Of a DNA stretch of 64,000 nt, positions 1 to 64,000 are shown piece after piece (positions within the stretch are counted from its first letter, which is position 1; every line of letters begins with the position of its first letter). The translations under genes were made by a program, and so were the position numbers. Location of the stretch: contig NC_134677.1 in the NCBI RefSeq assembly GCF_024713945.1, positions 2,979,001-3,043,000 of the forward strand, written 5' to 3'. Under the pieces are notes generated by a model, which worked only from the letters and a program-made list of their open reading frames with translations, was not told where the DNA came from and did no database searches. The DNA comes from Dermatophagoides farinae. Its lineage: Eukaryota; Arthropoda; Arachnida; Sarcoptiformes; Pyroglyphidae.

Positions 1-86
1 TCTTTCATCTCATTACTTCTTTCTCTCTCTCTTTCTATTTCTGATTTTTTCCATTTCTTTTTATTCTAAATTTTTTGAAAATTCAG

Positions 87-125
87 AGCTATCTTCAGCG
101 ACATGCTGAACTGATGGATGATGGA
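87..125 (+). other. Possible 39-nt micro-exon of the phosphatase gene
   Basis: A stretch between TTCAG and GTGAGT keeps the phosphatase frame and encodes [13 protein letters not shown] before RKCDMYWP. Family members have a motif like NLVEKGRRKC here, so LMDDG fits, but the preceding residues (SYLQRHA) do not resemble the family. A second AG at 97-98 would shorten the exon. It could also be an alternative exon. Confidence 0.45.
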
Positions 126-2390
126 GTGAGTATTTGTATCTCATATCCCTCATGTTTACCCATCTTCCTTTTTTGAGATTTGTCTGTGGTTTTCACTTAG
201 AATTAGATATGTTTTTCAAAAAAAATTGATTGGCATTTGATCCTTCTTGCTTCATTAGTTTATAAAAAATGTTGAAATTCATGCTAACAAATGTTTTTCT
301 AATTTCATATTCAAATTTACAGAGAAAATGTGACATGTATTGGCCAAAAGAAGGCACCGAAACGTATGGTATAGTGCAGGTTCGATTACTACAAGAAGTT
401 GTAATGGCTACCTATACATTACGAACTTTTCATGTTAAAAATCTTAAAATCAAAAAGGTATTTTAAATCTAGGGAAATGAATTTTTTTCTGATTTCGATT
501 TTACCACTTTAGAAACATGGAAATGAACGTACAGTTTACCAATATCATTATACAAATTGGCCTGATCACGGTGTACCGGAACATCCATTGCCAGTGTTGG
601 CGTTTATTCGAAAATCAGCTGCAGCTAATCCACCCACTGGAGGGCCAATCATCGTTCATTGTTCAGCTGGTGTTGGCCGTACTGGAACTTATATTGTACT
701 TGATGCTATGATGCAACAGATTAAACATCGTAATTGTATCAATGTATTCGGTTTTCTCAAGCACATTCGACAGCAACGAAATTTCCTCGTACAAACAGAA
801 GAACAATACATTTTCATACATGATGCATTATTGGAATTTCTTGATGCAGGTGATACCGAAGTACCATCAACGCATTTATTACGTTATTTACAAACATTAC
901 AAACCGGTGGTGAACCAAAATTGAATGGTACCGATAATGGATTGATACCATCAACAATGGATAAACATAGTCATTGGCCATTACTTGAACGACAATTTCG
1001 TATGGTCACCCAATTTAAAGCAAAAGATTTTAATGTTGTTTCGGCATTAAAGCCATGCAATAAGCCTAAAAATCGTTCATTGAATCTGATTCCTTTGGAA
1101 GCACATCGTGTTCATATTCTACCACGTACACCTGGTGCTGAAGGTTCTGATTATATTAATGCTACATTTTTGACCGGATTCAGTCGACTTCGTGAATTCA
1201 TCATTACACAACATCCAATATGGGATACGGTCCCAGATTTTTGGCAAATGATTTGGGATCATAATGTACAAACAATAGTGATGCTTTCATCCGTGATCGA
1301 TGAGAAAGAATTTCCACAATTTTGGCCAGATAAAGAAGATGAAGCCGATTATGGTTCATTTAAAGTGAAATTAATTGAAGAATCACGTCTGATGTTGAAC
1401 TGTGAAAATGGTGGCGTTGGGGGAGGCTGTCCCAGCGGAGCAGGTTTCATTACTAAACGTGATTTAATGTTACAATCGACTCAAGATGATTATGAACTAT
1501 GTTGTCGATTAGTACATTGTTCTGATTGGCCTGAACGACAGCCATTGGCACAGGTTTTTGATCTCATAAAAATTGTCCAAGATTGGTGTACATCCGATAC
1601 TGTCACATCATCCGGTGTATTAGGACCGGTAGTTGTAGTGGATAAATTTGGTGGAACCGAAGCGGCCACATTTGCCATATTGACCACTTTATATAAGCAG
1701 CTCAATTTTGAAGATTGTGTGGATGTTTATATGTATGCTAAACTATATCATCTACGACGGCCAGGTATATGGCGTTCACAGGATGATTATCTGTTTCTAT
1801 ATCGTGCTTTGGAAGCATTAGTATCCTCATCTTCAACCGTACAATATACGAACGCACAAACACCACAATCCGGTTCCGGTACTAATGTCAATACATTAAC
1901 AAGTACATCATCGGCAACACATTTAATGGGTTCAAATACACCACCTCCATTAACAACGTCGTCAACGCCCAACGAAGCATTGGCACAATCATATGCAACA
2001 TTACCACGTGTTAGTTCACGTAATAGTCAACAACAAACGCAGCACAATCAATTTGGAACAAGAGGACCAATTAATTTAGATCAACAACAGCAAACACATT
2101 ACGTTAATCAACATCAACATCATCATCATCACAATCATCAACAACATGATATTTCACCAATCAATCATCATCAAGCTGTATCACAGCCACAACAACAACA
2201 TTATCATCAACATCCAACTGTACATCAAAATCGTAATCGTACACCATCACCATTTATGTGTGATAGTCCACAGCAATTATTATCGGTACAAGCTACAACC
2301 GGAACAGCTGGTTATAATTCCTATCATATATCGATGATGTCTACAGCTAACGCTAATGTTGAACAAGCAAATCAGATTGTCCATTCATAA
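87..2390 (+). CDS. Ptp99A: Receptor-type protein tyrosine phosphatase, R5 class (Ptp99A/PTPRG/PTPRZ-like), 3' part
   Basis: This is the cytoplasmic part of a receptor tyrosine phosphatase; upstream exons lie outside the window. Exons read as 87-125 (uncertain micro-exon), 323-457 and 513-2390, all in phase 0, with introns GTGAGT..ACAG and GTATTT..TTAG. The second exon carries RKCDMYWP. The third opens with the D1 WPD loop ([11 protein letters not shown]), then the active-site loop [10 protein letters not shown] with catalytic Cys at 660-662, and the Q-loop QTEEQY. A second phosphatase domain follows (DYINA at about 1150, FWQMIWDHN at about 1240). Its signature loop reads [10 protein letters not shown], with Asp at 1641-1643 where active domains have Cys, so D2 should be a pseudophosphatase, as in Ptp99A and PTPRG/Z. 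The last 180 or so residues are low-complexity Q/H/S/T, ending at TAA. In flies Ptp99A is a neuronal receptor that acts in axon guidance. Family call is firm; the exact orthologue is likely but not proven. Confidence 0.9.
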
Positions 2391-3200
2391 CATACATAGA
2401 CATTATGAAAATCAAATATCATCAAAATCTAAATTTCAACGATACTCAACGAATGAAACGACAATGGTATACAGAACAAAAAACCATTTTGCTCAACCAA
2501 TTTTAGGTGAATTTTAGAACTTAAACAATTGCAATTTTTCACAACAATCGTCGCCAATATATTATTTTAAAAATTTTTACGTCACATATATATGCTTTAC
2601 ATACGTACACAGCTCTACCAAAAAAAAAAGAAAAAATTATTATAATCAATTATTTGTTGTTATATCATTGTTATGATCGTGAAGAAATGAAACAATCACC
2701 CAGAAATGATATATGTTATATTAATCAATGAACGATTCCCCAAACTACACTGCTAGAATTTACTGATTTCATTTCTCATTTTATTCATTATTTTCCCTTT
2801 GTTTTCTTTTTTTGATTGCAATTTTCAGAATTTGATTTTTTTTCTCTTGTGAATTTAAATTTGATGCTAACCGACACTGCTGCTGTTGCTGCTGAAAATG
2901 ATGATGATACAAAGCAAAAAAAAAAATGTGTAGAATTTTTTTTATGTAAATTTTATTTGCATCCATTTTCTTTTGATATATTTTATTTAATTTTGATTTC
3001 ATTATTTTTTTTTCTCCTGTAAATTTTCTTTTGTTCCCTTTTTTTACCATTCTTATGTTACTAACTTTCTTTACATTCGACAATTCATACGCACAGCATG
3101 TTTTAAACACAAACAATTTGCATTTTTTCTCCCCCTTCATTGTCATATTCTTTTCAAATTGAAAACAGATTTAGTAAATAAAATTATTGTTTAAAATTAT
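2391..3200 (+). other. Probable 3' UTR of the phosphatase gene
   Basis: AT-rich non-coding sequence follows the stop codon. The first convincing poly(A) signal on + is AATAAA at 3177-3182, after a T-rich stretch. The open frames here on both strands come from poly-A and poly-T tracts. The UTR end is inferred from the signal alone. Confidence 0.4.
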
Positions 3201-5890
3201 AAAAAAAATCATTCAATCATATATGATGACTATTGATTAATTCTTCTTGGCCATGATCGATTTTTAATAATTTTATTTTTAGATTCAATCAAAAGATGGC
3301 AATCTCGTTTGGTTTTTACATTAATACATTAATTTTTTGTTATTGAAATCAATTTGTTTTATCACCATTGGATGGCATCATTGTACATCATGTGAAGCTA
3401 CATTTTCTTTCGGTTATATCCACCAGTCTTTTATTTTCGATTTCACGCCGTCGTTATATAATCATTATCAGGGCCGTTGTCCCATCCAATCAACTTGAAT
3501 GGCAGTAGCCGAAGCTAAGTTAACAACAACAACAACAAAAAAATAGTATAGTCGCGCCGTCGTCTATTTCACCACCAAAAAAAAAGAAATAAAGAACCAT
3601 GTAATTTCGTTTCGGATTTTTTTTCTTCTTTATTTTTTGTCTTCTTGATTCGAGTGGTTCTAGGGATTTTTTTTTCTTCCAGTTTCTATAGATAAAATAA
3701 AAATAAATAGTAGAAAAGGGCATTGGCACCCAAAAAAAAAAAAAAAAATTTCCATTTCATTTCACGATCGAACAGTAGTAGTCAAGGAAAAAATAATATA
3801 TTAATATCAATCTTTCAACATAAAAAAAAGAACAAAGAGATCGATTCGTACAATTCTAAACTTTTTTTTTGGAAATAAAAGAAATTGCAAGAATTATATC
3901 ATTTTATTCAGAAAAAAATAATAAATATTAATATTGCCACATGACTAGGGTTCGAAGACCGAAAAGATCCATATAGATTTTGTATTTACCATAATGTTTG
4001 TTTGTTGTTTTATTTGTGGCAGCGATAGTGGTAAACTAAATCAAAGATGATTCGAACAAAAAAATATAATAAAACCAGGCGAATAAATTGTACCGAGAAT
4101 TAAAAAAAAAAATCCTTTGTGTACCTTGTATGTTTACACACACACACGCACACACTAAAAATTATTTTCTGATCCCGAAACAAAGGAAAGGAAAACACGA
4201 ATATTCTTATGTCTCATGGGAAATTTCTTTGTGAAAATGTGAATGAATTTCAATTGAATAAAACGCACAAAAATATTCACGAACCTATTCTTTATGAAAA
4301 AAAAAGAAAATTTCGTAATCTTGATTATTCAGTATTATATATATTTTATTGAATTCTATTTTGTACATTTAATCTTTTTTTCGGAAAAAAAGTGAGAAAT
4401 TTTTTCAAAATATTAGAAATATATCGAAATTTTTCATCAGGAAAAAAATTCACACATTATTTTTTTATTTTTTTTTTTTTGGAATTTTGTGACCACATAA
4501 TTTATTTTTATTCAACTAAAAATGAACAACAATAATGATGGTGATGGCGGCAAAGATATGGTGTGACCTTGCAGTTGGTCGTTGGTCTTTCGTTCGTTGT
4601 TGTCGTCGGACGATCATAACCATTATTGTACCGTCATCGTAGAATGTGAATGAGAAAGATGGTGAGATCTGGTGGCTTGTTGATTGGCTATATACGATAA
4701 TGATAATGATGATGTGAATCAATGTCGATTCAATGCCATATACTGAATATTAAATCTTTCAACTCTTAAAGTGTATTTGAAATTATGGCAATCTAGAAAT
4801 CTTTCCATACACACACACACACAAACGCATATAATCGATGCAAATAATGCGATCGATTGAGATGAGATCTGAGATTTACCTAACCAATATATTTTCATTC
4901 AACTAGAAAAAAAATTTTGAATCAGAATCTGATTATTTCTTTATATTCGTTATTTTCATTTCATGATGAACGGCCCAAGGGAATTCTATTTGCACGAATG
5001 AACCAATTGATAGGTTATTTGGATTATGAATTCAATGCTTCAACATTATTATTTAATGGAATGATTTTTTCCTTTCAATTTAGAGTTATCAAAATTTTTG
5101 TACATTACCCAGCAACAACAATCAAAGCAATGCATGCAGCAATGAAATTTATTGATAAACAGACAATTTACCCATTCAATGACAACATTCCAAGCAAAGG
5201 AAAAAATTTAATAATGAAAATGGCTTGAATCACAAACTTTATTTTCTCGGTTGAATGTATCCATCAACAACATCTGTGCTACTGTAGCCATTTATGTTAT
5301 GCTTGGTAAAAGGCAAAAAGAAAAAAAATTTTGGGAATTCAAGGACGATTATGGAAAAAAAGGTTCCCTAAGTTTTTTCCCTAGCTATTAAATTTATTAT
5401 CATGTGTGTGCGTGTATGTGTTTTGAGTGCAATAATAAATTCTGTCCAAGGTTCTTTGGCCTTTTCAAGGTTTTCAATAGCAGCAGTTGATGCATATATG
5501 GATGTTAATGAAATGGCTACATTAAAGGAAAGAAAAAGAATGCCCCATAAGGAAAAAAAAATAAAATAAACTCGAATGATTTTATTTCTCCTGGGTTTTT
5601 TTTAAAAATTTTTGGTTTGCTTCGTTGACTTTTTTTCTTTCTTTTTTTCTTGTTTTAATTGGGACTATTGGTGTTTTTTTTTTTTTTTGGTTGATGATCG
5701 TTTGATCGCATAGAAAAGGTTTCAGAATTGCCATTGAATTGTTTTAGAATTTTCTCCTTTGTTGTTGTCGTTTTTTTTATTATCTGTTCGTTTACTTTTT
5801 GTTTTTTTTCTGATGTTTTATAGTGGAAAAAAAATTATTTTATTAATCGTTACCATTTCATCAATTTAGTAAATTGACTAAAATTCCACT
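3201..5890. other. Non-coding AT-rich sequence
   Basis: No exon, RNA gene or mobile element recognised. The stretch holds homopolymer runs (poly-A near 3734-3748, poly-T near 4465 and 5675), a CA repeat at 4136-4155 and scattered CAA/ATG triplets. Short open frames are low-complexity and lack splice context. Confidence 0.5.
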
Positions 5891-6379
5891 AAAGGGTACC
5901 GGGTGGTTTTCGGTGAAATCTGCCCCCAAAAATTTTATTTTTTTAAAATGTTAGTCATGTCCATTGATGATTCTCGAGATGGTTTTTAGTTCATTCGGTC
6001 CACCCACTTCCGGTAAAATCGCGAAAAACAACGCGATTTTTCCAGATCTCACTAACTATGAGGTGGTATGCCTCAATTTTTTCTCACGATAAAACTGATC
6101 TAATCAACATTTTATTCTGAAAATATCAAAGAAAAATATTTGGTGGAACATGTTCGAAAATCCGGAAATCCATTTTTTCACCATGTAAGTCTATGGAATT
6201 CATCATGTGATATCCACAACGTAAGTGTTTATGATGTTCACCACGTAAGTGTATGGTGTTCATTATGTAAGTCTATGATATTGTGCATATTGCAATGGCA
6301 ATCGATGATGGTCTGAACTAAAAACATCCTGATACATTGTTGAAGGATTTTATTGCTCATGTATTAAAATGTGTATGAT
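5891..6379 (+). repeat. Left long terminal inverted repeat
   Basis: Outer edge AAAGGGTACC, inner edge GTATGAT. It contains short internal repeats of the type CACCACGTAAGTGTATGGTG / CATTATGTAAGTCTATG near 6180-6275. One of these units is absent from the right arm, which explains the length difference. Confidence 0.85.
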
Positions 6380-6550
6380 AAGAATCAATCGCACAAAATC
6401 TCTGAATCCAAGATCCAATACAAAAATATCACCAGGTTGCAAAATAGTGGATAAGCCATTAGTTTCTTGGAGAAGAACTGTTAAAGCAACTTGAACTTTA
6501 TTCATCATACATACACATTGCTCACATATATAAACGACACATTTATACAT
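6350..6550 (-). pseudogene. Transposase fragment (DDE-type), degenerate
   Basis: A 66-codon frame with LSTILQPGDIFVLDLGFRDF. The GD....D.GFRD pattern is typical around a catalytic Asp of DDE transposases found in animals. No other catalytic blocks could be joined to it by eye. It lies at the boundary of the left inverted repeat and the core. Family assignment needs a profile search. Confidence 0.4.
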
Positions 6551-6744
6551 GTAGTTAGTTGATTGTTTTCTTCTCTACACGAACACACACCATCATCACA
6601 TCACCATTCGTTTGTTCTTTTTCTATCGATATCATTTTCTATGTGCTCTCTCTGTTTTTCCATTTATGTTTACATTTATTATTTTCGGCTAAATTAATTA
6701 AACGACATTATTAAATAATTTCAACAAGAACTTTCAATATTTAG

Positions 6745-7062
6745 GCATCATTAAGTTTGGTGTTAAATAGCCCTGGAACGAATGATTCACCTGATCATGT
6801 CCATGAGCCACCTCGAATGCTGTACCCAATGATGATGATCAAAGGAGCTGATGGCCGCTTCGAAAAAGAACAGTTACTAAGTATGATTTGGCCTTTCAAC
6901 CATCTGATCTCGAATTTCATATCAAAAAACAATTTAAACATCGAGCACGAGATTGAACCAATATATTCATCTTCAATGATGATAATGATAGTCCTTAACA
7001 CTTTAGGGACTCACGAATTTTTAATGCTATTTTATGAGATCTTGGCATCCATATATAGATGA
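6745..7062 (+). other. Unidentified open frame in the transposon core
   Basis: The frame is open from an AG at 6743-6744 (possible splice acceptor in CAATATTTAG) to TGA at 7060-7062. It encodes about 105 residues with normal-looking composition (HEPPRML, GADGRFEKEQLLSMIWPFN). No ATG lies at its start. It could be the remnant of an exon carried by the element, or chance. I do not recognise it. Confidence 0.25.
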
Positions 7063-7306
7063 CGTGATACTAATTCTGAACATTGATAATAATGAAACAC
7101 ACTTATTCGCGAACATATTTTTTATGTTGGAATATAATGAATGTAATGAATTATGCCAACAATTGATCAGTAGAATTATAGAAACAATAGTTCCACATTG
7201 TGTATAAATACGTAATTGTTATAGAACATTATATACTTGAATGACCTTTGCTTTACCCATTTGTATACGTTATTTTGTTCTTGTGCTTTTCTTATTTTAT
7301 TTGCAT

Positions 7307-7771
7307 ATCATACACATTTTAATACATGAACAATAAAATCCTTCAACAATGTATCAGGATGTTTTTAGTTTAGGCTATCATCGATTACCATTGCAATATG
7401 CACAATATCATAGACTTACATAATGAACACCATACACTTACGTTGTGGATATCACATGATGGACTCCATAGACTTACATGGTGAAAAAATGGATTTCCGG
7501 ATTTTTGAACATGTTCCACCAAATATTTTTCTTTGATATTTTCAGAATAAAATGTTGATTAGATCAGTTTTATCATGAGAAAAAATTGAGGCATACCACC
7601 TCATACTTAGTGAGATCTGGAAAAATCGCGTTGTTTTTCGCGATTTTACCGGAAGTTGCTGGGCCAAATGAACTAAAAACCATTTCGAGAATCATCAATG
7701 GACATGACTGACATTTTAAAAAAATAAAAACTTGGGGGCAGATTTTGACCGAAAACCACCCGGTACCCTTT
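7307..7771 (-). repeat. Right long terminal inverted repeat
   Basis: Reverse complement of the left arm, from ATCATAC at the inner edge to GGTACCCTTT at the outer edge. The long shared stretch around the palindromic AATCGCG..CGCGATT pair (about 7623-7645) is preserved in both arms. Confidence 0.85.
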
Positions 7772-10700
7772 TCTTTCATGTTTAATGTCGATGTCCACGA
7801 TGATTTGAAATACCAATACATTCCAATGTACACATTATCACCATCGTATTGCCATTGTTGTTGGAAAAAAATAGTCAAAAAAAAAAAAAAAAAAAAATTA
7901 TCACGCATGTACGAACATATTTGAGAATCACAAGCTAATGAAAAGAAAATAAAATCCAACAAACAACGATAAGTTCAATAACCCTTTTTTTTTCTTTAGT
8001 CTGGTTCGCCAACACCAACGATGATGAACCATCATTGACGTTGGCAACAAACAAACAACCATTTATCCACCATCCAACATTTTTAGGTTCATTACAGAAG
8101 TAATAATAAAATTGGTTTTTTTTACTGCCATTTTTTCAATATGATGATAATGATTCGAATACTATCCACATTTTGTATACAATGCGCAATCACATTTTCA
8201 CTTTATATAAAGAATAGTATATGATGATGATGATTTGTGCTAAATGTAGCGAAATCGTGTGTTCAAATACAATCGATTGTTTTGTGGATAGCAGCACATT
8301 TCTGGCATGAGAAGAACCTGATTCTTTCATTCATTCATTCATTGGTAATTCTGATCTGTATATTATTTTGTTGTCTTGTTACTAACCGACCAAATACGCA
8401 TGTGTATTGAACGAATTGGATACTATAGTATATACCAGTAGTACCACTACTATACCATCTTCATAACAATATCCAAAGTTCATATCCAAAATGCATTCTG
8501 CTATCTAAAAATGTAGCAATTGTTGAAGGACATTTTGGATTTAAATTCACACTTTTTAGCTATATGCGTGAATTCATCATCATCATCATCATTTTTTTAA
8601 TGTTCTTATTGTGTGATAAAAAAAAAATATCGAAAATATTACTCTTGTCTACTGTTCGTTCAAGGACTTTTTCCAAATAATAATTATATGGATGTACAAA
8701 AAAAAAACATATATGAACCATTCATATCCATCTATCATATGAATTAAAGAATAATGAATTTTGGAGTTTTGTGAATTTTTTAAATTTCTTTTCGTTTTCG
8801 TGTTTATTTATCATTAATAAACTTAAAAATCCATTCAAAGAAATACATGATACTAATGATCATTTCGTTTGTTGAAATTCAAATAAACCATTAGTATCAC
8901 TATGTCTGATGGCCTCAATCCTCAAAAGTCTCAAAAACGATTACACTTTTTTCAATCTTATATGATATTTTACATTTTATTGATGGTAGTTTTTGTTCAC
9001 CCTACGAATAAACATCACCAACTCAAGAAAAAAAAAATGTTTTTCATTCGGCAAAGTTCGTTTTTTTTCTTAAATTCCATTTTTCTGAGTTCATTGCGCA
9101 AAAATTCTAAGGTTCCACATATTTTCTGACCTTTTTTTTCAATAAACATGAATGTGTGAACGGGAAAAGCACAATTTTTTTTTCTTATCAGAACAAACCA
9201 AAAATTCAGATTGAAAAATAAAATAAAAATCCCGCGTTAGAAAGTGTACACAATTGTATCCATTAAAAATACAATTTCTACACACATTTATAATAAAGAT
9301 TTTGAAAAAAAATTGGAACTCCAGACACGTTATTTTACGCGTGCGCAAATTTTCTGAGGACATCATGTAATGAAAAAAAAAATCCAGACAGTCAATGACC
9401 GAACTCGATTATTTCCCCTATCACAAAATTCATCCCTCTTCTCATTCGTTTAAATCACATTGGGAGCCATGCTCGATAGGCCGCCTTATTCATTTATTTT
9501 TTTTTTGTTGATAAAAAAAAGTGAAACTCTTCCTCTCTCTCTCCTTCTTTTTGTTTGCGATTGTGTGTAGGCAGACAATAGTATTGAAACTCTTCAACCA
9601 TATATACATTCAGGGCGGCATAAATGTGAATGTTTTTAGGTCAGACTGTCTGGGTCAGATCGTCTGGCGTCTGGCAAATTTTTTTAGATCATGATAATGA
9701 TGATGATGATGATGATGGCAGACGGGGACAACGAAAATGAAATTAAGAACGGCCATTTATTACATGATTATTATTGGAAAATTTGCATTTCCTAGATTTC
9801 AGAACAGATTAATTCAAACAGGTTAACCATATGGCTTAATCTCAAAAAAGGTGTAATTTTCATAATAATTTACAAAAAAAAACATAATCATGAAAATCTG
9901 AGATGACAAAAAACGTTCCAACAAGAATCGAGCCCTGGTCCATATTGCATGAAAATTTGGACTCCTTCACACATTGTTCATGAGTGCAGTGTATTTTTTT
10001 TCGCCGCTATCACATAGTAAATTCGGGAGTAATGAACTTGGCTGACATTTTCACCGAGATGTCTATCGAATCTACTACAAAGCAAGGTGGACAAATTCAA
10101 TAGAGTCTAGGTCACGAATAAATGTAGGGCAAATGTGCATAGAATATAAGGATAAAACGGTATGGATTCCGGACGGCTATATTCTTTATAATAGTTTTTT
10201 AGCAAAAAAATTTCATATTTTCATCATCAGAATTAAATACAAAGTTACATGTTTTTCTCAATCAATGATAATAATCTAAATATGAGGCTATTCATCTTTG
10301 TTTCAGCATCATTGCCCTCTGTTTCCCACCACTAATAAACTTTGGCTTTTTATCAAATTCTATGGTCATGCATGCTTCTACCTGACCTAGTTTTTTTTGT
10401 TGATATGTCTGGTCGGTTGATTCTCCAATATTATTGTTATTATTGTACGGTACAAAATATAAAAGTCTGCATTGGTTGTCTGGTCTGATTCAGACATACA
10501 TTTCTACACAAACACACCATGTATAGATGTGTCTATTGGATGAGATTCCCCTTTATTTTACATTCTCTTTCATCCTTTTTTCTTCATTTTCTTTTTCTTC
10601 TTCCTTTTTCTCGGGATCATGTGTATAATCATTTGGCTTGATTTGAGGTCACATACACACACACACACACATACATTGGGCCATAGACATATACACACAT

Positions 10701-13700
10701 CACAGCCAACATTTAGTTCATTTTGTTTTTATTTTTTGTTCTATCATTTTCACATACACTCTAACATCGAAAACAACGTACAATCCACCATTTTGATTTG
10801 GTTCTTTGGCCAATTTAGTCATCGATATAAATTTCCGATAGATATCGGATTTTTATATGAAAAAATTCTAACATTTTTATCCATTTTTCGAATCAACAAT
10901 ATATTCCGATATGAATCTCTGATTAAGCTTTTTTTTCTAAATTGTGTGACCTTTTTTTCTGTGATAAACGTTCTACGAAATTTTTCTTTTTTTTCCGTAT
11001 AAAACCTTCAAACAAATAAACAAAAAAAAAAATTCAAATTCCTTGTGTGATAATCATCATGTTTGAAATTGACAATCATGACATCATAAACGAACAAGAA
11101 AAAAATTGACGCCATTTTTTCTTCTTTTTTTCGTCATTGAATCTGCTCATTTTTTTCTGATTCAAAAAAAAAACTTTCACCAAAAAAAAAAAAAAAAAAA
11201 TGTTCAGTCTGGTCAACGACTTTTCCGTCTCAAAAAATCCTCATCATCATCATAATTGACTGTCTCTCTCTCTCCTGACTGACTTTAATTCATTTTCTCT
11301 CTCTCTATACACGTTTCTGGTTTCTCTTCAATCGAATGAAAGAGTTTTTTTTTGTTTTTTTTCCAAATAATGTACCGAATAGTAGCAAGAAAAACAACAA
11401 CAAAAAAAAAAATGGAATCCAAAAAAAGAACCGGAAAATTTTTTTGTTGTTTCACATTTGTCGATTGTTTTGAGTACGTTCTGAAGTGAACAACAACCAC
11501 AACAAAATTTTGGCAATGATCTCTATCCGAAATTTCTATGTCTATCATTCGTATGTGATATATACAAAACAAAAAGTTGGCTTCCAATTTTTTTTTTCAA
11601 GAGTGAGAGAAAAAGTAGATGCATTTTGAAAAGAGCTAAAAAGTTACATGGAAAAAATCGAAACAAAAAAAAAAAAAAATATCCTTCATTCGAATTCGAA
11701 CAAAATAGTAGTCATCATTTGCATTCATTGCCATCATCATCATCATCATCATCATCTTTAATCATTATTGAACAACAACAGCGACAGCAATGTTGTCATT
11801 CCTGTTGAAAGTATCCATGCATTCATTCATACATTGCTGCTTGCCAGCCAGCCAACCAGCCAGCCAGCCAACAACAAAAATAAAAAAATGTAGCCAAAAT
11901 GTATATGTAGCATTTTTTTTCCTACAGATTCGGCGCATTACTTCAGATTTTTATTTTTTGCTACATTTTTTTCATTGATTTTTTTTCATTATTGTTTGAG
12001 TAAAAAAAAAATTATTTTTTTTCAAAAAGTGATCAGATTGTGAAATGAAATTTTTTTTTTTAATAAATAAAATACAAACTAATGACAATAATGTAAATAT
12101 ATACTACATTCTTCGATGGTTGATGATGATGATCGTTGAAATCAAGATTTATATCATTGAATTCCAGTGTATGTGTGTGTGTGTGTGTGTTAATGGCGCT
12201 TTATATTCGTGAATGTTAAATTTTTTGTGTGTTTGTAAATGCCACTTTTATTAGGCCATCGACCACAGATTACAAAATGTTTTTATTCATTATTTTTTTT
12301 CTGTGAATTTTTCTAGAATGAAAACTAAAACAAAAAAAAAAAGATTCATATCGATTGATCACATCTCACATTGTATGTGTGTGTGTATAGCAATTTTTTT
12401 TTTGTAATCTTCATTAAATCAAACAACTGATTTCAACCGGATCGATTCCATTTAATTAAAGTTCTGTAATTTTTTTTTTACTAATCTTCTCACCGTTCAA
12501 TAACCTTTTTTTTGGTTTTGTTTTGTTTGTGTTTCCAATACTCATAATGATTTTTTTACACACGTCTATTTATCATATTGTGTAAAAAAAGTTTATTATT
12601 ATGAAATTGGTCATTTATTCTATTCATCATCATCATCATAATCATCATCATCCTAATTATTATCTAGAATTTTGCTACCAATGAAAAAAAAACTTTTGGC
12701 GTTTGATGAATGACTGAAAAAACCACCATCATCCTTATTGCTCATTTGTTTGTTTTGTGTGTGCTTTGGATTTATAAAAATAATCATTATTATTCATTGA
12801 TACTCAAATTCTGTGCTTTTTTTCTCTCTCTCTCTCTCTATCCTTACTGTGATATAATCCAGACCAAAATAACAAGCAATTCATATCGAATAATGAATCA
12901 ACCAAGATTCTCATTATATATATGGAAATGAAATTGTATCAAAGCAAAAAAAAAAGAACTTGTTTGATTTATATTTTTTTCTGCTACAATTTTGCTACAT
13001 TTCATACTCATCATCGTATACGTTTTTTTCTATTCTTGGCAACGATTCTGTGCCGTTTGTGAATGATTACTCGAGAATATTTTTTTTTATTTCGGATTCT
13101 ACATATAACCGTCGCCAACACAATGTCTATATAGCATCTGAAATCTGAACGCTGTTGATTTCAATCGAATCATCCAGGGAATCTACCGTTCTACCGTTTT
13201 TGCAGCTGTAATTTTTTTCCACTTGATGAAAAGCAGAGGAAAACATGTCATTGTTTTTTTTTTTTTTTGAAACCTTATAATTATGCTAATGATTGATATT
13301 ATATGTGATAATGATGATAAAAAAAATATTTGATTATGAAAAATTATAGAAAAAATAAAGAAAAAATGGCTGATGAAAAAATAACCAAAAAAAAAAAAAA
13401 TTGTATCCATTAATTCTATGCGCGTTTTAATTTATTTTTCAATTTTTTTTTCAATTCAATTTCATCATCATCAACCATCGATCATCGAATGTAAGTTTAT
13501 GAAAAAAAATCGGACAAAAAATATGGATCAAGAAAAATAACTAAAGTTGAAAATCTAGATCCGTCTTGTTTTCTTCTTGTTGTTCATTTTTTCTTCATCC
13601 ATTGAAATTCAATTTTTTCCCTGTTTATTAAAATGGACAACAACATTTATACGTATATGAAACGGATGGACAATCGATACGTTTTTTTATACGTTGCAAA

Positions 13701-16700
13701 GAAAATTTGAATTTTATTGAATTTTATACAAAAAGAATAGTAAAAAAGTCAGTTCATAATCAATGTTTCATTTTTCATCATCGTATGGCTTCTTTTTGTT
13801 GTTGTTTTAAATTGTTTGTTTCAAAAAAAAAAAATTCTTGTTATCAATCAAATGGTTTTTTTATCAACTTGGTAGTTTCGAGGAAACATCATTTTTTTTT
13901 GTTTTGTTTTTTAGCATATTTCAGACATAAAAAAAATCATAGTGAAAGTAGTAGTTTAATTCCAGTGAAAAAAGGCTAAAATGTCTTTTTATAATGAAAA
14001 TAAATATATATAGATTAATTAATCAATGTGAATAGTAAATGATTTATTTTCAAGGTTAAAATTTCAACCTTGTTGCTGTCCAATATGTCTTGGTAACCAA
14101 ACAAAAAAAAACAAAAAAAAAACTTTCGTTTTCAGCAAAAACCGCGCCAAAAACTAAGAAAAAAAAATTATCTCAACTAAAAACTCGACCGATTCATAAT
14201 GGTTTTTTTCTGTAATCATAATGGCAATTTATTCAATGATGAGAAAGTAGAAAGATAAAATAAAAAAAATCCACTGTCTGGTGTCGATGGCCATATACGT
14301 TTGGAAAAAAAAGAAAGAGAAAAAAATTATGTCTTCAAAGGATTGCATCTTTATGTTGCGTGATATTTGTGTATGGAGATGTCTGTGTGTGTGTGTTTGA
14401 GTGAGTGGAGAAAACAACCTTATTCAGGAGGGAGGATGTATACATCAACAAAGACGACGATCATACACAGCATGGCAAAATTGATTCCGAAGACCAAACA
14501 AAAAAAGACCGATTGAAATTCGGTTTGGTTGATAATAATGAATGGCAATGTAAATATTTCAAAATATTCTGAAAAATTCTTTTTATTTGAGGTCATTTAT
14601 AAAGTTTTTTCATTTTCCCTGTCATCCAGTTTCAGAAATGAATTAAAGAATAGTTTGTTTTTTTTGCCCAAAAAATAACAAATTAAATTCATTTGTTCAC
14701 TATGAATGGGATATCGTGGATGGAGTGGGTGGTGGGTTGAATTTTTTAAATTATCATTTTTTGCAACGTTGTGGCTAAAAGAAATGAAAAAAAAAATTAT
14801 TGCTTACAATAAATTCATTCGCACGATTAAAAATGGTCTATGACCTGTAATGATGATGACAATGAAATTAACATTGTGAACACACACACACACACAGGAA
14901 AATTGTAAAAAAAAACAATTTTTTCGTAGAAGTAATTTTGGATTATCCTACCGTATCATCATTATATAATGATTGCTATGAAACTATAATGATACACTGG
15001 AATCAAAAATTCAAAACCAGACAACGAAAAAAAAATCAGTGTTCAAAAGGGGTCATCCATCCATTTCATTCATCAATCAAAATTTTACCAAGAATTTTTT
15101 TTTCAATCAAGAATAGACAACACTTTCTAGCATATTTTCATTAAAAAACCAGATTGAATTACAATTGAAAAATTGATTGCGCCAGCTGCACATCATGAAT
15201 TTACGCTCTCATCGTCGTCATCAACATGAAATTAAATTTCGCATTGGAAAAAATTATACATTGTTACTAAATGAAAGCCCGACAGACAGAAAATCTAAAC
15301 AATTTAAACATCCATCTATCAATGGTAAAGAGATGATAACAATTTTTCAGCCAATCTTGAATGATCAAAATCAACAAAGACGACAACTTGATTTCGATGT
15401 AATGAGCTATAGCAACAGTCAATTTAGCCAATAGCAATTTTGGGGTGTAAACTTTGTTCGTGAAAAAAAGGGCGGCCGTTTTTGTTCGAGGATATTCGAG
15501 GTTTTCGGGTTTGAGATACAAAAAATAAAAAATTAACACAAAATTTTAATGTTCAATTTTTTTCTTCTATCTAGAATTCTTGTTTCTTGGGAAAGAAAAA
15601 ATTTCAATATCAAAATTGTATTCAAAAAAAAAATGTTCCAAGATTTAGACAGACTGTGTTCAAACGAAAAACTTTCACTCTTCAATTCTAACACACTATC
15701 AACGAGTAAAATATACGCTGAATATGACGAAATCTAAATTGAACATCATCATCATCATATCCCGTCGACGACAAACGAACAACGTCGACGATGTTTGGAT
15801 CATTTAGCCGTATGTATATAATAATATTGCCTAATTCATAAAACCAACTTCAAAAAACTAACTAGATTCGTTTTTTTCTCTTTCTCTCTCTCTCTTCTAT
15901 ATTACGTTTGTATTCGTTTCAAAGATATACAAAACCATTATTTCTCTCTTTTTGTTTTGATGCTTATATCTCATATATACTTCAATCGCTAAAATCACAC
16001 AATTCATCCAAAAAAAAAAAAAAACGAAGCAATTTTTCTCTATACACATTTTATACCATGTCAGTTTGTCGTTACGTCGCTGATGACGACAACGATGATG
16101 GTGATGATCAACATTTATTACTGGTTTCGAAAATGTGAATGGTAATGATTTTGTCTCGAATACATGTGTAGAAAATGCTAGAATAAAGCTTGTAGAATGA
16201 TAAAAAAAAGACAAGTTTACACATATATAGCAATTATGATTAGAAAAAAAGGGTGGTAACCTTTTTGATATATCTCGAAAGAAATCTTATGAAGCAACCG
16301 AAAACTCCAACCATCATCATCATCATTTCTATTGCTACCACCATCAGAAAAAACGACCATAAAATCCATATCACATTCTCATTTTATTTCACAATCAACG
16401 TTTTTTTCTTTTCTTCTTATCTTCATAAATGCTTTTTGGCCATTTGGAAAGCCGCAGTCGCAGCTATATTCCACATAAACAACAACATATATACAAAGAC
16501 CATGTGCCACAAAGTCATCTTCAAAGGATAATATTCATATACCTAACCATGACCACACCATTTATTCAACGGCGTCGAATCCAATGACGCCAAAATGAAA
16601 AAAAAGAAAGAAAAAAAATCAGAGAAAAATAGTAGCCCACAATTGGCTGCCTTTGGTACATACACACACACTACATGTATCCTGTAAATTATATTTGAGA

Positions 16701-19700
16701 ATCGTCTATTTGTGAAGCTCACAGCAACACTATACCCAATTTTGTTTGTATTTATATTTAGAACATCACCATTAACACAGACACAACGAATTGAATTGAA
16801 TTGTGAATGAAAATTAATCAAGAGAAAAAGAAGTGGAAGATGAACAACAACTATCGATAGTGGTCAAAAGAAATTTTTTTTCTTGTATTATTCATTTCTT
16901 TCATTTATTTTGCTACGTATGTATAGTATTTGTAATGGTATTCATGGTGGTGGTGGTGGTGGTGTTGGTGGTGCTTGGTTGGTTGGTCCATCATCATAGG
17001 CTTTTGACATCATCAGCATCATCATCATCAACAATCAAGTGCAACGACTACAGCGACAACAGCAACAACAGCGACGACGTTGACTCGTATTAAATAAAGT
17101 ATAATAGTGAAAAACCACGATAGCAAATAAAAGACAACAAAAAAAAAGAAAAAAAAATCCAACACACAGACACACACACACACAATCACATACCGACAAA
17201 CACTTGTGCCCCGTACTAAACATCAAACCTCACCATAATATTCGATGACCGTCACCAACATGGTAATTGAAGAATTCAATATTTTTGTTTAAATTTTTTT
17301 TTTTTGAACAAATTTTCAACTTTTCAATATTTCTTCATTTATGTACATAATACACAACAACAACAACAACAACAACAATGGGCAAGAATTTTTTAATTTG
17401 AAATTAAAACTTTACTTTGTGTTTGTGATTTGTTTTTTTTTGTCGACAAATTCATTTGAATTTTTTTTTTCATTTCTTTTTCCATCTTATTATTTGGTTC
17501 TATTCAGAAAATTTTATCATTATAGAACTCTGTGTTCATTTTGCTGTTTTTGTGTTACCAGAGGGTAGTGGGTTAATGTTTGAATTTTTAAATTTTTCAC
17601 ATCACAATTAATTAATTATTTGCAACAACACACAACGGCATAACTTGAACTGACACTTTTTTTTGTGAGTATAATGAACTTTTTTTTAAAAATAATTTTT
17701 GTAATTCTAAAAATTAATTTTTGTTTTTTCTCTTTTATTCTTTTAGATATTTATTCTTAATAAAAATACAAACACACACACACACCCAAACTCAAAAAAG
17801 AATCATCATCAAATTTTATATCAATATTAATGGCTTGAAAATTGTTTTGTTTTGTTTTGTTTTTGATTGATTGATTGATAAATTATCAAATTTTTTTCTG
17901 TTTTATAACAGACTACACAACAATCATAAATGACGACAACACACGACCAATTTATTATTATATATTTTGTATTATTATATGCACAGAGTAACCTAACTAT
18001 ACAACGCCGCCGCAAGAATTTAAAATGAATTTACATCCATCAAATAATAATCATCATCATATCATGATCATGATCATTATCGACATTCATTAATAATAAT
18101 CGTCCATTAATTATATTTTTTAATTTCTAAATAACGACAACAACAACAAAAAATTTTTTTTTGTCGGTTCGTATTTATAGTATATACACCTTTAATTGAA
18201 AACATCTTTCAATTAAATACTTTCATTTTTTTTTGTTGAACTCTGAATTTCTAATTTTTTTTCTTTTGTTTCATTTGAAATTTGTCTACCAGATTTATCA
18301 TATCTCAACCGGATTGATTGAATTCGAATCGAATCATTTTGTTGTTGCTATCGGTTACGACTAAACAAATTTTTTGTTTGTTTGTTTGTTCGTTATCATT
18401 TCCATACGAATACCTAACCTTCATCTACCTACAACTGGCTGGATTTTTTTTTGTTGTTATTGTTGATTTTATTCATGCATTCTACTTCATACACACATAC
18501 ACACACACACACAAGCATCCATTATACACAGACACTTCGCAATATTGATTCAGTTTTTTTTTCATTCATCATGATATGATGATCATTATCATTTCACAGA
18601 CACAACAGACAAATATACACTTACCGAAAGAGATCATGACCATGATATAATTGCTAATAATCTTGTCATGTTCTTTTGTTGTTACTAACCAAGTTCTCAT
18701 TGTCATTGAATAATAATCATGATCAGCATAAGTTATATTAGATGTCTCTTAAAATATTTGTAATCATGTGATTGAAAATTTTTGAATTTTTTTTTGAAGT
18801 ATATAGGAATACGTGCTATAGAGAATTGAGTGAAAAGTGAAAGTGAAAAGTTCAACACATCATGACTTTAGGGCGTTGGCGTCTATTAGATCCATACACA
18901 CACAGATGATATATAAACTTTATTGTACCTTCACTATTCGATATACTAGAATTTATTATCGGTTTGTGATAATATAAATCCAGTATTCTTTCTTTCTCAT
19001 CTAGACATACATACACACATACCGAACATCTTTATCCTTGAGTTTATTTTTTTTTGTTCTTTTGTCATTGGCAAATTTTTTTTTTGCTGTTTTTGTTCTT
19101 GTTGCAGAGTTCAAATTCGGCCAAATGCCTTCAAACACAATCACGCAATACTTAATGCATTTACATCACATCAAACAACCTCCACCCAAAAATGGGTCTG
19201 TCCCAAATGTATGCTTTATTCATACCAAAAAAAAAAAAAAAAACACATACATACACACATGACAACCACCACCACCACAATCAGTAGAAGTAGCCAAAGA
19301 TTTTATTTTTACCGGATTCTTTTTTTACTCTGTTTTCTGGTGCCTGCGTATAAATGCTTTCAGTAATGTATGAAAATTAGGGTGGCTGGTTCAACAAATT
19401 TGTTCGCATTCTTTTGGTTCATTTCTCCTTCTTCGTATGTATGTGTGTGTGTACCATACTTAGCCACTAATATAAGGTTCAACAACCATCAAATCAATCG
19501 ACTCTTACACATATCAAACACTTGTTCCGTTTGAGACAAAAAATGTATGGTCATTTCATTTTCATCACTTCATTCAATTCATTTTGGTGATATGTGATTC
19601 AAATCAGAAATAATTATTAAACTTTCATTTACTAACAGCTATTTTTTTCATTCCGAATCTAGGCATGATACTTTACATTCTGTGCATCGAATACGTAATA

Positions 19701-19900
19701 TTCATTCATGTTTGTTCATTCTCTCATCGTTCATCAACTTGTATCATCTATGACAATCTGTCTGATTCTTTTCATTCGTATTGTTCTCCAAAAAATATCA
19801 AGAAATTTTTTATTCGTTAACACACACACACACACACGTTTGCAAAATTATCGTTTATTTCATAGAATTGAATAATTTGATCTGAAGAATTCTACTTGAA
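7772..19900. other. Gene-poor AT-rich region
   Basis: No protein-coding exon, tRNA or rRNA recognised in 12 kb. Content is poly-A/T runs, (CA)n at 10652-10671, (TG)n at 12173-12191, (GGT)n at 16943-16974, (CAA)n at 17355-17378 and many GAT/ATC triplet clusters. The only frame with composition unlike simple sequence is 15195-15434 (listed separately). Much of this may be intergenic DNA or intron of the let-7 primary transcript. Confidence 0.5.
15195..15434 (+). CDS. Small open frame, doubtful
   Basis: ATG to TAG encodes 79 residues (starting MNLRSHRRHQHEIKFRIGKN) with mixed composition, rich in K, R, Q and N, and no homopolymer origin. No splice sites, homology or domain could be tied to it. 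It could be a chance frame, a lineage-specific micropeptide or part of a longer RNA. Listed because it is the least low-complexity frame in the desert. Confidence 0.15.
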   Translation: MNLRSHRRHQHEIKFRIGKNYTLLLNESPTDRKSKQFKHPSINGKEMITIFQPILNDQNQQRRQLDFDVMSYSNSQFSQ

Positions 19901-21125
19901 AAATTGACAAATGAAAATTATTCTATATTAAAATGTTTATTCGAAATTTTTATGGGCATCATAGAATCGTTAACGTTCTCAAGGTCAAGGACGTTCATTG
20001 AACCTAATCATTGATTGTATTCACATTTGATTATAATTACAAATCAATTCAAGCAAACATCAATCGAACAAAATTCAGAATCATAATCGATAAACAATTG
20101 AATTTCATTCAATCAATCATCAATCAATTATCGATGAATTATTGAATAATAACATTTTCACTAATCTCAAATTAATCGATCAATCTATATTCAAATTATG
20201 ACTTGAAGATTTTTTTTTCAATTATGACCAACTTTTATTTTAATGAAAATTCTATTGATTGAATACTAATGAGATTATATGGATGGATGATTCCATGTAC
20301 ATATCATGATGACATATGATGATGACCTTATTTTTATTTGGATTTTAAAAAAAATTTCTTCATCAACAAATGTTTTTGCACGAATCTATCCTTCATCATA
20401 ATGATCTAATTTCAAAATCGATTTTATCTTCAATTTAAATCATCAATTATCATTAAGATAATTATCATCATTTGTTCATATGACATAATTACTGAATAAT
20501 TTTATTCAACATACAAACAAACAATTTCTATTGAATACAGATCATCATTGACAAACATTTTTAAGCACCGCCTGTTTTTTTTATTCAAATTGATTTAAAT
20601 ATATTACACAAATGAAGCATTGAATCTTTTGTTATTGATGATGATGATGATGATGATTATAAACACAATTCATGCGATGACATTCAACCAATCAAAATTG
20701 ACTAAAATTTTAAATTCCTATAAAAGTAATGAATTTATATTCACATCATGGATTTTCTGTGCTTCTGAACAATGAATATTATGAAAAAAAAATTACTAAT
20801 GGAATAAATAATTATTACCTGATGATGATTTAATGTCTATATATCGAAAGATAATCGATTATTCATTGTGAATGAATGATATTTCATCAAGATAATAATT
20901 CCAATTAATCGAATTTATGAATCGTGATAAATGATTAATCCATATTGTTGGTTTCCAATGAATATTTGCCACTGATGATGAAGAATTTATTTTTATTCAA
21001 TGCATTCATATTCAACATCGTATTCGACATGATAATAACAATTCTTGCAATGAATATTTGAAATTCTTCAATAACACGAAATATATTTTTAAATTCTATA
21101 TTCAGAATTTATTGAAACTAAAATC
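19900..21125. other. Low-repeat AT-rich block, possible enhancer
   Basis: Unlike the flanks, this 1.2 kb has few homopolymers longer than eight and no CA repeat. It has many short words of the ATCGAT, AATCAATCA and TTCATTCAAT type, which suit homeodomain or Cut-like factors. One (GAT)n run lies at 20636-20656. It opens with the nuclear-receptor-like composite at 19979-20004. No open frame of note. A regulatory role is inference. Confidence 0.25.
19979..20004 (+). promoter_or_regulatory. Candidate nuclear-receptor composite site (FTZ-F1-type plus EcRE-like)
   Basis: TCAAGGTCA at 19979-19987 matches the monomer site of FTZ-F1/NR5A receptors. Directly after it, 19992-20004 reads CGTTCATTGAACC, an inverted repeat with one-base spacing that matches the ecdysone-receptor consensus RGKTCANTGAMCY at every position but the first. 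Sequence match only; no target gene is shown. Confidence 0.35.
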
Positions 21126-21998
21126 ATGAATTCTTGTTGTCCACATTCTTGTAATCCATTTTGGATATTTTATACAAGATTCAAATTCAATTATTCTTCA
21201 TCAGTTTTTTTTCACAAGAAGATACAATCACAAATCATCCATTATTTTTTCATCTTTGAACGTCACAATTGTTGTGAATCAATCATTGATTGCATTTGCC
21301 ACTTTGTTCGTTTGTTTCTCTATGTGTGGTGTGTGTGTGTGTATGTTATATGTGTTTCCAGTTACCATCACATATACACCAAAGTATACTGTTATATTAT
21401 TATTACAAACCAGAAGAGAGTAATTTAATGTATGTTGCCTCTATACAAACCACCCAATCTCACCAGTATAAACCAAAAAAAAATGGAAGCATACACACAC
21501 ACACATACTAAACATTAACATTCGACTCATGGAACGTACATGAAAATATTTAAACAAATGGCGTCGATAAATTGGTGAATGAATTTTTTTTTATTTGTTG
21601 AAAATTTCATCTTCAACAACAATCCTGGTATGTTTTGATTATTATTTTTTTTTAAATAATTCTAGTTAATTGAAACGTAAATTATTTAAAGATTTATGAA
21701 CTTTAAATCATCAATTATTGGTTTGATTGGTTATAATTACCATCATCATCATCATAATCATCACCACCACTTTGATGTTTGGTGATTGAATTAATTTTTC
21801 GTTGATTCATAGGTGTGTGTGTATGTGTGTAACATTTATTTCACAATGATAATAAATGATATTGATGGTGGTAATGGTAATGGTGGATGCGTCATAATTT
21901 TGTACATTCGTTGTTGTGTTTTTTATTATTAATACCATTGTAAACTCATATGATTATATTCTTTTTCTTTCGTTTTTCTATTTCTTGTTTTACTATAG

Positions 21999-22262
21999 GT
22001 TCTTCATTGCCATCATCATAATACAACACAACTTGATGTTTAAAGCTACACAAACACGCATCGAATCCAATTCAATGAAATTGTGAATCTATATATTTGT
22101 GCATACAGCTGTGGCTTGATCTTGTGATTGAACATGAACACTATTATTATCTATTTTTGGCAATTGAAATTCTATGGGCCATTTTGAATCACAATTCGGA
22201 TATTACGTGATTACGATTTCCGATTATACAAAATGGTGCAACGAAGATACAACAACAAGCTG
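21999..22262 (+). ncRNA. Possible non-coding exon
   Basis: A good acceptor (long T/C tract ending CTATAG at 21998) and a donor (CTG/GTAATA after 22262) bracket 264 nt free of simple repeats. All three + frames contain stops, so if real it is a UTR or long non-coding RNA exon, perhaps of the let-7 primary transcript 20 kb downstream. Prediction only. Confidence 0.2.
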
Positions 22263-23112
22263 GTAATATATCCTAAAGAATATCATATACACACATTTTT
22301 AATTTATTTTGGGTTTTTTCAGATTTCTAATAATTGATGAAATTCATTGCAATCCATACGCGTAAAATTGCTGGATTCATTTTTCAACTATCTATCCGAT
22401 TCTATTCAGAATCATGCTTATAAAAAGTTTATTCTTCAAAAAGTTTTGGAATTTTATTCCAATAGAATTCGTAAGTTTTTAATGTTTTTAATATATTAAT
22501 TTAATTTTATCATATTTTCTCAATTCTTCATCAACATTTCAATAATGATAGTATTGACTAACATCTATTCCTGATTCTAGATTTTTTTATTCCAAATTTT
22601 GAAGAAAGACAAACGAATAATTCATCTATAAATATACGTTCACTTGAGATTACATTTTTAGAATTATTTACAATTTTTTTTCTACATTTCAAACATTTTA
22701 CTTTGTTGTTTTCGAAATTCTTTCATTTGTTTACTGTTTAATCTTAGCCAACAACTAAATTCCTGATTCTAATCGTGAAAAAAATTCATTTCCCATTAAA
22801 AATGGCTAGTTTTATTTTGTTAATTTAGATTTCAATTTACATTCGTATTTGTGTGTATATATAACATATATCTTTGATTATAGGTCTCATAGTAGGTTTT
22901 TTCTTTCTATTTTTTGTCGTCGTCGTCGTCGTTGCTTTTTCTTCTCATTTTTTTTTGTCTGTGGCTGCCTAGCTATGTACATTTTGATTATTTTTTTTTC
23001 GCTCGTTTCGTTGTTTCGTCTCGGTTGTTATTTCAATGAAGATGATGTTGATGATAACGACGTTTTTTTTGGGTTGATAGGCGCCTCTTCATAGATACAT
23101 GGATATATTGAA

Positions 23113-23139
<27 letters not shown>
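23113..23139. repeat. (TG)n microsatellite
   Basis: About 13 TG units. It is one of some twenty TG/CA tracts of 7-13 units spread through the non-coding parts, e.g. 27786-27812, 31071-31094, 40081-40103, 42248-42269 and 56717-56738. Confidence 0.9.
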
Positions 23140-23144
<5 letters not shown>

Positions 23145-26100
23145 GTGTTCTCAAACATGAATTGGGAGAAAAATAAAAATACGACAAATTACAATTATTG
23201 TTGAAGAGCTACGCGCAACTATGTATACACGGATATCTTTATTTGTATATATATGTGTGTGTGTGTGTGATATATACATATACAAACATACACAAATAAC
23301 AAGCAGATCAACCACGCCATTCACAACAATCGACCAATAAGAAATGATATATTCATTCATTCAATGAAGCTGCCAAATTGGCCGAATGTATCGGATTTTT
23401 TTTCGTTTATATTTAAATTAAAATTGCTACCTTTTTTCATAAAGTTCTTTTCATAAAATGAACGAAAAAAAAAATATTTAAAACACAAAGACAGGCAGAT
23501 GATCATTTTGTATAGAATACCTGGTAGAATTTTTCAATAAATAAATTCTATATAATCAAGAGTTTCCAAATGATAAAGACGACTAAGGCCGGTCATAATT
23601 GCATCGTCGATTAGCAAATTATTGTATATCCAATGGCAAAACGACGACAAGACAAAGGTATGGGATAAAGAATACACATTTAAACACATAAATCGTTGTT
23701 GTTGTGTCTATCTCTCTATATGTTTGTCTTTGTTGTTCTGTTCACAAATCATTTCAATTCTATTTGATATTTGGATTGAAATTTTTTTCCATCCAATGTT
23801 TAATTTGAAATAAAAGAAATAATGTTGACCTATATGATGGTATGTATGAATAATTTTCTTTTTTTCATTCATTCAACAATTCAAGATGATAATCGTTTCA
23901 ATTCTAATTCCTAATTATTATTTGTTGTGTGTGTGTAACAATGAAATAAAATCAAATTGTCCATCAATTGATTGTCCCGGAAGACAATTTTTTTTATACA
24001 GCACAAACAAATAGTAAAAAGAAAAAGATTTTCCCCTTTTTTATTTTTATTATTTTTTTCAACTTCTAGATTGTGATCACACACACACACACAAACAGTC
24101 ACAATTGAGGAAGTTGAAAATTCTATATAATAAGGAAGCTATAAAGTTTATTCATTGAAACATTTATTTCTTGCCAATCAAGACGGCCAACAGAAAAAAA
24201 TGGCTTCCATCTTTTTTTTTGGGTTTGTTATTTAAAAAAAAAATGGCCAGTGCGTCATCTCAACATCACACTGTGAGATGTGTAGCAAATAGGGTGTGTT
24301 TGTGATTATTAAATATTCAAGACAAGGCAATAATAATTCGATACTCTTCCTGGTGAGTAATTTGAAATATTTTAAATTTTATTTTTTGGACTCAAAAAAA
24401 CAATAACAACAACATCTTCGAACTTATTTCGTTTGAATGATTGATTTTTTTCATTAATTCTCTTCATGTTGTACATGTATCTGTATCTATGTAAAAAAAA
24501 GGCGTCATACAGTATCATATATATATGTATATTGTTCATCCATTTTCAGTATGTTTGCTTCTAATCGGTTAGATTATTATTTTGTTTGCTCATTATTTTT
24601 CTGTCCTGAATTTTTCAGTCTAGTCATTTCTTTTTTTTTCGTTTCTTTTAGCTCGAAAAATAAAATTCAGAACAATTAACTTTAATTTATCTTTATGTTT
24701 GTTTGTTGTTATCTATTTCATGTACTGAATTCGAATGAAAATAAAGTGTTTTGAGAAATATAGTGTATGATGATGAATTTTCAGTTTCATGACTTTGTTT
24801 GATACCATATTTTCATCTTCCATAAAAAAAATATGATGTGATTCTTGGGAATTTGTTTTTTTTGTGTTTATATTGAACAATTGTCATGGTGATTACCGTA
24901 TTATTTATTAATCATTTCGATGTACGAATGTAGGTTTTTTTCGTTACTTTATTGATTATCTTATTCTATTTTTTTTGTTCATCCATGTCTGTCCGATCAT
25001 TTTATCATCATTTGATGATGATTGCCGTTAATTAAAAATGGCTGCATATAAATATTGTAATCAATCTTATCAATATAATCAATCTATTAATTAGTTTGAT
25101 CGTTCATCTGTCTGATGAAATTCTCTTGAGATAGTTCGAATTTAATATGAAATGTAATTTATAAATAATAATAATTTACTACTACCATCACCTTAAATTG
25201 ATTTCTTTTTATTGTTTATTTTTTTCCACTTTATAGGCATCTGTCTCTGTCTACATGTGTGTGTGCGTGTGTATTGAATTAGTCTTGTTTTTTTTGTCCA
25301 TTTGAAAATCATCAATTTATTCGTCAAGAAAAAATCAAGGTAAGTATGTGTGTGTGTGTTATTTGTGATACGATCGAAATTTTTTTTTGTCACCATTCCC
25401 GGAGATAAATTCCATTCCATTATTTTTTCATCGATAACAATAAATGTGGACATCATCATCACACCAGAATAAGGTAGGTGGAAAAATTTTTTTTTCTATA
25501 TTTTGAATGTTCCCATTATTGGTGCTTGGAATATACATGTGAAACAACAAAACATTTTTTTTCGAAAGAATATTCTTTGTTTACAATTTTGAAAAATTTT
25601 CGAATTAAAAAAAGTTGCAATCATTAGATAATGTAGTCATTTTTTAGTTTTTTTTGATATATTCTGTATAATTTTGAAAGAACGAATCCTATTGCTGTAA
25701 CGATTTTCGTAATCTAAATAAAAAGACAATGGGTATTCAGCGTTTTTTTTCATTTAAAATAATCATAGATCTTGATGATAATGATGATTATAAGTCTTAA
25801 AAAAACATTTGATGATGAAAACAAAAAAAACCTACATGAATTTGTTATTATTGACCATCATTGAATTATATCTATAGAAACATAAAAATGAACGCCTACT
25901 CATATGTATATATGAAATGTACATATTATCATTTTGTGACTAGACATTTCATGAATCATTGTAATACCTTTTTTATTTTTTTATTTATTTTTATTATTAG
26001 TTTGATTAGTCTGTAATATTGTAAGGTGTTGATTTTAAGAAACAATTTATTTATTACATTCGCACATTCATGTTAAATGATCTTATTTTTTATAAGATAG

Positions 26101-28697
26101 ATGGCGTTGTGGTAATTTGTTTTGAAATAAATTGATAGTCTAACAACGTTAATAATAATATAAAAACACTAGATGGCATAGATATCTGTGTATATATTCG
26201 AATCAAAATATTAACAGAAAAACATTTTGCAAGCCAAAAAAACAGACGCCCAAATCGGTAGATTCGATTTATATATAAAAATAAAAATATGTGAATTGTG
26301 TACTCGAAATTACACAAACCACATGCAGACGCCGTGATAATAATAATGATGATGATGATGATGATGTGAATGAACCAGACGAAATGAAAAAAAAATTGAG
26401 GGCAAATATAAAGTAAAGGCGTTCATGCCATGACCTTAACCTCATAAGGTGTCAACGGCAGTCTATTTATCGTTATTGTCGTCGTCGTCGTCGTTGTCTT
26501 GGTCTACATTTTTGCTTAGTTTAACAAAAGAATGAAAAAAAATGAAACGCTTTGTTTTTTTTTTGTTTTATTTGATCATAATTATTATATAACGATGATG
26601 GTAATTATTTGGTGTTGATAATGTCGTTTTCATGTTATCATTACATTGTTATGTGATGATAAGCAATCAATTTGAATTTTTTGTTGGCAAATGATAGCCA
26701 ATTTTTTTCATTGAATAATTATCGAATAAACAATCTTGGATAGGCATTTATTATTGTCGACAATAATAATCTACTTTATCTTATCCTTGTCTTTATATCT
26801 TGATATGATCTATCTATCTATAGATGAATTGTAAAAGACAATTGTAGATGATGATTATTCTACTTTTATCTTTGTTAATTTTTTTTTTGTTATTTGTCTG
26901 GTCATTGTTTATTCGATAATCAAGATGATAATGAATTTGGGAGTTGAATAGCCGAATTTTTGTTTTGTTTTGTTTTTTCTGAATGTCTGGATGTTTGTTA
27001 AATTATATTGCAATCACATGTACATCATTCTACACATTCTCATATTAGGTCATTCATTTAATTGTTTTTGGATCATGTTATTATTGTACTTCAAACTATA
27101 ATACAAAAATAAAAAATTTCCATCAAAATCAAGACATATAAAATCAACTTGTCCATACAATATGTGTGTGTGCGTGTGTGTGTGTATGGTTGCGCCTGAA
27201 TTTTTTATATATTTTTTTTTTCGTCATTCCACGTTTCCATTTCCGAGATTGATCTTTTTTGTTATTCTCATTGTTTGCTTTGTTTGTCCTATTATTGTTC
27301 ATTTGATGATGATCGACAAAGTTCTCATGAAACAAAATTAGAAGTATGTTTTTCTTGTCAATTATAATTGTGAATTATCTAGATTTTTCTTGTTCGTGAT
27401 CTTATTGAGAAGCTTTGGGTTCGATGGACTAACGATTTTGTTTGTATGTTTGATTCTTCAGGAACTTTTTCATAGCCTGTCTAGAATTTGTGGGGGGCCT
27501 TGACTTGATTTTCGGTTTCTTTTTTGTTTCACTATTTTTAGCTGAATCTGTCGGCCTCTGTTTTTGTGTGTGTGTGTTTATATGTATCCGTATTTGGTTA
27601 GGTTAGTAGTTTATGTCGACAAATATCGTTGTGGTATTGGTGGTGGTGGTGGTGATGATGATACAAAAAGTAGTGGCTTTTTCCATAGCCATAAGAATCT
27701 GCTTAGCAACACAGGAAAAAAAAATTTTTTTTTATTCGTTTCCAAAAAAATTCGTGTCTTGAATAACCGAAACTTTGGATAATAGAGTGTGTGTGTGTGT
27801 GTGTGTGTGTGCGAAAGAGTGAGAGAGAGAGATTGATGACCGTTTGGTTGAAAATTGAAAAATTTTTTTGTTTTTTGTTTTTTTAGTACTTAAGTTATTG
27901 TTTTGTTGTTGTTGTTATTGTTGTTGTTGTTGACATCGATCATGTTATTAGTTATTTTTCCTAGAATCAACAACAACAGCAATGTTTTTTGATTTCTTTT
28001 TTTTCTTTACACAAAAAAAATGATTAATTATTATCCATTTTTTTTTGTTCTTTATTTTTCATCTTCAACCCTTTTTTTTCGGCAAATTTGCCGGGCGCCA
28101 ATGATTTTTTGATCATAATAATTTATATATTAGTAATTATTTTCCTATTTTTCAATTGAATCTATGTCTATCTGCCAGAAATTGTTTGGGATGTATTTTT
28201 CAAGAAAATTATTATAATAATAATTATCATTAATATTTATAATAATGATTTCATAATAGACATATTTGATGATAATAATAATATTTAGATTGAAAAAGAT
28301 GTATAGCCCATTTTGTTGTTGTTGTTGTTGTCGATGAATGCCAACTGAAAAGATTAATTACAATATTTTGGGCAAATAAAAAACAATAGAGAAAAAAAAA
28401 TCAAAAACTACCGGCTATTATGAATAATGATTTATTCATGCCGATTTTTATAATGTGGATTATCTTGAGTTTCCAAAATTAAGACCCAAAAAAAGCAAAA
28501 AACAAAAAACAAAAACAAAAAATTCGACCTGATAGTTGGGTGTTATTGGTCACCAATTTTTTTTTTATCCATAATCTTTTCGGAACAATTAATTTCCTAT
28601 ATGAATTTAATGATGCAGCTAAGTAAATTTAGATTTTTGTTGTTGATAATTTACAAGAGTAGAAAAAAATCGATTTTATTTTTCACGAAACAAAACA

Positions 28698-28728
<31 letters not shown>

Positions 28729-31700
28729 GCACGCATTTATTGAAGATATGTGTGAAGAAAGTATATTTTAATAATCATCAAAAACGACAACAAAAAAAAA
28801 AACGAAAAGAAAAGAATTACCGCATTTTCGAATATTCAAAGTTCGACGACCTAGACCGGCTGTGTTGTTATATAACAATAATAATATTCGATGATTGAAA
28901 TTGTCGTAGTGGTAGTAGTAGTAGTGACTTTCTGAATATATCTTGTCGAATGTGTATACATACAATAGCATCCATATGCTGATGAAAAATATTTTTCTGG
29001 TTTTTTTTTCAATTCTATCATTTCTGTTGATGGCGCCTGCTTAGCTTGATCATGGCAAAAATATTCATGCATGCAAGCAATGCACTTGCTAACTTATAGT
29101 AGAGTAGTGGTCGCCTGTTTTTTTTTTTTTTTTTTTTGATTGTTGTTGATTTTTTCACTTATTTTTTCGAAAGTGGTGATGATGGTGAGAGTTTTTGTCT
29201 GTCTCTCTGTCTGTATGACTGACTGACTGTCAAAGAATGTTTTTCCTTGGTAATATTATTGGAATGATGAATTGTGTTCAAATGATGCATGTATTCGTAA
29301 TCATCATCATCATAATAGCAATGATATTTCGAACAATAGATTGGCCATCAAATTGGCGTTTTTTTTCTGGTAGCTAGATATTTTGTCTGTATATGTGTAT
29401 TCATTCGGGTGCGACTCTTCCAACAACAATTACAAATGGCATTGGCTGGTGGTTTAGTCTGTGGCCAAAAAAAAAAAAAAAAGAATCGAGGTTAATGATA
29501 CTTTGTCTGGTCATCATTGTGTAATGTGTGTGTGTGTGATTTGTACAAATAACTTTTTTTTGTAGCTGTTTGTATGTCTGTGTTTTTTTTTCTATTTTTT
29601 TGTGGTATTGTTTCGATTGCTTGGATTGATATTGATAAACGCACACACGCACACACACACATACAAACAACTCAAGGACCTAGCAACAAGAAAAAAAATG
29701 AATAACAGAAAAACTACGAATAAAACGTAATGCATCACGAATAAATAGGAAGAAGATGGAAAAAAACGACAAAGTCCATATGATGAAATTTTTTTTTTTA
29801 ATATTGAATAAAAATGAAATAACTATTTTTATCTTTTGAAAATTCCTTTTTTCTCATTCAAAGGTGATGAAATTTCAATATTATTTGCCTCTTTGATAAT
29901 GGTATGGTTATCATCATCATCATTATTATTATTATTATTATCAGTGAAAATCAAAAATAATTTTAAACAAGTAAACAACCGGTCAATGGCCACGAATAAC
30001 AAATGAAAATAATTTGTTTTTTTTCTCACACACACACACAATTTCTTTACTTTGTGATTGATATTTTTATTTTTATTTTCATCACCATCATCACCAAAAA
30101 AAAAAAGAAAAAAACTTATTTTCATCAATTCATCATCGATCATTCGTTTGTTAATCAACGTTGTGAATAAAAATGACATGAAAATGAAAATCTAAAATGA
30201 TGATTTTTCATTTTGTTATCAAATGAATATCCACGCTAGAAATCGTGTCGAAAATAAATCCTAATGGATTAATTTTTCATTCAATGATCATAATGATTAT
30301 GATGATGATGTCCGAAAAATTATAGACGAATCGTTTGATTTATTTAATCTTAATTTTTTTTTCATTCATTAATGTTATATTCCGTTATAGTGAAAAAAAA
30401 ATCATTAGCGATTCAGTTTTCAACAGAAAAAAAGGGTTTTGTTTGTTTGTTTTTTTATCCCATAATAATTTAATTGAAATTGATGATTATTATCAAAATT
30501 GACACATAACCAATAAGAAACATTGTATCTATCTGTTTGATTTAGTACATATCCGAGGAGAATGAACAAAAAAAAAGTCTAGCCAAACAATTTTTTAATC
30601 TGTCATCCATTGATAGACATGGTTATGATGGTCATTGGCCATCATCATCAACTTCGTGAATTTTTTTTCCACCAAAAAAAAACCCAGACAACAAAGACAA
30701 TCAAAATAGAGAAAAAAAATTCAAGAAATATTTAGAAATATAAAAAAAATGTAATGAAAGAGTTTTGTCTGATTTATTGAATTTTTGATTTCAACCAACA
30801 ACAACAGTGAAACACAGGTACACAGGTTCATTGACGTAACTTGTTTATATGAAACACTTATGTAAATTGAAAAAATATTTATGCATTCTTGCAAGCATAA
30901 TAAAGAACAATAACGAAAAAAAACAAATTTAAATCTTTCATTAGAATTCGACCATCTTCCACTATATTTTGGATGATTATCTGTTACAAATATGGTAACA
31001 TATATTGAAAGTTGTTTCGGTTTTTATAAATGAAATATATTTGGCTGACATAATCCTTGGATAATAGAATGTGTGTGTGTGTGTGTGTGTGTGTATCTGA
31101 AATATAAAAGACGACAAAGAGAGGTGTCAATGAACAAACAAGAATGATTTACACAAGAATGATGATGATAATTACCATATTTATAAAAAAAATGCTAGTT
31201 TATGATATTTTTATTTTTGTTTTATTTATCTTGATCTGTTATTGTTGATCTATGGTATGAAAAAAAAAATTAATCTCACAACAACAATTTTTTTTTGTCA
31301 GCCGGATTTTTTTTTCTCTCTCTAGCTCTCCTGTCTGACATATTGAAACGATGATGATGACGACAATAGTTGTCTGTTGAATGGCCCGTTTTTTTTTCAT
31401 TGAATCAAGATGATGATGATGATTTTTGAATACAAAAGCTGAATTTAAATAGATAAATGTAGACAGACGGGCTGGCAAGCAGATGAACAAAAAAAAAACG
31501 ACCAAATTCCGAATGAGATTTACAATATATTTAATAACGAAACGAAAGAGTTAAATCACTTATCACATCTTGAAAGATTTTTCTTTTTCTTTTTTTTTCT
31601 TGGTTGGATTTTTTCCTTATAGAAATAATAAACGGCAGAGAGAAATAGCGGAAAAAAAATCCGGATTAATCTAATCTTTTACCATTTTCACATTGCTATT

Positions 31701-32160
31701 CTCATAACAAGTTAATGATGAAAACCATTTAATGACAGATCACTGAGGAAAAACAAATTAAATGGATAAAATATCCGAAATCATGACTATTTGGCTGGAT
31801 ATTATAAAAATCAAATTAAATTAAAAGAATGAATTTCAAATTTTCAACATTGAATTGCAAAAAAAATAGTGTTTATAACTAAGTTTATAAGTAATTTCAA
31901 AATTCTAAGAATTTGATAAATAATCGTTTTTCATTTTAATTATCTACAATTTATTATTGTTGAAATTTGTATCTAAAAAATTCTTATTTCAATGATTCAT
32001 GAAAATCTTCACCATAGTATTCATTCAATGCTTATCAGGTATATATGCTATAGTAATTCTCATTACTGGTTTTTTTTTCATCAATTCAATTCATATTTCA
32101 TAGAATGATGTATGTAAGCAAAGCAAGTTTTTTACGCATTTCATTCATTGTTATGCGTTT

Positions 32161-32161
<1 letters not shown>

Positions 32162-32195
<34 letters not shown>
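32162..32195. repeat. 34-nt poly-T tract, followed by (TG)10
   Basis: The longest homopolymer in the window, followed eight bases later by a TG dinucleotide run (32203-32222). It could be a poly(A)-derived scar of a retro-insertion on the minus strand, but nothing next to it looks like an element body. Confidence 0.8.
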
Positions 32196-32196
<1 letters not shown>

Positions 32197-33277
32197 ATTG
32201 ATTGGTGTGTGTGTGTGTGTGTGAAAAATTCTTGGAAAATTATTTTGTATACCTTAGATTCTAAGGCTTAGAAGAATGAATGTTCACTATTTTTTATTTC
32301 TTTTTATGTCGATATGGACGTATTTAGATGATTAAATGTTGTGAGGTGTTCATTATTTTAAATGACCATTTTTTCTTGATATTTCATTATTTTGATGATG
32401 ATGATGATGATGATGCTTGAGGGATCACATACACACACAGTAAACGATCCCATGATCATTTGTTTGTGTATGTATGTGTTGGTAATAATATCGATAAACA
32501 CACAAACATACTTGATGGCAAAAATTTTTCCATAGAAAAACAATTTCCATTTTTAGTGAATGGATCATATTTGGATTCAATTTCAAATTTGATCACATTT
32601 TTTTTTATTTTTGCTCAATTACATTTAGATTCGATTTAATTTTTGTCGAAAATAAAACTTTTTTTCTCTCAATCTGTGTGTGTGTGTGTGTGTGTGAATT
32701 AAGTATGACCTCGGATAACCCTTTTTTTTTCTTTTCCAAAAGTTCAATTATTAAATTCCATGATGTCCATGTCTGAAATAAAAACACACAACAGGAAAAA
32801 AAAATAATTTTCCATTTTGTTCGATTTATATGAAATTGAAAACCCTAAAGAAGGAGCTTGATTTGCTTGGATTATCATTATTATTATTATTGAATGGCTT
32901 TCAGGATTTTTTTTTAATATTTGACTTTTTTCTCTTTAAAAAGATGAAAATGAATTCCACAATATATATCAAGGAGAAGATTTGAATTGGTTTTAATCAT
33001 CAGCATATAATCTTCGTGTTTGTTGTTTTATCTATATTTTTTTTTTGTTCATTACATCAGAACAGTATCAAATCAAACCATGTATTGAAATTTATTTAAA
33101 AAAGGGTTAGATTTACGAAGAAAGCAATTATTTTTTCTGGCTTTACATTTTTAAAATAAAAAAAAAGTTTTGCAGGAAAGTGAGCTTTTATTAGGTTCAT
33201 TGCCTTTATAATCAATATTCTGATGTTGTTCAAAAAAAAAAAAAAAATGAATTGAACAACAAAATCTATCAACAAGA

Positions 33278-33300
33278 TGGATGGATGGATGGATGGATGA
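33278..33300. repeat. (ATGG)n microsatellite
   Basis: Nearly six GGAT/ATGG units in a row, followed within 60 bp by a (GAT)n run at about 33341-33362. Both are simple tandem repeats in non-coding DNA. Confidence 0.85.
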
Positions 33301-36300
33301 AAATAATTTTAAATTTAAATTTTAAAATTTTGATTGATGCTGATGATGATGATGATGATGATGGTATATTTTGTAGTTATGTAATAACTCTTTCAATTTC
33401 TTAAACTAGAATAATAATAGTAGTGGTAGTAATAATAGTTTTCTGAACAGTAGTAGTAGTGGTTTCAGTTTATGTTAAATGAATACTCTATGGATATACA
33501 ATGGTAGTAGCAGTAAATAAAATGATTATAGCCATATTTTTTCTTAAGGTAGAGGCATTTTATTTTTGGGATACATATTTTTAGTGAATGTCTGTTTTCA
33601 TTTTTTTTTTTTTTTTTTGAATGAATAATGTATAGAAAAAAAGAATTCAGCATGGCAACAGCCACTACAACAACAATTAATGTTTGCTGTGTGGTATTTT
33701 ATGACAATAGTGGTACAATTTCAAATGTTGTTGTCTGAATTGGTGTGTACAATGATGAGAATTTTTTTTTTTTTTAATATTATTTTTGAACAAAAAAGAA
33801 TAAACACGCATGCTCGTTGAACTGATGTTAAAAAAATAAAGGAAAAAAAATTTCTCAATGTAATTGTAATATATGGAGCGCGCGGGCAACATCTTTCCAT
33901 ATATATCATCATAAAATATATCTGTGTGTATTACATATGATGATGATCATCATAATTTTATCCATGGATTCGATATATTTTTTTTATTTTTATTATTATT
34001 ATTCAGAGTCTGGTCTGATCTGGTCTAGGTTTTTTTTCTCTTTCATTTTTATATGTCTGGTTCCTCATCTTGTCATTCTTTTGATTGTTGTAGGCATACA
34101 CACACATACAAACACACAAAAAAACCGAATTTTCATCATTGCAATCAACGAGAGAAAAAACACCCAAAACCAGTAAGCAGACGACTATTATTTGAAAAAA
34201 ATACGTCTCAAAAACTGATATAGTAGAATTCAAATGTGAGAGATTGCTGCCTGTCTGGTATTCGTCTGTTTTTAGTCGGATATTTTTTCCGGTTATTTAT
34301 TCATTCTGGTTTTTTTATTGTCGGTTCGTGTTCGTGTGTGCTATTCGTGTATTCAAACTCATCATTTGATTGTCTGATTGATTGATTGGTCTATAGAAAT
34401 GAAAATGTATGTGTATATATGTGCAATGGACGATCGATGCGACAAACAAATTCGTGTGAATAAAAAAAAAAAGAAAAATTATTTTTTTCCTTTGAATCAA
34501 ATTTTCTTTCTTGAATTTATTCATCAATATCATTATTAAAGAATTTTTTTTCCTCATTTCTTCATTAAATTCTGGAAAAAGTTTTTTTTCGCCTTTTTTT
34601 TCAAAGAAAAAAATTGATCTGAAATCTGTCACCTTTCCTGTTCAACTTGTTCAGCTTCCAGATATTAACCATCATCCTACACTTATTTTTTTTTATTCTT
34701 TATACAATCTTGTTATGACACTGTGTGAATACATCATCACCATCATCATCATCATCAATGCTGACAAAATAATGAATGTTTTTAAAGAAAAAAAAATTGT
34801 GACAACATCAACATCAACATCTTAATCTTCCATGATTTTTTTTTGTTTGTTTGTTTGTTTAGTTGAGATGAAATTCATGAATAATTAAATAAAAGATATT
34901 TATCGATGAATATTATATTAGCTTAAAGGTAATGAAATATTCTCGATTCTCATCATTGGATCATAATTATCATCTTTTAAGAATGGAAAAGGGTTATCAT
35001 AATAGTCAAAATTGTTGATGGTTGAATGAACCAAATTGAATTTTTTTTCTAATGACAAAACCACCCATTTAATTGCAAGTATTATTCTTAAGGGGATTTT
35101 TTTTTCTTCTAATTCTTGCCATTATGACTGACAAAGACAAGGCAAATTTGAAAATATTGAGAGAAAAAATAAGCAAAAATAGTGACCATGTTTGTCAAAT
35201 GTTAGATATGTTTGCCATTAATAATAATATATGAAGAACTAGAAAAAGGGAAAAGAAAAGACCAGTCTATTTTGGCAAGAATATAAAAGAGAGACAGACG
35301 GACAGACAGACAGACAAAGATAGAGATAGAGTTGTGGCAAGAAATGAATACTGAATAGACCGATCACCAATGATGATCAAGAAGAACAAGACAACAACAA
35401 CAACAACAACTGGTATTCTCTGTCTCTTTCAATTCATTTTATCCTTTCAACACGCACACATATTTTTGTGAGACAACTTTTTTTCGGCTAGACGGTTGTT
35501 GATGGTTATAATAATAATAATAATAACACTGGAAAAAAGGTGGATGTGTATAAAAAAAAGAGTAAAGAAAGAAACCTGAAGATCTTGAAAAGAAAACAGA
35601 AATAGACTGAATGAATGAGAAAAATGAAAGAGATGTATAGAATAGCATTGGACTGAAAGAATGATCATAGCAAATTGGCCCCGATGTTCGGGTTTGGTGG
35701 TTATATAACAAAAACCCTTGTCTCTATCATTTTTGATCATGATCATGATTTGATCATCATTTGACTTATTCGTTACTCATCGAACCGATTATATCTGTGA
35801 GATTGAAAATATTAAATTTATCTGAATTTTAATTTTTTTCTATGGTGTTGCCATTTCACTAAACTTTGTTATTGTTTTTTTCTTCAATCAAAATTGTGTT
35901 AAATGTGTGTTTGTGTGTATTATATTGTTCAACTTTAATTTTCAAACGAAATTGTCAATTTACAAAATCTTCATACATTGTCTACAACTTGTTGATTCAA
36001 TCAAATTTTTCAATGAAAATTCTCATTCTGATATTCATTTCATCGAATAATCATCATATTCATTGTTGACGACGGTAGGAAAAATATTGTCCGTTTAAAT
36101 GGGGAGTGGTAGGTAGGGTGGTAGGTGTGTGGGAAAATAAAAATGAAATTCGTTAAGAAAAATAGCAAAAAAAAAAATAGAAAACACGCGCACCAAAAAA
36201 AAAAAATTAAAAAAGAAACCAAACGCCCAAAAAAAGCATAGGCACAATTACGAAAAAAAAAATACTCATCATTAACACACATTGACAACAACTATCAAAC

Positions 36301-37999
36301 ACACACACACATACAAACAGCAGCAGTTAACAACGATGAAACGGAATAAAGACAACCGAAACACAAACTGAAAAAGAGAAAAATAAAGAGATTGAAAGAC
36401 ACGCCATCAACATACTCTCGGATAGCCACACCGATATATATGTGATGTGTGTGTATGTGTGACTATTTTAACGTATGTTTAGATTTTGATTTTTATATTT
36501 CACAAATTCCAATATTTTATTATGAATAAAGCGACAAAAATCAAACAGCTATAATTCAGTTAATTATTTCTACCCTGCACCTATCACCAACACCACCACC
36601 ACCACCACCGCCAACATCATCTTCATCATCAGTTTTTTATACCAAAAAAAAAAAAAAAAAAAAAACAAAAATTCGATCTTAACGACTATTATGACTTTCA
36701 TCAGTCCATTTTCGTAACAAGAAAAAAAAAATAAACGCATCAATCCATTCATTTTCAATTCATTTCGCTTGTTAAAACATTGTTAAAACACATGTGCGTG
36801 GTCGGTGATGGGTTGAATCCATTTTCCTTTGTCTGTGTCTGCGTGTATGTGCGTATGACGTTGTTATATGTGTGAAATGAATTGGAAAAAAAAATTCAAT
36901 TCTTGACAACTTGTTGATTCTATTATAAATTTTTCGTGTTTTTGAAATTTTTTTCTTTCATCGTTTTTTTTTCATTCGTTAAATACGTAAGTTTTTTTTC
37001 TAAATTCAATTTATGAGAATTTAAATTATTCTTTGAATTCATGCAAAAAATGAAAATTTTCACATTATCATCATTGTCATTGTCTATCTGTGTATGTGTA
37101 TCATCTTATTTTTTTCGGTAAAAGAAAAAAAAAACGATTTGATGTTCCATGTGTGTCACACACCCACACACACCCACACACATAATTATAACATCCAGAG
37201 CGAAAAAAATCATATTAAAATAACGATTTTTGTCCATTATTTTTGTTTGTTTGTTTTGTTTGTTTATTGAGATGATGATTGTAACAAATTTTTGTTTTGC
37301 TCATTTTTTCTGGGCCCCCTATAGCCATCATTAATATCATCATCATCATCGTCATCGTCATTACCATTACATCAATCGATTAAATATAAAAATGATAATA
37401 ATAATAATGGGTAGCAATTTGGCGATTTTTTTTAATACATTTATTATGATTATTATGTCATTAAATATGTTTTTTTCCTGCTTACTACACACACACTATA
37501 GCATAATTGAAACATTTGTTTTTGTTTTTATTTTTATTTTTTTTGTGTTTATGGATATTGAACTCTGAACTTTGGCCTAGATTATTTCATTATTAGTATT
37601 TATTTTTTTTTCTTTTTCAATGTATATAATTTAATTGGCTTTAGGTAAATGCGATGCAAATGGGCCTCATAACCAAGTTATAATTCCATTCCAGAAAAAA
37701 TCTCTATGATTTGTGTCGATGAAAAGATATGAACAACTAATGATTCCAACGAAAAAAAAAATTATTGTTTTTGTTTTGTTTTTTTTCTGATATCATTTTT
37801 CTTTTTTTTGTGGATTCTCTTAGTCTTCGTACAACGACCTTTTCAACTTTTCGTATGAAATCAACAATTGTTGATGATGATAGAAGTAAATAAGAGAGGA
37901 CCTCACACAAATACACAAAAAAAAAGAAAAAATCACAAACGTCATTTCTGTTAGCAATATATCTATGTGGGGCCCATATTACGCACAATTCATTCATTC

Positions 38000-38027
<28 letters not shown>
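38000..38027. repeat. 28-nt poly-A tract
   Basis: An uninterrupted run of 28 A preceded by ATTCATTC. No retroelement body was recognised upstream. Confidence 0.85.
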
Positions 38028-38030
<3 letters not shown>

Positions 38031-38248
38031 AACCTAAACAACATCATACCCCGGATACTTTATTTCTTTTATATACAATGTACATGTCAAAACCAAGTAT
38101 GAAAAGGGGAGAGAGAGAGGGACAGACAAAACAAAAATGATGTTATGGCTGGAGAAAAATAGTTTTAGAAAAAATAGTTTTTCCTGGTTTTTTAAGTCGT
38201 CGTTAATCGGTGAGAATAGTGATGATGATGATGATGATGACGGTAGAG

Positions 38249-39899
38249 GGTGCCTCATTTGGATTGAACAACAACAACGACAACAAAAGTAAATGACCGA
38301 AATGGATGATTTAGAGAGATTTATCAAACGAGTAATCCTTTTTCAATCGACTTGTTGAAAATTTACTTTAATTTTTTTATTTTGATTAAAAAAAAGGTTT
38401 ACCACTCTTACACATTCAAAGTCATCATCATTATCATTATCAAGGTATATGGAGAATATATTTTTTTTTATTTTTGTTGGCTTGTATCTAGTACAATGAT
38501 TAGATTCAACCAACTATTCAGTGATGAATACATCCACTGTTATTATTACATTAATTCGATGATTACCCGAATATTTTTTTTTTATTTGATAAAATAAAAT
38601 CCTCATGACAAAGCATGTTTTCTTTTCCGTATATGAAGGTTTAGAGGTTATATATTTTTTTTTGTCATCGTATTTTAGCTGCTTGCTTGCCATTCAATGT
38701 GATTGAAAGGATCCTCTCACTCCAACACTATCTGGTTGAATGATGATGATGATGATACATCAATTCATGTTTCTAGATGATGATGATGGTGCCTCATTTT
38801 TTTTCTGGTGATCATGTTTGAATGGTATGAATACGACGACTTATGATTGTGTATATTGGTGGTTTTTTTTTCATTGAATGAGAGAGAGAGAGAGGCCCCA
38901 AAAAAATACCAATCATATACACATTTGCTTTCGACTGTCTTTTCTTTGTTTTCGGTCGGTTGAATCAGGTTCAGGCGAATCCATTACGCCTCTTACCAAT
39001 ATATATATTATTCTTCATCATCATCTTTTCCGTATGACCAAAAAAGAAAATTCAGATCTTGATGATATAACGATGGTGGACATTCACATAAACAAATACA
39101 GGTTGAAATTTTAAATTGTATAATAATAATTTTCTTCTCTTTTTTGACTTTTGAACGAAAAAAATCTACATCATCATCATTCATAAATAAAATGAAAAAA
39201 AATGGTTGTTGAGTGATAAAAATCATTCATGGTTATTTTATTTTATAGATGAAATTTAGTGATTAAAATACGATTAAAGAACCAGAAAAAAAACAAAGAT
39301 TCTTATCATGTGAATATGTGATTTTTTTTTGTTTTTTCAATTTTTGAAAACAATGAAATGAAAATTCTTTGTCCATTGTTTCACTATAGTGTATTATTAA
39401 TAATTCTGGTATATATATTCTATACAATCATTTTCTGCTTATTCATTTGCGTTTGAAAATTTATTCAGATTCTTTTTTTTTGTCCAAATAATAAAATATA
39501 TAAAATGGCCATAACTAACGCAGAAATATATGAACAAGAAAGAAAGAAAAAACCTCAATCATCATTCTTCCGCATTTTCGTAAATGATTTAAAAATTAAA
39601 TTGAATGAATGATAATTATAATTTACAGGCTTTTAACCTCTCTCTCGCTCTCCCTCATTTTCAATGTTTTGGATTTTTATGGTGAGGGTGCCTCATGATC
39701 ATCATCTTGATGGTTTTTTTTTTTTGAAACAATCTTCCAAATATTCGAGGTCTGTCAGAGTTTTTTGACTTTTTTTCTTCTTCTTTGGTCTGTCGATGGT
39801 CGATGGCTAGGTTGGTGGTGCCTCATTCGCACTAGGCTTCTTTTTTTTTTTGGTTGAAAAACTGATTGTATTTTGATGGTCGTGTGTATATGAGGCACC
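38249..39899. promoter_or_regulatory. Cluster of five GGTGCCTCAT motifs upstream of the let-7 complex
   Basis: The exact 10-mer occurs at 38249-38258, 38788-38797, 39687-39696 and 39817-39826 on +, and as ATGAGGCACC at 39890-39899. A related GGGCCTCAT lies at 37662-37670. I did not notice the 10-mer elsewhere in the window. The flanks of the copies differ, so this is not a duplicated segment but the recurrence of a short word, as in a transcription-factor cluster. It lies about 2-3.5 kb upstream of mir-100. The factor is unknown to me and a promoter or enhancer role is inference. Confidence 0.45.
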
Positions 39900-41090
39900 A
39901 TACAAGCTAATTTGATACGTTTTTTTATCATTATGTTTGTGTCCTACATAGATTATTTTGATTTTGATTTTTTTTTTGTTTTGTTTTGAAAAAAATTATT
40001 TTCCCTACATGCACACACGCTCACATTCTTGAAAACAACAAACAAGAAAAACATTTCCCTTTAATATGGTGACACTCCTGTATGTGTGTGTGTGTGTGTG
40101 TGTCTAGGTGTTATGATGATGAATATTACAAATTTTGTTAGACTTGTCAGATGGAAAAGAAATCCACCTTTTTCACACATTCACCATACCAATAAACCAT
40201 CCATAACAGATTGATTGAATAACATTGTATCAATTTATATTTGATCATCTACACGGTATTCCATCATCTTCATCATCATCATCATCATTATCATGATTTT
40301 TTTTGTCAATCTTTTTTTTCCTTTGCTACCAATCGTCATAAATCCATTAATTTTACGAATAAAAAATGAACATTTTTTTCGTTTGTTGGCTACAACAACA
40401 ACAACAATGATAACAACTGATGATCAATTTGTTTAGTATTTTATGCCACCTACAAACGAAATGAACAAAAACTAGACAAGTCGCGCCCGACGTCATTAAC
40501 CCTTTTTTTTGATACAAACATCATTGCATTACACATGTCAATGCAATTGTTGTTGTCGGATATGATGATGTCTACGTCTGAAGGGCTGGCTGGCTGGCTG
40601 CAATCAATTTTGATCGATCAATCGACCAAACATTTTTTTATGTGTGGTATTGCATTTTATATTCCCAATCGATTACCAAAAATGCTTACGATATATAGAA
40701 GAGAATAAAAGAGAAAATGAGAGTTGTTTGATCGATATCAAGGTTATGGTCGTTTATTTTTTATTGATCGTTTTCGTTTGATATTGGTAGTTGATTTTTT
40801 TTTCTGGTTGACCAATCACTATTATTTCTTTTGCTTAATTTTAAACATATAGTGTCAGAGGTCATAGTATTTTAGTTTTAATGGTCACTCCCTTGAATTG
40901 TGTTTGTGTGTGTGTGTATGTTTGTTCGTTTGTCTGTTTAATTTATATATCTATGCATGAGAAGAGAACAACCTGTTGAATTATTGCCATTCGCTCAAGT
41001 ATTGTGTATCGATTTTTAACTAATGAACTTTGTATGTATGTGTTTGTGTCATCCTCTATTTATCCTATATGAAATTATCTAATCTATAGA

Positions 41091-41109
41091 TTTGACCTCA
41101 AAGGTCAAA
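41091..41109. promoter_or_regulatory. Nuclear-receptor-type palindrome (everted AGGTCA half-sites)
   Basis: TTTGACCT-CAA-AGGTCAAA: two perfect 8-bp arms, each an extended AGGTCA half-site, everted and 3 nt apart. The right half also reads TCAAAGGTCA, a common monomer or DR-type context. It lies about 660 nt upstream of mir-100. In Drosophila the let-7 complex is ecdysone-controlled; that this element does the same job here is inference. Confidence 0.45.
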
Positions 41110-41764
41110 CCTACTTCATTGGATGAAAACTGGATTATTATAACTCTGTATGTAAAGTTTTCATTGAAGAAAAATTCTAAATCATGATGCAGTTACTGTC
41201 ACCTATCATCAATGATTGCAACTATTTATTTTTAAAAAAATTTTCAAAATAACATTAACCAACAGTATATATGTGTAGATAAAAAAGGTGTGTCTTTTAG
41301 CTTTTCGGCTGTTCTGTTAGGAGGTGTGTGCGTGAAATGAAAAATTTTATTTCCCCTACGGCCCTAGAAAAAAAGACCCAAAATGGCGTTCCATTTTTTC
41401 CTATCGTTCAGTATGTCATCGGGTCTCATATCTATGTGATGTGTATGTGTGTGTATTATGTGAATTTATTTTCATCTTTTTTTTTGAATACATGATTGCA
41501 ACATTTTTTTTATTCGAAAAAATTTTTTGAAATTGAGTTTCACAATGCTGATTGTATATTCCAAGCCAAAAAAAAATGGGAACCAAATTTTTTTTTTGAT
41601 CGATGTTTTTCTTAATTTAACCTTTTTTATGTTTTTCTGTTCGTTCGTATATATATATAGATACTGATTGATTACCACTGTGAATCTCTCATCACAAAAA
41701 AATCGACCAAAAATATTCGTTCCACAATTTAATAGAAAAACTTAAAAAAAAAAAATTTGGCCAA

Positions 41765-41842
41765 CTGCTTTTACCCGTAGATTCGAACTTGTGTTATACA
41801 AAAAACAACAACAACACAACCATAAATCTTGATGAATCTTGA
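41765..41842 (+). ncRNA. mir-100: microRNA mir-100
   Basis: The segment 41772-41793 matches mature miR-100 (miR-10/100 family) at all but two positions: base 1 is T instead of A, and base 12 is T instead of C. The seed ACCCGTA is intact. It is followed in order and on the same strand by let-7 and mir-125, the conserved let-7 complex arrangement, which supports the identity. The mature strand is on the 5' arm. The fold is weaker than for mir-125: I can pair TTGTGTT with AACACAA (41813-41819) and AGATT with AATCT further out, but the base of the stem is poor. The precursor ends are therefore approximate. MicroRNAs of this family load into Argonaute and repress target mRNAs; miR-100 acts in developmental timing and growth. 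Confidence 0.8.
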
Positions 41843-43081
41843 ATCCAAGAATATTTATTTTCTCTACCTTATATATACATTTTTGGGAAAAAAAATTCTG
41901 GAAAAGTTTTATTTAAGATTATTTTCCATTAATGATTGATTGATTGATTGTTGTTGTTGTTGATTCGATCCAATTCACAAGTTTCTATCTATGGGTATAG
42001 GCAGTTTTTTTGGAATGTATAAACTGTGAACATAAAAAAAAAATTGTTTTTTCTCTTCCCATCTTTTGAACAATTCTCTCGATCTCAATCCATCCTTATC
42101 TTTATTATTATTATCTATTTCAACCCAATTTATGAAATTTTTTTCCCTTGAATCCTTGAATGAAAACAAAAAACAATAACGATGTATGCTGCTATGTTGA
42201 TTGTTGGTGAATATTTTTGTTTGTGTGTTTTACATGCAAGTGGTGGTTGTGTGTGTGTGTGTGTGTGTGATTTGAATAAGTGCACTTCATAATATAATTT
42301 TGTTTCATCAATTACTTGTTTAATCGGTGTTTTTGTTTTTGTTTTCAATCTTTTTTCACCTTTTTTTCTACTTTTTCTCCACCGATAATGATGATTTCGA
42401 TTATGATTTAGTGAAACAGTTGACAAGAACAAAAAAAAACAACTTCAAACATCTTTCTTTTTCAGCTATTTAATTCATTTTATTAATTCCATAAATGAAA
42501 AAAAAATCGGGCCTAAATTCTTCAATTCTGACAAAAAAAAAACCAATCAACATCAATTTTATATTTTAAATTTCATTGTTTATTATCATTCCCAACACAA
42601 TAAAAATTGCATTGGACCCGAAGAAAAAGGGGTTTCTATAAAAAAAACAATTTACCCCTTTTTCTTCAAGATTATTGTTCAAGTCAAAAAAAATTTCATC
42701 TTGAACTTTCCTTCTTTTTTTTCGTTCTTTTTGTTTGTCATTTTTTTCATGTTTATTTATTTATTTACCATTCTTTTTTTCAGATAAGATTAGTCATTTT
42801 TTCTCATTGCTAATTCTTCAATTCTATTTAGTATTGTTTATCTATTTTTTTTCATTTTGTACAATTATTGTGTGAATGTGTATGTATTTTGGTGTGTCAA
42901 CGCAGCGACAATCAGCTGATACATCAATAAATAACCTACTACACCTTTTTTTTAGTAGTTGATTGCATGTGTTGATTCTATGTGTTGTCTTTATTTAGCT
43001 TCCTACTAATCATTACATGTGAACTTTCAATCTTATTAGTTTTTTTCTTTTGCTTTCTTTTATATTATCAATATATAATGT

Positions 43082-43162
43082 GCCTCGGCCATACTGAGGT
43101 AGTAGGTTGTATAGTTGCCATTTTTTTCTTTGACATTTGACATCTTCTTATTCCAAAACTCT
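43082..43162 (+). ncRNA. let-7: microRNA let-7
   Basis: The segment 43095-43115 is identical to mature let-7 over its whole length, beginning TGAGGTAGTAGGTTGTATAG. It forms the 5' arm of a hairpin. The 3' arm (about 43134-43155) pairs through A-U, G-C and many G-U pairs, e.g. CUUCUUAUUCCA against UGAGGUAGUAGG with two mismatches, across a loop of about 16 nt. let-7 is one of the most conserved animal microRNAs and drives the switch to adult fate. It lies 1.3 kb after mir-100 and 0.78 kb before mir-125, presumably in one primary transcript. Confidence 0.95.
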
Positions 43163-43362
43163 TAGTATCACTTGTTTTTGTTTTTGATTTTTTGTTGTTT
43201 TTTGATGTTTACAAGAATTCGATCGATTCACAGCATATATCTGGAATTGTGAATGATGAGATCAAGATGATGATGAATGAAAAAACAAGTGTTATTTGTT
43301 TTTTGGATTTGAAGAAAAATTTCAAGATTGTCGGGAAAAAAATTCTAATCAAAGCCAAACTG

Positions 43363-43419
43363 TACAACTTACTAGCTTATTGTGTTCGGCGAGCCAATAA
43401 GCAACGAATTTTAGTTGTA
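43363..43419 (+). other. Two-tier inverted repeat between let-7 and mir-125
   Basis: TACAACT (43363-43369) pairs with AGTTGTA (43413-43419). Inside it, GCTTATTG (43375-43382) pairs with CAATAAGC (43395-43402) around a 12-nt loop. The shape is a short stem-loop in the same presumed transcript as the microRNAs. It does not match a microRNA I know and is short for a precursor. Confidence 0.35.
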
Positions 43420-43861
43420 GCGCTATCCCTTCCTCATCACTTCTTAGTTTAAATTCTTTCTTTTTTCACTTTTTTTTTCTTTCAATCAAATTTTTTTTTC
43501 GGGTTCATTGCTATTGTCAATGGGAATGATTAATTATTGTTTTAACATTTTTTTTAAAAATCTTCAATTTCTTCAAAAAAATTGTATTTGGTGTGATGAT
43601 GATGATGTTGATGGTGGTGGTGGTTGTGGTGGTTCAACATGATTTCAATTGTGGTTTGAATTATGTCGGTATGTTAGTTTTTTTTGTTGTTTACATTTTT
43701 ACAATTTATTCTACCATTGAGAGCGATTTTTTTTTTCTTTCTATAATTATTGAAATTCTTTATATTTTTTTTCGATAATAATATTCGACCCATTAGGTTT
43801 TTTTGTGTATTTTTAACGTTGTGCGGTATTGGCGTATGTTTATTTATTTGTGTGTGTGGCC

Positions 43862-43978
43862 TGTTCCTCTGTCCCTGAGACCTTAGCTTGTGGTCAATGA
43901 ATTTTTTTCTAACAAAAATCATTTGTTCAATGAGAAACACACGAGTTAATGTCTCAGGTGACCTAGTGACAGGGAACA
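43862..43978 (+). ncRNA. mir-125: microRNA mir-125 (lin-4 family)
   Basis: The mature sequence starts at 43872 with TCCCTGAGACC and matches miR-125/lin-4 except for a few substitutions after base 11 (TTAGC where miR-125 has CTAAC). The seed CCCTGAG is intact. The hairpin is strong: CCTGAGAC pairs perfectly with GTCTCAGG at 43951-43958, the stem continues through TTAGCTTGTG / CACGAGTTAA-type pairing, and the outer TGTTCCT pairs with AGGGAACA at 43971-43978. It is the third member of the let-7 complex. lin-4/miR-125 represses lin-28- and chinmo-type timing genes in other animals. Confidence 0.95.
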
Positions 43979-43979
43979 T

Positions 43980-46795
43980 CATTACAATCGTTGGTTTTTT
44001 CGTTGTCGATTGAATTGTATAATTTAATGACAAATGATGATCACGTGTTTGTTTTATCACTGATGAAACAAACGTTATTATTTTTAATCACTCACGAGGA
44101 CAATGATGATGATGATGATGATGATGACAATGGCCGAATCAAAACAAGGGTATCGTCATAATGTGCGATGATCAATTGATCGATGGACAATGTTGTTTTT
44201 AATTTTGTAGTGACAATATTTTGTTTTAATTGTAATTATTAAATAAATGAACTGAAACTTTGCCCGTGTAGCTAGAACACTGTTGATCACTGTTTAGATG
44301 ATTTCGTTTGGATGGACATTCTAAGGTAATAATGAAAAAAAAAATTTAAAACAGAATTTTAAAACATTTTTTTTCGCATTTATCACTAAGAAAATTTAGG
44401 TTATTTCGGCTAACGATAATGGACACAAAATGATGACTGATTAATTGCTGCTTGGGAACTAATGCTGCCTAATATCAACCTGATCATCGCTTTTTATCAT
44501 GATAGGCCGTGCTCATTTTTTTCTGAAATGTTCGAGACGAGAGACTAAAGGAGTTTTTTTTGTTTCTACATTCGGTCCAAAAGGCTTGAAGCCCGCCCAA
44601 TTTTCAATTTGATGATGAAATATTAGCTGCCAAAGCCACCGCTGCCTGTGTCCTAATTTAATATTGAATTTTTGTAATTTGAATGAAAAAAATCCGATAA
44701 ATATTGAACATGTGTGACCTAATAAATAAAAATTCAAAAAAAAAAATCGAAAAAACAACCCCTCATCAACCTTTCGTTCTAATTTCAATAATTCAAAAAT
44801 CCAGGGTAACCAGGAAAGAAAGAAAAATGAATAGCTTTTCAATAATTTGTATATCGAACGACGATGTGAATGTGGATGGATGGATGGTGAAAATAAACCC
44901 AACAATAACACACACACACACACACAGACATTTATACCCGACAATCTCAGATGCGTACAAATCAAATTCAATTACGGTGTTCAAAAACGGTCAATTTCCT
45001 GGATCAAAATTTTTTTTTCATTTTCATTCTTTTTGATACACTAAAAAATTTTCAGTAAATCATCAATAGTTTATTCAACTAATTAATTGTTCATGAATTT
45101 CGTTTTTTTTTTGTTCACACACACACACATAAAAACACATCCATCATGATTGATGATGATTACAAGAGATAAAAATCAAATTGATGATAATAATCCTGAT
45201 CATCATCATCATCATTTAATATTCATGAAGACGATGAATGACTGTATTCAATCCATTTTTATTTTCAAATTCAATCGATCTCTTGTGATCACATCACCGT
45301 TTTATTTTTGACAAAAAAAAATCACACGGTTCCCATACACACACACACACATCATTTGGATATGACACAAAAGATCTTGAAGAAAATCTGTCTCTCTCTC
45401 TCTTTCTCTCTTTCACCTTCTATGTCAAAAGCTTTCGTCTATTTCAATCGAATTTTTTATAATTTAAAAAGAAAAAAAAAGATGCTGTATTATTGCTCGT
45501 GCAATCACTACCCAAAACATCAGGCATAAATCGATCCAGAAAAAAGAGGTCATGAATGGGGTCAAAGTTCAGCACCAACATGTGTTATGTAATAATACGT
45601 TATGATAATGATGAGTTATGCAAACATACACGCACACCTAGGTCTCTACCCCATTTGCATCGGGTTTTTTTTTGCTTTTTGCCATTTTTTCCATAAGTTA
45701 TTAGCATCAGGCACACAACATCACAGGACCAAATGTTTTTCGTTCTTTCTTTTTCTTTATCCCTCTTTCTCTCCTTTATTTTCTTCATCCTGTGATGCGG
45801 TACATTGTTTTGGATACCAAGAAAATAAAAAAAAAATTTCATAGGATTTTCAAAGATTTTTTTTTATGAATCAAAATATAAAGAAAAAAAAATTAATGTT
45901 CATTTTGTACAAACATCCATTTCCTGAGTCGTTTCTTAGTAATCAATGGGAAAATTTTTTTTCCCTTCACTTTCATTTCGTTTCATATATGATCGGATTG
46001 TCGTAATTTTCATTTTGAAAGCAAAAAAAAAACAACTGAAGGGAGTTAGTTTGGATGCTTGGTTTAGTTTCGGTTTTTTTTGTTTGAAGAAAGTGATGTA
46101 TGGCTTGTTTGCTAAGAGAAGAAAAGAGAAAGTTTAGTGAGTTTTGTTTTCAGTTCGTTGATCGCAGTATGATTGGATAAAAAATTTTGAAGAATTTTTG
46201 TTTGATTTAGTTTTGTAATACAAAACGACAATAAAATGAATGGATGAATAATCGGTGGTCTAAAAAAAAGAAAAAAAAACTTGAGGATACATAAATTATC
46301 GGTTGATATATATGTCATTCAGTTAATAAATAAATCATATTTAGTCAGAATCAGAATCAATAGATGGCGTTATGATTTACCTTCAACTCCATTTCTGAAC
46401 GTGAGAAATTATTTTTTCGAATAAAATGAAATTGACCAAATCTGATTTTATGTAAAGGATTAATAAACTTGGCAGTTTATCTTCAGGGAAAAAATCCACC
46501 ATTCAGCTTATTAATTAATTAATGTTTAAACGCTATATGTTATAAATTAAAAAAAAATTCTAGAAGATTCAAGAAAATAAAAAGCATGGGAAAAGAAATT
46601 TTCCGAAAACATTTCAAGCAAGATGCTAGCTCATTGAGGCTGCGTAAATTGATTTTCGAAGAAATGACCTATCTGTTATTCATATAATCGTTGTTGCTCA
46701 TCATTTCATCACAAGATTTAGTTGCGTATTTTTTCGAAGCTGATATTTTGATTTTTTTCCTAGAAATTCTTGCGATATAATTTGAAAAAATAACA
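43980..46795. other. Non-coding stretch between mir-125 and CHCHD2
   Basis: No exon recognised. It contains a (GAT)n run near 44105-44128, several CA tracts and poly-A/T runs. It probably holds the 3' end of the let-7 primary transcript and the CHCHD2 promoter. A TAGATGGCGTT word lies at 46361-46371. Confidence 0.4.
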
Positions 46796-47287
46796 ATGGC
46801 TCGACGTGGACGTTCATCACTATCATCATCACCAACACGATCATCGTTTGGTCCAGCTCGGCCCAGTCAACCACGAATGGCCGCATCAAGACCAATGTCA
46901 CCTCCTGCTCCATCACAATCACTTCCAATGCGGCAACAATCTGCCGCTGTAGCACCTGCTCAAGCACCATCACAAGGCCCAGGACTTCTTGGACAAATGG
47001 CCGCAACTGCTGGTGGTGTAGCTATTGGATCGGCAGTTGGACATACCATTGGTCATGCAATTACTGGATCGGGAGGTGGACAAAGTGCCGAAACACAGGC
47101 ACCAGCACAAGTTCCAGCTCAATCACAATATGGATCTGAACAGCAACAACAACAACAACAATCACCATGTCAATTTGAATTGAAACAATTTTTAGATTGT
47201 ACACAAAATTATGATCTTACCCTTTGTGAAGGTTTCAATGAAGCTTTGAAACAATGTCGTTTGCAATATCCATCAGCACGCATATGA
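46796..47287 (+). CDS. CHCHD2: CHCHD2/CHCHD10-family twin CX9C mitochondrial protein
   Basis: A single-exon 163-residue protein of the normal length for the family. The N-terminus is basic and rich in Ser, Pro and Ala ([15 protein letters not shown]), as expected of a mitochondrial targeting region. The conserved central hydrophobic Gly/Ala segment at about 62-92 reads [20 protein letters not shown] followed by [10 protein letters not shown] seven-Gln run (115-121) precedes the CHCH domain, with Cys at 125, 135, 144 and 154 forming two CX9C motifs ([11 protein letters not shown] and [11 protein letters not shown]). Such proteins are oxidised by the Mia40 relay in the intermembrane space and support respiration and cristae structure. 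ATG at 46796 is the first in frame, in the context AACAATGG. The gene converges on the Tudor gene, with about 115 nt between stop codons. Confidence 0.96.
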
Positions 47288-47338
47288 TTATTATTAGCTT
47301 AGATTAATACCAAAAAAATATGTTTGAAATTTAAAGAA

Positions 47339-47388
47339 AATAAATTCTTATTGTTTAGTTGAGAATTGTTTTCATTTCATATAATAAA
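47339..47388 (+). terminator. Poly(A) signals of CHCHD2
   Basis: AATAAA at 47339-47344 and a second ATAATAAAAC near 47381-47390 lie 50-100 nt after the CHCHD2 stop and just before the stop codon of the converging Tudor gene. The two transcripts probably overlap at their 3' ends. Confidence 0.6.
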
Positions 47389-47402
47389 ACTTAAAAAAAA
47401 CA

Positions 47403-48168
47403 TTAAAAATTCGATACATTAATATATTGAGCTACTTTTGAATCGACAAGATATTGGCTCAATGAAGGAAATTCATCCAGTTTAGAACAATCATTCATGG
47501 GTAATAAATCACAGACAATAATTTTATCATTCAATAAATCCGGTTTCATCACTTTCAATAAGAATTTTCCATTTGTTGTCTCCTTTTTGAACATGAAATT
47601 AGCATAGCTTGTCCATTCATATTGCAACGGTTTTTCCGAAACCAATTTGACATCATCATATGGTTTTATATTATCAAGTGAACAAGGAAAACATAGGCCA
47701 CGAGATTCATTAAAATTATCGATTTCTAATGTTGATGTTGATACGAATTTCGATTTCCAGGAAACGAATTCGATTGAACCAAAATCAATAAGCAAAACCT
47801 GTGACAACAAAAAAAAATTGATTTAAATGTAATGATAAAAAAAACTATATCCATCATATTACCTTGCCACAAATTGGTTTATGATTGCGATCACATTTCA
47901 TCGAAATCAATCTGGCCCTGCACCAATCCTTGTGAATATCGGAATATACCAAAGCCAAAATAACAGAACCAGAAACAGAATTTCGTCTAATCAAATCGGG
48001 CATCGAATGTGGTTCAGAATCGATGTGTTGTCGAATTAATTTTGTTAATTGTTCATAACGTTCAACATCTTGTTCAACACGACAATAGAAAAGTGTAGGG
48101 CTATTAACGTGTGTTACAATAACCGATTCATCAGTCATACAGTCGTGGTCTTGTTTTTGTTTAGACAT
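47403..48168 (-). CDS. Single Tudor-domain protein (TDRD-like), two exons
   Basis: Exon 1 is 48168-47863 (102 codons, phase 0). A 64-nt GT..AG intron follows (47862-47799), and exon 2 is 47798-47403, giving 233 residues. The Tudor barrel runs from VTHVNSPTLFYCRVEQD (residues 18-34) through VILALVYSDIHKDWCRARLI (about 69-88) to VLLIDFGSIEFV (103-114), split by the intron just before the last strands. The rest, including GLCFPCSLDNIKPYDD and KFLLKVMKPDLLNDKIIVCDLL, fits the SN-like half of an extended Tudor domain. Extended Tudor domains bind symmetrically dimethylated arginine on Piwi-type or Sm proteins and often act in piRNA and germ-granule pathways. The protein is nearly nothing but one such domain. 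I cannot name the orthologue. It is divergent from the TPK gene, with 636 nt between the start codons. Confidence 0.85.
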
Positions 48169-48804
48169 TTTTTATAGGAAATAAAACAAAACAAAAAAAA
48201 TACAGAATCGTTTACAATAAATTTTATATTATATTAATTCAATAATTTGAAAATACGTGTTTGGGTGTGTGTGTGTGTGTTTATGTGTATTCGTTGGAAA
48301 ATTTATTTGGGAAATAATGTACAAAAAAAATATTGAATGTTCAATGCATTTTATTTGGATGTGGAAGTTGAATTATTTGTTGCTTGCAAATTTAACCATA
48401 ATCATAACAAACAGACAACAAAATAATGATGCAAACAAACAAAAAAAAAGTGAACGCGTTGGCCTGTGAAAACGTGGTAAATGCATTTGATAATCGATTG
48501 TATCATCAAACTTTAATTTAAATTAGTGGCGCCATCCAGAGTCCTGTTTTGATTTTATTCTTGAATACAATTTTTTGTGTATCATGCTGAATGGGATGCC
48601 GGTCATGTTTGATAAATTTTATCAACGATGATTTGATACAAATATGGAAAAATGATCTAATAAACAACTATATTTAGAATGTAAAAACGATCTAATGTAC
48701 AAAATGTATAATTAGATCCAGTATATAATTGTGGATGCTAGTCAATCGAAGCAATCATTTGCAATATTATCAGCTTTGAGTATCAATCGCTGTCCAGATT
48801 TTAA
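48169..48804. promoter_or_regulatory. Shared upstream region of the Tudor and TPK genes
   Basis: 636 nt separate the divergent start codons. The stretch holds a short TG run (48265-48281), AT-rich sequence and the word TGGCGCCATC at 48527-48536. A bidirectional promoter is possible but no core element is recognisable. Confidence 0.4.
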
Positions 48805-49785
48805 ATGGATAAAATGAATTTAGAAACTCGTGATTTTGATTGGGAAAATTGTCTAAAAACAATCAAACGTCATGGAAAGGGTGAGTATTGATTCCCTTAA
48901 ATTTTTCTATAAGAAAATATTACAATAATGTTCATTGCATTTTTTCAGATAAGAATATTGTTGTCATGATGTTGAATCATTGTTTCGATACAATATTATC
49001 GAAATTTGAATCAATAGATCAATTTTTATGCAATGAAAAGTTTAAAAATTTTCAAGAAATTTGGAACAATAGTTGCGTTCGTATGGCTGTGGATGGTGGT
49101 GCAAATGTTCTTTACGATATGCAGCAATCTAATGCTAAATATGATGGGCAACTTCTCGATCCTACTTTTTTAAGCGGTGATTTTGATTCAATTCATCCAA
49201 AAGTGATGGATCACTTTAAACAACGTGGAGAAAATATAAAAATTATGCATACGCCCGATCAGGATCACACGGATTTTACAAAAGCATTGTTTATTCTGGA
49301 TGAACAAGTTTTGAATCTGAATACTACTCCTGCAATTGATTGCATTTTGGTTTTCTTTTCAAATTCAGGACGAATCGATCAATATTTATCGATTTTATCT
49401 ACTGTCCATAATTTCAGTAATAACAATAAAACTTTTCCGCCTATAATTCTAGTCGATATGGTCGATTCGATTAGTTTTGTATTGAAAAAGGTGAGTCATA
49501 CGAAATGAATTATGGTTACAATTTTTTTTAAATTTTTTTTTCTTGTCTCAGGGTTCATCACATCGAATACCGAAATTTGATGATGCTAACTGGTGTTCAT
49601 TGATACCTTTATGTGGGCAAGCTAAAGTTAAAACTGTTGGTCTACGTTGGAATCTTGATGAAAATATTGAGCTTGAATTTGGAAAATTTATAAGTTCATC
49701 TAATGAATTTGATCGTAACACGAACATTGTTACTGTTAATGTTGCTGAAAAACCGATTCTATTCTCTACAGAATTTCATTTGTAA
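48805..49785 (+). CDS. TPK1: Thiamin pyrophosphokinase
   Basis: This enzyme transfers pyrophosphate from ATP to thiamin to make the cofactor ThDP in the cytosol. Three exons: 48805-48880, 48949-49490 and 49552-49785, joined at phase 1 (G/AT giving Asp) and phase 0, total 283 residues. Introns are 68 and 61 nt with GTGAGT donors. Catalytic-domain motifs are clear: VDGGANVLYD (Asp at residue 74), LSGDFDSIHP (102-107 core), TPDQDHTDFTKAL (from 127) and GRIDQYLS (166 on). The C-terminal thiamin-binding domain has WCSLIPL and TVGLRWNL. The usual glycine pair before GR-DQ is replaced (FFSNSGRIDQ). About 40 residues longer than human TPK1, mostly at the N-terminus and one N-rich loop. The start ATG is the first in frame in exon 1; a second Met lies three codons later. 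Confidence 0.95.
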
Positions 49786-49849
49786 TAAAAGAAGAAAAAC
49801 AAATGTTTCATTCTATGTTTTGTGTGCCTATTTTTTTCTATGAAATAAA
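49784..49849 (+). terminator. Poly(A) signals of the TPK gene
   Basis: AATAAA at 49784-49789 overlaps the TAA stop codon. A second copy at 49844-49849 is followed by a T-rich stretch and is the likelier functional signal. Confidence 0.6.
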
Positions 49850-51297
49850 ATGTGTGCATCCTTTTATTCGAAAAATAAGAAAAATAAAAGTGCCTTATGG
49901 TAAATTATCATTAATCTTAATTAACTCAAATGAAAGCCCCTCGACCCGAACACATTAATGTTCATGATGACACTAATTGACCGGATAGGCCATTTTCTAA
50001 ATTATTTAGCAACCAATGATCATTTCAGGCAATTCTTTTTGTTGTTGTTGTTGTTGTAGTTGTAGTTGTTGTTTTTGTCATGTCATGATGAAAAGAGCAT
50101 CATAACGAGCAACATAACGATGATTTCATTAATTATTTTTTTGTTCGTTTCATAAAAAATGCCAATTATAAAATCATCATATTCGAATTCGAATAATAAC
50201 AATAATGATATGACAATGTTTTGCTTGAAAAAAACAACTTATTGAATTTCAAATTTAAGTAGTTATTAACTTTTGGTAATCATCCACTTTTCCGGTTTCG
50301 ATTTTATTTTTGTTTAATCAATCTTTAATTTCTCTAATGATTAATTAGAATTTTTTTGGGCCTGTTTTCCTAATAGTAATTCTGAATGTTTAATTAGTTG
50401 CGTGCAAATAATTGACATTAGTGATGAGTGATACAAATTATAAATTAACAATGCATACGTTGGCATTAATCAAATTTTTGTCATCATCATCATCATCAAT
50501 TTGGCTTGGTCAGAGAATGTTGTACACAGGAAAAAAAATGAGAATTATAATGGAAATTTCATCGTTTTATAACCAAGAACAAAAACTATCATAGTTTCTC
50601 TCCATCTCTTTCTCCTGGAACATAAGCATAGTACGGTGGCTTCTGTCATTGTTATTAGTTTTATTATTTATATAATAAAACTAATAATATTTTTTCATAT
50701 GTCCAAAATATAATTTCACCAACAACGAAAAAAAAGCTCATCATCGTTTCATTGGCTGTCATTTACAGTATGTGTGTATGGGGGGGACATGATTGTGGAT
50801 GGATTTCGATGCTATTGTCATTGATCTCATCATCATCGTCATCATCATAATCATGTGTAACAAAACAAAAGCTAATTAAAAATTGATTCAAAATCCAATA
50901 CCCCGAGATATATCCAATATAATTGGTAAAAAGAAAAATATATACCATCATCATATTCGATTTTATTCAATACATAATAATAATAGAATAAATTGTTCTA
51001 TTTGAAAGATACACATGGATCGTTTTTTGGAACACACAATGTGATTGTGTATGTTATATGTTCTGGCAATCTTTGTTATATTTTCGATTATTCGCATGTG
51101 TCAAAAGATGCTGCTGCTACAACATGATCAATCCCGCGTGATTCTTGTATTGGGTTTGTTCCGTGTGTGTGTGTGTGGTGCGATTCACAAAACAGAATTT
51201 TTTTTAAAGTTTCTCAGTTCACTATTGGACTTGGACTTGTAAAGATCGACCATCATGTTATGTCATGTTTATGTTGCATTATTATATCAGCTTATTT
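49850..51297. other. Intergenic sequence after TPK
   Basis: No coding exon recognised. It holds a (GTT)n run near 50039-50055, GAT/ATC triplets at 50485-50500 and 50829-50850 and a TG run near 51165-51178. It presumably includes upstream control sequence of the gene whose first exon begins in the next segment. Confidence 0.4.
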
Positions 51298-52382
51298 GGA
51301 TAGTTTTTGAATAAATTTTTTTTGAAAATTCATTTTTCTCATTTTGATTGCGTGCAATTTTTCTTTAGTGACCAGAAAATATTTTTGAAACAATCATCAA
51401 CTAAATGATATTACATCAACAAACAAATCATCAGGTTAATCACGAATTGTATAAACAACAAAAAAAAATAATGTGATGATGAATACAAAATGATTCCGGT
51501 ATAGTGTTTTGCATTCATTCGATCAATCAAAATCATCCAACGACAACGAATAGAAAATTTTTTTCAACGAAATAATGTATTCATCATTATTTCGAAACTT
51601 TACTCAACAATACATCGATCAAGTTTTGAATACATTTTCCTATTGAAAGAAAAATTTTCTATACCATGTTTCAACAATAAAAACAACTTGGGTGATTACA
51701 ACCACCACCATCCATATCAATTCTGAATCGGGCCATGTCATTTTGTTTTATAATTTCATTTACAATCATGATGATGTTGATGATGATGGTGGTACTGTTC
51801 AATTTTTATTCAAAAATTATCATAGTTGATGCAAATCCACTGAAAGGTAATTTTCTTTATTTATACTTTTTCTTTTTCTTATTCTATTTTATTCAATTTC
51901 AAAAATGTGCAACAACATCTAATTTAAAAAAACAATGAAAAAATGCAATTTATACGAAACGAATGAATGAATGAATTTTGTAACAGACTATCTATATAAA
52001 AAGCAATAAATCATTCGGTAAATTTGAAAAACGAAAAATAAAAATGAAACGGTTGATTTTTTACGGTAACCATCGGTGTAAAATTATAGCTGCATACAAT
52101 ACCAGTGAATTAATGTACAAAATAATGACATCGAGAAATTCTGAATAATTGAATGTCTGAATGATTATGAAAAAAAAATGAAAAGAAAAGAATCTCAAGA
52201 GTCCTAATAGTGTATACCAGTATAAAAATTACTTGATAATTTAAATTTATATATAAGATGCTAATGATATTCTTATTCAAATGAAAAACATTGCTTTTTC
52301 CAAAATATATTCATTTACATTCCCATAATACCAAACAAACGTTGTAGGTGAAAAGTTGATCCTACAGCATGATGATGATGAT
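51298..52382 (+). repeat. Direct repeat copy A, carrying a signal-peptide exon
   Basis: This segment of about 1.08 kb recurs at 54379-55490 with a constant offset of 3081 nt through the exon. By eye the copies are almost identical over their whole length; copy B has about 24 extra bases near 55284-55307 and a few small indels. It starts at GGATAGTTTTTGAATAAA and ends in the GAT run before CAGGGCCGGCCC. The exon itself (51735-51846) is base-for-base identical in both copies. Confidence 0.95.
51735..51846 (+). CDS. Signal-peptide first exon, copy A, of the large membrane-protein gene
   Basis: ATG at 51735 opens 37 codons ending ..DANPLK plus one base, then GTAATT at 51847. The peptide begins MSFCFIISFTIMMMLMMMVV and continues with a hydrophobic core and the likely cleavage region VDA-N, a typical secretory signal. 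The phase-1 end fits the acceptor CAG/AG at 61448-61449, making Glu at the junction. Whether copy A, copy B or both are used as first exon cannot be decided from sequence. Splicing from copy A would have to skip copy B. Confidence 0.5.
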
Positions 52383-53146
52383 CAGGGCCGGCCCGGAAAA
52401 TCGCGAGGCCTTGTGCAAAGTCAACTTGAAAAACGCGAGGCCTTAAAAAAATTAAGGAATTTTCAAAAAATGATTGCTTAAAAAAAATTTGAAGCGTTAA
52501 AAATCTTGATTGTTAATTTGAAGCGCGCTAAAAAACAACTGGCAAAAAACTGCGATCGTTCATAAAGTCTGTGCAGCAATTTATGACCGAAAAAATTTCC
52601 AAAAGCTTGTATCAATCAATTTAAATTTTTTCTAATGATCATCAAATCATCAACGTCATTCGAATCAGTAATGTCACCTCGACTCTATTTTGGTTATTTT
52701 AGATTTTATTTGGACTTTCTATAAATTGATTATAAAATGCGTTGAAAATTTCAGATTCATGAAATTAATAACATTACCAATCATTCAATCCAAGTAAAAC
52801 TATTGCCATGATCGTTCAACAAAGGAAATTGTTTTAAGAATTTTTCAATCTCTATTCTGAAGTGCATTAAGATTTTTGTGTCATTTTTGATTCTAAATCA
52901 CTATAACCAACCAACCAACCGCAACCAACGGCCAACCTGCGGCTCTTTAAAAGATTATTTGTGGCTCTCGATAAATGTATTTGAGATGGTGGAAAATTTG
53001 AGCCTCACACATGTGTGACGCTTGGTCGTGAATGGGTTAAATACGTATACGTACATTTAATCTTTTTATTTCATTTAAATCAAAAATACATACACACATA
53101 TTTCACCAGTGCATAGCAAAAGAGTTGTTCTTTCAAAGATTTACTA

Positions 53147-53624
53147 GAATCGAGAAAATGACAAATGTCCAAACTAACACGACCAGTTCAGAATCGAGAA
53201 AATGGCAAATCCAACCTAACACGACCAGTTCAGAATTGGTTGACAATGCTTTATTGATTACTTTCCCAATTCTGAACAGGTCGTGTTAGGTTGGACATGT
53301 TATTTTCTCGATTCTGAACTGGTCGTGTTAGTTTGGACATTTGTCATTTTCTCGATTCTCAACAGGTCGTGTTAGTTGGGACATTTGTCATTTTCTTGAT
53401 TCTGAACTGGTCGTGTTAGTTTGGACATTTGTCATTTTCTCGATTCTGAACTGGTCGTGTTAGTTTGGACTTGTTATTTTCTCGATTCTGAACTGGTCGT
53501 GTTAGTTTGGACTTGTTATTTTCTTGATTCTGAACTGGTCGTGTTAGTTTGGACTTGTTATTTTCTCGATTCTGAACTGGTCGTGTTAGTTTGGACTTGT
53601 TATTTTCTCGATTTTGAACTGGTC
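53147..53624. repeat. 42-44 bp minisatellite with an inverted head
   Basis: Eight full forward units and one partial lie at 53266-53624; each contains GAACTGGTCGTGTTAGTTTG and a TTTTCTCGATTCT segment, either 42 nt (with TTGTTA) or 44 nt (with TTTGTCA). Two units in opposite orientation lie at 53147-53239, so the array is head-to-head around a 25-nt spacer and can form a hairpin. The 42-nt units keep a reading frame and give a spurious 14-residue protein repeat. Confidence 0.9.
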
Positions 53625-54310
53625 ATTTCATTTATCTTTCTTTGGCTTTCAGCTTTAAAAGGATCATCATCCTTTGGATATTTTTGCTTCGCCAACGAAT
53701 AATCTTTTTCTAAGATTTCCAGTATTTCTTCTGAAAGTTGTTTTATATATTCCAATTGTTTGAATATTGATTCAACAGAATCAACTGTACTTCTTTTTTC
53801 TGGAATCGCTTATGATGTTGATTGTTGGAAATTTGTCGACACAACATTTTTTTCATTTAATTGTTTCTCCAATTTAAATAATCAATCAATCAGTCAATTT
53901 TTTGATTTGTGATTTTAGAATTTTAGACAAGAATTTAAATTATGAGGCGACTGGTGAACAAACGGGATTGTGCATACCCTATTCGTCACCAAATTTTTGG
54001 GATAAATGATCCATGATCCATTGAAAATCGGTTTAATTTGGAATTATTGATAAATCCATCTTAAAGAAGTCAGGCAATGCATTCATTATTCATTTTCCTT
54101 TGATGATTTATCACTTACTAGGTTAGATATTTAGCCATCGACATTGTTTGTTTATTTATTTTTCCTATATTGGTTCCACTACAAACAATTCGCACAACTA
54201 TTAATAGATATTTGACTAGATGAAGTACATGTTTTTGATTCAGGATTACCATAATATTCAAATGTATCAAAACAAAAAACATTTTCATTTTATTAAATCA
54301 TCCAAAATTC

Positions 54311-54378
54311 GGAACCGCGAGGCTTTTGGAACCGCGAGGCTCTTAGTACTACGAGGCTCTTGGAACTGCGAGGCTTTG
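54311..54378. repeat. Four ~17-bp units at the right end of the insert
   Basis: Degenerate tandem units of the form GGAACCGCGAGGCTCTT, four copies, ending exactly where duplicated copy B begins. The shared word CGCGAGGC links them to the left end of the insert at 52.4 kb. Confidence 0.8.
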
Positions 54379-55490
54379 GGATAGTTTTTGAATAAATTTT
54401 TTTTGAAAATTCATTTTTCTCATTTTGATTGCGTGCAATTTTTCTTTAGTGACCAGAAAATATTTTTGAAACAATCATCAACTAAATGATATTACATCAA
54501 CAAACAAATCATCAGGTTAATCACGAATTGTATAAACAACAAAAAAAAATAATGTGATGATGAATACAAAATGATTCCGGTATAGTGTTTTGCATTCATT
54601 CGATCAATCAAAATCATCCAACGACAACGAATAGAAAATTTTTTTCAACGAAATAATGTATTCATCATTATTTCGAAACTTTACTCAACAATACATCGAT
54701 CAAGTTTTGAATACATTTTCCTATTGAAAGAAAAATTTTCTATACCATGTTTCAACAATAAAAACAACTTGGGTGATTACAACCACCACCATCCATATCA
54801 ATTCTGAATCGGGCCATGTCATTTTGTTTTATAATTTCATTTACAATCATGATGATGTTGATGATGATGGTGGTACTGTTCAATTTTTATTCAAAAATTA
54901 TCATAGTTGATGCAAATCCACTGAAAGGTAATTTTCTTTATTTCTACTTTTTCTTTTTCTTATTCTATTTTATTCAATTTCAAAAATGTGCAACAACATC
55001 TAATTTTAAAAAACAATGAAAAAAAAATGCAATTTATACGAAATGAATGAGTTTTGTAACAGACTATCTATATAAAAAGCAATAAATCATTCGGTAAATT
55101 TGAAAAACGAAAAATAAAAAGGAAACGGTTGATTTTTTACGGTAACCATCGGTGTAAAATTATAGCTGCATACAATACCAGTGAATTAATGTACAAAATA
55201 ATGACATCGAGAAATTCTGAATAATTGAATGTCTGAATGATTATGAAAAAAAAATGAAAAGAAAAGAATCTCAAGAGTCCTACACAATTAACCATACATA
55301 CACATAATAGTGTATACCAGTATAAAAATTACTTGATAATTTAAATTTATATATATAAGATGCTAATGATATTCTTATTCAAATGAAAAACATTGCTTTT
55401 TCCAAAATATATTCATTTACATTCCCATAATACCAAACAAACGTTGTAGGTGAAAAGTTGATCCTACAGCATGATGATGATGATGATGAT
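54379..55490 (+). repeat. Direct repeat copy B, carrying a signal-peptide exon
   Basis: Second copy of the segment described at 51298-52382. It ends in a longer GAT run before GTCCTTAGTGG, after which the sequence is unique. Copy B is therefore contiguous with the downstream intron, and copy A with the upstream flank. Confidence 0.95.
54816..54927 (+). CDS. Signal-peptide first exon, copy B, of the large membrane-protein gene
   Basis: Identical to 51735-51846: 37 codons of signal peptide ending ..DANPLK, one extra base, then the donor GTAATT at 54928. Being nearer, it is the more natural partner of the acceptor at 61448; the intron would be about 6.5 kb. Copies of about 440 nt of upstream sequence come with each exon, so each may have its own promoter. 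Confidence 0.55.
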
Positions 55491-58400
55491 GTCCTTAGTG
55501 GACAAATTTTTTTATTTTTTATTTACTCATAATTTATCACAATTGTTAGATCTGCAAATGAAGCCAACCAACAACAGCAGAAAAAAAATTGTTTTTCATT
55601 TTGGATGACAGAAAATCAAAAAAAAAAAAAAATTCCAAATGAAAAAACACACACACAGACAAACACAGATATCAGGCTTCATTTGTTCATATCTATCTCT
55701 ATCTCTATTTGTCGGTTTGTGTTTGTTTCCATGTTTGTTCTTGTTTATTAGGATGAATTTCATTTCATTTTTGATTTTTTGTTTTTGTTTTTTTTCTTTG
55801 ATGATGATGAAAATATATTTGTTTATTCGTTTGTTTGTGTGTGTGTGTGTGATCAGCATACGAATAGTTTTATTGATTTTTATGTCATGTAGAGTATTTT
55901 GATTTCAGGAAAAAAATGAAACTGAAAAAAAATAAAAATAAAAACAAAAAAAAATTGTTTGGTTCAAATGGTTTTTTTTTCGGGTCCTGTCGTCATTATA
56001 TTATTATTATGATTATTGCTAATAATATTTTGGCCACTTGTACTATCAGCGAGTAGTGAAACAAAAAAGTCATTTGATTAACGCATTCGCTATCCAACAT
56101 AAAAAAAATTATCTCCATTTTTGGTTTCTGCCTTTTTTTTCACAACCAAAATCAAGATATTGATCTTATTTGTTTTTGTTTTTCATTTCTCAGGGATCAA
56201 TAATGGGAACCCATTTGACAAAACCATTCATTCATGATTATGTTGAATAATAACGAAAATAAACGCCATTATCGCAAATATATAGAATTATTAATTTGTT
56301 CAAATAAATTGTTTGTCTTCCCTCCTCGATCTCTCTCTCTCTTTCTTTCTCTGTTCAGTTTTTATTATGTTGCCAAATAGTTGATATCCGTTTCCGTCGT
56401 TTTTTATAATTATTTTTAGTTTTTCATTCTGAATTTGGCTAAAATTTATGGTTGATTATAATTCAATCAATGTAGTAGTTAGTAGGCTTTATATAATACA
56501 AATTTGAAATTGATGTCAAATGTATAATAGAGTTATATGTGATCCATAATACTAGGATCATTATATGCATCCAATATCATTCATTCATTCCAAAACGAAC
56601 GCACACACACACACACTAACACAATTGATTGACAAAACAAAACAATCAAACCACCTTGAACAAATGCAAAATATTATATATCCACCAAATGCAAATTATC
56701 TCATACTATGTACACGCACACACACACACACACACACATCGAATATATGTCTGTATATGACGGTTTGTCATTCATTGTCACCAAAAAAAAAATTCTATTC
56801 TGGTTTGCTGAATATTTTATTCATATATTACAAAAAAAAAAATAATTGATGTGATGGTCCATATTGGTGACCATAAGAATCAGAACCAATGGGTTTTTAT
56901 ATTTTCTCGCATAATGAAGAATAGCCTGATTGAATTCAATGGAATCAGATAGAAAAAAAATAGATAGATAGAATAAATAAATGAAAACGACCCTAAAATG
57001 TATGATGATGATGATAAAAGCTTACCGAATATTCATTTTCCATGTATAAATGAATGAATGAATGAATGAATACGACAAAAAGAATAAAAACATTTTGCCT
57101 ATTCATTCAAAACGTCTGTTGATAATGATGATGATGATGATGATGGAACAATCTAGCCAGAAAAAAAAATTATTATACAAATACAATGTCTATATATCAT
57201 ACCAATGATGAAGATAATATTATCATATATTAACCAGAGGAAAGAAAACTGATACAATTTGTATATTTTCATTTGGTTCATTTTCGCACAATTTCATTCA
57301 TTTTCCATTGAAAATTATCATCATCATCATCATCAACAACAACAACATTCAGCTTATTTCATTTTGAAAAGCAATGTTTGCAAACACACACACAAAGAGG
57401 AACCAGATGTATATAAAAAGAAATGAAAATTGAAACGTAGAAATCAAAAAAAACTTGTCTTTGAGGTTTGAATTTTTCTTCTTTTTTTTTTCTTTTGGAC
57501 TCGTCGATCCACTCGTGTAGTAAACCAGACCAAAATAAAAACTGAATTTCAATCCAAATACCAAACCGAATGAATCAAGAAAAATAATACGACCGTCAAA
57601 GTTTGTGTGTATTGAGTAAAAAATCATCATGCATGACGATGATTGAGTTTGTATATAGTGAGGAAAGAAACTAACCAAAAAAAAAAAAAGAAAAAAAAAT
57701 TTATTTTCTCTATTCCTGTGTGTGATAATAACATTGAAATTGAATTCACAATAACACACGGAAATGTATTTGAACAAAAAAAAAACAGAATAAAACAAGA
57801 ATCATCATAGTGTAGGATACAAAGTTGACAAATCAATCATTGTATATATTGAGATGTTGGTTGGTTGGTTGGTGTGTGTTGATATTTAAATATATTTGAA
57901 TGATTTGATTTTCAAATCACGATTTAAACTTTTTTTTCCCCAGAAATAATAGTTGTTGCTTTCGGCTCTTTCAAAAAAAAAGAAATCCAAATTTAACCCG
58001 ATTCGATGGTGATTGATCTAATCATATTTTAGGACAAAAATAAGAATTACGATCGAATTTTGTCCATGTTTTTGATCAATGATAGATTTTATTTGAATTA
58101 TGATTGTTTGACTGAATCAGATAATAATCGACCAAAAAAAAGTCTTATTTTTGCCGTCTTTGTTCATTTTCATTCATTCATTCGTTCAGACAAAAAGAAA
58201 AATTACAATCTATCGATCGATTGATTTATTGAACAAAACAAGAAATGAAATTCGTTTTGTTACATATACAATATTGAATTTCGAATCAGAAATAGACCAA
58301 TGAAATTATTTTTCGTGTTTGTATGTAGCATCTTCATCATCTAACAAAAAGTTTTTCATGTATATTAGAATTCACAAGTTAGTTAGTTCTCTATGTGAAA

Positions 58401-61400
58401 AAACTCATGAACTTTTTTTTGTGTGGAAACAAAAAAAAACATAGACATTGGAAACAGTAATAATAAACAAATAATTGAGTTATCATCATGCACGACAGTA
58501 TAGCAACAGAAAAAAATCAATTCTATAAACTTTATGTCCAAAATGAACTTGCTGTGTAGAATTAAATCGAATGGAATGGAATGGAATTCCAAAATCCTTT
58601 GCATGTTTTGATATTGATGAAGAAGCACGTAGCATTAATATTTTTGGTACCATTTTCATATTCGATTCATATTATATTCAAAGAGAGGCTTACAATTGAA
58701 AAAAAAATCAAATGAAAAATCTATTGTTGAAATTTTCGTGGCTAAAAACAATGAATGAAAAGATTTATTCAATGATCCATGCTGTGGAACTTTTTTTTGT
58801 TGTTGTGTTTGTTTATTATGGCTGATCCACGGCCATTCATTTTCAAGAGAAAAAGAGGAAATAATATTGAAATTCAAATCATGAATTTTCCTCTATCTCC
58901 TGAAATTCTCGAGAATCACTCTCACAAGATGATGAAAATTATTCATTTTTTCCGTTTCCTGTCAATGTTTGTTTGTATAAACGTTTTGGTGACACATTTT
59001 TTACACATTAACAATGGAAATGATTTGATATTATGAGTTTGGCTTCTTAGAATCAATTTGCTTAATTTTTTTTTCGGTCCATTACATTCACACACACACA
59101 CACACGTCGCCAACTATAGAAAAAAAGTCTATTCGAGCAATGAAGATAATTAATTATGATGAAGATCTAACATTGATGTTCATAATATATTTGAATCTGA
59201 TTCAATATTTCAGTCGAATCTATTTATCAGTCTCTGTCATTCTGTCGGTAATTCGATATTAATTGACAAAAGTATTCGAAATTCTACGGTACAGAATGTA
59301 GAAGAAGAACAGTTATTAGATATTTAGCATGAATGAATCAAATTCAATCAAATTCGATGTTGTTGCAATAGTTATTTTGACGGATTGATTATCCGTATTA
59401 TCATCAGAATGTATCTATAATTTAATCGTAGCAAAGCTAGCGAAGCAAAGTCTGAAAGAAAATTCTATCATACTAAATTTTAATCGATTTTGGCAATTTT
59501 GTGTACGAAAATTGAATCCTCTAATTCGGTATAAATATTTTGAAAGACTGCTGCCACAATAATCGGATCGATAATCTTGCGCTAGATCCTGGTCGGTTTT
59601 TTCTTTTGTTTCGCAAATAGGGAAAAACAATTTATTCATATACACATCAACAACGTCGGTTGATCGTCGTCAGCATAAGGGGCTTGTGTGTGTAAAAAAA
59701 AAGTTTGATTCGTAATAACTAATTTTGTTTCCCTTCTTCTGGTTTATGAACCCAACATTAACATTGTATTTTTTGGAATCTTTTTTTTTTTTTTGTTTTT
59801 TTTGTGTTATGGATCGTTTATGTATGACAAAATGTAAAACAATTTCAAAGAAAAGAAATTTCCGCACAGTTGCCCAAGAATGTGAATTAATATTTGAAAA
59901 AAAATGATAAAAAAAATTCATCAGATAGCTGAATGAATTAAAGTTTTTCATTCATTTCCTTTGCTTTTGATATTATCCAGAATTCCATGTACAATATGAT
60001 GATGACAAAGCAAAATTTTGTTCTTTATCATCCAACGAATCTTTTTTAATTATTAAATGGAAAGTACAATGATAACAGAAAAAGTTTTTTTTCTTTCATT
60101 TAACATCGTCATCGTCATTAGGATACTCTCACAATCAATTATGATGATGATGATGATGATGATGAAAGTTTTAGCAGTAGTGTATTTCAAATAACGAAAC
60201 AATTCTGTGTTTGTTTTCAGCAAGAACTAATGAGTTTCGGGTGTGAAAAAAACGTACAACTAAAAAAATGATAGTCAATCTATAAATATCCTCATGTATC
60301 GATTTTTATTTTTTTCAATTTTTTAGTATTTTATTATTTTGAAAAAAATGAAAAAATTTTCAATTGATTTTGAAAAAAGAAATTTTTTTCTTTCACTTCG
60401 TGTTACCGAATTTTGTTTAGAATCATTGTCCATTATAATGACCATTTCGTTTGTTTGCTATCAACACATTAATTAAACTTGAAATTCAATGGTAGGTTTT
60501 TTTTCTGGCAACAATCTTACAATTCATGGATGTCATTCAATGTAAAGTTGAACATCTAAACATTTTATCATAATAAACAACAAGAAAGGGCGTATCCAAA
60601 TTCCAATGAAAAAAGGCGATTGAATCGATAAAATGTTGATATAAGAAATAGGGAGGAGTAGTAGAATTGAAAAAAATGATCATCAACAACAACATTATGA
60701 AAGTTTCAAATGATGGACAAAACAAACACGAAACAAACATTTCGACAAACAAAAATAATAAAGCTTTCCATGTGAAAAAAAAGTGAATTTTTTTTTCACT
60801 AAAACTCACACACATACAAACGATTCTTTAGTTAACGATATTCGAACAACAAGAATATATATTGCACATTGCAATAATAAAAATCTATAAATTCCAAGTT
60901 TCAATATTGATGATATTTGCTTTCTGGTGCAAATTGTTGGTTTTTCAATTCATTCGGTAAACATTCACCAGCATACACAACATATATACTGGATCAAAAA
61001 CTATTTGGACAAACTTTGCAGCTGCTGAGATCAATTGGCTATTATTATTATTATTATTATTGTTGTTGTTGCCATATAGTTTTCAAACGGAAACAATATC
61101 AAATGTTATTGATGTCATTTGGGAATCTATGAGTTAAAAGTTCAAATTCATGTGAATTATTTGCATGCCATACAGATTCGGGCTTTAATTTACGTGCGTG
61201 TGTACATTATAGTTGCGTGTGTGTGTATTTTTCACCATCATCATAGATTTGTTTCGTTTCAGGATTAAATTCAAATAATAATTAGATTCAATGGCAATTA
61301 TGATGATTGTTTTCGTTTTTTTTTCGTATAGAAACATTCGAATTGATGATAGAAAATATCAAATTTTATTTATTTATTCATTCATCTCTTTTTTTTTGTC

Positions 61401-61448
61401 TCTTTTTTTTGTTCCATTCCTCTATTCAATGTTTTTGGTGATGATCAG
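55491..61448 (+). other. Probable first intron of the large membrane-protein gene
   Basis: No coding exon recognised in this 6 kb. It carries CA/TG tracts (55835-55850, 56602-56615, 56717-56738, 59092-59105), GAT runs at 57128-57143 and 60140-60164, and poly-A/T. It ends in a long T/C tract (61384-61430) and GATGATCAG, a good acceptor. Further small exons cannot be excluded. Confidence 0.4.
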
Positions 61449-64000
61449 AGAATCCAAGAGCCATTCATCATTCAACGACAACAATTACGAGCTTGAACTG
61501 GTCATTACCGTTGATATCAATGTTGAACGCCCGTTTTCAAACGGCACCAACTGTTTTTCCATGTTTGGATACATTTGATGTCAGACTTTTTTGGGAAGTT
61601 CATCGTATCGATGATTATTATTATTATTATTATTCTGGACAACAATATACTCAATCATCAGGTCCAATAGTTAAATCGACAAATAATGACAACTTGAATG
61701 TTCGCCATCTGATACGTCTATATTGGACCAAAAAAGACATAGTGGATAAAGTTTTGTCGGCTGCCGTTAAGCATCAACGACAACTATTACATAGACATGA
61801 TATTCGACAAAGACGACAACGAAAACCCATGTGGACATTATTCACAGCACATAATAGATCTTGGCCATCATTGTCACATTTTCTCAATTCAAATTATGAT
61901 AATAATAACAATAACATCAAGAAAAGAAAAATAAGAAATAAAAAGATCCGCTATACGACAAATCTAACTAATCTCCACCACCACAATAGTCAGCCTAGTC
62001 ATTTTTTTTATTCTACACGACCATCAACATTGATTGAGATGAAAAAATTTCATTATGTACGAGAATATTCTTTGGATATGGAAAGTGATGATCATGATAA
62101 TCATATTGGTGTCGTTGATAATAATAATAATGATGGCAATGCTGCTGGTGGTGGTGGTGGGCTAATAAAAATTCCATGCGATTCATTTCAACCAAGTGAA
62201 GACATTTACTATTGTATTGTTTATTTAATCCTTCATAAAAGTGCTGTATTATATGAGAATATACCACATTGTATTCCAACTATAGATAGAAATATAGAAC
62301 AAAATGGTCATGTCCAGTTGAATGGTTCAACAACATTATTCCGGAATATCTTTGTTGATGGTCAACATCGTGCTGTGTCATCATCGTCGTTGTCGTATCC
62401 AAGTGAGATTAAATTCAATTATAACACTAACAACGATGAATCAGTGATGAGCAACAACAACAAAGAAACAGCAACAATAACTGAAACATTCAATGAAAAT
62501 AATTCTTTTAACGAATACAAATCATTCATACAGAAGAATAGACTTGATGAAAATCATTCAATGTCAACATCAATCAACCACAATGCATTCATGGATGTAC
62601 GAGCACTAAATAATTCATCAGTGAACCGGATTCCATCCAATATACGATTAATACAGAAGAAGCAAAACGCTTTTCAACCGATGAATCATGATTCAAGTAA
62701 TTCACTTGGTGAAATAGAAACGGTCATTGTACAAACACATGCGTGTAGTTGTAAATTCGATTCAAATACTAATCATGTCAATCAAAAAATTCAAGAATTA
62801 GATTTGAAAACTTTGAATGTTAACAATAAAAAAACAATCATTATAAATCTAATGATAACAACTTGTTCAAAAATTGTACGAAAAAAATTTTATGAATCTA
62901 AATCAGCCTTACTAGATCATTATTTATTCAATCATATTGTTGATCCGAATGCTTATTCTGATGCTGATGTTGATGATGATGATGATGATGATGTGGAAGA
63001 AAAGAGACATTTGAAAAATTCAACCAAAAAGAAACAAAGAAACAAACGGAAAAAGAATAATAAAATAAGAATCGATCAAGCAAATAATAATAATAATAAT
63101 GCTGACAGTGAGAAACAAATCCCAATTCACAATAAGAATGATGACGAGAATAATAATAATAATACAAACATGGAAAATAAAATGAATGAATTTGACATCT
63201 ACAATCAAATAAATTCGAATGAATATTATCATAACAATCCTACTGTATGCATTATTTCAATTGACAAGCCAGAAAAATATTTATTTGAATTGAAAAATAT
63301 TGAACCAAGTATTGAATGGCTTTCTGAAAATCCAATGTTAGCTACATATTTTACTGAAACATTATTCAATAATAACGACAACCACAACAACAACAACAAC
63401 AACAATGTTGTCAATGATGAAGATTCATCGATCGATTATTCACATTTTTTAGTGGTCAGAAATGGCCGATCATCTATCGATCCACAGCTAAATATTGAGA
63501 ATCGTTCACAAATACATTATCTACAATCAAAACATATTCGTTTAGAGGCATTATCATCAATGAATTTAACGTTAAAATTTCAACAACGTTTGCTTTATCA
63601 TAAAGAACGAGATTATAATAATAATAACCATGATGATGATGATGATGATGATAATGATAAACATTTTTCAAATAACGACAATGATAATAAGCATTTATTG
63701 GATCATTTATTTGTGAATATATGTCGTGGATTCTATTCATGGATCAAACAAACCGTTTCAATGATAGCAGTAAAAGCATTTCGACTAAATAAATTGGCCA
63801 ATACACAAACTGTATCAACTAGAAAAATAACAACGTCCGTAACGTATGCATATACTTCAAATATTTTGTCCACAAACAATATTATTGAACAACAAAACAA
63901 TGAATTATCGATGATTAATATGCCTACATTTCATATAGTTTCAATCATATTGTCAATATTCATTGTATTGACATTTTTGATTTATGCGATAATTGCATTC
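61449..64000 (+). CDS. Large N/D-rich single-pass membrane protein of unknown function (3' end outside window)
   Basis: An uninterrupted frame of 850 codons runs from the acceptor at 61448 to the last base of the window; the frame is closed upstream by TGA at 61442-61444. With the signal-peptide exon it gives 888 visible residues. The segment just after the junction has the more ordinary composition (TVFPCLDTFDVRLFWEVHRI, then seven Tyr from a TTA repeat). Later parts contain a basic cluster (KRKIRNKKIR), the Cys-bearing blocks IPCDSFQPSEDIYYCIVYLI and QTHACSCKFD, poly-Asp (SDADVDDDDDDD), poly-Asn stretches and NxS/T sites. The last 20 or so residues (HIVSIILSIFIVLTFLIYAI) are a transmembrane helix cut by the window edge. 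This suggests a type I membrane protein. I recognise no domain; simple-repeat expansion (AAT, GAT) has shaped its length. Confidence 0.75.

Follow-up and report, generated by a model that had tools for sequence, protein, structure and literature searches.

let-7 is among the most conserved miRNAs of animals, and it is subject to control through its short loop, which is bound by Lin-28 and recognized by Dicer. The usual animal pre-miRNA is a hairpin of ~60–80 nt with a short loop of a few dozen nt. Plant-type precursors with long hairpins also exist, for example MIR319, and for the natural-antisense miRNAs of rice MIR444 the hairpin forms after splicing. In bilaterians, let-7 belongs to a complex with mir-100 and mir-125, such as let-7-C of Drosophila, and the available text of PMC4987109 describes clusters of these miRNAs in spiders, a scorpion and a horseshoe crab.

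We analyzed a stretch of 64,000 nt of the Dermatophagoides farinae genome, hereafter the window, in which such a complex had been proposed. The mite locus is like the bilaterian complex, including the chelicerate clusters described in that part of PMC4987109, in its miRNAs, their order and strand, its extent within 2.2 kb and its single copy. The cluster itself is thus of a known kind. The unusual part is the precursor architecture of mir-100 and let-7, which was overlooked in the earlier note on this DNA.

An intact, single-copy let-7 complex

Three mature-like sequences were found on the plus strand in the ancestral order mir-100, let-7 and mir-125. The mir-100-like 5p arm occupies 41772–41793 (TACCCGTAGATTCGAACTTGTG), the let-7 5p arm 43095–43116 (TGAGGTAGTAGGTTGTATAGTT) and the mir-125-like arm 43872–43893 (TCCCTGAGACCTTAGCTTGTGG). 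The start-to-start spacings were 1,323 nt from mir-100 to let-7 and 777 nt from let-7 to mir-125, in agreement with the 1.3 and 0.78 kb, the order and the strand given in the earlier note. The let-7 arm equals the bilaterian consensus, in agreement with the identity to the animal consensus claimed in the earlier note. The mir-100-like arm departs from its own consensus at two positions, 1 and 12. The locus has the three miRNAs of a let-7 complex on one strand, in that order and within a few kb, and its let-7 has both the conserved mature sequence and the opposing star arm of the let-7 family.

The copy number of the cluster was assessed by searches of the 62.4-Mb genome, which comprises 22 contigs. 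The let-7 21-mer had a single site, and a reversed control pattern had none. When the 2.2-kb stretch carrying the cluster was searched, its sole full-length match was itself, and the 15 others among the matches listed were short, with 76–100% identity. The unique 21-mer and the single full-length match rule out a second copy of the cluster in the genome. Patterns of let-7 and mir-100 were also searched in viral contigs, and that of let-7 in prokaryote contigs, with no match. These results support the view that the locus is an intact, single-copy let-7 complex of D. farinae in the ancestral order.

Predicted pairing of mir-100 and let-7 with distant arms

The folding of the three precursors was compared with that of shuffled sequences. 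mir-125 formed the good hairpin that had been claimed for it (−42.4 kcal/mol, z −5.6, 0 of 200 shuffles folding equally well). This is an ordinary hairpin at 43857–43976 of the plus strand, with a loop of ~45–46 nt and a star arm at ~43940–43963. The short hairpins proposed for mir-100 (41765–41842) and let-7 (43082–43162) were rejected, being no better than shuffled sequence; z was −0.33 and −0.24, and 72 and 80 of 200 shuffles, respectively, folded equally well. The earlier note had named precursors that fail to fold as evidence against the cluster. Read literally, this applies to mir-100 and let-7, whereas mir-125 folds. The ordinary hairpin checks fail on let-7 and mir-100 because their loops appear to be ~180–240 nt long.

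The partner arms were located by scanning the plus strand of the entire 64 kb for ungapped complements of each mature sequence. The top complement of mir-100 lay at 41976–41997 with 20 of 22 nt paired (score 40.6, next 27.4), that of let-7 at 43358–43379 with 21 of 22 paired (41.4, next 26.6) and that of mir-125 at 43939–43960 with 19 of 22 paired (36.4, next 23.4). In 5,000 dinucleotide shuffles of a 4-kb region, comprising 19,895,000 positions, no position scored as high as any of the three arms. The opposite arms of mir-100 and let-7 lie ~200 and ~260 nt downstream, respectively. Folds that reached these arms were far more stable than shuffled sequence for both mir-100 (41752–42015, z −7.4, 0 of 200 shuffles) and let-7 (43075–43400, −90.2 kcal/mol, z −4.9, 0 of 100 shuffles), and most pairs of the predicted mir-100 duplex had a pair probability of at least 0.95.

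In the extended folds, all on the plus strand, mir-100 is predicted to form a giant-loop hairpin of lower stem, duplex and loop at 41761–42013, with its 3p star arm at 41978–41999 and a loop of ~181–184 nt (41794–41977) folded as a single unbranched stem of 55 pairs. The predicted giant-loop hairpin of let-7 spans 43081–43396, with its 3p star arm at 43360–43381 and a loop of ~240–243 nt (43117–43359), again a single unbranched stem, of 80 pairs. With the 3p ends set by assumed 2-nt overhangs, as for both of these star arms, the arm-to-arm precursor lengths are ~228 nt for mir-100, ~287 nt for let-7 and 92 nt for mir-125, and the corresponding loops are 184, 243 and 46 nt. Sequence and computation together give both duplex arms, the loop lengths and a loop that continues as a predicted long imperfect unbranched stem. 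The mir-100 and let-7 precursors are outside the size and loop range of canonical animal pre-miRNAs, and the 92-nt mir-125 precursor folds well. In other animals, by contrast, such loops typically measure a few dozen nt.

Rfam was searched over the 64-kb window at the gathering score and gave no match. At E values up to 1, the region from 41 to 45 kb had merely two weak, unrelated matches and no match to the let-7 model. The miss by the let-7 model is probably due to loop length; the short-loop mir-125 was unmatched too.

The predicted base of let-7 is disturbed by a local hairpin (43082–43100, plus strand), which would pair 43082–43088 with the let-7 seed and compete with the lower stem of the giant-loop hairpin. 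It was favored by 2.9–5.9 kcal/mol in four of five flank choices and disfavored by 2.3 kcal/mol in the fifth. This modeled structure may delay or control the processing of let-7, or may be an artefact of prediction.

Giant loops in mir-7 and mir-133

Other miRNAs of the genome were located for comparison of loop lengths. Pattern searches of the genome located mir-1, mir-124, mir-184, mir-7, mir-252, mir-993 and mir-71. Canonical mir-10 was not found genome-wide with up to two mismatches, and mir-993 was present. A further scan of 22 miRNA strings in the window and the miRNA loci, including twenty 10-kb stretches, located mir-133, which lies 1.3 kb away from mir-1. It also located four mir-2 genes adjoining mir-71. 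The four mir-2 mature sequences were identical to four D. farinae sequences from one contig in the available part of PMC10434197. The genome also has seven places with an ML domain, one of which matches Der f 2 best (270.8 bits, versus 246.7 for the best Der p 2), in keeping with its assignment to D. farinae.

The loops of all 15 miRNAs, which were searched for or found by linkage and are no random sample, were measured by one procedure, the best duplex within 600 nt. Eleven of the 15 had loops of 15–57 nt, among them mir-125 with 45 nt. The other four had loops of 180–240 nt: mir-100 (181 nt), let-7 (240 nt), mir-7 (180 nt) and mir-133 (228 nt). The arms of these four scored z −8.3, −6.3, −3.7 and −3.6, respectively, against 25 shuffles each; those of mir-7 and mir-133 are thus less outstanding than those of mir-100 and let-7, as are those of some short-loop miRNAs, such as mir-124 (z −3.4, 25 shuffles). 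The mir-7 precursor, with a loop of ~180 nt, occupies 1501–1724 on the reverse complement of its locus (L012), and the mir-133 precursor, with a loop of ~228 nt, occupies 702–975 of its locus (L033). The giant-loop architecture extends beyond the let-7 cluster, since mir-7 and mir-133 share it. A common inserted element in the four loops was considered and rejected, since their shared matches were merely 9–23 nt and mostly of low complexity.

Predicted processing and structure of the loops

We consider it probable that D. farinae has a single-copy let-7 complex with two giant-loop precursors, which Drosha and Dicer process into ordinary miRNAs. Drosha/Pasha would cut at the base of the precursor, where mir-100 and let-7 carry UG at −14/−13. 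This basal UG was present in three of the five precursors compared, those of mir-100, let-7 and mir-7, and not in mir-125 (GG) or mir-133 (AA). The miRNA Dicer with its helicase domain would cut ~22 nt further in, the apical part of 180–240 nt would be discarded, and the mir-100 and let-7 products would act as ordinary developmental miRNAs. The available text of PMC5805368 reports for D. farinae Drosha, Pasha and a Dcr1 that retains its ATP-binding helicase domain, so that the likeliest route would be a basal cut by Drosha and then a cut by Dicer-1.

The loops were also folded alone. Those of mir-100, let-7 and mir-133 each gave one hairpin, of 55, 80 and 66 pairs, respectively, and that of mir-7 gave three hairpins. 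Against shuffles, the loop energies of mir-100, let-7, mir-133 and mir-7 had z values of −3.6, −1.9, −2.1 and −4.9, respectively. Random segments of equal length to the loop were drawn from the window (2.5–46.5 kb) and from the miRNA-locus stretches (n = 500 per pool, both pools containing the loci themselves), and a segment was counted if its hairpins were no more numerous and its depth was at least equal. Such segments numbered 4 and 2 for mir-100, 0 and 0 for let-7 and 0 and 3 for mir-133, in the window and locus pools, respectively. The mir-7 loop was not unusually unbranched, as 112 and 120 segments did as well. A long unbranched stem past the duplex, as in plant-type precursors, was therefore found in all four except mir-7. 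The loop measures were picked post hoc, with the folds already known.

One explanation is that the giant loops arose as AT-rich sequence prone to repeats grew neutrally, with normal processing and an apical stem that has no role. The loops are indeed AT-rich (GC 0.24–0.32) and contain simple repeats, their energies alone are moderately low (25–52 of 500 random segments were equally stable), and the mir-7 loop is branched. However, three of the four loops are single unbranched stems, a form that 0–4 of 500 random mite segments attained and that, by depth, 0.7–1.3% of shuffles attained. Weighing both sides, we give neutral growth a little under an even chance.

Selection on the stem is a more tentative explanation, possible but rather unlikely in our judgement. 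Here let-7, mir-100, mir-133 and perhaps mir-7 would form a dust-mite class of plant-like long-hairpin precursors, with a selected apical stem of 55–80 pairs processed by the helicase-bearing Dicer-1, and the seed-pairing hairpin of let-7 would be a timing switch, no Lin-28 having been found in one cold-shock-domain search. In that search of the genome no clear lin-28 was found, and an intron-split lin-28 could escape it. Its five candidates of the cold-shock family fell at three places in the genome. One is a Y-box-like exon (4.2e-31, versus 7.1e-8 for the best Lin28 chain), and the two others lie ~1.1 kb apart, within long open frames. Unlike plant-type precursors such as MIR319, the mite precursors are those of animal miRNAs, in a genome for which the available text of PMC5805368 reports both Drosha and Pasha.

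Splice sites in the loops

If the loops were introns, splicing would restore an ordinary short hairpin. In rice MIR444, the arms are far apart in the genome, a feature that the mite precursors share. The splice-site test was defined by GTRA donors and YAG acceptors, with GTT donors and AAG acceptors lying outside it. In mir-7, a GTAAAA donor lies 27 nt past the mature start, and its possible partner, a TTTTACAG acceptor, lies shortly 5′ of the star arm. In contrast to MIR444, mir-100, let-7 and mir-133 lack any loop-spanning GTRA/YAG pair. GTRA is absent from the loops of mir-100 and mir-133, and the sole GTRA of the let-7 loop has no YAG between the donor and the star arm. Moreover, splicing would leave the unbranched stems unexplained. 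The GTRA/YAG sites thus do not support spliced loops in mir-100, let-7 or mir-133, and we regard this explanation as improbable.

Published small RNAs of D. farinae

For D. farinae mites, the available part of PMC10722260 gives mir-7 at 1,385 TPM and mir-133-3p at 1,375 TPM. The genome contains the mir-7 22-mer once; since mir-7 is abundant and its 22-mer unique, an abundant miRNA apparently arises from a precursor with a giant loop. With mir-7 and mir-133 both listed as abundant, giant-loop precursors are probably processed.

The available part of PMC10722260, with 42 conserved and 66 novel entries, contains neither mir-100 nor mir-125, and the same holds for that of the exosome paper PMC10434197, with 42 conserved and 32 novel entries. 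Of the small RNAs themselves, the tables give just the mature sequences. Their absence from the tables may be an effect of method, either a requirement for miRBase identity or miRDeep2. Every miRDeep2 precursor in Table 3 of PMC10434197, as available, is <90 nt. Because mir-125, with its normal loop, is absent too, absence from these lists says little about loops.

let-7 is printed in the available parts of PMC10722260 and PMC10434197 only as its exact reverse complement, AACUAUACAACCUACUACCUCA, which PMC10722260 lists as dfa-let-7b at 1,486 TPM in mites. Within the window this sequence maps solely to the minus strand of 43095–43116. The entry may be a reporting error or an antisense RNA; the available text of PMC5805368 reports RNA-dependent RNA polymerases in D. 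farinae. When published novel small RNAs were compared with the window, 3 of 66 matched at up to one mismatch, all of them simple repeats and none at the three miRNA sites. The main text of the scabies-mite miRNA paper PMC9456212, as available, contains none of let-7, let7, mir-100 and mir-125.

Decay of the mir-100 and let-7 precursors, in which the arms persist and products are no longer made, would fit the short hairpins that fail to fold, the failure of Rfam to find either miRNA and the available published lists, which lack mir-100 and mir-125 and hold let-7 only as its complement. It is nevertheless very unlikely. Pairing with the distant arms is near-complete, and let-7 is unchanged in sequence. 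Its duplex sequence, in one orientation or the other, is listed at 1,486 TPM (PMC10722260, available part), with one genomic site for the 21-mer. Furthermore, mir-7 and mir-133, which share the architecture, are listed as abundant, and the normal-loop mir-125 is absent from the same lists.

Our searches of the open-licence literature found no title on a giant-loop let-7 in mites, which does not imply its absence from print, and no description of the architecture, including in the available passages of PMC4987109, PMC6211577, PMC7738191 and PMC3141673. A natural let-7 with a ~240-nt loop, beside miRNAs with normal loops in one genome, lends itself to testing how loops are tolerated or used by Drosha and Dicer. 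Because Rfam was blank here and the miRDeep2 precursors printed in the available part of PMC10434197 are <90 nt, there is also a warning that conserved miRNAs seemingly missing in mites may exist with long loops. The weight of the finding will rise if the long stems prove to be conserved or unusually processed.

Genomic surroundings of the cluster

Of the 233 open frames that were at least 60 aa long, 145 were scanned against Pfam. They were picked for sequence complexity, with three further frames that qualified being set aside, and 98 of these 145 lay wholly inside 2388–46700. The earlier note had recognized no protein gene for 41 kb upstream of the cluster. This was contradicted by a receptor tyrosine phosphatase, whose C-terminal part lies at 513–2387 (PF00102, 3.9e-84). 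The best solved relative of this protein is PTPRG, and PTPRG and PTPRZ are nearest to it in the PDB. On the other side of the cluster, the scan gave a CHCH protein at 46781–47284 (26.5 bits, cut-off 27.2), a Tudor domain on the minus strand at 47857–48171 and a thiamin pyrophosphokinase at 48885–49782. One weak LTV match (2e-4), in a frame that was not located, was absent when 19 frames were scanned again.

Among the scanned frames, a stretch of ~44 kb free of Pfam domains (~2.4–46.8 kb, the weak LTV match being unplaced) surrounds the cluster. A tRNA search with the bacterial code reported none. The domain-free stretch is consistent with the cluster being a putative stand-alone long non-coding transcription unit, as the sequence was first interpreted, and it is plausible that a protein-based annotation would miss it. 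Near the far end of the window, an 852-aa open frame with no Pfam family (61445–64000) carries Asn/Asp runs and a terminal hydrophobic stretch and runs off the window end.
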